Assembly: GCF_900108505.1 (NCBI RefSeq) | Contig: NZ_FNWU01000003.1 | Location: forward strand, 186,001-250,000 | Source of the DNA: Halopenitus malekzadehii | GTDB lineage: Archaea; Halobacteriota; Halobacteria; Halobacteriales; Haloferacaceae | Reading direction: 5' to 3' | DNA: 64,000 nucleotides | In this document: piece after piece, positions 1 to 64,000 of the stretch | How positions within the stretch are numbered: position 1 is the stretch's first letter | Layout: each line of letters begins with the position of its first letter | Notes under the pieces: model-generated | The model's database searches: none | What the model was told of the DNA's origin: nothing | Seen by the model: only the letters and a program-made list of their open reading frames with translations | Position numbers and translations under genes: made by a program

Positions 1-4
1 CAGT

Positions 5-508
5 ATGAGTGGGAGAGTCACCCGATTCGAGCAGTCAGCGACGCAAGGGCCAACGACGGTCGATCGGATCCACGCAGACGAGTTCGACGACGCGCTCGCG
101 GACGTGCTCGAGGGGCCGGCGGTCGGTGCGCCACTCCCGTTCGAAGGCGTCTCGCTCCCGCAGGACGTCACGAGGAACCCGACGCCGCGGGAGTTACGGA
201 ACGCACGGATCGGTGTCACACCGGTCGGCCCCGCCGTTGCGGATCTCGGAAGCGTGGTGGTACGTTCGGGAGCCGAGGGGGCAGAGCAGATCAGCCTCTA
301 CCCGGACACGCACGTCGCGGTGCTGGCCGCAAGCGACATCCAGCCCACGATCGCGGACGCGATCACCGAAATCGGCGCACGCGTTGCCTCCGGGCTGACG
401 AGTGCGGTACTTGCAACCGGACCGAGCGGGACCGGCGACATGGGATCGGTGGTGTACGGCGCACACGGACCCAGCTCGGTCCACGTGATCGTGCTGGAGG
501 ACCGATGA
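5..508 (+). CDS. lutC: LutC-like LUD domain protein
   Basis: A 167-residue protein of the LUD (LutC/YkgG) family, which takes part with LutA and LutB in Fe-S-dependent oxidation of lactate to pyruvate. The LUD core fills most of the chain. Visible features are the stretch VTPVGPAVADLGSVVV (about residues 71-86), then PDTHVAVL near residue 101, and a Gly-rich end (GPSGTGDMGSVVYGAHGP) typical of these proteins. It is shorter than bacterial LutC (about 240 residues), lacking much of the N-terminal part. The ATG lies 5 nt into the window, so its promoter is not visible. Its stop overlaps the next start (ATGA), so the two are almost certainly cotranscribed. Family assignment is firm; lactate as substrate is inferred from the neighbour. 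Confidence 0.85.
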   Translation: MSGRVTRFEQSATQGPTTVDRIHADEFDDALADVLEGPAVGAPLPFEGVSLPQDVTRNPTPRELRNARIGVTPVGPAVADLGSVVVRSGAEGAEQISLYPDTHVAVLAASDIQPTIADAITEIGARVASGLTSAVLATGPSGTGDMGSVVYGAHGPSSVHVIVLEDR

Positions 509-2781
509 GCGACGCCGAGCAGTCGACGGGGGCGACGCGGGGGCGCTCGAGTTCGCGAGCGGAGAAAGCTGCCCGGATCCGGGAGCTGCTGGCGACCGAG
601 GGCGAACAGATCCACGGCAACGTCAGCGTGTTCAACGAGGGCCGGTATCGGCGGTACGCCGAACTCGACGAGACGGAGGAGTATCGCGCCGCGTCTCGGC
701 GGATCAAGGAGGAGTCGATCGATCGGCTGCCGGAACTGATCGAGGAGGTGACCGCGACGGTGGAAGCCAACGGCGGCGTCGTCCATCTGGCCGAGGACGC
801 GTCCGAGGCGAACCGGATCCTCAACGAGATCGTCGCTGACGCCGGCGCCGAGACGGTCGTCAAGGGGAAATCGATGACGACCGAAGAGATCGAGATGAAC
901 GAGGCGCTGGCGGACGCCGGGGTCGATACTTACGAGACCGATCTCGCCGAATACGTCCTGCAGCTCGCGGACGAATCGCCCAGCCACATCGCGTCCCCGG
1001 CGATCCACAAATCGAAGGCGGAGATCGCCGACCTCTTCGAGGAGACGTTCGACCCCGAGGCGCCGCTCGAAACGGCCGAGGAGCTGACGGCGTTCGCGAG
1101 CGACCAGTTGGCCGATCGGATCGCGGAGGCGGACGTCGGGATCACCGGCGCGAACTTCATCACTGCCGATACCGGAACCCTTGCGCTGGTGACGAACGAG
1201 GGGAACGCACGCAAGTGCATCGTGACGCCGGACACGCACGTCGCCGTGGCGGGCGTCGAAAAGCTGGTCCCGTCGATGGAGGACCTCTCGCCGTTCTTCA
1301 ACCTCATCGGTGCCGCGGGCGCCGGACAGGACGTAACCGCCTATCTCTCGCTGTTCACGCCGCCGGTGGAGACGCCTGCGATCGATTTCGAGCATCCCGA
1401 CGTTGAGGGGTTTGGCGAGGCAACCGACCGGGAGTTCCACCTCGTCCTCCTGGATAACGGCCGGATGGCGATGCGGGAGGACGAGGATCTCCGCGAAACG
1501 CTGTACTGCGTCCGGTGTGGCGCGTGCGCGAACTCGTGTGCGAACTTCCAAGAGGTCGGCGGACACGCCTTCGGCGGGGAGACCTACAGCGGCGGGATCG
1601 CGACCGGCTGGGAGGCGGGGGTCCACGGAATGGACAGCGCCGCCGAGTTCAACGACCTCTGTACCGGCTGCTCGCGGTGTGTAGACGCCTGCCCGGTCAA
1701 CATCGACATCCCGTGGATCAACACCGTCGTCAGGGATCGGCTCAACGAGGGTGCGGACCCATCGACGTTCGACCATCTCGTCGACGGTCTCAGCCCCGAT
1801 TCGGAGTCGTCGGGGATCGGCCTCGGCAAGCGGCTCTTCGGCAACTTCGAAACGCTCGCAACGGTGGGGAGCCGGACGGCGCCGGTCTCGAACCTGGTGG
1901 CGAGCTCGTCGATCGCCCGCAGGGTCCTCGAACGTGTCGCCGGCGTCGATCGGCGGCGTGAGCTGCCCCAGTTCGCACGGTCGACGTTCTCGACGTGGTT
2001 CAACGCGCGTGAGGACGTGACGATCGAGAACCCGACACGCCGGGTTGCGCTGTATCCGGATGTGTACACCGAATATATCGATCCCGAGCGCGGGAAGTCG
2101 ACAGTCCGGGTCCTCGAGGCACTCGGCGTCGACGTGATGGTCCCCGATGTGGGTGGCAGCGGACGAGCACCGCTCTCACAGGGAATGGTGACGACGGCTT
2201 CTGAGAGTGCCGAGGCGGTCGCGGAGGCACTAACGGAGCCGATCGCGGCCGACCGGGACGTCGTCGTTATCGAGCCGAGCGACCTCGCGATGTTCAAACG
2301 GGAGTATGAACGGCTGCTCCCCGAGGAATCGTTCGAACGACTCGCCGGGAACAGTTACGAGGTCCTCGAGTACGTCTACGGTCTGCTCGAACACGGCGCG
2401 GACCGGGACGCGATCGCGGGCCCGGAAACGGCTGTCACCGATTCATCGAATGGCGAGAGGGCGATCGCCTACCACAGCCACTGCCAGCAGCGAACCCTCG
2501 ATCTGGAGCCGTACACGGTCGCGGTGCTGGAAGCAGTTGGATACGATGTCGTCACCTCCGATGTAGAGTGTTGCGGGATGGCCGGGAGTTTCGGCTACAA
2601 ATCGGAGTACTACGAGCTGAGCGTTGCGGTTGGCGATCGGCTTCGCGACCAGTTTACGACCGACGATCGCGACGAGAGAATCGTCGTCGCGAGCGGTACG
2701 TCCTGTGGCGATCAACTCGACTCGCTGCTCGATCGGGACTCGAAACATCCGATTCAGCTGCTCGATCCCGTCCAGCAGTAG
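505..2781 (+). CDS. lutB: LutB-LutA fusion: LUD domain, two 4Fe-4S clusters, CCG domain
   Basis: A 758-residue iron-sulfur oxidoreductase combining what bacteria split into LutB and LutA. An N-terminal LUD domain spans about residues 80-300 (KGKSMTTEEIEMN, NEGNARKCIVTPDTHV). A ferredoxin-type dicluster follows: C335-x2-C338-x2-C341-x3-C345, then CTGCSRCVDACP near residues 387-398. The C-terminal part is LutA/GlpC-like with CCGMAGSFG at about 689-697. The equivalent first CCG motif reads GGSGRAPLSQG, with its cysteines replaced, so only one half-cluster motif is intact. It probably passes electrons from hydroxyacid oxidation to the quinone pool. It overlaps lutC by 4 nt and lies just upstream of a TRAP transporter, which suggests uptake and oxidation of the same acid. 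Confidence 0.88.
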   Translation: MSDAEQSTGATRGRSSSRAEKAARIRELLATEGEQIHGNVSVFNEGRYRRYAELDETEEYRAASRRIKEESIDRLPELIEEVTATVEANGGVVHLAEDASEANRILNEIVADAGAETVVKGKSMTTEEIEMNEALADAGVDTYETDLAEYVLQLADESPSHIASPAIHKSKAEIADLFEETFDPEAPLETAEELTAFASDQLADRIAEADVGITGANFITADTGTLALVTNEGNARKCIVTPDTHVAVAGVEKLVPSMEDLSPFFNLIGAAGAGQDVTAYLSLFTPPVETPAIDFEHPDVEGFGEATDREFHLVLLDNGRMAMREDEDLRETLYCVRCGACANSCANFQEVGGHAFGGETYSGGIATGWEAGVHGMDSAAEFNDLCTGCSRCVDACPVNIDIPWINTVVRDRLNEGADPSTFDHLVDGLSPDSESSGIGLGKRLFGNFETLATVGSRTAPVSNLVASSSIARRVLERVAGVDRRRELPQFARSTFSTWFNAREDVTIENPTRRVALYPDVYTEYIDPERGKSTVRVLEALGVDVMVPDVGGSGRAPLSQGMVTTASESAEAVAEALTEPIAADRDVVVIEPSDLAMFKREYERLLPEESFERLAGNSYEVLEYVYGLLEHGADRDAIAGPETAVTDSSNGERAIAYHSHCQQRTLDLEPYTVAVLEAVGYDVVTSDVECCGMAGSFGYKSEYYELSVAVGDRLRDQFTTDDRDERIVVASGTSCGDQLDSLLDRDSKHPIQLLDPVQQ

Positions 2782-2845
2782 GCCGGAACGGGACGGGTCA
2801 CGTTCGACCGATCGCCGTGAGAATTATAAGTAAATTTAAGATATA

Positions 2846-2852
2846 TTTATAA
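2846..2852 (+). promoter_or_regulatory. TATA box of the TRAP transporter operon
   Basis: An AT-rich stretch between the Lut genes and dctP contains TTTATAA centred about 26 nt before the dctP ATG. That spacing fits a leaderless transcript starting at the ATG. The 50 bp upstream are unusually AT-rich (AATTATAAGTAAATTTAAG), so this looks like a strong promoter separate from any Lut read-through. Confidence 0.65.
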
Positions 2853-2874
2853 TGATCTACTTAGACATACGGAT

Positions 2875-4005
2875 ATGGATTCGAACGATAGCGGGCGAAC
2901 AGCGCGTTCGCCGTCGCTCAGCCGGCGTCAATCACTGAAGAAGATCGCGGTTCTTGGAGCGGCGACCAGCACGCCGCTGCTTGCAGGCTGTACCGGAAAC
3001 GGTGGAAATGGAAGTGGTAACGGCGGAAACGGTGGTAACGGCGGATCCGATGGAACCGAAAGCGGCTCTCAAGACGGTTCGAGTGGCGGATCAAACGAGG
3101 AACTCGACATCACGCTTGCAAGCACCTACGAGGAAGGACACATCAACGTGCAAGCAGCGAAGATGTTCCGGGACCGGATCGAGGACGAATCGGACGGGGC
3201 GATCACGGTGGAAGTCGCGTCGGGAGGTTCCTACGGATCCGAGGCCGAAATAACCGACCTCGCGAGCCAAAACGTCGTCGGAATGCATTCGGGCGCCGGG
3301 GTTCCCTTCTCGATGTATGCTCCTGAATACTACATCATCGACATGCCGTTCGTGATGGAGGACGCCGACCACCTCTTCGAGGTCGTCGAAAGCGAGAAGT
3401 TCGCGCCAGCATACGACCTCCTGATCGAGGAAGGCAACCAGCGACAGCTCGGTGGGCGGTTCTATCGAGGACAGCGCTACTTCACAGCGAACGAGTCGGT
3501 GTCACACCCGGACGACGTTCAGGGTATGCAGTTCCGATCGCCGCCGCTTGAACCGTGGGTCCAGATCTGGAGCGAGATCGGGGTCGAACCGACCTCGGTC
3601 GCGCTCGACGAGCTGTTCAGCGCGCTCCAACAGGGCGTCGTTGATGCAGCGGAGGGAGACATCGAACAGATCCACTCGTTCAATTATCCGGAGGTACAAG
3701 ACTATCTCTCGGCGACCAGACACGCGCCGTTCTCAGGGGCGATGTATATGAACGAAAGCCTCTACCAGAGTCTCTCGGAGTCGCACCAGACGTTGGTGAA
3801 TGAGGTTGCAGCCGAAGTCGCCGAGGAGGCCAACGAAATGGGAATGCAGCGGGAACAGGAACTGATCGACGATCTCGTCGATCAGGGGATGACGCTCGTC
3901 GAGGACGTCGACAGGCAGGCGTTCCGCGACCGGGCACGGCCGGCGGTGAACGCCCTGTTCGAGGACCGGTGGGCAGGGACCTGGGAGGAGTGGCGAAACG
4001 TCTGA
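2875..4005 (+). CDS. dctP: TRAP transporter substrate-binding lipoprotein DctP
   Basis: A 376-residue periplasmic-type solute-binding protein of the DctP family, the receptor of a tripartite ATP-independent transporter for carboxylates. It has a Tat signal (SRRQSLKK, residues 16-23), a hydrophobic core and a lipobox LLAGC with C39, so it should be exported folded and lipid-anchored. A Gly/Asn/Ser-rich linker follows. The family core includes GGRFYRGQRYFTANE (about residues 190-204) and the ligand-binding region MQFRSPPLEPW, with the usual Arg for a substrate carboxylate. The dctQ and dctM genes follow directly. The substrate is not readable from sequence; adjacent Lut genes make lactate or a related hydroxyacid the likeliest candidate. 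Confidence 0.92.
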   Translation: MDSNDSGRTARSPSLSRRQSLKKIAVLGAATSTPLLAGCTGNGGNGSGNGGNGGNGGSDGTESGSQDGSSGGSNEELDITLASTYEEGHINVQAAKMFRDRIEDESDGAITVEVASGGSYGSEAEITDLASQNVVGMHSGAGVPFSMYAPEYYIIDMPFVMEDADHLFEVVESEKFAPAYDLLIEEGNQRQLGGRFYRGQRYFTANESVSHPDDVQGMQFRSPPLEPWVQIWSEIGVEPTSVALDELFSALQQGVVDAAEGDIEQIHSFNYPEVQDYLSATRHAPFSGAMYMNESLYQSLSESHQTLVNEVAAEVAEEANEMGMQREQELIDDLVDQGMTLVEDVDRQAFRDRARPAVNALFEDRWAGTWEEWRNV

Positions 4006-4105
4006 GCGGTGCGCAAACCGGCGTCGATCACGTCCTCGTTACGACGACGGCCGCGATGGTGCTCCGCGTTTCGATCCCGAGAGGTGTCGGGAATTCACCC
4101 AGAAC

Positions 4106-4113
4106 ATATATAT
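4106..4113 (+). promoter_or_regulatory. TATA box that sets the dctQ start
   Basis: The sequence ATATATAT is centred about 27 nt before the ATG at 4136. An alternative upstream ATG at 4112 lies inside this TATA element and so cannot be in a transcript made from it. The element therefore favours 4136 as the translated start and gives the two permease genes their own promoter. Confidence 0.6.
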
Positions 4114-4135
4114 GGTTGATGTGCGGATCGTCTCT

Positions 4136-4663
4136 ATGGAGATCGATCAGTCCCTCGGTATCAAACGACAGACGACGTTCGATACGATCGTCCTCGTCGG
4201 TACCGTTGGGATGTTCGCAACGCTGATCGTCCTGGCGAGTTCACAGGTATTAGTTCGAAATCTGAACCTCCCGATCAGTCTCCCGTGGACGGAACCAACG
4301 TCCCGTTATCTGCTCATCGTGGCGACGTATTTCGGGGCTGCAGTCGCCTCACGAAACGACGAACACGTGCGGATGTCGTACTTGCTCGAGAAGCTCGAAC
4401 GACGAGCTCCGCGTGTGACGCGATGGGTCGACGTGATCAACACGACGGTCGTCGTAGCATTCGTCGGATTCATAGCGTACGGAACGCTGCTCTCGATGTC
4501 CGCCAACTGGAACTCGGACATCGGCGGGATCGGATTTCTCACCTCGGGCTACGTCTATCTGGGAATCGCGCTCGGTTTGGGGAGTATGCTCGTCTACGAG
4601 CTGCTGGGCCTGCGGACGGCCGTCGATCGAATCCGCACCGCCAATCCCGACCAGGAGGGGTGA
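4136..4663 (+). CDS. dctQ: TRAP transporter small permease DctQ
   Basis: A 175-residue membrane protein with four predicted transmembrane segments (about residues 15-35, 50-70, 100-120 and 130-155), the standard size and topology of DctQ, the small membrane subunit that pairs with DctM. The family signature near helix 2 is visible as ASRNDEHVRMSYL, matching the usual R/K-x-x-x-H-V-R/x-M/V pattern. I chose the ATG at 4136 over the one at 4112 because a TATA element overlaps the latter. The stop is 3 nt before dctM, so the two membrane subunits are cotranscribed. Confidence 0.88.
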   Translation: MEIDQSLGIKRQTTFDTIVLVGTVGMFATLIVLASSQVLVRNLNLPISLPWTEPTSRYLLIVATYFGAAVASRNDEHVRMSYLLEKLERRAPRVTRWVDVINTTVVVAFVGFIAYGTLLSMSANWNSDIGGIGFLTSGYVYLGIALGLGSMLVYELLGLRTAVDRIRTANPDQEG

Positions 4664-4666
4664 AGG

Positions 4667-5959
4667 ATGGAGCTTGCGATCATCGGACTGTTGTTCCTCG
4701 GAACGCTCCTCGTGCTGTACGGACTGGGCGTGCCGGTCGCGGTCGCGATGGGGGTTACCGTCATCACCGTGATGGCGTCACCGTACGGACCGTCGTTCAA
4801 CTACACGCTGATCAGCAATCAGCTGCTGTTCGGGTTGAACTCGTTCACGCTGCTTGCCATCCCGTTTTATTTGCTTCTCGGGCGGTTGATGAACCGAAGC
4901 GGCTTCACCGAGGACATCTTCGAGTTCGCCAACTCGGTAGTCGGCTCGGTTCGGGGCGGAATCGGGTACGTGAACGTACTCGCATCGCTCATCTTCTCAG
5001 GTATGTCCGGGCTTGCGCTGGCCGACGCCGCCGGATTGGGTCGCGTCGAATACTCCGTGATGCGTGAGTACGATTACGACAAGGACGTCGCACTCGGGAT
5101 CACGGGCGGATCGGCGATCATCGGGCCGATCATTCCGCCGAGCGTCCCGATCATCATATACGGGGTGCTGGCCGGCGAATCGATAAACGCACTGTTCCTC
5201 GCGGGAATCATCCCGGGATTCCTGCTTGCGGTCACGCTGCTGCTCTCGGTCGCGATTGTCACCCGGATCAGGGGATACGGGGCGACGGGGACGTTCGATC
5301 CAAGACGGGTGCTCGAAACGTTCGGAACGGCGGCGATCGCCCTCGTCATTCCGGTGCTCATCATCGGCGGGATTCTGTCCGGACTCTTCACCGCTACGGA
5401 GGCCGGAGCGATTACCGTCGTGTATATCACTATCTCCGGGATGGTGTTCGGAGATCTCACCATCAGCAAGATCGTCGCCGAAACGCGTGATGCAGCGGTC
5501 GAAACGTTCTCTCTCACGTTCATCATTGCGATCGCCGCCGCGTATGGCCTCGTCGCACTTGAGCTCCGATTGCCGATGATGCTCGTCGACGCGATCACCG
5601 GGGTGACGACCGATCCGACCTATATGCTGCTATTGTTAGTGGCGTTGTTCCTCGTGGTGGGGACGTTTATGGAGACCGTCGCCGCAATAACTGTCCTCGT
5701 TCCGGTGTTGGTTCCGGTGATCGACATCGCCGGCATCGACCCGATCCACTTCGGAATCGTAATGGTACTCACGCTGATGATCGGCCTACTGACCCCGCCA
5801 CTGGGAATCATCCTGTTCGTGCTGGAGCAGGTGACCGATGCCTCACTCGAAGAGGTGATGCGTGCGATCGTCCCGTACTACGTCCCGTTGCTGATCGTGC
5901 TCCTCATCATCGTCTTCGTACCCGAAACCACGACCTACATCCCGTACGAATTCCTGTGA
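4667..5959 (+). CDS. dctM: TRAP transporter large permease DctM
   Basis: A 430-residue, very hydrophobic protein with about 12 membrane helices, the normal length for DctM, the sodium-coupled transport subunit of TRAP systems. Family signatures include GRLMNRSGFTEDIFEFA (about residues 69-85), GMSGLALADAAGLG (about 112-125) and IIGPIIPPSVPIIIYG in the first half. The second half repeats the fold, with TFMETVAAITVLVPVLVPV and LTPPLGIILFVL. With DctP and DctQ it forms a complete transporter. It is followed by the convergent polymerase gene after 30 nt, with no obvious T-run terminator. Confidence 0.93.
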   Translation: MELAIIGLLFLGTLLVLYGLGVPVAVAMGVTVITVMASPYGPSFNYTLISNQLLFGLNSFTLLAIPFYLLLGRLMNRSGFTEDIFEFANSVVGSVRGGIGYVNVLASLIFSGMSGLALADAAGLGRVEYSVMREYDYDKDVALGITGGSAIIGPIIPPSVPIIIYGVLAGESINALFLAGIIPGFLLAVTLLLSVAIVTRIRGYGATGTFDPRRVLETFGTAAIALVIPVLIIGGILSGLFTATEAGAITVVYITISGMVFGDLTISKIVAETRDAAVETFSLTFIIAIAAAYGLVALELRLPMMLVDAITGVTTDPTYMLLLLVALFLVVGTFMETVAAITVLVPVLVPVIDIAGIDPIHFGIVMVLTLMIGLLTPPLGIILFVLEQVTDASLEEVMRAIVPYYVPLLIVLLIIVFVPETTTYIPYEFL

Positions 5960-5989
5960 GAGGAGGATCCGTTTCACCCAGGGAGCTTC

Positions 5990-8900
5990 TCACATGAAGT
6001 CCGCAATGCCGGACTGCTTGTTCGTGTCGTCCTCGAAGACGGACTCAAGCGACCGTTCGAGCACCTCGAGACGCTGTTTGGTGTAGGGGCGGCAGTCGAA
6101 CCGGTCGGCGACGGCGATCGCGGTGTCCATATACTTGTTCACCGAGCCCTCGTGCACGGTGAGGTTCACCCGGCCGCCACACTCGCGACACTCACCCGAC
6201 AGCGGCATCCGGCGGTACTTCTCGCCGCAGTCGAGACACCGCGTCTCCTGTCTGGAGAACGCCCGAAGGTTGCCGATCAGGTCCGGCAGGAAGTGGTACT
6301 CGATGACGCGCTCGGCGACGTCGGTCTCGTCGACCGCCCGGAGCTTCCGGGCGAGCTCGAGCTGGGCGTCCATCTTGTTCATCATCGACCCGAGCGTCTT
6401 GTACGCCGATAGATCCGGCCCGAGCGCGATGTCCGAGGTGTCGTGGGTGTGGTCGAATCCGCGGTACTGGTCGGGCGTCCCCAGGGTGTCCTCGCCGATC
6501 CGGATCGCGTCCTCGACGTCGTCGGGGTCAGCCATCTCCAGGGTCGCCTCGTAGAACTCGCGGGGATACTGCCGGACGATGTCCATGTTGTGCGCCTCGT
6601 CGTCGATCTCCGAGGGGTCGATCCGCGAGGACATCACGAGGGGGGCGTCCATACTTCCCCCCCGTTTGTCAGGGAGAAATGACTTCGAGAAGTTTAACAG
6701 CCCATCCATTAGTAACATTACACAATCCTCGTCGCCGTCGCACTGACCGGAATAAAGTCCGTTAGCCACCAATGAATGTGTTCCACTGACAGTCAGACAA
6801 TATACATATTCTACATCCGACTTTTCATATGAGATCGACGATATACCGATATATTCGTCATCGATCCCGGCCGAGACGTCGATCGCGGTGGCGCCACCAT
6901 CGGCCCGGACGGAGCCGGATCGATCCGATCCAGGTCGATCGGTGACGGATCGATCCGAGCCGGTCGAGGCTCCGGCCGGCGCCGGGATCTCGTCGTCGGT
7001 CGTCAACTCGGACGCGGGCACGCGCTCGATCTCGGGGACGTCATCCGTTTCGGCCTCGGAATCGACGCCCGATCCGGCCGCAGGATCGGCTCCCGGCCCG
7101 GCCGCCGTCGAACGACGGAGCATCGTGTGATCGGGGGTGACGCGGAGCATCCGTCCGTCAGTGGTTTCGATCCGAACCAGATGGTCGGGGGCGGGATGTC
7201 TCGAGACCGCCTCGACCGGCCGCACGGTCCGGGTGCCGTCGTCGTCGATCGAGGGGACGTACACGGGGTCGGCGAGCTCCTGGACGAGCGCGCCGACGGC
7301 GTCCTCGTCGGCGGTTTCCGGGTCGAGACGCTCCTCGACGAGCGCCTCGATGGTGTCACGGTGCCAGCCGCCATCCCCGTCCCCGCCCTCGTCCGCGAAC
7401 GCGACCGTGGTCTCCGGGTGGAAACAGTTCCGGCGCTTGGCCGCGTGGAAGTACGGGTGCGCGTACCCCACCGCCGCCGAGGTGAAGCCGATCACGCGAC
7501 CCACGGTCGCGGCGCTCGTGTGCGGCGCCATCCCGAAGACGAGCTCGCCGACGAGGTCGTCACGCTCGGTGATCTCGTAGAAGCGCGGCAGGTCGTAGAA
7601 CTGCTCGAGGAGGTCGTCGACGAAGTCGGCCGTCTTCATCATATGCTCGGCGGCGCCGTCGGAGAGGACGACATCCTGCACCTTCAGCTCGACGAGCTGG
7701 TCGTCGTGTCGGAGAGGTTCGCCGTCGATGTCCGTCTCGTAGCCGAGCTCCCGGAAGTGGCCGACGGTCACGTCGAGCTCGGCGGGCCGGACGGCAGTCA
7801 CCGGCAGGTCGGTCATATCGTACCGGACCGTCCCGTCCTTGAACGCGGTCACGCCGTTCTTCGCCCGCAGAACACCCTTCTCGATCGGCTCGGGGGTCTT
7901 GTTCGTGGAGGTGAGTCCTTTGACCCCCTTCAGGATCTCGAAGGCGGCCTCCCGCTCGCCGACCGACTCCAGCGCCGACCGGTAGGCGTCGTTCAGGTCG
8001 ATCTCCCGGCGGGAGACGGCCGTTACCTCCCGGTCACACCGCGGACATTCGACGCGGCCCGCCTCGTCGGGCTCGCATTCGGTCCCGCACTCGCGACACT
8101 CGTAGTAGGGCTCGGTGTGGGACCCACAGTCCGGACAGTCGTTGTGAAAGGTGTGCGTGCCGCAGGCGGGGCACTTGCGATCGGCGACGTCGAGCTCGAT
8201 GACGCCCCGACGCCCCGAATCGTCCATTCCGCCGGCGGCATCGGCGACGTTGCGCTGTGACCCGCCGGCCTCCCCGATCGGGAACAGCGTGTGGACGGCC
8301 GGCGAGAGGTCGCGGCTCTCGGACTTCTCCGGACGGCCCATCCGGTTGCCGATCCGGGTCGGCGCGCGCTCGCGCACCGCGAAGGGCGCGACCTCGGTGA
8401 CGGCCCGCACCGCGTTCTCGCCGTCCGCCCAGTTCCGGGCCGTCGCCGACAGTTCCTCCCAGGTGAGCCGAAGTCCGTCGTCGACCCCGAGCGAGCGCGC
8501 GAACGGTCGCCACTCGGGGATCCGCAGCGAATCCGGCGTTCGGGAGTGCTCGACGAGCAGGGTCTCGAGCGCCGCCGTCGTCGCCTCGGTGCGCTCGATC
8601 GTCAGGACGCCCTCGACGACCTCGCCGTCGGCGACCGCGGTCGCGAGGGTCTCGAACCGATCGACCGGCAGATCGTGCCAGAGATAGGTGTACGCGGGAT
8701 GCAGCGGACAGTCGTAGTCGGTCGCCCACGCGAGCGCCTCCTCGACGGTCGGGTGCTCGAGCTCGACGTGGGGATCGTCCGACAGCGCCTGAACGTCGGC
8801 ACCCGACGCCTCGAAGTCCTGGATCCACCACTCGTACACGTAGGAGGCCGGCGCGAGGGGGTGGTTGTTCTCGATGAACTCCCCGACGTTCACGAGGTAC

Positions 8901-10312
8901 TCGCCCAGATCGAGCACCTTCTCGACGCCGTTGCGGACCGCGAGCGCCTCCTCGACGTCGTCGATCCGGCGGACGTCGCCGTTCGCGAGCCGGACGGTCG
9001 GCCCCTCGATCGTGTCCACCGGGACGACGCCGGCCGCCTTGCCCGGGCGCTCGGTCTTGATCTGCGTGCCGGTCGCGAGGAAGTCGTCGACGAGGTGCAT
9101 CGTCGCCGGATGGACCCCAGCGGTCGCGAACCCGTGATTCCGGGAGCGGCCGTATCGAAGCCGGAATCCGCCGGCCTCCGAGGGGTGTGAGAAGACCGGC
9201 CGCCCCGCGATCAGGTCGCGCAGGTACTTGGTGGCCGAATCGACGCGTTTGGGCCCGGCGTCGACGGCATCCGTATCTGAATCGTCCACGACGTCGGCGT
9301 CAACCGCTCCATCGGCGGGGGCGGCGGCGTCCGCTTCGGCATCCGCGTCCGCCTCGGCATCCGCGTCCGCCTCGGCATCCCCGGCGTCGGCGGTGGAAGC
9401 GTCCGGGTCGTCACCATCATCGGCGTCCGCGTCGCTCGCGCCTCCACCGTCACCCTTCCCGATCGTCCCGTCGATCAGGTCCTGGAGCCAGGGCCAGTCG
9501 ACCGCCTCGAGATCGCGGGTGTATCGCTGGATCTTCGGGGCCTTCAGCGCGATCCCCTCCGCCAGAACGAGACACATCCCGCCGCGCGAAGAGTTCGTGT
9601 CCACGCGTTCGAGGTCCCGAAAGCCCGAGACCTCCTCGTCGCCGGTGGCCTCCCCGTCGAGCATAATCGGCATGTTCCGGGCGATGAACTTCGTTTCCGT
9701 GTCCTTCGGGGAGTACTGGAGGCCGGTCTCGGAGTCGTAGAGGGCGACTTCCTCGGCGTAGCGTTCGACCTCGTCGTCCCGGGGCTTGAACTCGTCTATC
9801 CCGAGCAGCGACCGGGCGTAGTCGGCCACGAGCACCGACAGCGCCTGCGCGGTCCCACCCGCCGACCGGATCGGGCCGGCGTAGTAGACGTTGACGAACT
9901 CGGTTCCGTCGTCGTTCTCGAGCAGCTCGACCCGGTCGATCCCCTCGATCGGCGCAGCGACGACGCCCTCGGTCAGCAGCGCGACGGCGGTCCGAACCGC
10001 TCCCTCGATCTTCCCCTCTCGGGAGTCGTAATCGCCGACGGTCCCCTCGACGAAGTCGGTGACGAGCTCGAGGGCCGCCTCCTCACGGGACATCTCGCCC
10101 TCGAGCTCGCGGACGCGCTCGGCGACGCCGTCGATCCCGAGGATGTTCTCGACGCGGTCGGCCATGTCGCGGGCGACGGGGATCTCGATCTCCGGCTTCG
10201 GGTCCTTCCCCCGTTCCTTGGCCGCCTCCGCCACCTCGAAGGCCTCGTCCAGCTGGTCCTCGATCCGCGCGAAGTAGCGCTCGTCGTCGGGACGCATCTC
10301 CGTCTCCGTCAT
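5990..10312 (-). CDS. polC: DNA polymerase D large subunit DP2, intein-containing precursor
   Basis: A 1440-residue precursor of the catalytic subunit of archaeal replicative polymerase D. N-terminal DP2 features include YYAGPIRSAGGTAQALSVLV and a long family core. A Cys-rich zinc region (CPACGTHTFHNDCPDCGSH and more) precedes the active-site segment, and a second Cys4 motif (CLDCGEKYR...CRECGGR) lies near the C-terminus. A 228-residue intein (residues 963-1190) interrupts the active-site segment, leaving about 1212 residues after splicing. The chain ends QSGIADFM, a PIP-box-like PCNA-binding tail. An Asp/Ala-rich repeat insertion lies around residues 290-350. The open frame continues to 10660, but that extension is antisense to the neighbouring PPC gene. 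I use the ATG at 10312; an ATG five codons later (10297) is equally plausible. Confidence 0.93.
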   Translation of the reverse strand: MTETEMRPDDERYFARIEDQLDEAFEVAEAAKERGKDPKPEIEIPVARDMADRVENILGIDGVAERVRELEGEMSREEAALELVTDFVEGTVGDYDSREGKIEGAVRTAVALLTEGVVAAPIEGIDRVELLENDDGTEFVNVYYAGPIRSAGGTAQALSVLVADYARSLLGIDEFKPRDDEVERYAEEVALYDSETGLQYSPKDTETKFIARNMPIMLDGEATGDEEVSGFRDLERVDTNSSRGGMCLVLAEGIALKAPKIQRYTRDLEAVDWPWLQDLIDGTIGKGDGGGASDADADDGDDPDASTADAGDAEADADAEADADAEADAAAPADGAVDADVVDDSDTDAVDAGPKRVDSATKYLRDLIAGRPVFSHPSEAGGFRLRYGRSRNHGFATAGVHPATMHLVDDFLATGTQIKTERPGKAAGVVPVDTIEGPTVRLANGDVRRIDDVEEALAVRNGVEKVLDLGEYLVNVGEFIENNHPLAPASYVYEWWIQDFEASGADVQALSDDPHVELEHPTVEEALAWATDYDCPLHPAYTYLWHDLPVDRFETLATAVADGEVVEGVLTIERTEATTAALETLLVEHSRTPDSLRIPEWRPFARSLGVDDGLRLTWEELSATARNWADGENAVRAVTEVAPFAVRERAPTRIGNRMGRPEKSESRDLSPAVHTLFPIGEAGGSQRNVADAAGGMDDSGRRGVIELDVADRKCPACGTHTFHNDCPDCGSHTEPYYECRECGTECEPDEAGRVECPRCDREVTAVSRREIDLNDAYRSALESVGEREAAFEILKGVKGLTSTNKTPEPIEKGVLRAKNGVTAFKDGTVRYDMTDLPVTAVRPAELDVTVGHFRELGYETDIDGEPLRHDDQLVELKVQDVVLSDGAAEHMMKTADFVDDLLEQFYDLPRFYEITERDDLVGELVFGMAPHTSAATVGRVIGFTSAAVGYAHPYFHAAKRRNCFHPETTVAFADEGGDGDGGWHRDTIEALVEERLDPETADEDAVGALVQELADPVYVPSIDDDGTRTVRPVEAVSRHPAPDHLVRIETTDGRMLRVTPDHTMLRRSTAAGPGADPAAGSGVDSEAETDDVPEIERVPASELTTDDEIPAPAGASTGSDRSVTDRPGSDRSGSVRADGGATAIDVSAGIDDEYIGISSISYEKSDVEYVYCLTVSGTHSLVANGLYSGQCDGDEDCVMLLMDGLLNFSKSFLPDKRGGSMDAPLVMSSRIDPSEIDDEAHNMDIVRQYPREFYEATLEMADPDDVEDAIRIGEDTLGTPDQYRGFDHTHDTSDIALGPDLSAYKTLGSMMNKMDAQLELARKLRAVDETDVAERVIEYHFLPDLIGNLRAFSRQETRCLDCGEKYRRMPLSGECRECGGRVNLTVHEGSVNKYMDTAIAVADRFDCRPYTKQRLEVLERSLESVFEDDTNKQSGIADFM
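6743..7426 (-). other. Mini-intein in DP2 (228 residues, no homing endonuclease)
   Basis: In-frame insertion between RRN and CDGDEDC of DP2, at the metal-binding heart of the enzyme. It starts CFHPETTVAF (block A, Cys1), has block B LRVTPDHTM with the conserved T-x-x-H, and ends with block F/G VYCLTVSGTHSLVANGLYSGQ before the Cys+1 of the extein. No LAGLIDADG motif is present; a Gly/Ser/Asp-rich linker fills the endonuclease position. The last residue is Gln instead of Asn, and the usual penultimate His is Gly. C-terminal Gln is known from the Pyrococcus abyssi PolII intein. The last 110 nt (6743-6852) use AT-rich codons unlike the host. Splicing competence is inferred from conserved blocks, not shown. 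Confidence 0.9.
9336..9380 (-). repeat. 18-bp tandem repeat coding an Asp/Ala tract in DP2
   Basis: Two perfect 18-bp units (TCGGCATCCGCGTCCGCC on the plus strand, at 9336-9353 and 9354-9371) followed by a partial third copy. They encode alternating Ala-Asp-Ala-Glu in the acidic insertion of DP2. The insertion is probably a disordered surface loop that varies in length between strains by replication slippage. Confidence 0.85.
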
Positions 10313-10331
10313 CGCGACCGGCCCTCCGTCC

Positions 10332-10751
10332 TCACAGCCACAGATCGAGGTCGGTGGCGGCGTCGTGTTCGCGAACCAACGGCTCCGCGAAGGTGCGAAG
10401 ATACACCTCGCCGGCGAAGACGGTGGCCGAATCGAGGTGCCCCGCGAGCGCCTGCCCGCTCTCCCGGGAGAATACCGCGTGCGTGTGTGCGAAGACGTCG
10501 TCGTCGAGCCGCGCGACGTTGCCCACACAGGCGGCGACCTCGAGCGGCTCGTCGAAGGTGACCGACCGGTACTCGGTGTCGTCCTGGTCGTAGAACCAGA
10601 TCTCCGCGTCCTGGACCGCGCCCATCGCGTTGAACCAGCCCGCCTCGGCGTCGACCTCACGGGCCAGGTCCTCGATCTCCGCCCGCCAGTCGGCGCCCGT
10701 CTCCAGCCGTGCGAGGTACTCCCCCGTCGACTCGACCGCTCGGTAGTGCAT
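10332..10751 (-). CDS. PPC/DUF296 domain protein
   Basis: A 139-residue protein that is a single PPC (plant and prokaryote conserved, DUF296) domain. The family features are the start RLETGADWRAEIEDLAREVD, the segment AGWFNAMGAVQDAEIWFYD, and HTHAVFSRESGQALAGHLDSATVFAGEVYL, which contains the paired His residues that bind metal in archaeal homologues. PPC proteins form trimers; their archaeal function is unknown, while in plants the domain accompanies AT-hook DNA binding. A T-rich element about 28 nt before the ATG (near 10780) suggests a leaderless mRNA. It lies 19 nt upstream of polC on the same strand and may be cotranscribed with it. Confidence 0.88.
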   Translation of the reverse strand: MHYRAVESTGEYLARLETGADWRAEIEDLAREVDAEAGWFNAMGAVQDAEIWFYDQDDTEYRSVTFDEPLEVAACVGNVARLDDDVFAHTHAVFSRESGQALAGHLDSATVFAGEVYLRTFAEPLVREHDAATDLDLWL

Positions 10752-11628
10752 ACGCGTCGATGAGGCGGGTGACGAGGAAAAACCTTCGCCGTCGCGGTTC
10801 CGTCGCGTTACGGTAGAGGATGAGGCGATCGACTTGAGTGTCTATGGCCAAAGTACTGAGCAGAGGGGTTTGAGGCGTATGCATCGAGGCCGACGGTCTT
10901 AATTTCCCCGAACCATATTATATATCGCACTATATAGTTTATACCCCCTCCAGCGGTGCGACGACTGGCCCTACTGCTCGAATTGTCCGGGTGACCGGCG
11001 CCTGAAGAGGCGAATATGCGTTCGCACTATGGCTCGACGTACACGACGATCCGTATCGCGACATGTGAGAGCCGAATCACGAGAGGCGGACCAAGAGAAC
11101 CCTGGATTCCGCGTAGTCCGTCCCGGTTGCGTTCATCTCCGCCACGAAGATCGATCTACGAGAGTCGATCGGACCCACGACACCGAGAGACGAATCCGTC
11201 CGTCCGCAAACGATTCGAAGTCGTATTTCGGCCGGGTTCAAGCGGGTTACCGAGCGATCGAAGCGATATCAGGACCGTGACTCTATAAATTTCATAATGC
11301 GATATTGAATGTCGCATCGGGCGTTGAAACGAACTCGATCGGGAGATCCTCCGCCAGAGGCCATAGGTGGGAGATCTACACACCGGAGACGAGCCGAAGT
11401 GAACTCACAAGTCGGATGGAACGCCTCGGGATCGCCGCGGAGACATCCGTCACCACGTACAGTTCCTGCGATAGGGGAACGGGAACGGCGACCGCCGATC
11501 CCTAACCAGTTGCGGACAGGCGTGTACTCCCCTGGGTCAACCCGATCGGACGGCCAAACGGACTCACACGGTTCGCATCACCGGGCGCGACGATCGGTTT
11601 CAAGACGCTGCCGGACGGACCGGGAGGT
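10752..11628. other. 877-bp gene-poor region
   Basis: No convincing gene. It holds the PPC promoter, an AT-rich tract at 10914-10943 with the perfect palindrome ACTATATAGT (10929-10938), and a TATA-like element with an inverted repeat at 11283-11317. Open frames here (for example 11029-11280 and 11309-11632) are Arg/Ser-rich with no family features and atypical codons. One stretch, 11308-11505 plus strand, contains a segment (HRWEIYTPETSRSELTSRM) that faintly resembles the sensor part of haloarchaeal Bat/HTH-10 regulators. The region could be the decayed remains of an older gene or insertion. Confidence 0.6.
11283..11317 (+). promoter_or_regulatory. TATA-like element with inverted repeat ATGCGA-N9-TCGCAT
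   Basis: CTATAAAT at 11283-11290 is followed 6 bp later by a perfect 6-bp inverted repeat (11297-11302 and 11312-11317). The arrangement looks like a promoter with an operator over the transcription start. However, no credible coding sequence begins at the expected distance, so it may be a relic or drive a non-coding RNA. Confidence 0.3.
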
Positions 11629-12366
11629 GTGAGCGAGGACACGGAACGATCGGGGGAGGGAACCGACTATGGTGAGGCGATCCTGACCGCCGACGGGGTC
11701 GAGTTCGGCGAGCGCGACGCCGCCCTCCTGCGGGCGATCGACCGGACCGGGTCGGTCGCGACCGCAAGCGCCGAGCTCGAGCGGTCTCGGGCGCGCGCAC
11801 TCACGCGGATCGAGACGCTCGAGGAGGCCTTCGGAACCCTCGTGGAACGGACGCGGGGCGGCAGCGGCGGCGGCGGGAGTCGGCTGACCGCGGCGGCCGA
11901 GACGCTGTTGACCCGGTATGACCGGCTCCAGGCCGCGCTGACCGCGGCGGCGCGGGTCCCCGAAACGGTCCTCGAGGGGACGGTGACCGACGTCGACGGG
12001 GAACTGGCGACGGCGGAGACGTCGGTCGGCGAGGTGCGGGCGCTGCGGGGCCGGGAGGCGATTGGGGACGGAGACGCGGTGCAGCTCCGGATCGGTGCGG
12101 ACGCGGCCACGTTGTCGGCGGCCGGCGAGGCGTCGGGCCCGGATTCGACGAGCGCCAGAAACCGGGTGCAGGGAACGGTGACCGGCGTCGACCGGGGGGA
12201 GACGGTTCGAACCGTGACGGTCGACATCGACGGGACGGCAGTCATCGCGCTCGTGACCGCCGAGAGCGCGTCGCGGCTGTCGCTGGCCGCGGGCCGGAAC
12301 GTGGTCGTGACCTGGAAGGCGACCGCGACGCGGATGGTTCCGGTGGAATCGTCGAGGGAGCGATGA
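11629..12366 (+). CDS. ModE-like regulator with HTH and two TOBE domains
   Basis: A 245-residue protein with a LysR/ModE-type winged helix at about residues 22-95 (DAALLRAIDRTGSVATASAELERSRA fits the helix-turn-helix of ModE). Two TOBE-like beta domains follow, starting near TVLEGTVTDVDGELATAETS and NRVQGTVTGVDRGETVRTVTV. ModE proteins sense molybdate or tungstate through TOBE domains and regulate molybdenum uptake or enzymes. No molybdate genes lie nearby, so the ligand is inferred. The start is a GTG with GGAGGT touching it (11623-11628), too close for a normal Shine-Dalgarno interaction, so the exact start is uncertain. Confidence 0.78.
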   Translation: MSEDTERSGEGTDYGEAILTADGVEFGERDAALLRAIDRTGSVATASAELERSRARALTRIETLEEAFGTLVERTRGGSGGGGSRLTAAAETLLTRYDRLQAALTAAARVPETVLEGTVTDVDGELATAETSVGEVRALRGREAIGDGDAVQLRIGADAATLSAAGEASGPDSTSARNRVQGTVTGVDRGETVRTVTVDIDGTAVIALVTAESASRLSLAAGRNVVVTWKATATRMVPVESSRER

Positions 12367-12397
12367 AACGCAGCGGAAGGGACGGCGACGGTGGTCG

Positions 12398-12697
12398 CTA
12401 GACCCAGAGTAGCTGCGCGTGGCGCGTCCCGTCGAACTCGAGGACGGCGTCCTCGTCGACGAGGCCGGCCTCGAGGGCGACGCCGACGGCCGTCTCGCCG
12501 ACGATGTTCGCGATCTGTGCGCGCTGGAGGCCGGCGACGACCTCCTCGCGGGTCGCCTCGACCGCGTCGGGGCCGCCGTAGAACTCCTCGGTGACCGCGA
12601 GCGTGGCCGCCTCGTTCTCGAAGGTCTTGCCCAGACAGTCGGGGTCACAGACGGAGACGAGGACGCCCTTTTGTGTGTCCCGCTCGCGCAGGAGCAT
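12398..12697 (-). CDS. DUF424 family protein
   Basis: A 99-residue protein matching the archaeal DUF424 family in length and pattern: an N-terminal beta strand (GVLVSVCDPDCLGKTFEN), an acidic helix, and the conserved run IANIVGETAVGVALEAGLVDED. The family's molecular role is unknown to me. Its ATG immediately follows the stop codon of the TPR gene with no gap, so the two are surely translated from one mRNA. It ends 32 nt from the convergent TOBE regulator gene. Confidence 0.82.
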   Translation of the reverse strand: MLLRERDTQKGVLVSVCDPDCLGKTFENEAATLAVTEEFYGGPDAVEATREEVVAGLQRAQIANIVGETAVGVALEAGLVDEDAVLEFDGTRHAQLLWV

Positions 12698-13666
12698 CTA
12701 CCGGCCTCCGCGCTCCGAGTCGAAGCCGTCGGACCCGTCCCCGGAGTCGCCGTCGACACCGTCTCCAGCGTTTCCGCCGAGGACGTCGTCGAGTCCGCCG
12801 CCGAGGCCGCCGCCGGCGTTTCCGTCAAGGCCTGAGCCGCGACCGCCGCCGCGTCCGGGGTCGGTCCCTCGGGCGCCGCCGGCGGCCCCTCCCGACTCGC
12901 GATCGGTTACCGGCCCGCCACCGCCGTGCTCCTCGACGAGCTCGCGTTCGCGTTCCTGTCGGAGCTGTTCGGCCTCCTCGGCGACCTCCTCGGCCTCATC
13001 GTGCTCGCCGGTTTCCTCGAGCGCGCGGGCCTTCTCCTCGAGGACGTCGGCGTTCCGGTGGCCGAGGCGGATCGCGTTGTTGAACGCGGTGACGGCGTCC
13101 TCGGCGAGGCCGCGCTCGAGCAGGAAGAACCCGCGGTTGTACCAGGCCTGGGCGAACCGTGGGTCGATCTCGACGGCGCGTTCGGCGTGTTCGAGCGCCT
13201 CCTCGTGGCGTCCGAACTCCCAGAGCGCGTACGCGAGGTTCGTCTCCGCGGTCGCGGCGTGTTCGGAGTCGTCGTCGATCCGGAGCGCCTCCTCATAGGC
13301 CCCGATCGCCTCGTCGTACTCCTCGAGCTCGGCGTGTGCGACCCCCTTGTTCACCCAGGCCTCCTGGGCATCCAGGGAGTCCTCCGAGGCGTACATCGCT
13401 GCACGCTCGAAGGTGCCCGTCGCCTCCTCGAAGCGGTTGATCCCCATGTACGAGAGGCCGACGTCGAGCAGCTGTTCGACGTCGACCTGGTCGTCCGCGA
13501 TGTTCCGGCGGTCGAGCGCGTCCGTGATGACGCGCGTATCGACCGGGTCCACGGCTGACGGGTCGGCGTTCAGCTCCGGCGGGTCGAGGGTGAACTCCTC
13601 GTAGTCCTCCTCGAGCCCCTGCCCGGCCGAGAACTCGTGGTCGTGATCGTCCGGCTCGTCGGTCAT
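12698..13666 (-). CDS. Tetratricopeptide repeat protein
   Basis: A 322-residue protein with several TPR units between about residues 60 and 210. The clearest runs are AWVNKGVAHAELEEYDEAIGAY, AATAETNLAYALWEFGRHEEAL and AQAWYNRGFFLLERGLAEDA, each with the spaced W/Y, G, A and A/P positions of the repeat. The C-terminal 90 residues are Gly/Asp-rich and look disordered. There is no signal peptide, so it should be a cytoplasmic scaffold; its partners are unknown. A TATA-like element (near 13694) lies about 27 nt before the ATG. It is upstream of, and abuts, the DUF424 gene. Confidence 0.87.
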   Translation of the reverse strand: MTDEPDDHDHEFSAGQGLEEDYEEFTLDPPELNADPSAVDPVDTRVITDALDRRNIADDQVDVEQLLDVGLSYMGINRFEEATGTFERAAMYASEDSLDAQEAWVNKGVAHAELEEYDEAIGAYEEALRIDDDSEHAATAETNLAYALWEFGRHEEALEHAERAVEIDPRFAQAWYNRGFFLLERGLAEDAVTAFNNAIRLGHRNADVLEEKARALEETGEHDEAEEVAEEAEQLRQERERELVEEHGGGGPVTDRESGGAAGGARGTDPGRGGGRGSGLDGNAGGGLGGGLDDVLGGNAGDGVDGDSGDGSDGFDSERGGR

Positions 13667-13761
13667 ATGGCGCGATTTGGAGGTCGCGGCGGGTAAGGGT
13701 TACGTCACGGGGGATCCACGGCCACTGGATGCGGTGACCACGAGTGTACACCGGGCGGCGC

Positions 13762-13768
13762 ATTTTTG
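13762..13768 (+). promoter_or_regulatory. TATA-like element of thpR
   Basis: The T-rich element ATTTTTG sits about 30 nt before the ATG at 13796. It overlaps the upstream alternative start region near 13766 and so favours the shorter protein. Confidence 0.45.
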
Positions 13769-13795
13769 TCCGTCCGGTACCGATCGACCGACGGA

Positions 13796-14428
13796 ATGCG
13801 CGCGTTCTTCGCAGTCGACCTGCCGAGGGACCTGGCTGCCCGGATCGCCGAAGTGCAGGGGACGCTCCGATCGGCGGACGGGCTGCGGTTCACCGACCCC
13901 GAGCAGGCGCACGTCACGCTCGAGTTCCTCGGCGACGTTCCCGTGGGCTCCGACGGCGAGGGGAACGGAAACGGGGAGGTGAACGGCGGAGGAACGGGCG
14001 ACGAGGAGGACGACGACCACGGGATCGAGGCGGTGATCGAGGCCGGACGAGAGGCGGTTCGGAAGGCGAACGTCGAACCATTTACGGCGTCGATCCGGGG
14101 ACTCGGCGCGTTTCCCTCGACCGAGTACATCCGCGTGGTCTGGGCGGGCGTGGGCGATGGAGCGGCCGAACTGACGCGGCTTCAAGCGGCGATCGAATCT
14201 CGAACGACCGACCTCGGCTACGAACCCGACGACCACGAGTTCACGCCGCACGTGACCCTGGCCCGGATGGACGATGCGCGCGGGAAGGAGCTCGTGCAGG
14301 AGACTATCCGAAACGCCGAGGCGAACATCGGGACGTTCACCGTCGAGGCGGTTCGGCTCAAGCGGTCGAGGCTGACCGAGTCGGGGCCGGTCTACGAGAC
14401 CGTCGAGTCGTTCCCGCTGTCACCGTGA
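13796..14428 (+). CDS. thpR: RNA 2',3'-cyclic phosphodiesterase (2H family, 2'-5' RNA ligase)
   Basis: A 210-residue member of the 2H phosphoesterase superfamily, which opens 2',3'-cyclic phosphates on RNA and can also ligate tRNA halves in vitro. Both catalytic H-x-T motifs are present: HVTLEFLG (about residue 40) and HVTLARM (about 153). The N-terminal strand MRAFFAVDLP is characteristic and supports this start. A Gly/Asn/Asp-rich insertion of about 25 residues (roughly 52-77) interrupts the domain; it is likely a salt-adapted loop. The gene overlaps the converging CNNM gene by 37 nt at its 3' end. Confidence 0.88.
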   Translation: MRAFFAVDLPRDLAARIAEVQGTLRSADGLRFTDPEQAHVTLEFLGDVPVGSDGEGNGNGEVNGGGTGDEEDDDHGIEAVIEAGREAVRKANVEPFTASIRGLGAFPSTEYIRVVWAGVGDGAAELTRLQAAIESRTTDLGYEPDDHEFTPHVTLARMDDARGKELVQETIRNAEANIGTFTVEAVRLKRSRLTESGPVYETVESFPLSP

Positions 14429-15705
14429 TCGGTCGCCCGGGTGCTCTCCGTGTGGTGGGTGGTGACCCGTACGCGGTCGATCCGTGTCGCCGTCGCCGAG
14501 AGCACCTCGAGCGTGACGCCCGCGAGTTCGACGCGGTCGCCCTCAGCAGCCACCCGACCGAGGTGGTGATGGACGAGGCCGGCGACGGTCTCGAAGGCCT
14601 CAGTCGTCGGAAGATCGGTCCCGAGCGTCTCGTTGAGGTAGGTGACCGTCGCCCGCCCGCGAACGACCGCCACGCCGTCGTCGACGATCCGGATCGGATC
14701 AACCTCCCCGTGCCCGACGATCTCGCCGACGATCTCCTCGATCACGTCCTCCATCGTCGCGAGCCCGACGACCGCGCCGTGTTCGTCGACGACGAGCACC
14801 AGCCGGACGCCGTCGGCCTGCATCTCCGAAAGGAGCTCATCGAGGGGTTTCGTTTCGGGGACGAAGGTCGGGTCGGCGAGGAGATCCCCGAGCTCGTCGA
14901 GACGGGTGTCGGCCGGTTCGGACCGGGTCATCGCGTCGCGGACGTCGAGAACGCCGCGGACGTCGTCACGGTTCTCCCCGTACACCGGCAGCCGCGTGAT
15001 CCCCTCACGGGTTCCGGTGTCGATCGCCTCGGCGAGCGTGGCGGAGACGGGAAGCGAGACGACGTCGGTTCGCGGCACCATCACGGCGGTGACGGCGGTG
15101 GCATCGAGATCGAGGACGCGTCGGATGATCGCGGTCTCGTCGGACTCGAGGACGCCCGTCTCCTCGCCGGAGAGGACGATCGTCTCGATCTCCTCGCGGG
15201 AGAGATAGGTCTCGAAGCCGGCCTCCCCGCCGGTGATGCGGTTGACGACGCCGACGGCCGCCTCGAAGACGACGAGCACCGGCCAGAGGACGCGCTGGAC
15301 CAGGACGACGATCCCGGAGACGCGCAGCGCGTGTCGCTCCGCGTTGGTAACGGCGTAGGACTTGGGCGCGATCTCCCCGAAGATGATGACGAACACCGAG
15401 GTGAAGACGGTCGCACCGGTGGCCGCCTGGCTCGGCGGCAGCACCTGGACGAGGACCGCGGTCGCGACGGCAGCGGCGGCGATGTTGGCGACGTTGTTGC
15501 TCACGAGGACGGTCACGAGGAATCGGTGTGGATCGTCTCGAAGTCGGGCAAGCGCGGCCGATCCGGGCGTTTCGGCCGCGACGAGCGAATCGATCCGGTG
15601 CCGACCGATCGAGAAGACGGCAAGTTCGCTGCTCGAGAAGAAGGCGCTGATCGCGGTCAACACCAGGATGGTAACCAGTCCCGCGCCGATCGCTGAGACG
15701 TTCAT
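14392..15705 (-). CDS. CNNM/CorC-type membrane protein with CBS pair
   Basis: A 437-residue protein of the hemolysin C/CNNM transporter family, linked to magnesium or sodium extrusion. The membrane domain (DUF21, three or four helices) covers about residues 1-190 and carries SAFFSSSELAVFS and the strongly conserved IIFGEIAPKSYAV. A CBS pair follows (AVMVPRTDVVSLPVSA and GVRLVLVVDEHGAVVGLATMEDVIEEIVGEI), then a CorC_HlyC domain at the C-terminus. I chose the ATG at 15705 because a TATA element lies 27 nt upstream of it; the frame is open 13 codons further. The 3' end overlaps thpR by 37 nt. Confidence 0.9.
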   Translation of the reverse strand: MNVSAIGAGLVTILVLTAISAFFSSSELAVFSIGRHRIDSLVAAETPGSAALARLRDDPHRFLVTVLVSNNVANIAAAAVATAVLVQVLPPSQAATGATVFTSVFVIIFGEIAPKSYAVTNAERHALRVSGIVVLVQRVLWPVLVVFEAAVGVVNRITGGEAGFETYLSREEIETIVLSGEETGVLESDETAIIRRVLDLDATAVTAVMVPRTDVVSLPVSATLAEAIDTGTREGITRLPVYGENRDDVRGVLDVRDAMTRSEPADTRLDELGDLLADPTFVPETKPLDELLSEMQADGVRLVLVVDEHGAVVGLATMEDVIEEIVGEIVGHGEVDPIRIVDDGVAVVRGRATVTYLNETLGTDLPTTEAFETVAGLVHHHLGRVAAEGDRVELAGVTLEVLSATATRIDRVRVTTHHTESTRATDHGDSGNDSTVS

Positions 15706-15728
15706 ACGGATGCTTCGCGTGAGAGGCG

Positions 15729-15735
15729 CATAAGC
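15729..15735 (-). promoter_or_regulatory. TATA element of the CNNM gene
   Basis: GCTTATG on the minus strand is centred 27 nt before the ATG at 15705. It lies inside the possible N-terminal extension beginning at 15744, which argues against that longer start. Confidence 0.5.
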
Positions 15736-15872
15736 GTCGGCCACGAACGCTCAGGTCGATCGCCGGCGAAACGGATCGAAAGTCGGTGAAACGGATCGAA
15801 AAACCCGTCCTGAGAATCGTAACCGAATGCCGTGATACCACGGAACACGGCCCACAGCCGTCGATGAAAAAG

Positions 15873-15879
15873 GATTAAC
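15873..15879 (+). promoter_or_regulatory. TATA-like element of serA
   Basis: GATTAAC lies about 28 nt before the serA ATG and follows an A-rich BRE-like stretch (GAAAAAG), consistent with a leaderless transcript. Confidence 0.5.
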
Positions 15880-15903
15880 CACCCGACGCGGATCGGTTCA
15901 GAT

Positions 15904-17508
15904 ATGAACGTTCTCGTGACCGATCCGATCGCGGACGCGGGCCTCGATCGGCTCCGAGAGGCGGGCTATACGGTTGAAACCGACTACGACATCGAGGGCG
16001 GCACGGAGCTCATCGAGGCGATCGAGGGCGTCAACGCCCTGATCGTTCGGTCGGGGACCGAGGTCTCACGCGACGTCTTCGAGGCGGCCGAGGACCTCGT
16101 CATCGTCGGGCGGGCCGGGATCGGCGTCGACAACATCGACATCGACGCCGCGACCGACCACGGCGTCATCGTGGCGAACGCGCCGGAGGGGAACGTCCGC
16201 GCCGCCGCCGAACACACGGTGGCGATGACCTTCGCAGTCGCACGCTCGATCCCGCAGGCGCACGGCCGCCTGAAGGACGGCGAGTGGGCGAAAGGCGAGT
16301 TCCTCGGCGCCGAGGTCAACAACAAGACGCTCACGATCGTCGGCCTCGGGCGCGTCGGCCAGGAGGTCGCCAAACGACTCGACTCGCTCGGAATGGACCT
16401 CGTGGTCTATGATCCCTACATCTCCCAGGAACGCGCCGAACGGATGGGCGCGGAGCTCATCGAGGACCTCCACGACGCGCTCGCGGCCGGCGACTTCGCG
16501 ACGATCCACACGCCGCTGTTGCCCGAAACCGAGGGGATGATCGGCGAGGCGGAACTCGCCCAGCTCGAGGGCGGCTACCTCATCAACTGCGCCCGCGGCG
16601 GGATCGTCGACGAGGATGCCCTCGCGACGGCCGTCGACGACGGCGTGCTGGCTGGGGCGGCGCTCGACTCCTTCGCGACCGAGCCCCTGCCGACCGACTC
16701 GCCGCTTTTGGACGTCGAGGACGTCGTCGTCACCCCGCATCTCGGTGCCTCGACGGAGGCGGCCCAGGAGAACGTCGCGACCGACACCGCCGACGCGGTG
16801 ATCGCGGCGTTCAACGACGAGCCGGTCATCAACGCGCTCAACGCGCCCTCGGTCGACGAGAGCGCGTTCCCGCGCATCGAGCCCTACATCGACCTGGCCG
16901 AGACCGCGGGGAAGGTGGCCGCACAGCTGCTCGAGGGGCGTATCTCCCGGATCGAGGTGACCTACGAGGGTGACATCGCCGAGGAGGAGATCGACCTCGT
17001 CACCGCGTCGGCACTGAAGGGCGTCTTCGAGCCGCTCGAGTGGCAGGTCAACGCGGTGAACGCGCCACAGCTCGCCGAGGACCGCGGGATCGACGTCGTG
17101 GAGTCGAAGAGCCGACAGAGCGAGGACTTCCAGAGCGTCGTCCGTGTCACCGTCCACAACGGCGACGAGGAGCTGTCGGTCGAGGGAACGCTGTTCGCCG
17201 GCGACGACCCCCGGATCGTCCGGATCGACGGGTTCCGCGTCGATGCGGTCCCCTACGGGCACATGCTCGTTGCCCGGAACGCGGACAAGCCGGGCGTCAT
17301 CGGCCTCATCGGGACCGTCCTCGGCGACCACGACGTGAACATCGCCGGGATGTTCAACGCCCGCGAGGTCCACGGCGGCGAGGCGATCACGGTCTACAAC
17401 CTCGACCAGGAGGTACCGGACGCGGCGGTCGAGGAGCTGCTTGCTGACGACCGGATCATCACGGTCACGGAGATCACCCTCGACGCGGCGAACGGGCGCG
17501 AGGAGTAG
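15904..17508 (+). CDS. serA: D-3-phosphoglycerate dehydrogenase
   Basis: A 534-residue enzyme that oxidises 3-phosphoglycerate to 3-phosphohydroxypyruvate, the first step of serine synthesis. The NAD-binding Rossmann motif is GLGRVGQEVAKRL (about residues 147-159). Catalytic residues are visible in NCARGGIVDEDAL (Arg near 235) and PHLGAS (His near 280). An ASB-type intervening domain (about 320-450) and a C-terminal ACT domain (MLVARNADKPGVIGLIGTVL onward) make this the long, probably serine-regulated type. The last codons and the stop are repeated in tandem just downstream. Confidence 0.95.
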   Translation: MNVLVTDPIADAGLDRLREAGYTVETDYDIEGGTELIEAIEGVNALIVRSGTEVSRDVFEAAEDLVIVGRAGIGVDNIDIDAATDHGVIVANAPEGNVRAAAEHTVAMTFAVARSIPQAHGRLKDGEWAKGEFLGAEVNNKTLTIVGLGRVGQEVAKRLDSLGMDLVVYDPYISQERAERMGAELIEDLHDALAAGDFATIHTPLLPETEGMIGEAELAQLEGGYLINCARGGIVDEDALATAVDDGVLAGAALDSFATEPLPTDSPLLDVEDVVVTPHLGASTEAAQENVATDTADAVIAAFNDEPVINALNAPSVDESAFPRIEPYIDLAETAGKVAAQLLEGRISRIEVTYEGDIAEEEIDLVTASALKGVFEPLEWQVNAVNAPQLAEDRGIDVVESKSRQSEDFQSVVRVTVHNGDEELSVEGTLFAGDDPRIVRIDGFRVDAVPYGHMLVARNADKPGVIGLIGTVLGDHDVNIAGMFNAREVHGGEAITVYNLDQEVPDAAVEELLADDRIITVTEITLDAANGREE

Positions 17509-17550
17509 GCGTCGAACGGGCGCGAGGAGTAGGCGTCGAACGGGCGCGAG
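17485..17550 (+). repeat. 24-bp tandem repeat duplicating the serA 3' end
   Basis: Three tandem copies of a 24-bp unit: 17485-17508 (the last codons and stop of serA, one mismatch), 17509-17532, and a partial copy 17533-17550. Each full copy carries the same GAGGAGTAG end, so the coding end and stop have been duplicated outward. A short T-run (17556-17560) follows and could serve as a weak terminator before the converging thrC. Confidence 0.9.
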
Positions 17551-17562
17551 ACGGGTTTTTCG

Positions 17563-18846
17563 TCAGTTCTCGAGCAGCTCGAGCACGGCGCCAACGTCGT
17601 TTTCGACCGGCTCGGGGTCGTTGCCGGCCTCGTAGGCGGCGTCGGGGTCCTTGAGGAGGTGTCCCGTGGTCAGACAGACGACGCGCTCGTCATCGTCGAC
17701 GACGCCCTGGCGACGGAGTTTCCGCAGGCCGGCCACGCTGGCGGCGGAGGCGGGTTCGACGCCGACGCCCTCGGCAGCGAGTGCGCGTTGGGCGTCGGTG
17801 ATCTCGTCGTCGGAGACGGCGACGGCGGTGCCGCCGGTGTTCCGGATCCCGGGCAGCGCCTTCGGCGCGTTGACCGGATTGCCGATGCGGATCGCGGTCG
17901 CGCGCGTCTCGACGTCCTCCCAGCGGCGGACCTCGTCAGCCCCATCCTCGATCGCTTCGACCATCGGAGCGGCGCCTTCGGCCTGGACGCCGGTGAGTTT
18001 GGGGACGTCGTCGACGTCGAGCGCGCCCGACTGGACGAGCTCGCGGAAGGCCTTGTACAGCGCCGCGGTGTTGCCGGCGTTGCCGACCGGCAACACGATC
18101 CGGTCGGGGTAGGTGTCGTGATCGGCGTGGAACGCCTCGAGGATCTCGAAGCCGATCGTCTTCTGGCCCTCGAGCCGGAAGGGGTTCAGCGAGTTGAGCA
18201 GGTAGGCCTCCCCGCGGGCGGCGAGCTCCTGAACGATGTCGAGGCAGGCGTCGAAGTTGCCGTCGACCTCGAGGATCCGCGCGTCGTGGAGGCTCGCCTG
18301 GGCGATCTTGCCGGCGGCGACCTTGCCCGCCGGGAGGAGGACGAGCGTCTCGAGGTCCGCCCGGCCGCCGTAGGCGGCGAGCGCGGCCGAGGTGTTGCCC
18401 GTGGAGGCGCACGCGAGCGCGCCGACGTCGAGCTCCTCGGCGACGCGGACGCCGACGGTCATTCCGCGGTCCTTGAACGAGCCCGTCGGGTTCATTCCCT
18501 CGTGTTTGACTCGGAGCGTCTCGACGCCGACGTCGGCCTCGAGCCGTGGGACGGTGTGCAGCGGCGTGTCGCCCTCCGGCAGGGTGACGCCGATGTCGAA
18601 CGGGAGCGCCTCCCGGTACCGCCAGACGCCGCGGTCGGGGCCGTCCGCGGACGCGCCCTCGCCGAAGTCCTCGAAGGTCGGCGGGGTCGCATAGCGGGCC
18701 TCAAGCAGGCCGTCACAGTCGTCACAGGTGTAGCGGACGTCCTCAAAGGGGGCGAACGTGGAGCCGCACGCGATACAGGCGAGCCACACTCCGTCGTCGG
18801 CGCACTCGGGAGCGTCCGGCGCGGGCGTGTCGAGGTCGAGCGTCAT
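17563..18846 (-). CDS. thrC: Threonine synthase
   Basis: A 427-residue PLP enzyme converting O-phosphohomoserine to threonine. A Cys4 zinc ribbon lies at the N-terminus (CIACGSTFAPFEDVRYTCDDC), as in archaeal threonine synthases. The PLP lysine is in GMNPTGSFKDRG (about residues 117-128), followed by the phosphate-binding loop ASTGNTSAALAAYGG. GNAGNTAALYKAF and the final TTGHLLKDP are also family signatures. A minus-strand TATA (CTTTTATGT, 18869-18877) lies 27 nt before the ATG. It converges on serA with 54 nt between the stop codons. Confidence 0.95.
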   Translation of the reverse strand: MTLDLDTPAPDAPECADDGVWLACIACGSTFAPFEDVRYTCDDCDGLLEARYATPPTFEDFGEGASADGPDRGVWRYREALPFDIGVTLPEGDTPLHTVPRLEADVGVETLRVKHEGMNPTGSFKDRGMTVGVRVAEELDVGALACASTGNTSAALAAYGGRADLETLVLLPAGKVAAGKIAQASLHDARILEVDGNFDACLDIVQELAARGEAYLLNSLNPFRLEGQKTIGFEILEAFHADHDTYPDRIVLPVGNAGNTAALYKAFRELVQSGALDVDDVPKLTGVQAEGAAPMVEAIEDGADEVRRWEDVETRATAIRIGNPVNAPKALPGIRNTGGTAVAVSDDEITDAQRALAAEGVGVEPASAASVAGLRKLRRQGVVDDDERVVCLTTGHLLKDPDAAYEAGNDPEPVENDVGAVLELLEN

Positions 18847-18897
18847 CGTTCGAGGGTTACCCCGCCGACATAAAAGGTGGGTGGTCCGAGCGGGGCA

Positions 18898-19584
18898 TCA
18901 GGTCGTCGTCGACTTCGACTTGTCCTCGGTCTCGGGGAGATCGACGCCCTCGGCCGCCTCCAGGTTGGCGGTCTCCTTTTCGGTCGCGACGTGCCATCGA
19001 TCGACCGTGGATTCGTACTCCGCGAGGATGTCCGAGACCGCCGCCTTCAGGTCGTCGTCGTTGACGTTCACCTCGAAGACGAACTCCTCGTCCGCCTCGC
19101 CGCGGCCGACGCGCTGAATGTTGGCGCTTATCAGTTCGTTGTCGAAGTAGTACGGCGCAAGCTGGGTCATCACGTTGCGATAGACGGTGTCCTCAACCTT
19201 TCGGATGGCCTTCCGACCGGCGGAATCGGCGGCGCGCGCGACGTGTTCGATCGACTCGCCCCACCGGTCGATCGCGCCCTCGTTGTCGCCGGCCTCGACC
19301 TTCTCGTAGGACTCCGAGAGCTTCTCGCCGGCGGTCTGCATGTCCTCGCTCGCACTCTTGCCCGCCTTTTCCCCCTCGCCCTTGCTCACGGAGGCCTGTT
19401 CTGCGGTCTTCGCCGAAACGTCCTCGTCGATCAGCTCGTGGGCGCGCGGGCGCCACTCGTCCCACTCGTGGAAGGCGTCGTCGTTGACGTCGGCCTCCCG
19501 AAGCGCCTGCGTGATCTTCTCGCCGTGTTCAACCATATCCCCCCAGTCCCCGCGGATCTTGAACCCGGAGATGCTCTCTTCCAT
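18898..19584 (-). CDS. Conserved haloarchaeal protein (DUF5828-like)
   Basis: A 228-residue acidic, soluble, mostly helical protein starting MEESISGFKIRGDWGDMVEHG. I recognise it as the haloarchaeal family I know as DUF5828, though without a search this is tentative. The middle (about 70-125) is a Lys/Glu/Ser helical region that could be coiled coil. The C-terminal half has NVMTQLAPYYFDNELISANIQR. No catalytic motif or signal peptide is seen and the function is unknown. The gene lies between thrC and a cupin gene, with a T-rich element about 27 nt upstream of its start. Confidence 0.7.
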   Translation of the reverse strand: MEESISGFKIRGDWGDMVEHGEKITQALREADVNDDAFHEWDEWRPRAHELIDEDVSAKTAEQASVSKGEGEKAGKSASEDMQTAGEKLSESYEKVEAGDNEGAIDRWGESIEHVARAADSAGRKAIRKVEDTVYRNVMTQLAPYYFDNELISANIQRVGRGEADEEFVFEVNVNDDDLKAAVSDILAEYESTVDRWHVATEKETANLEAAEGVDLPETEDKSKSTTT

Positions 19585-19686
19585 CGGTTAGCCGAGGCGT
19601 ACGTAACGGAGCCGTAAAGCCCCTCCGGCAGGCCGCGTGGTCGGGCGTCGCCGTGTTTTTTGTCGATCGACCAAGAGGGGACGGCC

Positions 19687-20088
19687 ATGGGCTACCGTAT
19701 CGTCGATCCCGACGCGATCGATCCCACCCCCGATCGGCCCTGCGAGCAGCGTGCGCTGACCGAGCCTGCGGGACTCGAACACGTCGCGATGAACCGCTAT
19801 CGGGCCGACCCGGGCGAATCGATCCCGCTCCGGTACCATTTCCACGAGAAACAGGAGGAAGCGTTCTACGTACTGGCGGGCGAGCTGGCCGTCGAGACGC
19901 CGGAGAAAACCTACACGGTACCGTCCGGATCCCTGTTCGTCGTCGATCCGGGCGATCCACAGCGCGCGTACAACCCCGCGGACGCCGCAGAATCGATCGA
20001 GATCCTGGCGATCGGGGCCCCGCAGACGACGGGCGACGCCAGGCAGCACGACCCGAACGAGCCGGATGACGACGCCGGCGCGGAGTAA
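19687..20088 (+). CDS. Cupin domain protein
   Basis: A 133-residue single-domain cupin. Cupin motif 1 appears as PLRYHFHEKQEEAFYVLAGE (about residues 43-62), giving two His and one Glu as metal ligands, and motif 2 as PSGSLFVVDPGDPQRAYNP, where the usual His is replaced. The substrate is unknown; similar proteins are often sugar or small-molecule binding enzymes. The ATG at 19687 is preferred over one at 19660 because a TATA-like T-run (19654-19662) lies at the correct distance only for the former. The tail is acidic and probably disordered. Confidence 0.8.
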   Translation: MGYRIVDPDAIDPTPDRPCEQRALTEPAGLEHVAMNRYRADPGESIPLRYHFHEKQEEAFYVLAGELAVETPEKTYTVPSGSLFVVDPGDPQRAYNPADAAESIEILAIGAPQTTGDARQHDPNEPDDDAGAE

Positions 20089-20161
20089 CCGATAGAGCGG
20101 GGACGATCGGAACCGGTCAGGTCGGAGCGGAACAGGTCGAATCGGAGCAGATCGAGCCCGA

Positions 20162-20308
20162 TCAGGCGGCGTCGCCGTCGCTGTCGCCGTTTCCGGGCGC
20201 GTGTACCTCGTCGTTCCGGGAGTCCCACACGAACCAGAGCATCACGATCGTCATCCCCACGACGGCGACGCCGGCCGCGACGGTCGCTGCCGTTATCAGT
20301 TCTTGCAT
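20162..20308 (-). CDS. Small single-span membrane protein (48 residues)
   Basis: A short protein, MQELITAATVAAGVAVVGMT at the N-terminus, with one transmembrane helix (about residues 6-28) ending WFVWDSRNDEV, then a short polar acidic tail. Composition and the codon pattern (GC-rich wobble bases) support real coding. A TATA-like element on the minus strand (near 20327-20333) lies about 22-25 nt upstream of the ATG. It diverges from pyrD. No function can be assigned; it could be a small subunit of a membrane complex. Confidence 0.6.
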   Translation of the reverse strand: MQELITAATVAAGVAVVGMTIVMLWFVWDSRNDEVHAPGNGDSDGDAA

Positions 20309-20480
20309 ATCCCAGCATCCGCCGGCTGCATAAATCAACGTGTCGGCTTCGGTCGAACGCGGCGGCGGCATCCGTCGAACGCGTCGATGTCGATTTCGGT
20401 CGAACGCGGCACACGGCGCGTGCCGAATTCCGCCGGGAGGATGCCGGGATTCTTGACCGTCGGGCGCGACCACTTCGACG

Positions 20481-21536
20481 ATGAACGTCTACGACGCGTG
20501 CAAGCCGGCGCTGTTCGCGCTCCCGGCGGAGACCGCACACCGGTCGATCCACCGGCTGTTGCGGACGATCCAGGGAACCCCGGTGACGGACCTCCTCCGG
20601 CGACGGTACGTCGTCGAGGATCCCCGGTTGCGAACCTCGGCGTTCGGCTGCTCGTTCCCGAACCCGGTCGGCGTCGCCGCGGGATTCGACAAGAACGCGG
20701 AGATCCCGCGCGCGCTGGCCGCGCTCGGGTTCGGCCACGTCGAGGTCGGCGGCGTCACTGCGGAGGCACAGCCCGGAAACCCGCGGCCCCGGATGTTCCG
20801 GTTGCGGGAGGACCGTGGACTCATCAACCGGATGGGGTTCAACAATCAGGGCGCCGATCGCGTCGGCCGGCGACTCGGTGCCGAGCCGCTTCCGACCGTC
20901 CCGGTCGGGATCAACATCGGGAAGTCGAAGTCGACGCCGCTCGCGGAGGCACCCGGAGACTACGAGTACACCTACGAGCGCGTTGCGGACGCCGGCGACT
21001 ACTTCGTGGTCAACGTTTCAAGTCCGAACACGCCCGGACTCCGGTCGCTGCAGGACCGGGACGCCCTCGAGTCCATCCTGGGGACGCTTACCGACGCCGG
21101 CGCCGATCCGCTGCTCGTGAAACTCTCACCGGACCTGCCGCGACCCGCCATCGAGGAGGCGCTTGCGGTCGTCGACGACCTCGGTCTGGACGGCGTGATC
21201 GCGACCAACACGACGACGGACCGGCCGGACTCGCTGCAGAGCCCGCAGCGTGCCGAACGCGGCGGCCTCTCCGGCAAGCCGATCGAGGGGACCGCGACCG
21301 ACCTGATCCGGTTCATCGCCGAACGAACCGACGTGCCGATCGTCGGCGTGGGCGGAGTCGACGACGCGTACGGCGCCTACGAGAAGATCCGCGCCGGCGC
21401 GTCGGTCGTCCAGCTATACACCGGGTTGGTGTATCAGGGACCGAGCGTGGCTCGCGACATCAACGAGGGGCTTCTCGAGTTGCTCGATCGCGACGGGTTC
21501 GAGTCGATCGAGGACGCCGTCGGCGCCGATCTGTGA
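20481..21536 (+). CDS. pyrD: Dihydroorotate dehydrogenase (quinone), class 2
   Basis: A 351-residue flavoenzyme that oxidises dihydroorotate to orotate in pyrimidine synthesis, using quinone. Signatures are NPVGVAAGFDKNAEIP (about residues 57-72), NRMGFNNQGAD, the catalytic serine region NVSSPNTPGLRSLQ, and NTTTDRP. C-terminal FMN-binding motifs include GGLSGKPIEGTATDLIRF and VGVGGVDDAYGAYEKIRAGAS. The N-terminal helical extension and catalytic Ser rather than Cys place it in class 2 (membrane-associated). A weak TATA-like element lies about 26 nt upstream. Confidence 0.95.
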   Translation: MNVYDACKPALFALPAETAHRSIHRLLRTIQGTPVTDLLRRRYVVEDPRLRTSAFGCSFPNPVGVAAGFDKNAEIPRALAALGFGHVEVGGVTAEAQPGNPRPRMFRLREDRGLINRMGFNNQGADRVGRRLGAEPLPTVPVGINIGKSKSTPLAEAPGDYEYTYERVADAGDYFVVNVSSPNTPGLRSLQDRDALESILGTLTDAGADPLLVKLSPDLPRPAIEEALAVVDDLGLDGVIATNTTTDRPDSLQSPQRAERGGLSGKPIEGTATDLIRFIAERTDVPIVGVGGVDDAYGAYEKIRAGASVVQLYTGLVYQGPSVARDINEGLLELLDRDGFESIEDAVGADL

Positions 21537-21571
21537 CGGTGGGTTCCTCCCAGATCCGCAGTGGGGACCGC

Positions 21572-24214
21572 TCAGTCGCCCGTCCGCACGATCACGGCGG
21601 CGTCACCGGCCTCGAGCAGGTCGCCCTCGCCCTGATACTGTCGGTCGGTTTCGACCGTGAACTCCTCGGGGGACAGCTCGTGACCGGCAACGTGTAGCTC
21701 GCCGTCGACGAGTTCGTACTCGCCGGCCTCGATGCCGGCCTCGATGTCGGGGACGTCGCCGCCGTAGGCCGGCCCGACCGTGGCATAGTCGAGGTCGATC
21801 CCGGTCGTGACCGTCTCGACGGGCGCCTCCGCGTCGGGATGGACGCGCAAGTCCCCGACGTGCATCACGCCGGTGACGTCGTCCTCGAAGCCGCGGACGT
21901 CTCCGTACACCTCGACGACGTCGATGGGCGCGTTGAGCGGGAGCTGTTGGTCGCTTTTGAACTTCCGGAGCGCGCCGACGACCGCCATCGCGAGCTCGCC
22001 GGCGTCGTGGTCCGCCTCCAGCCCGAGCGGTTCGGGCCAGTCGGCGAGGTGGATCGACTCGGCGGCCGCGGGCGTCTCGTCGGACGCCCCATCGGCGGCG
22101 CCGTCGACGTACTCGGCGTGCCAGATCTCCTCGGTGACGTGTGCAAGCAGCGGGGCGAACAGCTTCAGGAACCGGCGGTGGGCCGTCCGGAGGGTGTACC
22201 GGGCCGAGTCGTCCTCCCGCTGTTTGGCGATCTCGAGGTAGTCGTCACAGAACGTGCCCCAAAAGAACGTCCGGAGGCCGTCGCGGGCCTTCGAGAACTC
22301 CCGGTTCTCGAGATGCTCCGTGAGCCGCTCGAGCTCCCGGTCGATCTCCGCGAGCAGCCACCGGTCGAGCTCGGCCAGCTCGTCGGGCTCCGCCGGGTAC
22401 GGCTCCGGCGCGAGCGACTCGACGAGCTTCGAGGCGTTCCACAGCTTGCGGATGAGCTTCTCGCCCGCGCGCAGGCCCTTCTCCTGGTAGGGGAGGTCGT
22501 CGCCGATCGCGGAGCCGGCGGCCCAAAAGCGGGCGGCGTCGACCGGGTACTCCTCCAGCACGGCGTCGGGGTCGACGACGTTGCCCTTCGATTTCGACAT
22601 CTTCTCGCGGTTCTCGTCGAGGACCATCCCGTTGATCATCGTCGACTCGAAGGGCACCTCGCCGGTGTGTTCGTAACACTTGATCACCGTGTGGAACAGC
22701 CAGAAGGAGATGATGTCGTGGCCCTGTGGGCGAACGTCGATCGGGTAGATCTCCGGCCGGTCCATCGTGAACTCGCCGGCGTCGGCGTCGTAGTCCCAGC
22801 CGGCGTTGATGAGCGGCGTGAGCGAGGAGGTGGCCCAGGTGTCGAGCACGTCGTCCTCGGGAACGAACTCTCCGTGGCCACACTCCGGACAGGCGTCGAC
22901 GGGCGGGTCGTCCGAGAGGGGATCGACAGGGAGGGCGTCCTTCTCGGCGATGACCTCGTGGTCGCAGTCCGCGCAGTACCAGACCGGGAACGGGATGCCC
23001 GAGGAGCGCTGCCGGGAGATGAGCCAGTCCCACTGGAGCCCCTCGACCCAGTGTTCATACCGGGTGAACATCTTCTCGGGGAACCAGTCCATCTCGCGGC
23101 CGGCCTGGAGGTACTCCTCGCGCTTGTCGAGAACCTTCACGTACCACTGCTCGGTGACGAGGAACTCGACGCCGACGCCGCAGCGCTCGTGGACGTTGAC
23201 GGTGTGGGTGATCGCCCGCCGGTCCAGCAGCGCGCCCTCGTCCTCGAGGTCGCTCACGATCGCCTCCCGAGCCTCCGAGGAGTGCATCCCCTCGTAGGGG
23301 CCGGCCACGTCGGTCATGTGGCCCGACTCGTCGATGGCGACGCGGAGGTCCAGATCGTGGGCCTGGTACCACTCGATGTCGTTCTGGTCGCCAAAGGTAC
23401 AGCACATCACGATGCCGGACCCCGTCTCCATGTCGACGCGATCGTCCGCGATGATCGGCACGTCGTGGCCGAACAGCGGGATCGTCGCCTCCTGGCCGAC
23501 GAGGTGTTGGTTCTCGTCGTCGTCAGGGTGGACGAAGACGGCGACGCAGGCGGGCAACAGCTCCGGCCGCGTGGTGGAGATGGTGAATCCCTCGCCGGAG
23601 TCGGCAACGGCGAACTCGATATCGTGGAAGTGGGAGTCCTGCTCGTCGTCCTCGGTCTCGACCTGCGAGATGGCCGTCTCACACTCTGGACACCAGATGG
23701 CGGGTGCCTGCTCGCGGTACTCGCGACCCTTCTCGTAGAGGTCGATGAACGAGAGCTGGGAGACGCGCTGGACCTCGGGGGAGATGGTGCGGTAGGTGTT
23801 GTTCCAGTCGATCGACAGGCCCATCGCCTGCATCTTCTCGGTGAAGTCGGCCTCGTACTCCCGGCAGACCTCCCGGCACTTGCGCTGGAACTCGCGGCGC
23901 TCGAAGTCCTGATGGCGGACGTCGAGTTCGCGCTCGGTCAGCCGCTCGGAGGCGATCCCGTTGTCGTCGTAGCCGAACGGGTAGAGAACGTCGCGGCCGT
24001 TCATCCGGTGGAACCGGGCGACGACGTCCTGAAGGATCGAGCCGTAGACGTGGCCCCAGTGGAGGTTCCCCGAGACGGTCGGTGGGGGGGTATCGATCGC
24101 GAACGCGGTGTCCGGATCGGCGGTCTCCTCCGGATAGGCGAACGTCTCGTCGTCGACCCATCGGCGCTGCCAGCGCGCCTCGACGGCGTCGGGGTCATAC
24201 TCTCCGCTGGGCAT
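21572..24214 (-). CDS. valS: Valine-tRNA ligase
   Basis: An 880-residue class I aminoacyl-tRNA synthetase. The HIGH motif reads LHWGHVYGS (about residues 51-59) and the KMSKS loop is EKMSKSKGNVVDP (near 536). A CP1 editing domain lies between them, with a Cys pair motif CPECETAISQVE and a second CADCDHEV...CPECGHGEF zinc site. The C-terminus has the anticodon-binding domain, but I see no long terminal coiled-coil arm, as usual for archaeal ValRS. It lies 84 nt downstream of pheT on the same strand, making a cluster of tRNA charging genes. Confidence 0.96.
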   Translation of the reverse strand: MPSGEYDPDAVEARWQRRWVDDETFAYPEETADPDTAFAIDTPPPTVSGNLHWGHVYGSILQDVVARFHRMNGRDVLYPFGYDDNGIASERLTERELDVRHQDFERREFQRKCREVCREYEADFTEKMQAMGLSIDWNNTYRTISPEVQRVSQLSFIDLYEKGREYREQAPAIWCPECETAISQVETEDDEQDSHFHDIEFAVADSGEGFTISTTRPELLPACVAVFVHPDDDENQHLVGQEATIPLFGHDVPIIADDRVDMETGSGIVMCCTFGDQNDIEWYQAHDLDLRVAIDESGHMTDVAGPYEGMHSSEAREAIVSDLEDEGALLDRRAITHTVNVHERCGVGVEFLVTEQWYVKVLDKREEYLQAGREMDWFPEKMFTRYEHWVEGLQWDWLISRQRSSGIPFPVWYCADCDHEVIAEKDALPVDPLSDDPPVDACPECGHGEFVPEDDVLDTWATSSLTPLINAGWDYDADAGEFTMDRPEIYPIDVRPQGHDIISFWLFHTVIKCYEHTGEVPFESTMINGMVLDENREKMSKSKGNVVDPDAVLEEYPVDAARFWAAGSAIGDDLPYQEKGLRAGEKLIRKLWNASKLVESLAPEPYPAEPDELAELDRWLLAEIDRELERLTEHLENREFSKARDGLRTFFWGTFCDDYLEIAKQREDDSARYTLRTAHRRFLKLFAPLLAHVTEEIWHAEYVDGAADGASDETPAAAESIHLADWPEPLGLEADHDAGELAMAVVGALRKFKSDQQLPLNAPIDVVEVYGDVRGFEDDVTGVMHVGDLRVHPDAEAPVETVTTGIDLDYATVGPAYGGDVPDIEAGIEAGEYELVDGELHVAGHELSPEEFTVETDRQYQGEGDLLEAGDAAVIVRTGD

Positions 24215-24298
24215 TCTTGGGTGTCGATACCGCCGGTTGCCTGTTAAGCGCCTCGATCGGTGCAGCGACGGCCGTCGGGAGAACCGTCCGGCTTCCGC

Positions 24299-26104
24299 CT
24301 ACTCGAGCGCGTCCAGCCGGAACTCGAAGGCCGCCACCGGCAGCTCCATATCGTGCTCGACGAGCACGGCGGGGTGAACCTCGCCGATCACGCCGACGGT
24401 CTCGCCGTCGATCTCGATCGCGGCGGTGCGTCCGTCGATGAAGGTCGGATGGTCGGTCGGCGGCGTCGCGAGGTCGACGTCGAAGTCACGGCAGACCGCC
24501 TGCAGCCGGGCCTTCGCGTCCTCGTAGCTCGCGTCGGTCCGGGCGAGGACGGCCGCGACCGTCCGACGTTCGGCGACGTTCGTGTTCTCGGTCTCGTCGC
24601 GCTCGGCGGCCAGCCCGATCTCCGCGAGGTCCTGGGGGTACGCCCGGTGAGTGTTCCGCTCAAGGACCATCAACAGCGAGGGGAGCGCCCACGTGCGCAG
24701 CTGCGTGTAGTCCTCGCTGTAGGGTTCGGTGATCTCGACGGGCTCGCCGCCCCCGGCGACGTCGGTCCCGGGATCGACGCGCAGCCGGTCGTAGTTCTCC
24801 GGGCCGCTTATCATGTGGAAGTTGAGCAGGTCCTCGAAGCCGAGCCCGACGAGGCCGTCGCGGGCCGCGTCCTCGAGTCGCGACCGGTCGTGACGGCCGC
24901 CGACGGTCCCGACGTCGGGATAGCGCGGTTCGAGGTCGTTGAACCCGTAGGCGCGCCCGACGTCGTCCACGAGGTCGTAGGGGTGGAGCACGTCGACGCG
25001 GTACGGCGGGACCTCGACGTCGTAGACGACGTCCTCGCCCAGCGAGTAGGTCGCATCGAGCCCGGAGCGCTCGAAGAGGTCGACGACCTCGTCGGGCTTG
25101 AACGAGACGCCGATCGTCGACTCGATGCGGTCGTGGGAGACCGACTTCTCGGTCACATCGAGGTCGGGCCGGACGAGCGTCCGGCCGGCGCTCGGGTGGG
25201 ATGCGGTCGATGAGTCGCTCCCGCCGGCGATCGGCTCGACGTCGGCGGCGCCGTCAGCACCGGCTCCGCCGTCAGCGTCGCCGTCCGGATACGCGATCTC
25301 GACGTCCTCGATCGTGGCGCCACGGGCGGAGAGCGCGTAACAGACGATCGCGAGCATCCGGTCGATCGTCCACTGGTCGGTTCCCGTCATCTCGACGAGC
25401 AGCTCGCGGCTGCCCGTGGTCACCTCGGTCCGGCGCCCATTGATGACCGGCGGGAACGAGAAGAGCCCGAGGTCGTCGTAGATGGCCGGATAGCGGTCGT
25501 ACTCCGCGACGAGGTCGGCGTAAGTGCGGCCGGTGTCGTGGTTCTCGAGCACGTCCGCTGGAGTCATCTCGGCGTCCGAATCGAGCGGGACGAACGTGTC
25601 ACCCTCAGGGTCGACCCCGCGGTAGGTGATCGCGTTGCCGTCGCCGTCACTCTCCGCGTTGCCCTTGAGCATCGCGAGGTCGTGGATGCCGATCGCGCCC
25701 TTGGCGCGCTTGCGGCCCATCGTCGCGTGCAGCTTCTCCTGGAGCTGGATGAGCGAGTCGAGCGCGTCGTCGTCAAGATCCACGCCGCGAACGACCGCGC
25801 CGGTGACGTACGGGCGCTCGTCGGGGACCGAGTCCGCGACCTCGATCGTCCAGTCGGCGTCGTTGGTGTCGGGAACGTGGACGCCACGGGCGTCGCCGTA
25901 GTGGTAGCGCAGCGATCGGGCGATCCCCTCGACCGAGAGCCGGTCCAAGCGGTCCGGCGCGAACTCGAGCTGGAGGTCGCCGTCCTCCGTCTCGCCCTCG
26001 AACTCCAGTCCGAGCGCGAACAGGTCGTCGATGAACTCCTCGTCGGTCTTCTCGTGGCCGGTCAGCTCGCGCAGCTCGTCGGGGTCGACGTCGACGACGG
26101 GCAT
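24299..26104 (-). CDS. pheT: Phenylalanine-tRNA ligase beta subunit
   Basis: A 601-residue beta subunit of the heterotetrameric class II PheRS, of the short archaeal/eukaryotic type without the bacterial N-terminal EMAP and C-terminal ferredoxin-fold domains. The editing B3/B4 domain is in the first 350 residues (ATMGRKRAKGAIGIHDLAM) and the B5 domain near 300-380 (VPPYRVDVLHPYDLVDDVGRAYG). A catalytic-like core follows. A Gly/Ala/Asp-rich insertion of about 35 residues sits near 285-310. Its ATG overlaps the pheS stop by one base (TAATG), so expression is coupled. Confidence 0.95.
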   Translation of the reverse strand: MPVVDVDPDELRELTGHEKTDEEFIDDLFALGLEFEGETEDGDLQLEFAPDRLDRLSVEGIARSLRYHYGDARGVHVPDTNDADWTIEVADSVPDERPYVTGAVVRGVDLDDDALDSLIQLQEKLHATMGRKRAKGAIGIHDLAMLKGNAESDGDGNAITYRGVDPEGDTFVPLDSDAEMTPADVLENHDTGRTYADLVAEYDRYPAIYDDLGLFSFPPVINGRRTEVTTGSRELLVEMTGTDQWTIDRMLAIVCYALSARGATIEDVEIAYPDGDADGGAGADGAADVEPIAGGSDSSTASHPSAGRTLVRPDLDVTEKSVSHDRIESTIGVSFKPDEVVDLFERSGLDATYSLGEDVVYDVEVPPYRVDVLHPYDLVDDVGRAYGFNDLEPRYPDVGTVGGRHDRSRLEDAARDGLVGLGFEDLLNFHMISGPENYDRLRVDPGTDVAGGGEPVEITEPYSEDYTQLRTWALPSLLMVLERNTHRAYPQDLAEIGLAAERDETENTNVAERRTVAAVLARTDASYEDAKARLQAVCRDFDVDLATPPTDHPTFIDGRTAAIEIDGETVGVIGEVHPAVLVEHDMELPVAAFEFRLDALE

Positions 26105-27672
26105 TACCGCACCACCTCCGTCTCCCGCAGCAGTTCCAGATCACACAGCGTCCCGTGCACGTCGCGGATGTCGTCGAAGCCGTACATCAACATTAAGAGT
26201 CGCTCCAGGGCGAGTCCCCACGCCATCACGTCGCACTCGACGCCGAGCGGGCCGAGCACCTCCTGGCGGAACAGTCCCGAGTTGCCGATCTCGATGAGCT
26301 CGTCCGTCTCGGGGTGACGGCCGAACAGCTCGAAGGACGGTTCCGTGTAGGGGTTGTAGTGCGGTTTGAACTGTACGTCGGTGATCCCGAACTGCCGGTA
26401 GAACTCCTCGAAGGTACCCATCAGGTCCCGCACCGAGAGGTCCTCGGCCATCACCCAGCCCTCGATCTGGAAGAACTCGAGCAGGTGGGTCGGGTCGAGG
26501 GTGTCGTTGCGGTAGACCTTCTCGACCGAGAAGAACCGTTGTGGCGGTTCCAGGTCGCCGAGCGCGAACCCGGAGAGGTGCCGCATCGACAGCGAGGTGG
26601 TGTGGCCGCGCAGGTCGATCGCCCGCGCGACGTCCTCGGTCCACGGCGAGTGGTAGCCGTCGCCGTCCTCGCCCCAGCCCTCCCGATGGGCGCGCTCGAC
26701 CCGGTCGAGCAGCCCCGGCGGAATCGACTCCATCGGCGGGAGATCGAGCGCGAACTGGTCCCAGTGGGTCCGCGCGGGGTGGTCCTGGGGCATGAACAGG
26801 CAGTCGTTGATCCAGAACTCCGAATCCGCGTGGGGGCCATCCATCTCCCGAAAGCCCATCCCGACGAGGACGTCCTTCACGCGGTCGGCGGTCTGCCGGA
26901 GGATGTGTTTGCGCCCGCCGGTCGCAGTCTCGGCGTCCGCCTCGACGTTGTACTCGGCGAACTCCACGTCCCGCCACTCCCCGCTCGTGAGCAGCTCGGG
27001 CGTGAGCCGGTCGACCGTCTCGGCCGTCTCGATCCCCTCCATCAGGGCGGTCACGCCGTCCTCCGAGAGCGTGACCGAGCGCACGGTCGACTCGCTTCGC
27101 TCGATGAGTCCGCGGCGCTCCAGGCGCTCGAGGACGTCGGCGTCGATCGATTCTGGTGGTTCGATGGAGGCGTCCCGGTCGGGCGCCGTCTCGCCGGGGT
27201 CCGCCGTCACGTCGGGAGCCGCCGCGGCGATCGCTTCGAGCGCGAGCGCCTCGGGGTCGTCCGCGGGATCGACGTCGGGGTCGGCGGTGATCTCGCCGGA
27301 CTCGATGGTCCCGTAGCCCTTGCGGGCGTAGTTCGAGAGGGCGATGTCGACGGCGCCACCCTCGAGGTCGGCTCCGCCGATGACCTCGCCCATCGACTGG
27401 GGCGCGTCGTCGGCGCCGGCGTCGAGGGCCGCCCGGTGGAGTCGGATCTCCGGCAGATCCGTTTCGACGTACTCGCGGCCCTCGTCGGTGATCGCCACCG
27501 AGACCTGCTCGGCCTCGCTGACCGTGAGCAACCCCTCGTCCGCGAGCTCGAAGGCGACCCGCGTGACGGTCTCGGGTTTCTCGTCGATCTCGGCCGCGAG
27601 ATCGTCGATCGGTCGGTCGTCGGTCGCGCTCGCGGCCTCGAGGACCGCGAGTTGGGCTTCCGTGAGTCGCAT
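26104..27672 (-). CDS. pheS: Phenylalanine-tRNA ligase alpha subunit
   Basis: A 522-residue catalytic alpha subunit of PheRS. The first 250 residues are DNA-binding-fold winged-helix modules typical of archaeal and eukaryotic PheS. Class II motif 2 is near LLEFFQIEGWVMAE and motif 3 in WGLALERLLMLMYGFDDIRD at the C-terminus. The Phe-binding signature FKPHYNPYTEPSFEL is clear. The frame is open upstream to 27810, but the family N-terminus MRLTEAQLAVLEAAS begins at 27672, which I take as the start. It is coupled to pheT by a one-base overlap. Confidence 0.95.
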   Translation of the reverse strand: MRLTEAQLAVLEAASATDDRPIDDLAAEIDEKPETVTRVAFELADEGLLTVSEAEQVSVAITDEGREYVETDLPEIRLHRAALDAGADDAPQSMGEVIGGADLEGGAVDIALSNYARKGYGTIESGEITADPDVDPADDPEALALEAIAAAAPDVTADPGETAPDRDASIEPPESIDADVLERLERRGLIERSESTVRSVTLSEDGVTALMEGIETAETVDRLTPELLTSGEWRDVEFAEYNVEADAETATGGRKHILRQTADRVKDVLVGMGFREMDGPHADSEFWINDCLFMPQDHPARTHWDQFALDLPPMESIPPGLLDRVERAHREGWGEDGDGYHSPWTEDVARAIDLRGHTTSLSMRHLSGFALGDLEPPQRFFSVEKVYRNDTLDPTHLLEFFQIEGWVMAEDLSVRDLMGTFEEFYRQFGITDVQFKPHYNPYTEPSFELFGRHPETDELIEIGNSGLFRQEVLGPLGVECDVMAWGLALERLLMLMYGFDDIRDVHGTLCDLELLRETEVVR

Positions 27673-28085
27673 ATGGTGGATGTATCGTGTGGGTCGGCGT
27701 CGTCTCTCGTGCGTACGTTCGGCGGCGTGAGGGTCGTAAGCGTTCCGTGTTCGGTCGGCCGCCGCGATCGTTTCAGCCGGAGGGGCCGAACGAACCGGGG
27801 TCGCGAACACGGTGCGCGCGGTTTCACCGCCTCGCTGCGGGACGTCCCACAGCAGGGCGGATCCGCCACGCGCGAGTCAGCGAAAACCGAACTCGAACCC
27901 GAAGCCGGCGCGGTCACGGGCGATCCGAACGGTGGCGGGTTCGAGTGCCATATCCGGGAGTGCGGTCGGCGACGATATATGCGTTGTGCGTCGTCCCGGA
28001 AACGGTGGCAGCCACCTCCGGGAACCGACCAGCAGTATCCCGCAGGAACCGACCCGCTTAATCCCGGGCCGTCCAACGCGGAGGT
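27673..28085. other. 413-bp intergenic region between divergent pheS and hisA
   Basis: Contains the promoters of two divergent genes and no supported gene. A TATA-like CTTAAT (28057-28062) lies 27 nt before the hisA ATG. A further TATA-like string (CGATATATGC, near 27973) has no matching gene. The rest is GC-rich; a TTCGAG string near 27940 resembles a tRNA T-loop, but no paired stems support a tRNA. Confidence 0.55.
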
Positions 28086-28907
28086 ATGAGCGAGCGCGAC
28101 GACGAGGGCGACCGCGGGACCGAATCCGGAGCCGAAACTGGCACCGAATCCAAGGCCGGGACGTTCACCGACGGCTTCGAGGTGATCCCGGCGGTCGACG
28201 TCCAGGACGGCGAGGTCGTCCAACTCGTCCAGGGCGAGCGCGGGACGGGGAAACGGTACGGCGACCCGGTTGCGGCGGCCGAGCGCTGGATCGACGAGGG
28301 CGCGGAGACGCTGCATCTCGTGGATCTGGACGGCGCCTTCGAGGGGGAGCGCGTCAACGCCCCTGCGTTCGAGGCGATCGTCGACGCGGTCGGCGACGAC
28401 GTCGCCCTCCAGCTCGGCGGGGGGATCCGGACCGCCGAGGACGCGCGCACGCTGCTCGATCTGGGGATCGACCGCGTGATCCTGGGCACCGCGGCCATCG
28501 AGGATCCCCCGATCGTGGAGGTCATCTCCGAGACGCATCCCGGGACGGTCGTGGTGAGCCTCGACGCGAAGGACGGCGAGGTCGTCGTCTCGGGATGGAC
28601 CGAGTCGACCGGCCTCGACCCCGCCGAGGCGGCGGCGCGCTACGAGTCGCTGGGCGCGGGCGCGATCCTCTTTACGAACGTCGACGTCGAGGGACAGCTC
28701 GAGGGGATCGACCGCGAGGCCGTCGAGGCAGTCGTGGAGGCGGTCGACGTCCCCGTGATCGCCTCCGGCGGGGTGGCGAACCTCGACGACGTGGTCGCGC
28801 TCCGGGAGGCGGGGGCGGCCGCAGTCGTGATCGGCACGGCGCTGTACGAGGGATCGTTCACGCTCCGGGAGGCACAGGGAGCCGCGGCCGGCGACGGCAC
28901 GAAGTGA
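28086..28907 (+). CDS. hisA: ProFAR isomerase HisA
   Basis: A 273-residue TIM-barrel isomerase of histidine synthesis that converts the aminoaldose ProFAR to the ketose PRFAR. The N-terminal catalytic Asp is in VIPAVDVQDGEVVQL; phosphate-binding loops are LQLGGGIRTAEDA and the C-terminal VIASGGVANLDDV. The second-half catalytic region is VVSLDAKDGEVVVSGW. The first 28 residues are a Gly/Glu/Thr-rich tail absent from most HisA proteins, probably a halophilic extension or a sign that translation starts later. The gene stands alone, not in a his operon. Confidence 0.93.
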   Translation: MSERDDEGDRGTESGAETGTESKAGTFTDGFEVIPAVDVQDGEVVQLVQGERGTGKRYGDPVAAAERWIDEGAETLHLVDLDGAFEGERVNAPAFEAIVDAVGDDVALQLGGGIRTAEDARTLLDLGIDRVILGTAAIEDPPIVEVISETHPGTVVVSLDAKDGEVVVSGWTESTGLDPAEAAARYESLGAGAILFTNVDVEGQLEGIDREAVEAVVEAVDVPVIASGGVANLDDVVALREAGAAAVVIGTALYEGSFTLREAQGAAAGDGTK

Positions 28908-28943
28908 GCGACGCGGTCGGGCACCCGGAGCGGACTTGAGAGT

Positions 28944-28997
28944 GAGCGTTACTCCTCGGCCGACTGCACCCCGGAGCGTTACTCCTCGGCCGACTGC
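28944..28997 (-). repeat. 24-bp direct repeat duplicating the 3' end of the stress-protein gene
   Basis: The 24-bp string GAGCGTTACTCCTCGGCCGA plus CTGC occurs at 28944-28967 and 28974-28997, period 30. The second copy spans the stop and last codons of the minus-strand Usp gene; the first lies just beyond it. The pattern is the same as at the end of serA. Confidence 0.9.
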
Positions 28998-29752
28998 TCC
29001 TCGGCGGGGCGCTCGCGTTGGACGACGAACACCGGCCCGAGAAACCGCTCGGCGACCTGCTCGGCGGGCATTCCGAAGAGGAACGTCGTGACCGACGGGT
29101 CCGTTTCGCCCATCACGACCGCGTCGTGATCGGCGGCATGACGAGCGATCGCATCGAGCGGCGCGTCCGGGTGTTCAAGGATCGTGTCGATCGACCCCGG
29201 GCTGACGCCGCGATCGACGAGCGCGTTTGCGGTCGATTCCAAAAGCGCCTCGCCGTCGGTATCCGCCTCGTCGTCATCGAGCGCGTGGTACAACGTGATC
29301 GTCGCGTCGGTCGTCGCGAACAGGCCGGCGGCCAGGCGGGTGTTTCGGTCGAGTCCGACGTCGCCCCGAACGGCGAGCAGCACCGACTCGGGTGCGTCGG
29401 TGCCGTTGGGAACGAGTACCGCGAGACAGTCGTGTTCGTAGATCAGCCGGTCGATCGTCGCCTGCGCCTCGTGTGTGAAGACGAGGCGGACGTCGACCGT
29501 GGCGCCCGCGTCGGAAAGCGCCGCCGCGAACTCCTCGAGTTTAGCCATCGCACGCTCGCCGAACTGCTCGCGGGCCTGGTCGGCCGCGGTCTGGTCGGGA
29601 ATGACGTGGTAGCCGGCGAGCACGACGTGTGCGTCCGCGAGCAGGTCCGCGATCCCGGTCGGCAGCGACTCGCCCTCGAGAACCCGGATCGGATAGAGGA
29701 CGGTCGGACGGTTCGGCGCGTCGGTCGTGGATGTGGGATCGGTGTCAGTCAT
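28979..29752 (-). CDS. Universal stress protein UspA family
   Basis: A 257-residue UspA-family protein of alpha/beta nucleotide-binding fold. The first half starts PTVLYPIRVLEGESLPTGIADL, and the C-terminal end GEVDP-like segment (VVMGETDPSVTTFLFGMPAEQVAERFLGP) has the family position of the G-x2-G-x9-G(S/T) ATP loop, though its glycines are partly replaced. It is separated by 3 nt from the upstream amino-acid permease gene, a common haloarchaeal pairing in which a Usp protein accompanies an APC transporter and may regulate it. The 3' end is duplicated. Confidence 0.85.
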   Translation of the reverse strand: MTDTDPTSTTDAPNRPTVLYPIRVLEGESLPTGIADLLADAHVVLAGYHVIPDQTAADQAREQFGERAMAKLEEFAAALSDAGATVDVRLVFTHEAQATIDRLIYEHDCLAVLVPNGTDAPESVLLAVRGDVGLDRNTRLAAGLFATTDATITLYHALDDDEADTDGEALLESTANALVDRGVSPGSIDTILEHPDAPLDAIARHAADHDAVVMGETDPSVTTFLFGMPAEQVAERFLGPVFVVQRERPAEEQSAEE

Positions 29753-29755
29753 GGA

Positions 29756-31162
29756 TTAGAACGCTCCCTTGAGTGCGACGTCGGTGGCGTAGTATCGGTA
29801 CCAGGCGTAGGCGGCGATCATCACGGCGGCGCCGACGCCGATCGACGCCGGCTGCATGAACGCGATGAGCGAGAGGCTCGCGAGCGCGCCGAGACCGGCG
29901 ACGAGGTATCCCGCAGGACAGCGGAACGAGGGGGTGTACCACTCGGGCGACTCGCGTCGAAGCTGTATCAGGGCGACGCAGACGAGTCCGTACATCACGA
30001 GATGGAGCACGGAGGCGACCTCCGCGAGCAGCTCCACCTGGCCGGTCGCCGTGAGCACGACGATCGGACCCCCAGCCAGCCCGAGGGCGACGTGTGGCGT
30101 GCCGTACCGGAGGTTGAGGCGGCTGGCGGACGCGGGGAGGAGGTCGTCGCGGCTCACGGCGTAGACCGCACGGGAGGCGCTGAGGATGGAGGCGTTCGCG
30201 CTCGAGAACGTGGCGAGCAGCCCGGCGACGACGATCGCGAGGGCGCCCGGCAGGCCGACGAAGGCGCGAGCGACCTCGACCATCGCGGTTTCGCCGAACT
30301 CGCCGAGCCGGACGCTCCCGAACGCGCTGGTCGCCACGAAGATCGTGACGACGTAGAACACGCCGACGACGAGCACCGATCCGACCATCGCCAGCGGCAG
30401 GTTTCGGCTCGGGTTCGTGATGTCGCCGGCCACGGTCGCCACCTGCGCGAAGCCGAGATACGAGGTGAACACGAGCGCGGCGGTCTGCAACACCGGCATC
30501 ATTCCGCCGGGCGGGAGGAACCGCTCCGGAGTCGATTCCGTGCCGAACACGCCGAGCGCGTCGAGGCTCCCGTAGCTCAGGAACAGCGTGAGGATGACGA
30601 GCAAGACGATCACGATCGCGTTCTGCAGCGACGCCGTGTTCTCGGTGCCGAAGACGCTGAGGACGGTGAGCGCGACGCCGAAGGCGATCCCCAACGGCAC
30701 TGCCGGATCCACCGGTAGGGCGATCCCCGCCTCGGCGAACACCTGGCCGGCGTAGCTGCCGAGCCCGACGAGATAGAACGCGGCCGCGAACACGAGCCCG
30801 AGCCAGAGGCCGATGCCGATGACCGCGCCGGGACCGGTGCCGAGTCCCCGAGAGATGAAGAAGTACCCGCCGCCGCTGCGGGGCATCGCGGTCGCCAGTT
30901 CCGACAGCGGGAGCGCGACCAACAGCGCGACGACCGCCCCGATCGCGAACGAGAGCGATGCGGCCGGCCCCGCGTTCTCCGCGGCGAGCCCCGGAAACAC
31001 GAAGATTCCCGCACCGATCATCGTCCCGATGCCGATCGCGAGCCCGCCGACGAGCCCGATCGTCCGTTCGAGCTCACCCTCGCCTCGATCGCGGTCGTGT
31101 TCGACGACGGGCTCGGAGGAGTCAGTCGGTGGCGTCCCTTCGAGGACGTCATCGCGTCCCAT
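29756..31162 (-). CDS. APC family amino acid permease
   Basis: A 468-residue permease of the amino acid-polyamine-organocation superfamily with 12 predicted membrane helices. The helix 1 signature [20 protein letters not shown] (about residues 38-57) contains the unwound G-A-G substrate site. Conserved [19 protein letters not shown] follows helix 3, and the loop after helix 8 has [21 protein letters not shown]. The substrate is not deducible. A TATA-like element lies about 27 nt before the chosen ATG; the frame is open further upstream but into the divergent hisB region. It is cotranscribed with the Usp gene. Confidence 0.92.
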
Positions 31163-31273
31163 ACGCGTGGATCGGGGGTGTATCGGAAATAGCCACCGCC
31201 AAAGTGACCGAATCGAACGGTCCACGAGCGGCTCGCCCGCAATCCCCTTAAGAGTCGCCCGCGAGTGGCCGGT

Positions 31274-31888
31274 ATGAGCGACCCGAGCGAATCGGACGGC
31301 ACCGACCGCAGTGCGGCCGTCTCGCGGGCGACGGCGGAGACGGAGATCGATCTCACGCTGGCGCTCGACGGGGACGGGGACGGCGAGATCGACACCGGGA
31401 TCGGCTTCTTCGACCACATGCTGACGGCCTTCGCCACGCACGGGCTGTTCGACCTGACCGTCCGGTGTGACGGGGACACCCACATCGACGACCACCACAC
31501 CGTCGAGGACGTGGCGATCTGTCTGGGCGAGGCGTTCGCGGAGGCGCTGGGCGATAAGCGCGGGATCCGCCGATACGCCGACCGTCGCGTCCCGCTCGAC
31601 GAGGCGGTCGCGTCCGTGGTCGTCGACGTCTCTGGGCGACCCCACTACGAGTTCACGGGTGAGTTCTCCCAGGAGTCGATCGGGGGATTCACGAGCGTGA
31701 TGGCGGACCACTTCGCGATGTCGCTTGCCCACAACGCCGGCCTGACGCTGCACGCCGAGGTCGTCCGCGGCGAGAACGCCCACCACGAGGTCGAGGCGCT
31801 GTTCAAGGCGCTCGCGCGCACGCTCGACGACGCGACCCGGATCGACGAGCGGCGCTCGGACACCCCGAGCACGAAGGGCGACTTATAA
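31274..31888 (+). CDS. hisB: Imidazoleglycerol-phosphate dehydratase
   Basis: A 204-residue monofunctional HisB, the manganese enzyme making imidazole acetol phosphate in histidine synthesis. Metal-binding motifs are [14 protein letters not shown] (about residues 74-87) and its duplicate [13 protein letters not shown] (about 167-179). [17 protein letters not shown] and [16 protein letters not shown] are also diagnostic. A CTTAAG element about 25 nt upstream supports the ATG at 31274 and not the GTG at 31265. The next gene starts 3 nt after its stop. Confidence 0.95.
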
Positions 31889-31891
31889 GCG

Positions 31892-32392
31892 ATGTTCGAC
31901 GAGATCCTGGGCAAGTTCGAGGGGTCGCCGAGCCAGCAGGCGGTGATCCGCCTGCTCTTGGAGCGCGGGTTCTCCGTCAACGAGGACGGGCGCGTGGTCT
32001 CGGGCGGGATCGAGATCCCCTACACCGGGATCGCGCGCGAGCTGGACGTGGACCGCCGCGTCGTCGACTCGACGACCGACACGATCCGAGAAGATCCGGA
32101 GCTGCGCCGGATCTTCGCGAACATCTCCTCGATCCCGAGCCTGATGGATCTCGCGCCGGTGCTCGAGTTGACCGTTCTCACGGTCGAAGTGGCCGCAGCG
32201 GACGAATCCGGCATCGTCGCCGAGGTGACCGGACTCATCGCCGACCACGAACTCACGATCCGACAGGTCATCAGCGACGATCCGGAGTTCGCCGCCGACC
32301 CGAAGCTCTACGTGATCCTCGACGACGACGTGCCGGGCGAACTACTCGTGGCCATCCGGGAACTTCCCTACGTACGCCGCGTCGAGTTCTGA
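31892..32392 (+). CDS. HTH plus ACT domain regulator
   Basis: A 166-residue protein. The N-terminal 80 residues look like a winged helix (QQAVIRLLLERGFSVNEDG, then YTGIARELDVDRRVVDSTTD). The C-terminal half is an ACT-like amino-acid-binding domain (LTVLTVEVAAADESGIVAEVTGLIADHELTIRQV). ACT domains usually bind an amino acid to control synthesis enzymes or transcription. Being 3 nt after hisB makes control of histidine or general amino-acid metabolism a reasonable inference. It is conserved in haloarchaea in my recollection, without an established name. Confidence 0.78.
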   Translation: MFDEILGKFEGSPSQQAVIRLLLERGFSVNEDGRVVSGGIEIPYTGIARELDVDRRVVDSTTDTIREDPELRRIFANISSIPSLMDLAPVLELTVLTVEVAAADESGIVAEVTGLIADHELTIRQVISDDPEFAADPKLYVILDDDVPGELLVAIRELPYVRRVEF

Positions 32393-32482
32393 GCCGACGA
32401 GGACGGGAATCACATCGCGAATACGGAACCCGCGCGAACACACGCACGTACCGTCAATACGTCCCACGCCCATATGGACGGT

Positions 32483-32739
32483 ATGAGCACCGAGTACGGC
32501 TGAACCGGCTCCGAACCGTCATCGACGCGCTCGAGTACCCGATCGAACGGGCCGACGCGCGCGAGGAATTGTCCGACGTGACGCTGCTGTACGCCGACGG
32601 GCGGGAGTCGCTGGCCGCGGTCGTCGCCCGGTCGAACGACGACGTCTTCCGGTCGATGGAGGATCTCGAGGCCGCGGTTTTCGGGAACGTTCCGGTTGAA
32701 GCAGTCGGCGAACCGGGGCAGTCGGACGGCGACGCCTAG
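32483..32739 (+). pseudogene. DUF5789-like small protein, apparent frameshift near its start
   Basis: Frame 32497-32739 encodes 80 residues beginning RLNRLRTVIDALEYPIERAD and ending AVGEPGQSDGDA, which matches my memory of haloarchaeal DUF5789 proteins, yet this frame has no ATG, GTG or TTG in the right place. An ATG at 32483 gives MSTEYG and then a stop. Adding one G at 32494 (GAGTACGG to GAGGTACGG) joins the two frames to MSTEVRLNRLRTVIDALEYP, a natural start. So a single-base deletion, real or a sequencing error, disables the gene as written. Codon choice in the frame is typical of host genes. Confidence 0.7.
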
Positions 32740-32891
32740 TACAGCCGATTTCGCGTCCATTTTGCGAGGGGACCTGCCGTCAACCGCCTCGGGGTCAAGC
32801 CCGTGGCATCCGCCTCGCTATTCTGTGAACCAGCAGCGACGATCGTGAGACACCTCCGCATATTTCACTTTCACCCACCTGTTAACGTGGG

Positions 32892-32898
32892 TTTATAT
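32892..32898 (+). promoter_or_regulatory. TATA box that sets the radA start
   Basis: TTTATAT sits about 29 nt before the ATG at 32924. A frame-compatible ATG at 32897 lies inside this element, so the shorter protein starting [11 protein letters not shown] is favoured. Confidence 0.6.
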
Positions 32899-32923
32899 GG
32901 GAGAGCGAACAAGCGGGGTGTAC

Positions 32924-33955
32924 ATGCCCGAAGACGAACTCGAAGACCTCCCAGGCGTCGGCCCCGCGACCGCGGACAAGCTCATTGACACCGGCTACGA
33001 GAGCTACCAGAGCATCGCGGTCGCCAGCCCCGGGGAGCTGTCGAACACCGCCGACATCGGCTCCTCGACCGCCTCGGACATCATCAACGCCGCCCGGGAG
33101 GCCGCCGACGTCGGCGGCTTCGAGACCGGCGCGGCGGTCCTCGAGCGACGCGAGCAGATCGGCAAGCTCTCCTGGCAGATCGACGAGGTCGACGAGCTGC
33201 TCGGCGGCGGCGTCGAGACGCAGTCGATCACGGAAGTCTACGGCGAGTTCGGCGCCGGCAAATCGCAGGTGACCCACCAGCTGGCGGTCAACGTCCAGCT
33301 GCCCCGCGAACACGGCGGGCTCGCCGGCGGCGCCATCTTCGTGGACACCGAGGACACGTTCCGGCCCGAGCGGATCGACGACATGGTTCGTGGCCTCGAC
33401 GACGAGATCCTCGAGGCGGAACTCGAACGGCGCGAGATCGAGGGGACGCCGAACAGCGACGAGGCGCTGGCCGAACTCACCGAGGCGTTCCTCGACCGGA
33501 TCCACGTCGCGAAGGCGTTCAACTCCAACCACCAGATCCTGCTGGCCGAGAAGGCCAAGGAGCTCGCCGGCGAACACGAGGAGAGCGAGTGGCCGATCCG
33601 GCTCGTCTGCGTGGACTCGCTGACCGCCCACTTCCGCGCCGAGTACGTCGGCCGGGGCGAGCTCGCCGAGCGCCAGCAGAAGCTGAACAAACACCTTCAC
33701 GACCTGATGCGGATCGGCGACCTGTACAACACGTCGATCCTCGTCACCAACCAGGTCGCCTCGAACCCCGACTCCTACTTCGGTGACCCGACCCAACCGA
33801 TCGGCGGCAACATCCTCGGCCACACCTCCACCTTCCGGATCTACCTGCGGAAGTCGAAGGGCGACAAGCGGATCGTCCGGCTCGTCGACGCCCCGAACCT
33901 CGCCGACGGCGAGGCCGTGATGCGCGTCCAGGACGCCGGCCTCAAACCGGAATAG
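32924..33955 (+). CDS. radA: DNA repair and recombination protein RadA
   Basis: A 343-residue RecA/Rad51-family recombinase that forms filaments on single-stranded DNA and catalyses strand exchange. An N-terminal helix-hairpin-helix domain ([20 protein letters not shown]) is followed by the ATPase core with Walker [10 protein letters not shown] (about residues 105-113) and Walker [10 protein letters not shown]. The polymerisation motif and L2 region are near the 280s ([14 protein letters not shown]). Unlike some haloarchaeal RadA genes it carries no intein. The length equals that of other haloarchaeal RadA proteins. Confidence 0.97.
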
Positions 33956-34023
33956 GCCGGCCCGAGAGGACACGCAGGCGTCGGTTACACACCACTCACG
34001 CGAGTCGACACCATCTGTTGCAA

Positions 34024-34064
34024 CGATTTCCGCGACGGCGACCGACGATTTTCGCGACGGCGAC
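34024..34064 (+). repeat. 19-bp direct repeat, two copies
   Basis: CGATTTCCGCGACGGCGAC (34024-34042) and CGATTTTCGCGACGGCGAC (34046-34064) differ at one base and have a period of 22 bp. They lie about 70 bp after the radA stop. Spacing of about two helical turns would suit a protein-binding site, but nothing else supports that. Confidence 0.8.
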
Positions 34065-34355
34065 TCACGAGGAGCGCGCGCGAGCGTTTCGGGCACACAC
34101 ACCACCTATCCGACAAAACGATCGTCAAATTGTCCGGCAACATTTGTAATGTAACTGCCGAGAATACGTCCTTATATTGGCCTAATTCGATTGTATATCT
34201 GACGAACGTTGACTTATCTGCATATATTAACCTATTTTTCAACTCTATGATTTATATGTCTCCATCCATCCCAATCGGAACGTGATTTCGAACACGAACA
34301 CGGAGGAATCGGTTGGAATAGTTCACGATCGTAAACCATCCATCCCCGATAGGGC

Positions 34356-34362
34356 GGTGATC
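34356..34362 (+). promoter_or_regulatory. Shine-Dalgarno sequence of the amt-glnK fusion
   Basis: GGTGATC is complementary to the 3' end of haloarchaeal 16S rRNA (GATCACC) and lies 5 nt before the ATG at 34368. Most genes here appear leaderless, so a clear ribosome binding site marks this gene as having a true 5' leader. Confidence 0.65.
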
Positions 34363-34367
34363 GTCTG

Positions 34368-36035
34368 ATGGTGGGCACGGGGCTCCTGGCGCAGGTCGAT
34401 CCCTCGGTGATCGCCGAGGGCGTGAATCTGCTGTGGGTTGCGGTCGTCTGTTTCCTGATCTTCTTCATGCACGCCGGCTTCGCGATGCTTGAGGCGGGGC
34501 AGGTGCGTGCGAAGAACGTCGCCAACCAGCTGACGAAGAACCTGCTGACCTGGAGCGTCGGCGTCCTGGTCTACTTCCTGATCGGGTTCGGCGTCGAGGC
34601 CGTCGCGGGCGGAAGCGGCGTCTCGATGGAGACGTTCACGGCCGCGATGACCGCGCCCGACGGCGCGTGGGTCAACAGCTGGCTGTTCGGTGCCGTCTTC
34701 GCGATGACGGCGGCGACGATCGTTTCCGGCGCGGTCGCCGGCCGCGCGAAGCTCCGCGCGTACGTCGGCTACACGATCGTGCTGTCGGCAGTCATCTACC
34801 CGGTCGTCGCGGGGATGTCCTGGTACGGCGGCGGCCTCCTCGCGGGGCTCGGCTTCACGGACTTCGCGGGCGGGATGGTCGTCCACGGGATGGGCGGCAT
34901 CGCCGGCCTCACGGCCGCGTACGTGATCGGCCCGCGGATGGACCGCTACGCCGGGGACGGCTCGACGAACGTCATCCCGGGCCACTCGATGACGTTCGCG
35001 GTGCTCGGAACGCTCGTCCTGGCGTTCGGCTGGTACGGCTTCAACGTCGGCACCACCGCGACCGTCTTCGCCGTCGAGAACGGCGAGTTGACGCTTGGCG
35101 GCTTCGGGGTCGTCGGTCGCGTCGCGCTCACGACGACGCTCGGGATGGCCGCCGGGGGCATCGGCGCGGCGCTTGGAGCCCTCGCACTCACCAAGAAGGT
35201 CGATACCCTCTACGTCGCCAACGGGCTGCTGGCGGGACTGGTCGGCGTTACCGGGATCGTCGACCTCGTCACCTGGTGGGGCGCCATCGCGGTCGCGCTG
35301 GTGTGCGGCCTCCAGCTCCCGTTCGTCTTCGAGTTCGTCTCGGACACGCTGAAGATCGACGACGTCTGTGCGGTCTTCCCGGTCCACGGCTCCGCCGGCG
35401 TCATCGGGATCCTGGCGCTGCCGTTCGTCCACGTCGACGGCTTCTCGGTCGACCTGCTCGTCTCGCAGGTCGTCGGAACCGCCGTGATCACGGTCTGGAC
35501 CGTCCTCGCGACCGCAGCGGTCTTCGGCGCCTTCAAGGTGGCCGGACAGGCCCGCGTCGCGCCCGAACACGAGCGTGAGGGGCTCGACGTCTCCGAACAC
35601 GGCGTCGACACCTACCCCGAGTTCGGCAAGCCGATCGCCGCCGACGGGTCCGGAGCCAGCGTCCGCGCCGACGGCGGCGCGGAGGCCGGCACCGAGATCA
35701 AGATGGTCACGGCGATCGTTCGCCCCGAGAAGCTCGGCGAGATCAAGACCGCGCTCGCCGGGATCGGCGCGCCCTCGCTGACGGTCACGAACGTCTCCGG
35801 CCGCGGCTCCCAGCCCGCCAAGACGGGCCAGTGGCGCGGCGAAGAGTACGTCGTCGACCTGCACCAGAAGGTGAAGATCGAGTGCGTCGTCGCCGACATC
35901 CCGGCCGACGAGGTCGCGGCGGCGATCCGCGAGGCCGCAAGCACCGGCGAGCCCGGCGACGGGAAGGTCTTCGTCCTGCCAGTCGAGGACGCACTGCAGG
36001 TGCGCACCGGCACGGCCGGGCCCGAGGCGGTCTGA
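34368..36035 (+). CDS. amt: Ammonium transporter Amt fused to a PII/GlnK domain
   Basis: A 555-residue fusion. Residues 1 to about 405 are a complete Amt channel with eleven membrane helices, the twin His positions in [20 protein letters not shown] and [17 protein letters not shown]. After a 35-residue linker, residues 444-555 form a full-length GlnK ([20 protein letters not shown]). Its T-loop has [17 protein letters not shown] with Y494 at the classic modification position, followed by [14 protein letters not shown], and it ends in the ATP-site strand [17 protein letters not shown]. In most archaea GlnK is a separate soluble protein that plugs Amt when nitrogen is plentiful. The DNA across the junction is continuous with no stop or start signals. 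Confidence 0.95.
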
Positions 36036-36105
36036 AGCAGCGAGACCGCGAGACGGGGCGGTAACCCGACAGCCGACCCCGAAGGTTGCGGCCCAGCCCG
36101 ACGCG

Positions 36106-36354
36106 TCACTCCTCGGCGTCGAGCCGGTCCCGAACCAGTGACGAGTCGGACGCGGTGCACTCGGGCCGGCCGCAAACGCCGGCGTCGGCGCCGGCACGCT
36201 CCACGCCCGCGGAGAGACGGTCGATCGACCAGTCGACGTCGTGATCGTGCGTTCGACGGTGCTCGTCCAGGGCGGTCCGTGCTCGACGAAGGGACGAAAG
36301 CGTCTCCGAGAAGCCGCAGGACGCACAGTCGACAGTCACGCGCGATGGTGCCAT
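36106..36354 (-). CDS. Small haloarchaeal Cys-containing protein
   Basis: An 82-residue protein with an N-terminal C-x2-C pair (VTVDCASCGFSETLSSLRRA) and a C-terminal AGVCGRPECTASDSSLVRD pair, spaced to bind one zinc ion. A central helix contains RRARTALDEHRRTHDHDVDW. I have seen similar short haloarchaeal zinc-finger-like proteins, but no function is known to me. The start at 36354 is chosen because the conserved part begins there and a T-rich element lies about 26 nt upstream. It converges on amt-glnK with 70 nt between. Confidence 0.72.
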   Translation of the reverse strand: MAPSRVTVDCASCGFSETLSSLRRARTALDEHRRTHDHDVDWSIDRLSAGVERAGADAGVCGRPECTASDSSLVRDRLDAEE

Positions 36355-36436
36355 GATCGATCGATGGCGACTGTGAGCCAAAACGATCGCGGTTCGAACG
36401 GAATCCCTTTTTCACCTCCCGACCGAAGGAGGGCGT

Positions 36437-37780
36437 ATGAACAACGACCGCTCGCGCGCGCTGTACGACCGCGCGCTCTCGGTGCTGCCCGGCGGCGTCA
36501 ACTCCTCGGTGCGGGCGACGCTCCCGCACCCGGTGTTCGTCGACCACGGAGACGGCGGCCACGTGATCGACGCCGACGGAAACCGGTACGTCGACTGGGT
36601 GATGGGCTACGGCCCGCTGTTGTACGGCCACGACGTCCCCGAACCGGTGACGGCGGCGATCCAGTCCGCGGCGGCGGACGGCCCGATGTACGGGGTCCCG
36701 ACCGAGATCGAGGTCGAACACGCCGAGTTCATCGCGCGCCACGTCCCGAGCGTCGAACAGGTCCGGTTCGTCAACTCCGGCACCGAGGCGACCGTTTCGG
36801 CGGTCCGGCTCGCCCGGGGCCACACGGGTCGCGACAAGATCGTGGTGATGCAGGGCGGCTACCACGGCGCCCAGGAGTCGACGCTCGTCGAGGGTGAGCC
36901 GGGAGCGCAGGTGCCCTCCACCGCGGGCGTTCCCGAGGAGTTCGCCGAACACACCCTGCCGGTCCCGTTCAACGACCCCGATGCCGCACGCGAGGTCTTC
37001 GACGATCACGGCGACGACATCGCGGCGGTGCTCGTCGAGCCGATCCTCGCCAACTCCGGGATCGTGATGCCCGTCGACGGCTACCACGAAACGCTGCGCG
37101 AGCTGTGTGACGAGCACGGCTCGCTGCTCGTCTTCGACGAGGTGATCACCGGCTTCCGCGTCGGCGGGCTGGGCTGTGCACAGGGAAAACTCGGCGTGAC
37201 CCCCGATCTCACCACGTTCGGGAAGATCGTCGGCGGCGGGTTCCCGGTCGGGGCGATCGGCGGCCGAGCGGACGTGATGGAGGGGTTCACGCCGGCCGGC
37301 GACGTCTTCCAGGCCGGGACCTTCTCGGGACATCCGGTGGCGATGGCGGCCGGCAAGGCCTATCTCGAGTACGCGGCCGAACACGACGTCTACGAGCACG
37401 TCAACGAGCTCGGGCGCCGGCTTCGGGAGGGGATCACCGACATCTGTGCCGAACAGGCGCCGACGTACACGGTCGTCGGGACGGACTCGCTGTTCAAGAC
37501 GGTCTTCACGCGCGAGGGCCCGATCGGTGGGGACCTCGAGACGTGCTGTCCGGCGGGCTGTACCCAGGACCCCGACTGTCCGCGGTACGACTACTGCCCG
37601 AAGACGGGCGCCGACGTCGCCCGCGCGGAGACCGACCGCTGGGAACGCGTCTTCCGCCAGGAGATGACGGATCAGGGGATCCTCCTCACCGGCAACCAGT
37701 TCGAGAGCCAGTTCGTCTCCTACGCACACACCGAGGCGGACGTCGAGGAGACGCTCGAGGCGTACAAACACGCGCTCTGA
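36437..37780 (+). CDS. hemL: Glutamate-1-semialdehyde 2,1-aminomutase
   Basis: A 447-residue PLP enzyme that makes 5-aminolevulinate from glutamate-1-semialdehyde, the entry to tetrapyrroles by the C5 route. Family features: [12 protein letters not shown] at the N-terminus, [31 protein letters not shown], and the PLP lysine in [18 protein letters not shown] (about residues 262-279). A Cys-rich insertion near 371-393 ([20 protein letters not shown]) with five cysteines is absent from bacterial HemL. A T-rich element about 27 nt upstream suggests a leaderless mRNA. hemC follows after 118 nt. Confidence 0.95.
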
Positions 37781-37861
37781 GCGGCGAAATGACGCGCTCC
37801 GAGCCACGAAAGCATCGCGGCCGGAGTCGACGAACGCGCAACGACCTGACGCGACCGAAAT

Positions 37862-37878
37862 TGGTGACCTTTTCACCA
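37862..37878 (+). promoter_or_regulatory. Inverted repeat TGGTGA-N5-TCACCA over the hemC TATA element
   Basis: A perfect 6-bp inverted repeat flanks the T-rich promoter core CCTTT, centred about 28 nt before the hemC ATG. A dimeric protein bound here would block TBP, so this could be an operator controlling the hemC-sumT-hemD genes. No regulator can be named from the window. Confidence 0.4.
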
Positions 37879-37898
37879 CCGGGACCGACGGATCGAGT

Positions 37899-39071
37899 AT
37901 GACACGATCGCTTCGACTCGCGACTCGCGGATCCGACCTCGCCGTGAAACAGGCGGCGACGGTCGCTGACGCGCTCGCGACCCGGCGCCGGGAGGTCAAG
38001 ACCCGAACGGTCGAGACCCGCGGCGACCAGGTCCCGGATGCGCTCATCCACGAGCTGGGAAAGACGGGCGCGTTCGTCCGGTCGCTTGACGAGGAGGTGC
38101 TCTCCGGCGACGCCGACCTCGCGGTCCACTCGCTGAAGGACGTCCCGACGGAGGGGCTCGACGACCTCGTCATCGCCGGCGTCCCCGAGCGCGCGCCGGC
38201 CGGCGACGTTCTCGTGACTCCCGAGGGAGACGACCTCGCCGACCTCGAGCCGGGGTCGACGATCGGAACCGCCTCGCTGCGCCGCACCGCCCAGATCAAG
38301 GCCGCCCGCCCCGACCTCGAAGTGGAGCCGATCCGTGGCAACGTCGACACCCGGATCGAGAAGCTGCTCGCGCCCGGACTCCAGCGCGAACACGGGGCCC
38401 GGATGGAGGCGCGGTCAGAGGAGAAGGGTGAGACCGGCGAGACGAACGGAGACGACCACGCTGGCGACCGCGATGAGGACGGCGACCGGACGGAAGACGG
38501 GGACGATCGCGAGTTCGAGGCGACCGTCGAGGAGTGGTTCGACTCGCTCTCCGAACTCGAACGCGGAGCGATGGAACGAGACGTTGAGACCGAGTACGAC
38601 GGGCTGGTGCTCGCGGAGGCCGGACTCGCGCGATCCGGGCTGCTCGATGCGGTCCCGACGGCGCGGCTCGAGCGCGGCGAGTTCGTCCCGGCGGCCGGCC
38701 AGGGCGCGATCGCCGTCGTCGCGGCGGATCCGGACGTGGTAGAGGCGATCCGGTCGGCGGTCGACCACTCGCGGACGCGCGTGGAGACGAGCGTCGAGCG
38801 GACGATCCTCGAGGAGCTCGGCGGCGGCTGCATCGCCCCGATCGGCATCAACGCGATCGTGCAGGGATCGTACGTGCACACGACCGTCCGCGTGCTCTCG
38901 CGGGACGGGACCGAGGAGGTGGCCGAGACGCGCGATCTCGACATCGAGCACTACGGGCAGGACGCGCAGGCGTTCGGCCGGGACCTGGCCGAACGGGGCG
39001 CCGACGAGTTGATCGAACGCGCGCGCGAACGGAGCGAGGAGGATGACGGAGGACGAGAGGAGGATGACTGA
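37899..39071 (+). CDS. hemC: Porphobilinogen deaminase (hydroxymethylbilane synthase)
   Basis: A 390-residue enzyme joining four porphobilinogens to hydroxymethylbilane. Signatures are LATRGSDLAVKQA, DLAVHSLKDVPTE (about residues 79-91), GTASLRRTAQI, and ELGGGCIAPIGINA, in which the Cys holds the dipyrromethane cofactor. It is about 70 residues longer than bacterial HemC: an acidic insertion (about residues 168-215, rich in Asp, Glu and Gly) interrupts domain 2. The end of the gene overlaps the start of sumT. Confidence 0.95.
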   Translation: MTRSLRLATRGSDLAVKQAATVADALATRRREVKTRTVETRGDQVPDALIHELGKTGAFVRSLDEEVLSGDADLAVHSLKDVPTEGLDDLVIAGVPERAPAGDVLVTPEGDDLADLEPGSTIGTASLRRTAQIKAARPDLEVEPIRGNVDTRIEKLLAPGLQREHGARMEARSEEKGETGETNGDDHAGDRDEDGDRTEDGDDREFEATVEEWFDSLSELERGAMERDVETEYDGLVLAEAGLARSGLLDAVPTARLERGEFVPAAGQGAIAVVAADPDVVEAIRSAVDHSRTRVETSVERTILEELGGGCIAPIGINAIVQGSYVHTTVRVLSRDGTEEVAETRDLDIEHYGQDAQAFGRDLAERGADELIERARERSEEDDGGREEDD

Positions 39072-39969
39072 AGACGACGGTCGGAGCGACGGATTCGAGG
39101 ACGAGACCCAAACCGAGGGCCCCGAGGACGAGATCCCGACCGACAGCCACGAGGAAGCGACCGGCAAGGTCTACCTCGTCGGGTCGGGGCCCGGCGATCC
39201 GGAGCTACTGACGGTGCGGGCGAACCGCCTCCTCGAGGCGGCCGACGTCGTGCTCCACGACAAGCTTCCGGGCCCGGAGATCATCGAGTCGATCCCCGAG
39301 GAGAAGCGCGAGGACGTCGGCAAGCGGGCCGACGGCGAGTGGACGCCCCAGGAGTACACCAACCGCCGGCTGGTCGAACTCGCCCGTGAGGGAAAGACGG
39401 TCGTCCGGCTGAAGGGCGGCGACCCCTTCGTGTTCGGCCGGGGCGGCGAAGAGCTCGAGCATCTCGCGTCGGCCGGCGTGCCGGTCGAGGTCGTGCCGGG
39501 CGTCACCTCCGCGATCGCCGGGGCCGGCGTAGCTGGGATCCCGGTGACCCACCGAGAGCACGCCTCCTCGGTGTCGTTCGTGACGGGTCACGAGGACCCG
39601 ACGAAGGACGATTCGGCGGTCGACTGGGAGGCGCTTGCGGCCACCGGCGGGACGATCGTCGTGTTGATGGGCGTCGGCAAGCTGCCGGAGTACGTCGCCG
39701 AGCTCCGGAACGCGGGGATGGACTCGGAAACGCCGGTGGCCCTCGTCGAACGCGCGACGTGGCCGGACATGCGCGTAGCGACCGGGACCCTCGAGACGAT
39801 CATCTCGGTCCGCGACGAAACGGGGATCGAACCGCCAGCCATTACCGTGATCGGCGAGGTCGCGGCGAGCCGTGACCGCGTGATCGACGTCCTGGAGAAC
39901 GCCAACGCGGCACCAGTCGGGGCCGAAACGGAACGGGAACAGGAACCGGAACGGGGGACCGACCGATGA
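39064..39969 (+). CDS. cobA: Uroporphyrinogen-III C-methyltransferase
   Basis: A 301-residue SUMT that methylates uroporphyrinogen III to precorrin-2, leading to siroheme and cobalamin. Core motifs are GKVYLVGSGPGDPELLTVRA (SAM and substrate site), VRLKGGDPFVFGRGGEEL, PVEVVPGVTSAIAGAG, and AALVERAT-like VALVERATWPDMRV. An acidic tail precedes the core. Two candidate starts, 39043 and 39064, lie in nearly identical repeats (GAGGAGGATGAC); I use the second, giving an 8-nt overlap with hemC. The stop overlaps hemD by ATGA. Confidence 0.92.
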   Translation: MTEDDGRSDGFEDETQTEGPEDEIPTDSHEEATGKVYLVGSGPGDPELLTVRANRLLEAADVVLHDKLPGPEIIESIPEEKREDVGKRADGEWTPQEYTNRRLVELAREGKTVVRLKGGDPFVFGRGGEELEHLASAGVPVEVVPGVTSAIAGAGVAGIPVTHREHASSVSFVTGHEDPTKDDSAVDWEALAATGGTIVVLMGVGKLPEYVAELRNAGMDSETPVALVERATWPDMRVATGTLETIISVRDETGIEPPAITVIGEVAASRDRVIDVLENANAAPVGAETEREQEPERGTDR

Positions 39970-40790
39970 GCCGGCAGGTGCGCGTCGCCGTCTTCCGACC
40001 CGACGACGAGCGGATCGACGACGCGGTCGAGCTGTTGGGGTCGCTCGGTGCCGACCCGGTTCCGGACCCGATGTTGGCGGTTGAACCGACCGGGGAGACG
40101 CCGACGGACGCGCCATACGTGGTCCTCACGAGCAAGACCGGCGTCGAACTCGCCGACGAGCGCGGGTGGGAGCCGGCCGCGGACGCGACGCTCGTCGCGA
40201 TCGGCCCCGCGACCGCCGCGGCGGCGCGGGAGGCGGGTTGGACCGTCGATCTGATCCCCGAGGAGTACACCTCCCAGGGACTCGTCGACCTGCTCGCCGA
40301 CCGGATCGCCGAGGGAGGCGGGAGCGGCGAGGGGACTGCAGGCGCGGCGAAGCGGATCGCCGCGGACCAAAGCACCACGGGTCGGGGCGTCGCGATCGAG
40401 GTCGCACGCTCGGACCACGGCAGCGCGGTCCTCACCGAGGGGCTCGCGGCTGCGGGCGCCGACGTCCACGAGACGGTGCTCTACCGGCTCGTCCGCCCCG
40501 AGAGAGCCGGCCGATCGACCGAGCTGGCCGCCGCCGGCGAGCTGGAGGCGGCCGCGTTTACCTCCTCGCTCACGGTGGAACACTTCCTCGAAGCCGCCGC
40601 CGAGCGAGGGATCGAGGCCGACGCTCGCGAGGGACTCGCCGACGCGGTCGTCGGTACCATCGGGGACCCGACCCGGGAAACGGCCGAGGCGCACGGGATC
40701 GACGTCGACGTCGTTCCCGAGGACGCGACCTTCGAGTCGCTCGCGACCGCGGTGGTCGAACGGGCTGCGCCGAGCCACCGCGGCGAGTGA
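39966..40790 (+). CDS. hemD: Uroporphyrinogen-III synthase
   Basis: A 274-residue protein of the HemD family, which closes and inverts ring D of hydroxymethylbilane. HemD sequences are poorly conserved; support comes from the start VRVAVFRPDDERIDDAVELL, the segment VVLTSKTGVELADERG, VAIGPATAAAAREAGW, LVRPERAGRSTELAAAG, AAAFTSSLTVEHFLEAA, and the end GTIGDPTRETAEAHGIDVDV, which all match the family pattern. Its position directly after sumT with a 4-nt overlap is decisive. A Gly-rich loop sits near residues 115-130. Confidence 0.9.
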   Translation: MSRQVRVAVFRPDDERIDDAVELLGSLGADPVPDPMLAVEPTGETPTDAPYVVLTSKTGVELADERGWEPAADATLVAIGPATAAAAREAGWTVDLIPEEYTSQGLVDLLADRIAEGGGSGEGTAGAAKRIAADQSTTGRGVAIEVARSDHGSAVLTEGLAAAGADVHETVLYRLVRPERAGRSTELAAAGELEAAAFTSSLTVEHFLEAAAERGIEADAREGLADAVVGTIGDPTRETAEAHGIDVDVVPEDATFESLATAVVERAAPSHRGE

Positions 40791-40854
40791 GCGCCTCGGT
40801 GCGGGATCGGCGCGGTGGCTCGGCGCGGAACTGGCCCGAAACGCGAGCCGGGCG

Positions 40855-42219
40855 TCACTCCCCGCTGCCGGCCCGGTCGTCGAACGTCGCCCACGCGTCG
40901 GGAAACGCTGTGAGCCGTGCCGCCGACAGCGTGTACAGCGCGTACTCCCGGTCCAGCCGGACCGTTCGATCCTCCTCGATCCAGCGGCGTATCCGGTCGT
41001 CCGTCGAGGCGAGCCGGGACCGTTCGGCCGCGAGGAAGTCGCCGCCCACGGTCGGATCAGCGGACGATGCGGGGAGGTTCTCGAGCGCCGCGACCGCCGA
41101 CTCGCGGGCCGCCCGGACGGTCTCGGGCGTCGCCTCGCGATGTCCGCCCTCCTCGATGGTCCTTCGAGCGCGATCGAGTGCCCGCCGGTTGACGTCGAGT
41201 TCGAGGGCGGTCGCAAGCGATCGGCCGAGTCGGCGCCGGTCCTCGAACAGGGTCTCGTGGAGGTGCGAGACCACCCTGACGCCCTCGGTCACGATCTCCC
41301 GGGCCGGGTCCGCGTCGGTCCCGATCAGCTCGCGAGGATCGCCCGCGTCGTCAGTCGGGTATTCGGCCTCGCGAAAGTCCTCGCGGGCGGTTTCGAGCGC
41401 GGTCGTGAAGCGTTCCTCGTAGTCGACCGGCGGGCCGGCGCCAGAGTCACCGTCGCCGTCGACGCCAGCGTCGGCATCACCGTCTGCCGCGGCACGCTCG
41501 CGATGGCGCGCCGAGAGGTGATCCAGGGCCGCCAGCCGCGAGACGGCGCGTTCGACCTGGCCGGCCAACTCGCCGATCCACAGCGCGTGTCCCTCCGGCG
41601 CGGCGTGGTGATGCGTGGGCCGATCGAGATCGGTGCGGGCTCGATCGAGGAGCGACTCGAGGCGCACGGCGGTGAGCAGGGTTCGATGCGGGTCGATCCC
41701 CGCATAGGTGAGCGCATCCGTGCCGGTCGCGAGCCGATCGCGTGCGTCCGAGCGGGCCCCCTCGACGACGGACCGCCGCTCCGTCGTCGATCCGACCGCG
41801 GCGACCGTCTCGGCGGCGCTGCGGGCGTGTCCGCGGACCTCATAGGACTCCGCGAGTGCGTTGGCAGCAGCGGGTGCGTCCCGCACGGCGTCGAGTCCGC
41901 GAACCGCGCGATCACGAAACCGATCGATCTCCCGGCGTGCGGCCCCGTTCGGGACGTCGGCTGCGGTGAGCGGGTCCGGGACGTCGGCCAGCAGCGAGTC
42001 GATCCGGTCGACCGCCCCGACGACCGTTTCCCGGGTCGGCTGCACCGGCTCGGGCCGTGGCGGGGTCTCGACCGGCGACTCGATCGTTCCCTCGAGCGTC
42101 GCGGCATCGTACGTGGACGGCGTGTCCTCGCCGTGATCGAGGACGTCGAGACACCCGGCCGACGCGAGGGTCACTCCGGCGCCGACCGCACCGAGAACCG
42201 AGCGACGCGACCGGGTCAC
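40855..42219 (-). CDS. Tat lipoprotein of unknown function, helical
   Basis: A 454-residue protein with a Tat signal (TRSRRSVLGAVGAG) and lipobox SAGC (C23), so it should be anchored outside the membrane. The mature part is strongly helical, with many Arg/Glu/Ala heptad-like runs (for example RRALDRARRTIEEGGHREAT), and a short acidic Gly/Asp insertion near 245-262. No catalytic motif is recognised. The start overlaps the stop of the gene upstream (42216-42896) by ATGA, so the two lipoproteins are made together and probably act as a pair on the cell surface. Confidence 0.75.
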   Translation of the reverse strand: MTRSRRSVLGAVGAGVTLASAGCLDVLDHGEDTPSTYDAATLEGTIESPVETPPRPEPVQPTRETVVGAVDRIDSLLADVPDPLTAADVPNGAARREIDRFRDRAVRGLDAVRDAPAAANALAESYEVRGHARSAAETVAAVGSTTERRSVVEGARSDARDRLATGTDALTYAGIDPHRTLLTAVRLESLLDRARTDLDRPTHHHAAPEGHALWIGELAGQVERAVSRLAALDHLSARHRERAAADGDADAGVDGDGDSGAGPPVDYEERFTTALETAREDFREAEYPTDDAGDPRELIGTDADPAREIVTEGVRVVSHLHETLFEDRRRLGRSLATALELDVNRRALDRARRTIEEGGHREATPETVRAARESAVAALENLPASSADPTVGGDFLAAERSRLASTDDRIRRWIEEDRTVRLDREYALYTLSAARLTAFPDAWATFDDRAGSGE

Positions 42220-42896
42220 GCGTCATCACCGCCGTTTGTCTCGATCGACTCGGGTCGGCAGTTCGAGCTGGTTCCGAGCCCCATTCCCGACGGGGATGAC
42301 TCGTAAGCCTGCGGGACGCGCAGCGCCGTCACGAGCAGGTGGCGGTCGTCCACCGCACAGGCCGCGTCCGCCGGACGGAGCTTCCGACAGCGGCTGGCGT
42401 GGAACTCGTCGTCCTCGATCTCGACGTACTCGGTCGAGAGCTCATAACAGGCGGCGATCGGCTCCTGGATCAGGACGGCCGACTCGGAATCGAAGTCGGT
42501 CGCTGCCAGAAACGACCGAAGCGCGTCGGTTCCCTCCGGCTCCCGTCGGAACCGCAGCCGATCGCGGTGGGCGTCCTCGAGGATGAACCACATCCGGTTT
42601 CGGAGCCGCCGGTCCGCGAGGTCGGGCGTCGGGGTGGCGGGAACGTCGCTCGAGTCGGTCACACCGCCGTCCGGATCAGTCGGATCGAACCCGGTCGGGA
42701 TGATCGAGTCGAGCGACGGGTCACGGAGCGTCTCGACCGCGAAGTCGGTCGTGGCCGACTCGGGCGGGTGTGACGGGTCGTCGTTCACGGTTCGGCTGCG
42801 GGAGGACTGGCCGTCGAGACAGCCGGCCGCGGCGCTCGCCAGGACCGCTGCGCCCGCGGCGAGGAGGGATCGCCGGGACCGATGGAGGGCGGGCAT
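42216..42896 (-). CDS. Tat lipoprotein of unknown function with paired cysteines
   Basis: A 226-residue protein with a Tat signal (RSRRSLLAAGAAVLA) and lipobox AAGC (C26). The mature domain carries cysteines in AACYELSTEYVEI, HASRCRKLRPADAACAVDD and TSSNCRPE that could form two disulfides outside the cell. The sheet-like central portion (MWFILEDAHRDRLRFRR, SAVLIQEPIAA) suggests a small binding domain. The function is unknown. The ATG at 42896 is used; a TATA-like CCTATTTGG about 27 nt upstream fits a leaderless mRNA. It is the first gene of a two-gene operon. Confidence 0.75.
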   Translation of the reverse strand: MPALHRSRRSLLAAGAAVLASAAAGCLDGQSSRSRTVNDDPSHPPESATTDFAVETLRDPSLDSIIPTGFDPTDPDGGVTDSSDVPATPTPDLADRRLRNRMWFILEDAHRDRLRFRREPEGTDALRSFLAATDFDSESAVLIQEPIAACYELSTEYVEIEDDEFHASRCRKLRPADAACAVDDRHLLVTALRVPQAYESSPSGMGLGTSSNCRPESIETNGGDDA

Positions 42897-42927
42897 ACAA
42901 CCGGCTGGGCCGTGCCACCCCAAATAG

Positions 42928-45210
<2,283 letters not shown>

Positions 45211-45302
45211 CGAACGGAACCCCGGCGACCGCCGGAGTCGTGATGACCGACCGAACGGGCGGTGGCGAACCGACCCCCGCAAGCGCGTCGAACACCCACA
45301 AC

Positions 45303-45309
45303 CATTTAT
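45303..45309 (+). promoter_or_regulatory. TATA element of the ABC transporter pair
   Basis: CATTTAT lies 27 nt before the ATG at 45333. It falls inside the open extension that begins at 45192, so the shorter start is favoured. Confidence 0.55.
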
Positions 45310-45332
45310 CCGAACGGGCGGAACCGGGGCGT

Positions 45333-46247
45333 ATGACAGCCATCGAGCTCTCCGGGGTGACCAAGCGGTTCGGGGAGTTGACCGCCGTCAACGATCTCGA
45401 TCTGACCGTCGAGGAGGGCGACGTGTTCGGCTTCCTCGGGCCGAACGGCGCCGGGAAATCGACGACGATCAACGTGTTGTTGGACTTCGTCCGGCCGACG
45501 TCGGGGACGGTCCGTGTGCTCGGCCACGACGCCCAGGCCGACAGCGTCGCGGTGCGGGAGCAGACGGGAGTTCTCCCCGAGGGGTTCGACGTCTACGACC
45601 GGCTGACGGGGAAACAGCACGTCACGTTCGCGATCGAGTCAAAGGGGGCGTACGAGGACCCCGACGCGATTCTCGAGCGAGTGGGGCTCGCCGGCGACGG
45701 CGACCGCAAAGCGGGCGGCTACTCGAAGGGGATGCGCCAACGGCTGGCGCTCGGGATGGCGCTCGTCGGCGACCCCGATCTCCTCATCCTCGATGAACCG
45801 TCATCGGGGCTCGATCCGGCCGGTGCCAAGGAGATGCGCGAGATCGTCCGCGAGGAGGCCGAAGACGGGACGACCGTCTTCTTCTCCTCGCACGTGCTCG
45901 GACAGGTCGAGGCGGTCTGTGACCGCGTCGGCATCCTTCGCGACGGCCGGCTCGTCGCCGAGGACTCGATCGACGGGCTCCGGGAGGCGGTCGGGAGCGA
46001 CGAGACGCTGATCGTCACCGTCGACGCGGCGACCGAGGACGACCTCGAGGCGGTTCGGGCCATCGACGGCGTCGCCAGCGCGGAGACGGACGGCGGCACC
46101 GTCCGCGTGAGCTGTGACAGCGGCGTGAAGACGGACGTGATCGGCGCCCTCGAGGAAGCCGGCGTGACGGTCCAGGACTTCACGACTCAGGAGGCCTCCC
46201 TCGAGGACCTCTTCATCGCCTACACGGAAGGGGAGGTGGCCGAATGA
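45333..46247 (+). CDS. ABC-2 type transporter ATP-binding protein
   Basis: A 304-residue ABC ATPase of the exporter type (CcmA/NosF/drug-resistance group). Walker A is GPNGAGKSTT (about residues 38-47), the signature YSKGMRQRLALGMAL (about 131-145) and Walker B DLLILDEPSSGLDP. The last 90 residues form a regulatory domain typical of ABC-2 exporters. It overlaps the permease gene by ATGA. The cargo cannot be inferred; such pairs export lipids, peptides or toxic compounds, or help assemble copper enzymes. Confidence 0.92.
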   Translation: MTAIELSGVTKRFGELTAVNDLDLTVEEGDVFGFLGPNGAGKSTTINVLLDFVRPTSGTVRVLGHDAQADSVAVREQTGVLPEGFDVYDRLTGKQHVTFAIESKGAYEDPDAILERVGLAGDGDRKAGGYSKGMRQRLALGMALVGDPDLLILDEPSSGLDPAGAKEMREIVREEAEDGTTVFFSSHVLGQVEAVCDRVGILRDGRLVAEDSIDGLREAVGSDETLIVTVDAATEDDLEAVRAIDGVASAETDGGTVRVSCDSGVKTDVIGALEEAGVTVQDFTTQEASLEDLFIAYTEGEVAE

Positions 46248-47137
46248 GCTATCGGGCAGTCGCGCGCAAGGACTTCCAGGACGCGGTCCGGTCCCGCTGG
46301 ATATGGGTGCTGTCGGCGCTGTTCATCGTGGCCTTCGCCGGTCCGGCCCTGCTGCGGTTCACGCTGGGGATCGGGCTCGGCGACACCAACGAGGCGACCG
46401 GGATCACGGTGTTGTTCATCCAGATTATGAAGGAGGGAACCGCGATACTCGTGCCGATCATCGCGATCGTGGTCGGGTACGCGTCGATCACGCGGGAACG
46501 GGAAAGCGGGACGTTGAAGCTCCTGCTGTCGCTTCCCCACTCCCGTGGCGACGTCGTCCTCGGAAAGGTACTCGGTCGCTCCGCCGTCGTCGCGTTGCCG
46601 ATCGCGATCGGATTCCTCGTCGCCGGGCTCGTGTTGATCCCGGCCGCCAGCTTGGAGGCCGTGAGCCGATTCGTCGCGTTCGCGCTGTTGACGGTCGTGC
46701 TCGGGGTCGTCTTCGTCGGGCTGGCCGTCGGGATCTCGGCGGCCTCCGAAACCGACCGACAGGCGATGGTCGGGTCGGTCGGCCTGTTCCTGCTCACCAG
46801 CCTCTTTTGGGGGACTGCGTCGAGCCGGATCGCCTCAGCGCTCAACGAGTACGCCGGCGTGAGTGTCCAACAGCAGTACCTCGTCGAGCTCGGGCTCAAG
46901 GTCGTCAACCCGGTTGCGGCGTACAAAACGCTAATCGACTCTCTCTATATGACCCAATTCGATGCACGTGTCGGGTTGTTCCAGTTTTTCTTGATCCCGA
47001 ATCAAGATGCCATCGCGGCGCTCGGCAACGAGCTGCCGGTCGTCTTCACCGATCCGGTGATCGCCGCGCTGCTCGTGCTGTGGTTCGTCGTGCCGGTGTA
47101 CGTCGGGATGACGGTCTTCGAGCGCGTCGATCTCTAG
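46244..47137 (+). CDS. ABC-2 type transporter permease (NosY-like)
   Basis: A 297-residue membrane protein with six predicted helices, matching the NosY/ABC-2 permease family in size. The start YRAVARKDFQDAVRSRWIWVL is the typical cytoplasmic entry helix, and YASITRERESGTLKLLLSLP is the diagnostic coupling loop after helix 2. A long extracellular loop lies between helices 5 and 6 (about residues 200-265). It works with the ATPase encoded just upstream as one exporter. No accessory gene follows, since the next gene begins with its own promoter. Confidence 0.9.
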   Translation: MSYRAVARKDFQDAVRSRWIWVLSALFIVAFAGPALLRFTLGIGLGDTNEATGITVLFIQIMKEGTAILVPIIAIVVGYASITRERESGTLKLLLSLPHSRGDVVLGKVLGRSAVVALPIAIGFLVAGLVLIPAASLEAVSRFVAFALLTVVLGVVFVGLAVGISAASETDRQAMVGSVGLFLLTSLFWGTASSRIASALNEYAGVSVQQQYLVELGLKVVNPVAAYKTLIDSLYMTQFDARVGLFQFFLIPNQDAIAALGNELPVVFTDPVIAALLVLWFVVPVYVGMTVFERVDL

Positions 47138-47300
47138 CTGGACCGGTCTTCCGGATCGGCCCTCCGAACGATCACTCGGATCGGTTCTGACACCGCGTTT
47201 CCGGGCCGTCGACGTCGATCGAACCGGCAACCGATCGACCGGGTGACGTCGATCGAACCGGCACGAAAGCCCTATTTCGGCCGGGAACAATCACTCGACA

Positions 47301-47903
47301 GTGCCGACGTTCCGTTACCCGTGTCCCGGCTGTCGCACCACGAACAGCCTCCACGAGGTCGACTGCGAGTTCGAGGGTGTCGACTGGCCGCGGATCGAGC
47401 GGGCCTACACCGATCTGTTGGCGGTGCTCACCCGGGAGCCGGACGGGATCGCGGAATCCGAGCTGCGGGCCGCGATCCCCGACGACTGGTCCGGCCTCCA
47501 CGCGGCCGCGCTCGGGTTGTTGGAGCGTGAACAGCGTGTGGTCCGCGATGGAGGCGATGACGGACCCCTCCGGCTGTTGACCGCCGCGGAGTTCAAAGAG
47601 CGCGTCTCCGAGCCGACGCGGGAGCCGATGCGGACGATCTACGAACGCGGGTCGGTGCCGGGGTGTCACGACAACGCGGTCTTCGCGATGATCGCGTGGT
47701 ACGAGATGGTCGGCCTCTCCTGGAGCGAGACGAAAGAACACGTGATCGACTGGCTGGAGACCTCCGGCGCGTGGGATCGGGGCGGCTTCGAGGAGTCGTC
47801 GCCGACGGAGCTCGTCGAGAGCAAGCGTCACGTCTACGACGCCGGGTACGGCTGGAAGGAGAAGGCGCAGGCCGCAAAACGCGTGATCGAACGGCACGGA
47901 TGA
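47301..47903 (+). CDS. Conserved haloarchaeal protein with CxxC motif, unknown function
   Basis: A 200-residue soluble protein beginning with GTG. The N-terminus has a C-x2-C pair and one more Cys (FRYPCPGCRTTNSLHEVDCE), suggestive of a metal site. The remainder is helical, with a winged-helix-like middle (ESELRAAIPDDWSGLHAAAL) and a second conserved part ERGSVPGCHDNAVFAMIAWYEMVGLSW. A TATTTC element about 27 nt upstream supports a leaderless start. It is not in an operon with the ABC pair. I do not recognise a named family. Confidence 0.75.
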   Translation: MPTFRYPCPGCRTTNSLHEVDCEFEGVDWPRIERAYTDLLAVLTREPDGIAESELRAAIPDDWSGLHAAALGLLEREQRVVRDGGDDGPLRLLTAAEFKERVSEPTREPMRTIYERGSVPGCHDNAVFAMIAWYEMVGLSWSETKEHVIDWLETSGAWDRGGFEESSPTELVESKRHVYDAGYGWKEKAQAAKRVIERHG

Positions 47904-47983
47904 AGCGCGAGGGGTCAACAGCGTGGACCGGGAAGGGACCACGACCGCGACACCTTTAGCACGCCGCCGTTCCTCGCCAGGGT

Positions 47984-49789
47984 ATGGTCGGGATCACGAC
48001 GCTCCCGTGGCCGGCGATCGGGTCGCTGGCCGCCGGAGTCGGCAGCCTCGCGCTGATCCGATACGTGCTCGACCACCGCGGAACGCCCGGGGCGAATTGG
48101 TTCATCGCGGTGTTGATCGCCCAGGCCGTCTGGTGTCTCGGCTACGGAGTCGGTCTGCTGGTCGCCGCACCGCGGGCACGGCTGGCCTTCGAGATGGCCG
48201 TCTGGATCGGAATCGTCTGGACCGGCCTTACCTTTCTGGCCTTCGCGCTCGAGTACACCGGTCGCGGGAACGTCGTTCACGGACCGGGCTACGGCGCGTT
48301 CGCCGTCTTCGGGATCGTGACCACGGCGGTGACCGTGACGAACCCGCTTCACGGCGCGATGTGGTCCGGCTTCGATCTCGATCCGGTCCTGGGTGTCGCG
48401 ACGGTCTCGTACACGATCGGCGCGTGGGGGTATCTGACGCTGGGCGTTGCGACGCTGTCGGTCGTCGTGGCCGTGGTCCTGCTCGTGGACACGCTGTTGA
48501 GCTACGGACCGCTGTATCGGCGGGAGGCGGCCGCCGTCGCGTTGAGTTCGATCCCGCCGGGATTCGCCCTGCTGGCGTGGGCGTTCGAGGTCGGCCCGGT
48601 TCCACAGTTCAATCCGGCGCCGGTGATGTTTCTTCCGCACGTCGCGCTCGACGCGTACGCGTTCGGCCGGGCCGACCTCTTCGAGCGGAACCCGACGACG
48701 ATCCGGGCGGCCGATCGGACCGCGATCGACGACCTGTCCGACCCGATCGTCATCCTCGATCTCGACGATCGGATCGTCCGGCTGAACGAGGCCGCAACGG
48801 CGGTCTTCGGCGAGGACGGAGCGTCACCGGTGGATGCGGGATTCTCCGCCGTCGTTGGAGTCGGTGCGGATCTCGACGCCGCGGCGGCGGACGACGGGAC
48901 GCCGATCGATCCGATCGAACGCCGCGTCGACGGCCGGGATCGGACGTTCGCGGTGTCGGTCTCGCAGCTCCGTGATCCCGCTGCGACACACGTCGGATAC
49001 ACGGTGGTGTTCACGGACATCACGGAGCAGGAGCGGCGCCGGCAGCAGCTGGAGGTACTCAACCGGATCCTGCGACACAACATCCGGAACGACGCCGGAG
49101 TGGTTCACGGCTACGCGGAGTTGCTCGTCGAACGAGTCGACGCGGAGGACCGTCGGATGGCCGACGCGATCGAGAGACGCGCCGGCGCCCTGGCGGCGCT
49201 CGGCGAGAAGGCCCGCACCGTCGAGACGCTGATCGACGGTGAGCCGTCGCGACGGCTCTCGGTGGCTGCCCTCGTTCGATCGGTCGTCGCGGACGTCCGG
49301 GATCACGATCGACTCGACGCGTCGACCGCGGCGATCACCGTGGTCGTCCGGAGTGGTGAACTCGGCGACCCCGGCGACGGCGCCGAGGACGACGGGATCG
49401 ACGGGGAGTTCCGGGAGGCAACCCTGACTGCGGCGGTGCGAAACCTCCTGGAGAACGCGATCCGCCATCACGACGGGGGCGGGAGCGAGCGACCGGACGG
49501 AAGCCCGTGGATCCAGGTCACCGTCGAACGCGACGGCGACGACGTCGTGATAACGGTCGTGGACGACGGACCGGGCATTCCCGATCACGAGCTCGAGGCG
49601 ATCGCCGCCGGACGGGAGACGGCGCTCGAACACGGGTCCGGACTCGGGCTGTGGATCGTCCACTGGGCAACCGACGCGCTCGGGGGCACGGTCACCTACA
49701 CGGACCGATCGCCGCGCGGGACGCGCGCGGAGCTTCGGCTACCGAACGGGGAGCGGCAGGGTGAGACGAAGGAGAAAACGGGGAGCTGA
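47984..49789 (+). CDS. Membrane sensor histidine kinase with 7TM, PAS and HATPase domains
   Basis: A 601-residue sensor kinase. The first 215 residues form seven transmembrane helices of the histidine-kinase N-terminal 7TM type. A PAS domain follows (about 245-350: DLDDRIVRLNEAATAVFGED), then a dimerisation helix with phosphoacceptor H365 in ILRHNIRNDAGVVHGYAELL, and a HATPase domain with N box (VRNLLENAIRHHDGG), G1 VDDGPGIPDHEL and G2 HGSGLGLWIVHW. No response regulator lies beside it, which is usual for haloarchaeal kinases. The stimulus is unknown. A CTTTAG element about 27 nt upstream serves as promoter. Confidence 0.93.
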   Translation: MVGITTLPWPAIGSLAAGVGSLALIRYVLDHRGTPGANWFIAVLIAQAVWCLGYGVGLLVAAPRARLAFEMAVWIGIVWTGLTFLAFALEYTGRGNVVHGPGYGAFAVFGIVTTAVTVTNPLHGAMWSGFDLDPVLGVATVSYTIGAWGYLTLGVATLSVVVAVVLLVDTLLSYGPLYRREAAAVALSSIPPGFALLAWAFEVGPVPQFNPAPVMFLPHVALDAYAFGRADLFERNPTTIRAADRTAIDDLSDPIVILDLDDRIVRLNEAATAVFGEDGASPVDAGFSAVVGVGADLDAAAADDGTPIDPIERRVDGRDRTFAVSVSQLRDPAATHVGYTVVFTDITEQERRRQQLEVLNRILRHNIRNDAGVVHGYAELLVERVDAEDRRMADAIERRAGALAALGEKARTVETLIDGEPSRRLSVAALVRSVVADVRDHDRLDASTAAITVVVRSGELGDPGDGAEDDGIDGEFREATLTAAVRNLLENAIRHHDGGGSERPDGSPWIQVTVERDGDDVVITVVDDGPGIPDHELEAIAAGRETALEHGSGLGLWIVHWATDALGGTVTYTDRSPRGTRAELRLPNGERQGETKEKTGS

Positions 49790-49851
49790 ACCGGATGCCG
49801 GCGTCCGGAGACGGCCCGGATTGAGGCGATCGAGGAGGGCCCCGAACCGCG

Positions 49852-50595
49852 CTACTCGCTCTGGATCCGCGGAGCGAGCATGAACGTCACGTTGCCCATT
49901 CCTTCGGCGAAGGAGTAGTGGAGCTTGACCGGGAACTCCTCGCCGAGTTCGACGATCACCTCGGCGTCCTTGGGGATGGCCTTGTTCATGTCCTTCAGGT
50001 AGTCGAGCGAGAACAGCGAGTCGGCGGGGCCAGCCGTGAGATCGATGAGGTCGTCGCGCTCCAGGTTCAGGTCGACGTCGTCGGTGTCGCCCTCGGCCTC
50101 GATCGAGAAGGCCTCGGCGGCCTCGTCGATGCGGAGCCGAATGTGGTCCGAAACCATATCCGCGGCGGTGATGCCCCGGTCGATCTGGGCGCCCTCCAGA
50201 ACGATCTCCGCGGGGAGATCGAGCTCGGGGATGTCGGGTTCCTGGCGGATGGAGTCCGGATCGATGAGCGCGAGGGTGTAGGAGAGCCCGTCGATCTCGA
50301 TGTGGAGCTTGCGCGTCTCCTCGTCGAGTTCGAGGTGGATGAGATCGCCCGAGTTGGCCATTCCGGCGATGTCCTGCAAGCGTGCGAGATTGACGCCGAT
50401 GACGCCGCCGTCGGCCTCGTAGGACTCGAAGGCGGCGGCTTCAAGCGAGAGGTCGACCATACCGACGTTCGCGGGATCGACGGCGCGAATGGCGAGTTCC
50501 TCCTCGTTCAGATGGATCTTGCACTCGTCGACCAACACGCTCACCGAATCGAGCGCGTCCTGGAGCGTCGACGCACTCACGATGGCCTTGAACAT
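49852..50595 (-). CDS. pcn: PCNA sliding clamp
   Basis: A 247-residue DNA polymerase sliding clamp, exactly the usual haloarchaeal length. It starts [20 protein letters not shown]; the interdomain connecting loop has [20 protein letters not shown] and the C-terminal end is [18 protein letters not shown]. It forms a homotrimeric ring that tethers polymerases, ligase and nucleases; DP2 encoded at 5990-10312 ends in a candidate docking motif. The start at 50595 is the conserved one, though the frame is open upstream. Confidence 0.97.
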
Positions 50596-50620
50596 ATACG
50601 AACCGATACGGCGCAATCCC

Positions 50621-50627
50621 CTAAAAA
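50621..50627 (-). promoter_or_regulatory. TATA element of pcn
   Basis: On the minus strand TTTTTAG lies about 29 nt before the pcn ATG, consistent with a leaderless or very short-leader mRNA. Confidence 0.5.
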
Positions 50628-50655
50628 GACCCGCGATCCGGTAGAGCGTCTTTTC

Positions 50656-50670
50656 GCACGCGACGCGTGC
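50656..50670. repeat. Perfect inverted repeat GCACGC-GAC-GCGTGC
   Basis: A 6-bp perfect inverted repeat with a 3-bp loop in the 175-bp gap between the end of nhaC and the start of pcn. It could be a transcript-end hairpin for nhaC or an operator upstream of pcn. No T-run follows it on the minus strand. Confidence 0.35.
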
Positions 50671-50770
50671 GCCCGCTGTGAAGGCTCGAATCCGGACGAA
50701 CCATCGAACGAATTCGCACGAACCGCCGACGGCGATCGTCGCAATGGATCGTGATGATTGATCGGCACCC

Positions 50771-52261
50771 TCAATCGTCGCCGGAAACCGGCGTCGACGT
50801 CGCGGTCCCGTCGGAGTCGGCGGTACCGGCCGGGTCGGCGGGGCCGGAAGCCCGCGTGGTCCGCGGGACGTCGATCCCGCCAAGCACCATCGCGAACAGC
50901 ACGAGCGGCGAGAGGAACCCGAACAGGTAGAAGGGCGCGTACTCGAGGGTCGGGACGTCGGTCACGGTGGCCATGTACACGCCGCCGGCGTGCCACGGCA
51001 ACAGCGCGCCGGTCGGCGTCCCCGCCGCCTCGAGGGCTCGCGAGAGCTGGTCGCTGTCGAGGTCGAACTCGGCGTAGAGGTTTCGTAGCGTGACGCCGGG
51101 AAGGACGATGCTCATGTACTGCTGTGCGGTGAGGGCGTTGATGGCGATCGCCGAGAGCCCGGTGCCGGCGACCAGACTGCCGGAGCTCCGGACGGCGCCC
51201 GTGAGCCCGTGTGCGAGGACGGCGAGGATCCCCGTCCGCTCGAGGACGCCGCCCAGCGACAGCGCCGCGACGACCACGCTGATCGTCCACGCGGATCCGG
51301 TGATCCCGCCCGCGGCGAGGAGGTCGTTCACCAGGGTGCTGCCCGTCTCCGGGGCCGTCCCGTACAGGAAGACGTCCCAGGCGGCCACGAAGCCGGTTCC
51401 CTGCACCGCGATCGTGGTCGCCACGCCGGCGAAGACGCCCGCAACGAGCGACGGCAGGGCCGGGTAGCCGCGCAGTGCGAGCCCGAAGGTGACCGCAAGC
51501 GGGAGGAAAACGAGCGGCGAGAGGTCGTAGGTGCCCGTCAGCGCCTCCAGGATCTCGGCGAGCCGGTCGGCGGGGATCGTCCCCGCGGCCTGGAGCCCGA
51601 GGATGCCGAACGCGACGATCGCGATCCCGAAGGCGACGAGCGTCCCGAACCGCATCCGGCGAATGTGGGTGTAGAGGTCGGTGTTCGTCACGCCGGCGGC
51701 GAGATTGGTGGTGTCCGACAGCGGCGACTGCTTGTCGCCGGCGTACGCGCCGGACAGCACCGCGCCGACCGTCATCGGGGCTGGCACGCCGAGACCGGCG
51801 CCGATCCCGACGAAGGCGACGCCGAGGGTTCCGACCGTGGTCCAGGAGGATCCGATCGAGAAGGCGACGACCGCCGCGAGCAGGGCGGCGACCGGCAGGA
51901 AGACCGTCGGCGTGAGAACCGACAGCCCGTAGTACATCAGTCCGGGGATCGTTCCGGACGCGACCCAGGTCGCGATGAGCGCGTAGATCGTGAAGAGGAT
52001 CAAAAGCGCCTGAATACCCATCAACAGGCCGTTCGAGACGCCCTCGAAGAGGTCCTCCCACTCGTAGCCGAGCCACCGGCCGAGGGCGGCGACGAAGACG
52101 ATGCTCCACAGCAGGGGTGCGTGGGGATCGAGGCCGAGGACGGCCGATCCAACCCCGAGGAACGCGACGACCGCGAGGACCGGGACGAGCGCGATCCGGA
52201 AGGACGGCCGCCTGTCCGTCGGGAGGTCCTCGTAGGTCGTCGGGGTGAACGATGATGCCAT
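50771..52261 (-). CDS. nhaC: Na+/H+ antiporter NhaC family
   Basis: A 496-residue membrane protein with about 11-12 helices of the NhaC antiporter family. Diagnostic segments are [22 protein letters not shown] (about residues 134-155), [25 protein letters not shown] (two adjacent conserved runs) and the second-half [15 protein letters not shown] and [18 protein letters not shown]. It likely exchanges cytoplasmic sodium for protons, important at high salt. The acidic, disordered tail is about 35 residues long. A TATA element (GCATTAAAA on the plus strand, 52285-52293) sits 28 nt upstream of the start. Confidence 0.92.
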
Positions 52262-52409
52262 CTACGCCGATATATACACTCTGTGCATTAAAACTGATTG
52301 TATTATTCATATAGAACATACACAGTGGTAGCATCCACCACGAACCCGGCGACGTCGTTCGGGGAGCCAGAACCGTTTTCCGTCCGTATCGCGACCGGTG
52401 CTCACGACG

Positions 52410-54782
52410 ATGACCGGAGATCGATCGGGGGGACGATCCGGAAACGGGGATCGGGGCAGCGATCGGAACGACCCGTCCGAGATCGAAACCGGCACACGTG
52501 GGACCCGCGACCGGCGAGCGACGGCCGTCGATCGACGAACGATGACCGTCGGCCGGCGAACGATGCTTGCCGCGATCGCCGGCGCGGGAGCGGCCGGGCT
52601 CGCCGGCTGTAGCGCGCTCGAACGCGGTGAGGACGCCACGACGACGCCGATCCCGGCTGGCGAGGACCGCGCCAGCGAACTCGCCGAACGGTTCGCGCCG
52701 CAGTTATACTTCGACACCTTCGAACGCTGGTTCCCGACCGATCCGCGACCGTATGCGAGCGAGGAAGACGGAACCACGGTCGTCGACGGGTTCGACGCCC
52801 TCGAGGGGTATCACGGGCAATACGACGACTCGGGCGAGCCGCCGAATCCCACGGTGTTCTACACCGTCCGGGAATACGACGGCTCACCGCTCGCGGTCGT
52901 TCAGTTCTGGTACTACGCCGCCTTCGACCAGTTTACGACGAACTTTCACTGGCACGACTGGGAGGTCCTCCAGGTCTTCGTCGACACGGAGACCGGGGAG
53001 CCGCAACTACACGTCGCAAGCTCCCATTCACGGGCCGTTCCGAACAACGAGTTTCTCGATCCGGATCCCGACCGGACCCCGCGGATCCTCTCCGAACTCG
53101 GGTCACACTCGAGCGCCCTCTCGGTCAACGACGTGCCGGATCGGTTCCAGCGCGTCGCCGCCGACGGGCTGTTGGCCGACATCACGAACACGGCGATCGA
53201 GGGGATCGAGGACCTCGCTGAGATCCCGCTGGCGTACGGCCTCCCCCGGGACGAGGGGTCACGGCTCCCGTACGTGGTGCCCGAGATCGACGGCAGTCCG
53301 GTGTATGATCACGAGGACCTGCCGTCGGTCACTCGGGAGTCGCTGATCGACGATGCCCTCACGATCCGGTCGTTCGAGGCCATCGAGGAGCCGCCGACCG
53401 ATCTTCCGGTGCGTGAAACCGGGCTCGTCTTCGGGTACGCCGGGCGGACGGGTGGATCGGTTGAGGCGGCCGAATCGGACGGGATGGAGGTATCGGACGG
53501 GACCGATGAACCGGACGAAACGACTGACTCAACCGGGGGCGGTGACGATGCGGCGGCGATCGACGTGGCGTACGATCTCGTCCCGATCGCCGAGATCGAA
53601 CACATCGACGACTTCGTCGGCCCGCAGTTGAGCTTCGAGTTCGCCGTTCCGGTGGCGATCGAGGACGCGATCGCGGGACACATCTCGACGACCGGAACCC
53701 CCTGGAGCCAGCCGCGGTACGAGAACCCCGCGGCGGACATCACGGTTCCGTTCCATCGACAGGCGTTGGCCGACCGATACGACGCGATCGGCGATGCGGC
53801 GCCGATCAACACCGTGTTGACGCGCGTGACGAGCGCGGTCACCGACGATGACGCACCCGAAGACGAGGGCGTCACGACCACCGAGTCGGGGGTCGAATCG
53901 GTCGCGCTGCTCGAGAGCGATCCCGTGGCCGTCCCGACGTTCGCCGGCGTCGCGGCGGTCCAGGACGTCCCGGAGGGGGACCACCAGTTGACCGTCAACG
54001 GAGCGGGGACGGCACCCCACAGCGAACGGGTGACCGTCGAGGGCAGCGGGGCGACGGTGACCGCGGGTGCCGAGGGCGAGGTGCCGCTCGTCGCCCGTGA
54101 CCGAGCGAAACGGGTTTCGATCACCGACGAGGCCGCCGACGTGGACCTGTCGGGAGTCGCGATCGAGGACGATTTCGGCGGACGCCTGTACGACACCGCC
54201 GTCGATGGGTCCGACGCGGTCTACGTTCACGACGGCGGCGCGTACACGATCGAGTTCCGCGACGCGGACGACGCCGTGGGTGCCGACCGGGTCAACCCGG
54301 ATCCGGCCGTTTCCGCCGAGATCCGGATCGATCGTCCCGAGACGGGAACCGCGTCACTCGCGTCCTTCGTGGGCGACATCGCCGCGGAAACCCACTCGGA
54401 GATCGCCGCGATCGAGAGCGGTTCGGGGACCACGGACGGGAACGACGGCGCCGATCGTGATGGCGACATCGGTGATGATGGCGACACTGACGATGACGAC
54501 GATGACGCCCCGGAGGGGAGCGAGAACGCCGTCGTCGGGCTGTCCCGTGCGCTTGCGGCGATCGCGGAGAACGCGCGGGCGGCAGCCGAAGAGTCACGAG
54601 GCGGGAACCGGACCGCCGCAAACCGGCGGCTCGAGGCGGCTGCCGACCGCCTTCAGCGCGCACGCGACCGGCTCGAGGCGGCCGGCGGAAGCGTCCCTGC
54701 CCCGCTTTCGCGCGCAACGAGCCGGCGACTCGATCAGGCGTCACGCCGGGTCGAACAGGCCACGAACTCGGAGAAGCCGTGA
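52410..54782 (+). CDS. Large Tat lipoprotein with NLP/Vps62-like domain
   Basis: A 790-residue surface lipoprotein. The Tat motif GRRTMLAAIAG (about 48-58) and lipobox LAGC with C67 follow an unusually long, polar N-terminal region; a start at 52542 (MTVGRRTM) would give a normal-length signal. The mature N-terminal domain (about 85-350) starts ERFAPQLYFDTFERWFPTDP and contains NFHWHDWEVLQVFVD (178-192), resembling the GHRHDWE heptapeptide of necrosis-inducing NPP1-like proteins and the DWE of Vps62 domains. A beta-rich middle (about 480-650), an Asp-rich spacer and a helical C-terminus follow. Function unknown; surface carbohydrate or lipid binding is a guess from the fold family. Confidence 0.75.
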   Translation: MTGDRSGGRSGNGDRGSDRNDPSEIETGTRGTRDRRATAVDRRTMTVGRRTMLAAIAGAGAAGLAGCSALERGEDATTTPIPAGEDRASELAERFAPQLYFDTFERWFPTDPRPYASEEDGTTVVDGFDALEGYHGQYDDSGEPPNPTVFYTVREYDGSPLAVVQFWYYAAFDQFTTNFHWHDWEVLQVFVDTETGEPQLHVASSHSRAVPNNEFLDPDPDRTPRILSELGSHSSALSVNDVPDRFQRVAADGLLADITNTAIEGIEDLAEIPLAYGLPRDEGSRLPYVVPEIDGSPVYDHEDLPSVTRESLIDDALTIRSFEAIEEPPTDLPVRETGLVFGYAGRTGGSVEAAESDGMEVSDGTDEPDETTDSTGGGDDAAAIDVAYDLVPIAEIEHIDDFVGPQLSFEFAVPVAIEDAIAGHISTTGTPWSQPRYENPAADITVPFHRQALADRYDAIGDAAPINTVLTRVTSAVTDDDAPEDEGVTTTESGVESVALLESDPVAVPTFAGVAAVQDVPEGDHQLTVNGAGTAPHSERVTVEGSGATVTAGAEGEVPLVARDRAKRVSITDEAADVDLSGVAIEDDFGGRLYDTAVDGSDAVYVHDGGAYTIEFRDADDAVGADRVNPDPAVSAEIRIDRPETGTASLASFVGDIAAETHSEIAAIESGSGTTDGNDGADRDGDIGDDGDTDDDDDDAPEGSENAVVGLSRALAAIAENARAAAEESRGGNRTAANRRLEAAADRLQRARDRLEAAGGSVPAPLSRATSRRLDQASRRVEQATNSEKP

Positions 54783-54861
54783 CCCGCTCGAACGGGGGAA
54801 CAGCTGAACCGCCGTCCGAGCTGTCCCATCCGAACAGGCCCGTCGGAGCTGGTCCGTCCGA

Positions 54862-55083
54862 TCAGGCTCGTTCGATCTCGACGTGCCACTCGTCGTCGGC
54901 GACGCGGGTGGTCTCATAGCGGAAGCCGCGACGCTCGAGCACGTCGTAGAGCGGTTCGGGCTCGAAGCCGTTCACGAGCGTCAGCCGGTCGTCCGGGCCG
55001 AGGTCGGTGAGAGCGTCGTTGATCCGTTCGAAGGGCGGGTCGTCCGACTCACGGACGTCGAGACGGGCCGTGGTCGCGCTCAT
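54862..55083 (-). CDS. DUF2249 domain protein (second of pair)
   Basis: A 73-residue small protein consisting of one DUF2249 domain (LDVRESDDPPFERINDALTD, then LTLVNGFEPEPLYDVLERRG), a TusA/SirA-like alpha/beta fold. The canonical start LDVRxxxPPxRH is less well kept here than in its partner. Such proteins occur beside nitrogen-oxide or sulfur metabolism and metal-cofactor genes, and they may deliver sulfur or sense redox; none of these is shown here. It lies 4 nt after the other DUF2249 gene. Confidence 0.85.
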   Translation of the reverse strand: MSATTARLDVRESDDPPFERINDALTDLGPDDRLTLVNGFEPEPLYDVLERRGFRYETTRVADDEWHVEIERA

Positions 55084-55087
55084 CGAC

Positions 55088-55318
55088 TCACTCCAGTTTG
55101 GGGAACTCCGCGCGATACTCGTCGGGCGCCGCCTCGGTGAGCTGATACCCCTCCTCGTCGAACGCCTCCACCTCGGCCGCCATCTCGTAGAACAGCGGCT
55201 TCGGCTCGTGGTCGTTGACGATCGTCAAAGTGTCGCCGGGATCCATCGCTTCGAACTCGTCGTGGATCGTCTCGTGGCGGTTGACCGGCGGGATGTCTCG
55301 AACATCGAGTGTTGGCAT
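55088..55318 (-). CDS. DUF2249 domain protein (first of pair)
   Basis: A 76-residue protein with the full DUF2249 signature: MPTLDVRDIPPVNRHETIHD, then GDTLTIVNDHEPKPLFYEMA, and EYRAEFPKLE at the end. The start at 55318 is chosen because the domain begins there, although the frame is open to 55426. It is translated just ahead of the second DUF2249 gene; the tandem pair is probably one functional unit. Neither protein has the catalytic CPxP cysteine of true TusA. Confidence 0.86.
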   Translation of the reverse strand: MPTLDVRDIPPVNRHETIHDEFEAMDPGDTLTIVNDHEPKPLFYEMAAEVEAFDEEGYQLTEAAPDEYRAEFPKLE

Positions 55319-55468
55319 ACGGTCGATGATCGGCGGTCCGCCGCCGTCCGTCTTCCGACGAACATATTCGACCGGGGGATCGCCGAGCGGGAGGTCGCCG
55401 AACGGCGTCGACAGGAACGACGCCACGGAGTCGGCCGGACGGCGGACGAACGAATCGACCGTGGGATC

Positions 55469-56140
55469 CTACGAAAGCTCGTCGGCCAGCTCGGCATAGG
55501 AATCGACGACGAGCCCGGGGTCGTGTCCGAGCCGGGTCGGCGGGACGTCGAACCGATTCACGAGGACCGTCTCCATGCCCGCCGCCGAGGCGCCGGCGAC
55601 GTCGAAGGTGTGGGTCGCGACCATCGTACACTCCTCGAGCGGACGGTCGACGCGGCCCTCGATCGTCCGGTAGGCGTCGGGATGCGGCTTGTAGACGCCG
55701 ACCTCGTCGACGCTCGCGATCCCGTCGATGTACTCGTCGAAGCCGGTGTTCCCGGCTAGCGTCCGGAGCATCTCGGGGGTGCCGTCAGAAAGGATGTAGA
55801 GGTCGTGGCCCGCCTCACGGAGACGCCCGAAATGGGACAGGTCCTCGTAGGGTTCGAGATGTTCGTAGGCGGCCAGCAACGTCTCGACGGTCTCATCGGT
55901 CGGGCCGACGCCGTAATACTCCAGCGCGTATCGCAGCGACCGAACGGTGAGCTCCCGCCAGTCCTCGTAGGCGTCCATCAGGGAGACCTCCATCGAGTAC
56001 CCGATCTGGTGGTCGACCCACAGCCGCGAGAGGTCGGCGGCCAGGTCGGTCGGGAGTCCGGTGACCGCCGCGATCTCGTCGACGATCGAGTGCTGGTTGT
56101 GGGTCGACCCGTACACGTCGAAACAGAGTACCTCGGACAT
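55469..56140 (-). CDS. Haloacid dehalogenase type II family protein
   Basis: A 223-residue HAD-superfamily hydrolase of the L-2-haloacid dehalogenase type. Motif I is LCFDVYGSTHN with nucleophile D near residue 7; the usual T after YG is replaced by S. The cap domain covers about 20-95 (YSMEVSLMDAYEDWRELT). Motif II is YILSDGTPEM and motif III VGVYKPHPDAYRTIEGRV, with MVATHTFDVAGASAAGMETV as motif IV. Real substrate may be a phosphate ester or haloacid. It diverges from the Nudix gene; a T-rich element lies about 27 nt upstream. Confidence 0.88.
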   Translation of the reverse strand: MSEVLCFDVYGSTHNQHSIVDEIAAVTGLPTDLAADLSRLWVDHQIGYSMEVSLMDAYEDWRELTVRSLRYALEYYGVGPTDETVETLLAAYEHLEPYEDLSHFGRLREAGHDLYILSDGTPEMLRTLAGNTGFDEYIDGIASVDEVGVYKPHPDAYRTIEGRVDRPLEECTMVATHTFDVAGASAAGMETVLVNRFDVPPTRLGHDPGLVVDSYAELADELS

Positions 56141-56273
56141 CGCCGGGTGAACGGACGGAGGTGCCAAAAATCCGAGGGTGGCCGAGGCGATACCGCCGTC
56201 GCTGAACCATCCGATTCGATCCGCACTCGACGAGTCATCCGATTTAAGCCCGTGCTCGGCCGATCACGGGTCG

Positions 56274-56933
56274 ATGACCGAACGAGGACCGGACGCGGAT
56301 CGAAGTGAGAACGGGGCGGATCGTGGTGAGAATCGCGGGGACGGGACGGACCGAGACGCGGTCGACGCGCTCGCCTGGGAGACCGGCGGGACACGGATCG
56401 ACTACACGTGTCCGGGCTTCGACGTGCGCGCCGACGACGTTCGGTTCCCGGATGGGACCACGGACGAGTACCACTACGTCGACGAGTCGCCGGCGGTCGT
56501 GGTTCTCCCGTTCACGTCGGCCGGGGACGTCGTCGTGATCGACGAGTGGCGACAGGCGGTCGATCGGGTCAATCACGGGCTGCCGGCCGGGACGGTCGAG
56601 CCCGATGACGCGGACGGTCCCAAGGCGGCTGGGACGAACGACCTCGAGACGGCAGCGGCACGCGAACTCGCCGAGGAGACCGGGTATGCGGCACAGGGTG
56701 GCTTCGAGCACCTGATCACCGTCGAGCCAACCAACGGGATCGCCGACTCCGTCCATCACCACTTCATCGCGCGTGATTGCGAGCCGACCGCCGAACGGAA
56801 CCTCGACCACAACGAGTCGATCGCGGTCGACGTCGTGGACTACGACGACCTCCTCGCGGCCGTCGTCGACGGAGACTGCCGGGACGGACGAACGGTGACC
56901 GCCGTCCTCCAGTACGAATTGACGCGGCGGTGA
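56274..56933 (+). CDS. Nudix hydrolase (ADP-ribose pyrophosphatase-like)
   Basis: A 219-residue Nudix protein. The order YHYVDESPAVVVLPFTSAGD, VIDEWRQAVDRVNHGLPAG and AAARELAEETGYAAQGGFEH fits the ADP-sugar pyrophosphatase branch. The Nudix box is stretched: about 13 extra residues (Asp/Gly/Lys/Ala) sit between the PAGTVEPDD part and the RELAEETG part, and the first conserved Glu is replaced by Asp. The N-terminal 30 residues are an acidic tail. A GATTTAAG element is about 28 nt upstream of this ATG, ruling against the longer frame from 56178. Confidence 0.88.
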   Translation: MTERGPDADRSENGADRGENRGDGTDRDAVDALAWETGGTRIDYTCPGFDVRADDVRFPDGTTDEYHYVDESPAVVVLPFTSAGDVVVIDEWRQAVDRVNHGLPAGTVEPDDADGPKAAGTNDLETAAARELAEETGYAAQGGFEHLITVEPTNGIADSVHHHFIARDCEPTAERNLDHNESIAVDVVDYDDLLAAVVDGDCRDGRTVTAVLQYELTRR

Positions 56934-57039
56934 GCCGGCAGCGGGTGGGAACGATCCCGGGGCCGGCGGAAGGTGGGGACGATCCCGGAGTCGGTTCCGG
57001 AGTGCCAACCGTTTTGCGGATCGGTCGCATATCGTCGGT

Positions 57040-57879
57040 ATGTCGATGAACGTGGTTCGCCGCTCCCCGCTCTCGACCGTCATCGCGGTCGTGAGCGCGA
57101 TCGGATTGGGCGCCGGCGGCCTCCTCCTCGGGTTCCTGTTGACGTTTCTCGGCGGCGGCATTCTGATAATCGGGTTCGGCGTCGAGATCGGCGCGTCACT
57201 CGGGCTGGTTCTCAGCCTCGTCTTCGTCCAGGGGGTCGGCTGTGCGGGCGTCGCGCTGGCGTACGCACACCTCCGCCCCGAGATCCAACCGGTCGTTCGT
57301 GACCTGCTCGGGATGGCACCGGACGCGAGTCGCTTTTCGATCGGCGTCTGGGTCCCGACCCTCCGTGACGTGCTCGTCGTGATCGGCGGGTATGTGCTCG
57401 CGTTCGGTGGCGCCCTCGCCGGCGCGTTCGCCCTCTCGGCCTACCAGGTGGCGACCGGGACGGAGATCGACACCGGAACGAACCAGGCCGCCGAGGTCGG
57501 GATGTCGAACCCCGAGACCCTCCTCCTGCTCATCCCCGCCTCGATCCTGCTCATCGGCCCGGGCGAGGAGCTGCTGTTCCGCGGCGTCGTCCAGGGGCGC
57601 CTTCGGGAGGTCTTCCACCCCGTCGTGGCGATCCTGCTTGCGAGCACCGTCTTCGCCGCGCTTCACTGGTTCGCGCTCACCGGCGGGTCGGCGACCGGAA
57701 ACCTCGTCAGCGTCGCGATCCTCGTCGTTCCGAGCCTCGTCTTCGGCACCAGCTACGAGTACACGGGCAACATCGTGGTGCCGTCGCTCATCCACGGCGT
57801 CTACAACGCGACCCTGTTCACGCTGCTGTACGTCACGATCGCCTACAGCGACGCGCTGCCGGCGATCGTGGCCGGATGA
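57040..57879 (+). CDS. CPBP family intramembrane metalloprotease
   Basis: A 279-residue membrane protein with about eight helices and an Abi/CAAX-protease (CPBP) domain in the second half. Motif 1 is EELLFRGVVQGRLRE (about residues 176-190), motif 2 FAALHWFAL and motif 3 LIHGVYNA, giving the Glu-Glu, Arg and His residues of the zinc site. Members of the family cleave prenylated or other membrane proteins or act in bacteriocin immunity; the target here is unknown. A T-rich element is about 27 nt before the ATG at 57040. It converges on gnd. Confidence 0.9.
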   Translation: MSMNVVRRSPLSTVIAVVSAIGLGAGGLLLGFLLTFLGGGILIIGFGVEIGASLGLVLSLVFVQGVGCAGVALAYAHLRPEIQPVVRDLLGMAPDASRFSIGVWVPTLRDVLVVIGGYVLAFGGALAGAFALSAYQVATGTEIDTGTNQAAEVGMSNPETLLLLIPASILLIGPGEELLFRGVVQGRLREVFHPVVAILLASTVFAALHWFALTGGSATGNLVSVAILVVPSLVFGTSYEYTGNIVVPSLIHGVYNATLFTLLYVTIAYSDALPAIVAG

Positions 57880-57921
57880 CCGGCGTATCCGGTGTGACCG
57901 GCGTGTCCGTGACCGCCGCCG

Positions 57922-58842
57922 TCACTCCCGCCGCTGTACCTCGTGACGTCCGAACCCGTATCGAAGCCGGTTCGCGAGCCGGCGGGAGAAACGACCCTCG
58001 TTCCGGGAGTCGAACCGCTCGGCCAACGCGTCGTAGATGAGCGGGACGGGGACCTCCTGTTCGAGCGCCTCCTGAACCGTCCAGGTACCGGTCGACCCGC
58101 CGGCGACGTGGTCGGCGACGTCGCCCAGATCCGACCCCTCCTCACGGAACGCCTTCTCACAGAGTTCGAGGAGCCACGACCGGATCACGGCCCCGTTGTT
58201 CCAGGTCCGGGCGACCGACTCCATGTCCAGGTCGAAGCGCCCCTCGTGGAGCAGCTCGAACCCCTCGCCGTACGCCTGCATCAGCGCGTACTCGACGCCG
58301 TTGTGGACCATCTTCACGTAGTGGCCGGCTCCGGACTCGCCCATCCGGTCGTGGCCGTCGGGTCCCGTCGCGACGGCGTCAAGGACGGGCGTCATCGCCT
58401 CGTAGGCCCACTCGGGGCCGCCGACCATCAGGGAGAACCCGGCCTCGGCGCTCGCGGGACCGCCGGAGGTCCCGCAGTCGAGGTAGGCCGCGTCGGTCGC
58501 CTCGGCGCGCCGCAGCGAGGCCTCGAAGTGGGAGTTGCCGCCGTCGACCACGACGTCGTCGGCGTCGAGGTGGGGCTCGAGGTCATCGAGGGTGGCGTCG
58601 ACCGCCTCGCCGGCGGGCACCATCAGCCAGATCCGCTTGCCGTCGTCGCGTTGGTCCTCGCCGTCCGCAGCGAGTCGGTCACACAGGTCCGCGACCGAGT
58701 CGGCCGGGTCCGCGCCGGCCTCGGCCGCAGCGGCGGTCGCCTCCGCCGAAAGGTCGAAGGCCACCACGTCGTGGCCCGCCTCGAGGCTTCGGTCGACGAC
58801 GATCCGTCCCATCCGGCCCAAGCCGATGACGCCCAGTTGCAT
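57922..58842 (-). CDS. gnd: 6-phosphogluconate dehydrogenase, decarboxylating
   Basis: A 306-residue short-form enzyme of the Gnd/YqeC group that oxidises and decarboxylates 6-phosphogluconate to ribulose 5-phosphate. The Rossmann motif is LGVIGLGRMGRIVVDRSLEAG (first 22 residues), followed by VDGGNSHFEASLRRA and YLDCGTSGGPASAEAGFSLMVGG. The catalytic Lys and Asn are in GHYVKMVHNGVEYALMQAYGEG (about residues 169-190). In haloarchaea the oxidative pentose phosphate branch supplies ribose, so this is a housekeeping enzyme. It lies downstream of pstA but its start is separated by 141 nt. Confidence 0.95.
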   Translation of the reverse strand: MQLGVIGLGRMGRIVVDRSLEAGHDVVAFDLSAEATAAAAEAGADPADSVADLCDRLAADGEDQRDDGKRIWLMVPAGEAVDATLDDLEPHLDADDVVVDGGNSHFEASLRRAEATDAAYLDCGTSGGPASAEAGFSLMVGGPEWAYEAMTPVLDAVATGPDGHDRMGESGAGHYVKMVHNGVEYALMQAYGEGFELLHEGRFDLDMESVARTWNNGAVIRSWLLELCEKAFREEGSDLGDVADHVAGGSTGTWTVQEALEQEVPVPLIYDALAERFDSRNEGRFSRRLANRLRYGFGRHEVQRRE

Positions 58843-58922
58843 ACGCGTCGGATCGCGAAGCCGGGCCCTAGTGGTTGCGATCGACGGCGGAGAACGAAGG
58901 GGTGAGCCGAAGCCGTGGGGAA

Positions 58923-58942
58923 CCGGCGGACGAAACCGCCGG
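58923..58942. repeat. Hairpin CCGGCGG-N6-CCGCCGG between pstA and gnd
   Basis: A perfect 7-bp inverted repeat with a 6-base loop (ACGAAA) lies about 40 nt after the pstA stop, in the position where pstB would normally begin. It may end or stabilise the pst transcript, though no T-run follows. Confidence 0.45.
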
Positions 58943-58983
58943 CGAGCGGGTCGACAAGCAGCGATGGCGGGGTGCCGCCGTCC

Positions 58984-59961
58984 TCAGATGTCCCGCCGCT
59001 GGTACCGGTTGCGCAACAGGATCGCGGTCGCGTTGAGGAGGATCATCGTCGCGAGCAGGACGACGACGCCGGCGGCGACCACGCCGTAGCGGAACTCCGG
59101 CTGCGGCCGGGCTCGCCAGTTGTAGATCTGCATCGGCATCGCGCTCACGCTGTCGAAGAGCGTGGTGGGGACGCTGAAGACGCTCGTGGCGGCGCCGATC
59201 ATGATGAGCGGCGCGGTCTCGCCGATGGCGCGGCCGAGCGCGAGGATCGTCCCGGTGAGGATCCCGGGCAGCGCCTGCGGGAGCGTGACGTTCCGGAGCG
59301 TCTGCCACTCGCTTGCACCCATCCCGCGGCTCGCCTGCCGGTAGGAGTCGGGGACGGCACGCAGCGCCTCCTGGGAGGAGACGATGACGATCGGCAACAC
59401 GAGCAGGCCGACGGTCAGCCCGCCGACGAGGACGATCCCGCTCTCGAGGCCGACCCCGCGGACGAAGACGGCCAGGCCCAACAGCCCGTAGACGACCGAG
59501 GGAACGCCCGCGAGGTTGGCGATGTTGATCTGGACGAGCTGGGTGATCCGGTTATCGGGGGCGTACTCCTCCAGATAGACCGCCGCGCCGACCCCGATCG
59601 GGAAGACGGCGAAGACCATCACGACCAGGATGAGCAGCGACCCGACGATCGGGGCGAGGAACCCGGCCTCGGACGGGGTCCGTGAGGGGAGGTTCGTGAG
59701 GAACTGCCAGTCGACCCAGGAGCCGTACTCGGGGTCGAGGATCGAGAAGGCGTCGAGCGCCACGTACGCGAGGAGGATGAACACCATCGCGATCCCCGAC
59801 AGCGCGGCAAGCAGGAGCGCGATCGCGAACGCCTTGTCACGGAGGGCGCGGTAGAGCGGTCCCCACCCGCTTCGGGCGAAGGGGTTGGCCCCCGCGTCGG
59901 GGTCGGGTCCGTCCGCGGAGGGTCCCTCGTCGGCGGCCTCCGACGTCGTCTCGACGCTCAT
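58984..59961 (-). CDS. pstA: Phosphate ABC transporter permease PstA
   Basis: A 325-residue permease with six main helices plus an N-terminal acidic tail. The membrane-domain signature EAA loop appears as DSYRQASRGMGASEWQTLRNVTLP (two adjoining conserved runs near residue 205-228). The segment GSWVDWQFLTNLPSRTPSEAG and GIGVGAAVYLEEYAPDNR are PstA hallmarks. It partners PstC in the phosphate importer. Its ATG overlaps the pstC stop by 4 nt. No ATPase gene follows. Confidence 0.94.
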   Translation of the reverse strand: MSVETTSEAADEGPSADGPDPDAGANPFARSGWGPLYRALRDKAFAIALLLAALSGIAMVFILLAYVALDAFSILDPEYGSWVDWQFLTNLPSRTPSEAGFLAPIVGSLLILVVMVFAVFPIGVGAAVYLEEYAPDNRITQLVQINIANLAGVPSVVYGLLGLAVFVRGVGLESGIVLVGGLTVGLLVLPIVIVSSQEALRAVPDSYRQASRGMGASEWQTLRNVTLPQALPGILTGTILALGRAIGETAPLIMIGAATSVFSVPTTLFDSVSAMPMQIYNWRARPQPEFRYGVVAAGVVVLLATMILLNATAILLRNRYQRRDI

Positions 59962-60902
59962 CGGTATTCCTCCCGGAGTCGGTCACGGATGACCTCCGCG
60001 CCGATGTTCAGGCTGAACGTGAACACGAACAGTACGAGCCCGAGGGCGAACATCGAGTAGTAGGCGGGCGTGCCGCCGCCGCCCTCGGCGTGGGCGACGT
60101 TGACCATCGCCGCCGTGATCGTCTCGCTCGACTGAAGCAGGTTCTGGTCGATGTTCAGGATGCTCAACATCCGCGGGGTCTGGCCGGCCGCGACGGTGAC
60201 CGCCATCGTTTCGCCGATCGCCCGCGAGAGCGCGAGCACGAACGAGGAGAAGATGCCGGAGATGGCCGCGGGAACGACGACGCGGACCGAGGTGTCGAAC
60301 TTCGTCGACCCAAGCCCGTAGGCGGCCTGTCGAAGATCGTCGGGAACCGCCGAGAGCGCGTCCTCGGAGATCGACGAGACCATCGGGATGATCATCACGC
60401 CGACCACGATCGACGCGGACAGCGCGTTGAACGTGTCCACCGGCAGCCCGACCCACGCGAGGAACGGCGTGATGTAGACGAGCGCGAAGTAGCCGTAGAC
60501 GATCGTCGGAATCCCGGCCAGGATCTCGAGGGCGGGCTTCAGCACCGACCTGACCTGCTCCGAGGCGAACTCGGAGAGGTACAACGCGGCCGCCAGTCCG
60601 GTCGGGAGCGCGATGACCGCCGAGACCACGGTGATCAGGATCGTCCCGCTCAACAGCGGCAGGACGCCGAACTTGTACTCGCCGTCGCCGGTGAGCTGCG
60701 TCGGCTTCCACTCGGTGCCGGTGAGGAAGTCGACGACCGGAACCTGTGCGAAGAACGTCGTCGCGTCCCGAAGCAGGGTGAAGATGATCCCAACGGTGAT
60801 GAGAACCGTCAGAACCGCACACGCGAGGAACACACCCTTGACGATGCGGCCGACTCGACGTTCTCGGTCCGACCGGTCGCCGATCGCGGTGCTTGCGGTC
60901 AT
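59958..60902 (-). CDS. pstC: Phosphate ABC transporter permease PstC
   Basis: A 314-residue permease with six to seven helices. PstC features are TGTEWKPTQLTGDGEYKFGV, the interaction loop DLRQAAYGLGSTKFDTSVRVV (about residue 195-215, split by the EAA Gly), and LSRAIGETMAVTVAAGQTP. It forms the channel with PstA. The gene begins 4 nt after pstS ends and overlaps pstA by 4 nt, so the three are one operon. Confidence 0.94.
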   Translation of the reverse strand: MTASTAIGDRSDRERRVGRIVKGVFLACAVLTVLITVGIIFTLLRDATTFFAQVPVVDFLTGTEWKPTQLTGDGEYKFGVLPLLSGTILITVVSAVIALPTGLAAALYLSEFASEQVRSVLKPALEILAGIPTIVYGYFALVYITPFLAWVGLPVDTFNALSASIVVGVMIIPMVSSISEDALSAVPDDLRQAAYGLGSTKFDTSVRVVVPAAISGIFSSFVLALSRAIGETMAVTVAAGQTPRMLSILNIDQNLLQSSETITAAMVNVAHAEGGGGTPAYYSMFALGLVLFVFTFSLNIGAEVIRDRLREEYR

Positions 60903-60906
60903 CGGA

Positions 60907-61875
60907 TCACTCGTTCACGGCGTCGTCGATCTTCGAGAGGTTGGTCTGTATCTCCTCGTCACTCATCGGGACATACCCGATATCGTCGGCGACGATCGAC
61001 TGATCGCCGGTCATCTCGATCGCGAACCGCACGAACGGTTCGAGCGCCGGGTTCTCGGTCAAGCGGTTCCCGTTGACGTACCAGAAGATCGGCCGCGAGA
61101 GGGGATACTCGCCGGTCGAAGCGCCCTCGAGGCTCGGCGACGTACAGCCGTTCCCACCGTCGACGTCGAGCGCTTTCACCTGATCCTGGTTGTTCGTGTA
61201 GTAGGAGAAGGGGAGATACCCGTGAGCGTACTGACTGCCTGCAACGCTTGAGGCGATGATGTCGTCCCGCTCGGTGCCCTCGAAGTCGTCGCGGATCTGC
61301 CGGAACTTGCCGATGACGTCCTCGGTCCAGTAGTCGAAGGTCCCGCTCGTGGTGGCGGGACCGTAGAGCTCGAAGGGTTCATCGGGCCAGTCCGAGTTCA
61401 CGTCCGACCAGAGTTCGTTCTCGGCGTCGGGGTCCCAGATCTGCCCGAGTTCCTCGATGGTCATACAGTCGACCCAGTCGGCCTCGTTGTTGACGATCGC
61501 GGTCAGCGCGTCGCCCGCACACTGGATCTCGATCGGTTCGAACCCGTTCTCCCGGCACCGCTCGACCTCCTCCTCAAGGATGGGCCGCGATGAGCCGTTG
61601 ATGTCGCTGTCGCCGGGAATGAAGAACTGCTCGAAGCCCCCGGTCGATCCGTCCGAGGAGACGGAGATATTCACGCCATCGGTCTCCTGCTGGTACTCCT
61701 CAGCGACCGCCTCCGAAAGCGGGAAGACCGTGCTGCTGCCGGTAATGCGAACCTCCCGTTCGTCACCGCCGCCGAGGCAGCCGGCGAGGCCGAACGTCGC
61801 CGCCGCGCCCGCCGTCGTAAGAAATCGACGCCGTGTTCCGAGATTCGTTCGATCGCCGCGGGTGGACACGTCCAT
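60907..61875 (-). CDS. pstS: Phosphate-binding lipoprotein PstS
   Basis: A 322-residue phosphate receptor. It has a Tat signal (GTRRRFLTTAGAAATFG) and lipobox LAGC with C33. The mature N-terminus ITGSSTVFPLSEAVAEEY and GSTGGFEQFF form the phosphate site, and DINGSSRPI and SGTFDYWTEDV are further family motifs; GRAS-like positions are normal. The start at 61875 is preferred over one four codons upstream because it immediately precedes the Tat region and fits the leader. First gene of pstS-pstC-pstA. Confidence 0.94.
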   Translation of the reverse strand: MDVSTRGDRTNLGTRRRFLTTAGAAATFGLAGCLGGGDEREVRITGSSTVFPLSEAVAEEYQQETDGVNISVSSDGSTGGFEQFFIPGDSDINGSSRPILEEEVERCRENGFEPIEIQCAGDALTAIVNNEADWVDCMTIEELGQIWDPDAENELWSDVNSDWPDEPFELYGPATTSGTFDYWTEDVIGKFRQIRDDFEGTERDDIIASSVAGSQYAHGYLPFSYYTNNQDQVKALDVDGGNGCTSPSLEGASTGEYPLSRPIFWYVNGNRLTENPALEPFVRFAIEMTGDQSIVADDIGYVPMSDEEIQTNLSKIDDAVNE

Positions 61876-61987
61876 CACCCGATGCAAGTCGGGACGGAGG
61901 GATGAACGCTACTATTAGCGGTATCTATTCGACATATGTATATATAGAAATATATAGGAGAGAGAATTAGTATATATCTGGGCAGAT
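61876..61987 (-). promoter_or_regulatory. AT-rich pst promoter region
   Basis: The 112 bp between hisS and pstS (both minus strand) carry a dense AT tract (61915-61975) with several TATA-like runs, including TATATATAG near 61942 and GCTAATAG near 61912. The latter, about 37 nt before the pstS ATG, would give a 10-nt leader. Phosphate-responsive promoters are known upstream of haloarchaeal pst genes, but I cannot identify the control element here. Confidence 0.5.
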
Positions 61988-63304
61988 CTAGGCGTAGTCG
62001 TCGTAGGTGGGACGACCCGCCTCGGGCGGGAACTCCGCGACCGGAGCAGTGGTCTGGTCGCCGCTTGCCATCTCCTTGATCGTCACCTCGTCGTTGGCGA
62101 GGTCTTGTTCGCCGACGATGACGGTCGTCTCGGCGTTGATCGAATCGGCATACCCCAGTTGGCCGCCGAAGCCGCGGTCGGCGAGGTCGGCCTCGACGAC
62201 GTGGCCGAGCGCGCGCAGATCGCGTGCGATCCGAGCGGCCTCCGCGCGGGTGTCGCCGACCGAGAGCACGTAGTAATCGGTTTCGAGCGTCTCGTCGGGC
62301 CAGACGCCGGCCCGTTGGCAGAGCAGCTTGAGGGTCGCGTGTCCGGGGGCGACCCCGACGGCGGGGGTGGGCTGGCCGCCGAAGCTCTCGATGAGGTCGT
62401 CGTAGCGGCCGCCGCCGAAGACCGACCGGGAGACCTCGCCGGTCGAGTCGAAACACTCGAAGACGACGCCGGTGTAGTAGTCGAGCCCGCGGGCGGTCGT
62501 CAACGAGACGTCGCAGTACTCGCCGGCGCCGAAGTCGTCGGCGGCCGCCAGGACCGCCCGGAGGTTCTCGACGGCAGCCTCGACGTCCTCGCCGCCGGCC
62601 TCGGCGACCGCGTCCAGGTCGTCGACGCCGTCGACGCCGACGATGAGGTCGTCGAACTCGCGGGCGGTCGTCCGGTCCAGGCCGGCCTCCTCGAGCAGCG
62701 TCAGGTACTCGGCCTCGTCGATCTTCGCGCGCTTGTCGACCGCGCGGATCGCGTCGGCGGTGTCGACCGCGTCGGGGTCGGCGGCCAGCGCCCGCACCAG
62801 TCCGCCGAGGACGTCCCGGTGGGAGACCCGGAACTCGAAGTCGTCGCCGGTCAGCCCGAGGGACGTGAGCGCGTCCGCCGCGACGGCGAGGACCTCGGCG
62901 TCCGCCTCCGGTTCCGCCGACCCGAAGACGTCGATGTTGGTCTGATAGAACTCCCGGAATCGGCCCTGCTGGACCTGTTCGTAGCGCCAGAACGGACGCG
63001 TGGAGACCCACTTGATCGGCTTCGAGAGCTCCTGGCCCTTCGCGACGACCATCCGCGCGACCGTCGGGGTGAGTTCGGGCGTCAACGCGACGTCGCGGCC
63101 GCCCTGGTCGGTGAAGGAGTAGAGCTCCTCGACGATCCCCTCGCCGGATTTGTCCGTATACATTTGGGTGCGCTCGAGCGCCGGCGTGGCGACCTCTCGG
63201 AAGCCGTAGCGCTTCGCGGCGGCCTCGATCGTGTCGGTCACCTCGCGGCGAGCCGACTGCTCGCCGGGGTAGAAGTCACGAAAACCCTTGAGTTGGTCGT
63301 ACAT
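61988..63304 (-). CDS. hisS: Histidine-tRNA ligase
   Basis: A 438-residue class II synthetase. It starts MYDQLKGFRDFYPGEQSARR; motif 2 is FWRYEQVQQGRFREFYQ, the HisRS-specific loop is RGLDYYTGVVFECF (about residues 262-275), and motif 3 lies in GVAPGHATLKLL. The C-terminal anticodon-binding domain includes YYVLSVGDTRAEAARIARDL. It stands alone with a TATA-like element about 27 nt upstream, and is followed by pst on the same strand. Confidence 0.96.
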   Translation of the reverse strand: MYDQLKGFRDFYPGEQSARREVTDTIEAAAKRYGFREVATPALERTQMYTDKSGEGIVEELYSFTDQGGRDVALTPELTPTVARMVVAKGQELSKPIKWVSTRPFWRYEQVQQGRFREFYQTNIDVFGSAEPEADAEVLAVAADALTSLGLTGDDFEFRVSHRDVLGGLVRALAADPDAVDTADAIRAVDKRAKIDEAEYLTLLEEAGLDRTTAREFDDLIVGVDGVDDLDAVAEAGGEDVEAAVENLRAVLAAADDFGAGEYCDVSLTTARGLDYYTGVVFECFDSTGEVSRSVFGGGRYDDLIESFGGQPTPAVGVAPGHATLKLLCQRAGVWPDETLETDYYVLSVGDTRAEAARIARDLRALGHVVEADLADRGFGGQLGYADSINAETTVIVGEQDLANDEVTIKEMASGDQTTAPVAEFPPEAGRPTYDDYA

Positions 63305-63394
63305 ACGCCGCGGTTCGGCCAGCGGGCGCTTGAAACCATCCCTTCGGGCCCGCGTCGGACCGGTGGGTGTGGGGGAGTGAACCGTCCGCGCGGC

Positions 63395-63988
63395 TCACCC
63401 GGTTCGACCGCGGACGTAGGTCTGTTCGTGGTCCGGGAAGACCTCCGCGACCGCGGTCTCGCCGCGCGTCTCCGCGAGGAGGGCGCGAAGCTCGTCCTCG
63501 TAGTCGGCCTTGGAGATCTCCTCGCTGGGGCCGGTTTCGATGTCGAAGGCCTCCTCGACGAGTCGGTCGACCGCGTGGCGTCCGAACCCCGACAGCGGTG
63601 CCAGATAGTCGACGTCGTGGCGGTCCTCGAGGCTTTGCGCCTGTGCCCGCGAGACCGTCGGGACGCGGTCGTCCCGCCGGGTTCCGTCGGCGATCGCGTC
63701 GACGTCGAGGGCGGCGATCGTCTCGAGGGCGTGTTCGTGGACGTGCTGAATGCCGTTTCGTGGGTAGCCGTCCTCGTACATCCGGGCGACCGCCTCCCGG
63801 GCGACCGCCTCCTCGAGGGCGACCCGCTCGAACGGGAATCCCAGCACCTCGGCCGCCCGCTCCGCGTGTTTCCAGTCGTCGGTGATCCCAAAGCTACCGG
63901 TGACACAGCGGACGTCGTAGAAGCGGTCGAGCAGCAGCGCCGCAAGCGAGGAGTCCTTCCCGCCGCTGTACAGGAGGGCCAGTTCCAT
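63395..63988 (-). CDS. PP-loop ATPase family protein (DUF7411-like)
   Basis: A 197-residue protein of the N-type ATP pyrophosphatase (PP-loop) fold. The PP-loop is MELALLYSGGKDSSLAALLL (first 20 residues), and DAIADGTRRDDRVPTVSRAQ is the second adenylation-type motif. These enzymes activate a carbonyl or tRNA base with ATP before amidation or thiolation. I associate it with a haloarchaeal family named DUF7411, from memory. A substrate cannot be read from the sequence. The start lies 13 nt from the window edge, so upstream neighbours are unseen. Confidence 0.83.
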   Translation of the reverse strand: MELALLYSGGKDSSLAALLLDRFYDVRCVTGSFGITDDWKHAERAAEVLGFPFERVALEEAVAREAVARMYEDGYPRNGIQHVHEHALETIAALDVDAIADGTRRDDRVPTVSRAQAQSLEDRHDVDYLAPLSGFGRHAVDRLVEEAFDIETGPSEEISKADYEDELRALLAETRGETAVAEVFPDHEQTYVRGRTG

Positions 63989-64000
63989 TTCAGCGTCGGC

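Follow-up and report, generated by a model that had tools for sequence, protein, structure and literature searches.

An ammonium channel and a PII protein in one open reading frame

The 64-kb window (the whole stretch of DNA analyzed, whose positions are used throughout) contains on its + strand an uninterrupted open reading frame of 555 aa, with its ATG at 34368 and its stop codon at 36033-36035 (34368..36035). By direct reading, a ribosome-binding-like motif, GGTGATC (34356..34362, + strand), lies 5 bases 5' of the ATG. The frame encodes a complete Amt, a tether of ∼25 residues, and a complete P-II/GlnK domain, all features given below being on the same strand. Pfam assigns residues 23-416 (34434..35615) to PF00909 (Ammonium_transp) with 302 bits against a cut-off of 23.2, and residues 445-548 (35700..36011) to PF00543 (P-II) with 93 bits against a cut-off of 25. 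By the narrower NCBIfam model TIGR00836 the Amt part scores 311.9, under that model's own cut-off of 343.3. The domain search of the fusion protein found nothing besides Amt and P-II, and no histidine kinase-type output domain; there are no Rfam matches within the window. The original prediction, made on reading the sequence, that Amt and a full GlnK domain with T-loop Y494 share one polypeptide is thus borne out. Its coordinates for the reading frame were also right, but the Amt end that it placed at residue 405 was not: with the conserved cytoplasmic tail included, the channel part extends to about residue 419.

The twin histidines of the channel, H173 (34884-34886) and H340 (35385-35387), align with those of AmtB in the comparison with solved Amts, and are invariant in 48 fused relatives. 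The pore aspartate, W152, and F111 are conserved as well. The cytoplasmic C-terminal region of Amt (residues 396-419; 35553..35624), which includes GLDxxEHGxxTYPEF, aligns with the tail of Escherichia coli AmtB and is recognized by its invariant columns (R396, V397, H401, E402, G405, L406, D407, E410, H411, G412, T415, and Y416-F419). It is followed by the flexible tether (approximately residues 420-442; 35625..35693), whose length varies in relatives and whose pLDDT is <50. Within the tether lies RADGG, an instance of the RxDGG motif conserved in fused linkers (residues 433-437; 35664..35678). Coding-type GC periodicity runs on through the linker: GC at the three codon positions is 0.74/0.56/0.86 in fused linkers, similar to the 0.65/0.48/0.89 of Amt coding sequence.

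In the GlnK domain, comparison with E. coli and free haloarchaeal GlnKs delimits the T-loop at residues 480-498 (35805..35861) and equates R490 with E. coli R47 and Y494 with Y51. The equivalents of R47, Y51, Q39, K58, G87-K90, and R103 are all present in the window gene, and conservation of R47, Q39, K58, G87-K90, and R103 is as consistent in fused GlnKs as in free haloarchaeal ones. The R101 position is occupied by Gln, likewise in 62 of 63 free haloarchaeal GlnKs. With its conserved Amt C-terminal region and its T-loop arginine, the protein has the features of the AmtB-GlnK interface. The closest solved chain is Haloferax mediterranei GlnK2 (4ozj/4ozn), solved with ATP. Y51, the modified site in classical PII, is replaced by Phe in 27/100 fused GlnKs, while it is Tyr in 63/63 free haloarchaeal ones and in the window gene. 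The idea that this replacement marks fused GlnKs in general was rejected: outside Halorubrum, only a record deposited under the name Halobellus captivus and a single unassigned MAG have it, which makes it lineage-specific.

The fused gene is the only Amt and the only PII of its genome

Neither a second P-II nor a second Amt was found in the genome of Halopenitus malekzadehii, which is 99.6% complete. It had been foreseen that the fusion would fix a 1:1 linkage and hold GlnK at the membrane, and that a separate glnK elsewhere could spare soluble signaling. The first expectation is supported by the single reading frame, and the search for a separate glnK left the fused copy as the sole P-II. The GlnK of this species is thus the C-terminal domain of a membrane protein, rather than a soluble, diffusible PII. 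The genome has two glutamine synthetase homologs and no match to GlnD or GlnE. Since the fused gene is the only copy of both Amt and P-II, sensing of nitrogen status in H. malekzadehii appears tied to the membrane.

The fusion is the majority form in Halobacteria and arose independently in Firmicutes

We sampled 136 genomes of Halobacteria, 127 of which carry P-II, and called a gene fused when its P-II open frame exceeded 500 aa, checking in a subset that both domains lie in the same ORF. Fused Amt-GlnK occurs in 78 of the 127 P-II-bearing genomes (73 with the fused form only, 5 with fused and free forms), and the remaining 49 have free P-II only. Of the 53 genera with a P-II, 35 include the fused form, which is retained across whole genera. 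The implied oddity of a single gene is therefore not borne out, the fusion being the majority form. The nearest named relative, Halopenitus persicus, has a fused protein that is 93% identical, and the fusion is present in two species of the genus besides that of the window. No fusion appears outside Halobacteria in the same phylum among the matches listed, where the longest open frame is 172 aa.

In four genomes the fused gene is directly followed by one or two separate GlnK genes: L128 (G021), L079 (Halohasta litorea), L019 (G058), and L149 (G192). These additional genes perhaps restore a diffusible PII. At another locus, L143 (G197), Amt is split over two frames and accompanied by a shortened GlnK match, possibly a decayed pair.

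Amt-P-II fusions of 563-601 aa are also found in the gut Firmicutes Ruminococcus albus 7, Monoglobus pectinilyticus, Subdoligranulum variabile, and Enterococcus raffinosus. Like the haloarchaeal proteins, they consist of Amt and then P-II in one polypeptide, but they have ∼35% identity, form their own branch of the Amt tree, and possess other linkers, without RxDGG. The separate branch and the different linkers indicate an independent fusion. These genes lie on plasmid records (L171-L174), three of which are annotated just as "ammonium transporter."

The fused and free states changed repeatedly

We built a tree from concatenated Amt and GlnK (76 haloarchaeal rows, 200 bootstrap trees). The fused/free state changes 10 times on it (9-11 in the bootstraps, 5-95% range), and at least five changes are forced by strongly supported branches. 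A single origin without later splitting is rejected, as 0% of the 200 bootstrap trees show one change. The change count alone does not tell fusion from splitting, and the tree thus indicates that the fusion arose and/or split repeatedly. Two cases point to a direction. The free form of G001 and G029 branches from within fused relatives of the window gene, with strong support, and possesses a full GGAGGTGA together with an overlapping ATG, which points to a re-split. Conversely, the fused forms of G121 and G126 carry a different Amt type that is otherwise free, which points to a separate fusion; G126 was judged by a tail near-identical to that of G121, without its own placement on the tree.

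Four Halorubrum genes are chimeric (L090, L098, L102, and L107, from Halorubrum laminariae, H. alkaliphilum, H. ezzemoulense, and Halorubrum sp. SD626R). Their linker and GlnK are of the Halorubrum type (92-97% identity), and their Amt module is closest to other genera (∼86%). The channel half can thus be exchanged by recombination inside the fused gene, and the concatenated tree is imperfect for those rows.

Such a history could mean that the fusion is nearly neutral, with partners at about 1:1 joined and split by chance small indels and with little regulatory change, a reading with which a plug mechanism would still be compatible. The ∼10 changes, at least five of them forced, fit it, as does the G001/G029 free form, which has a complete ribosome-binding motif and overlapping start among fused relatives; most free pairs, moreover, overlap already. 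The presence of both forms in close relatives may likewise mean that tethering changes little. However, fusion predominates and is maintained across whole genera, internal initiation signals are depleted under chance level (see below), Firmicutes gained a fusion of their own, and some Halorubrum genes acquired another Amt half without losing their linker and GlnK half or their fused state. We consider near neutrality a serious contender, but on this evidence a somewhat improbable one.

Signals for a separate GlnK are missing at the junction

In most free haloarchaeal amt/glnK pairs the two genes overlap (ATGA or ATGnnTGA), and their frames usually differ. The ribosome-binding motif GGAGGTGA occurs near the end of amt in 25/69 free pairs and in none of 98 fused linkers. 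The shorter motifs GGTGA and GGAGG are found in 42/69 and 36/69 free pairs, respectively. We compared their counts in fused linkers with those expected from synonymous codon resampling (300 resamplings). GGTGA is present in 8/98 linkers versus 18.8 ± 3.4 expected, with 0/300 resamplings as low, whereas GGAGG (31/98 versus 38.3 ± 4.5) is near chance. Thus, with GGAGGTGA absent and GGTGA depleted, the normal signal for a separate GlnK is missing. A retained internal ribosome-binding site was rejected because no fused linker has GGAGGTGA.

These counts bear on whether free GlnK is still made from the fused gene, through an internal start (e.g., at Met446) or tether cleavage, in which case soluble PII signaling would persist. 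An ATG is indeed found at the start of the GlnK domain in the window gene and in 83/100 fused genes, and some Halorubrum genes have GGAG ∼6 bases 5' of it; the RxDGG of the tether is, in addition, strikingly conserved. Yet in the window gene the ATG of Met446, the only in-frame start near the junction, has no ribosome-binding motif before it, Leu replaces this Met in 17/100 fused genes, and starting there would lose the residues before the first strand that free haloarchaeal GlnKs retain. Together with the difference in GGAGGTGA between fused linkers and free tails and with GGTGA falling below chance, this makes a free product unlikely.

RxDG is found in 95/98 fused linkers, with D435 and G436 invariant, and RxDGG reaches 321 per 10,000 linker residues versus 1.8 in background genes. 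The motif is also found in many free Amt tails, and is not unique to the fusion. We considered whether it might be the coding remnant of a ribosome-binding motif and rejected this, because fused genes mostly use GGC GGC codons, so that the amino acids of RxDGG are kept, not a DNA motif. As a separate observation, the linkers of L064, L074, L084, and L152, from distant lineages, have stretches in common that resemble ERxxESxSSSELRSDGG and may represent a small insert, either mobile or repeated.

The Amt part resembles receptors in overall score but lacks two of three pore-blocking residues of Ks-Amt5

In an AlphaFold2 model of the monomer both domains are folded, with a mean pLDDT of 73 from a shallow alignment (48 rows). 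The tether (here 406-442) and the T-loop (475-498) have pLDDT <50, as would be expected if the one is flexible and the other mobile. At 3.5 Å per residue, a stretched tether of at least 23 residues would span ∼80 Å, more than the width of a PII trimer, and its reach is therefore probably not limiting.

The nearest solved Amts are Ks-Amt5 (180 bits), Sd-Amt1 (129 bits), and AmtB (114 bits), and the order by fold is the same. Since the first two are receptors and come ahead of AmtB by score and by fold, the Amt part could in principle be an ammonium receptor that signals via its attached domain, rather than a transporter. The pore-blocking residues of Ks-Amt5 are F27, Y30, and F34 (PMC10433425). 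They align here with F38, L41, and Q45, of which only the first is alike, so that two of the three are absent. The protein is also the sole Amt of its genome, and the attached domain is a PII, neither a kinase nor a cyclase. We therefore regard a receptor role as very improbable.

That the missing stop between two genes is a sequencing or assembly error, as the original prediction had allowed for with a base-calling error at the junction, and as might be suggested by the single amtB2/glnK2 annotation of Haloferax mediterranei that is a misannotation according to its own authors (PMC11218638), has practically no chance of being right and is ruled out by the comparative data: many independent assemblies, including two more species of the genus, share the in-frame fusion with divergent linkers of 23-62 residues, and glnK lies in a frame other than that of amt in most free haloarchaeal pairs, so that loss of one stop would usually not fuse them.

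Proposed mechanism: a channel plugged in cis

We suggest that GlnK probably acts, within one polypeptide, as a cis-acting, ligand-gated plug of its own channel; the trimer geometry, the plugging in cis, the gating, and the loss of soluble signaling are inferred. The cytoplasmic tail of Amt would bear a GlnK of its own, attached by a tether that is flexible and acidic. Amt channels trimerise, and this would gather three GlnK domains as a usual PII trimer beneath the pores. When 2-oxoglutarate is low or ADP is high, the T-loops would enter the pores and ammonium uptake would stop; with ATP plus 2-oxoglutarate they would withdraw and uptake would resume. In genomes without another PII, diffusible signaling to soluble targets such as glutamine synthetase would be lost, or would persist only for those that move to the membrane.

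Haloferax GlnK joins AmtB1 in membranes after an ammonium shock and reversibly leaves it, in vivo (PMC3831643). According to the same paper, which cites Pedro-Roig 2013b, this GlnK activates glutamine synthetase in vitro. In fused-only species such a role would require the target to be at the membrane. More tentatively, most haloarchaea may have given up diffusible PII signaling altogether, with nitrogen status read and acted on only at the membrane and soluble partners such as glutamine synthetase either independent of PII or drawn to the channel, a generalization about which we are rather doubtful. The N-terminus of Amt faces outward and its C-terminus inward (PMC10433425). With this topology only the order amt-glnK can yield a working fusion, and all fusions observed here have that order. 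Overall, the fusion at this locus is real, widespread, and recurrent, and its channel is most likely regulated in cis by its own PII.

Relation to known systems

PII proteins are textbook mobile signal integrators, and GlnK normally plugs the channel as a separate, diffusible protein. The fusion is ordinary for its class, yet PII specialists should find it moderately surprising, since most genomes that have it contain no other PII. A sole PII that is covalently part of the ammonium channel in 73/136 sampled haloarchaeal genomes offers a natural test of how far PII function depends on diffusion, and close relatives that differ in having the two parts fused or separate, through repeated switching, provide ready-made pairs for comparison. 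We found no paper in the open-licence literature that characterizes an Amt-GlnK fusion as such. Tremblay and Hallenbeck (2009), a reference for Amt modules joined to further domains, may mention it.

The existence of an AmtB-GlnK fusion is not new: Marsh 2013 (PMC4009401) lists AmtB-GlnK among "prefusion" complexes with STRING fusion evidence. The authors note that high salt dissociates the E. coli complex, and argue for this reason that fusion would not conserve the order of assembly; the passages concerned name no organisms, spread, or function of the fusion. Within the open-licence literature, the class-wide spread, the sole-PII status, and the recurrent fusion and splitting appear undescribed. 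The behavior of the E. coli complex at high salt suggests the hypothesis that a tether helps in the saline cytoplasm of haloarchaea. As the sole cause of fusion, high salt was rejected: many haloarchaea have separate genes and low-salt Firmicutes are fused too, so salt is not the whole reason.

Compared with the AmtB-GlnK complex (E. coli 2NS1/2NUU; H. mediterranei AmtB1-GlnK), the fusion has the same partners, the conserved Amt tail, and the T-loop residues, and plug-and-release by ATP/ADP/2-oxoglutarate is presumably common to both. In the complex, however, GlnK forms a trimer of its own that diffuses and binds the membrane reversibly, whereas the fusion attaches it covalently, as the only PII. 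Ks-Amt5 (an Amt-histidine kinase) and Sd-Amt1 are like the fusion in carrying a regulatory domain on the cytoplasmic C-terminus of Amt; they are receptors that send a signal out, whereas here the fused domain would regulate the channel itself.
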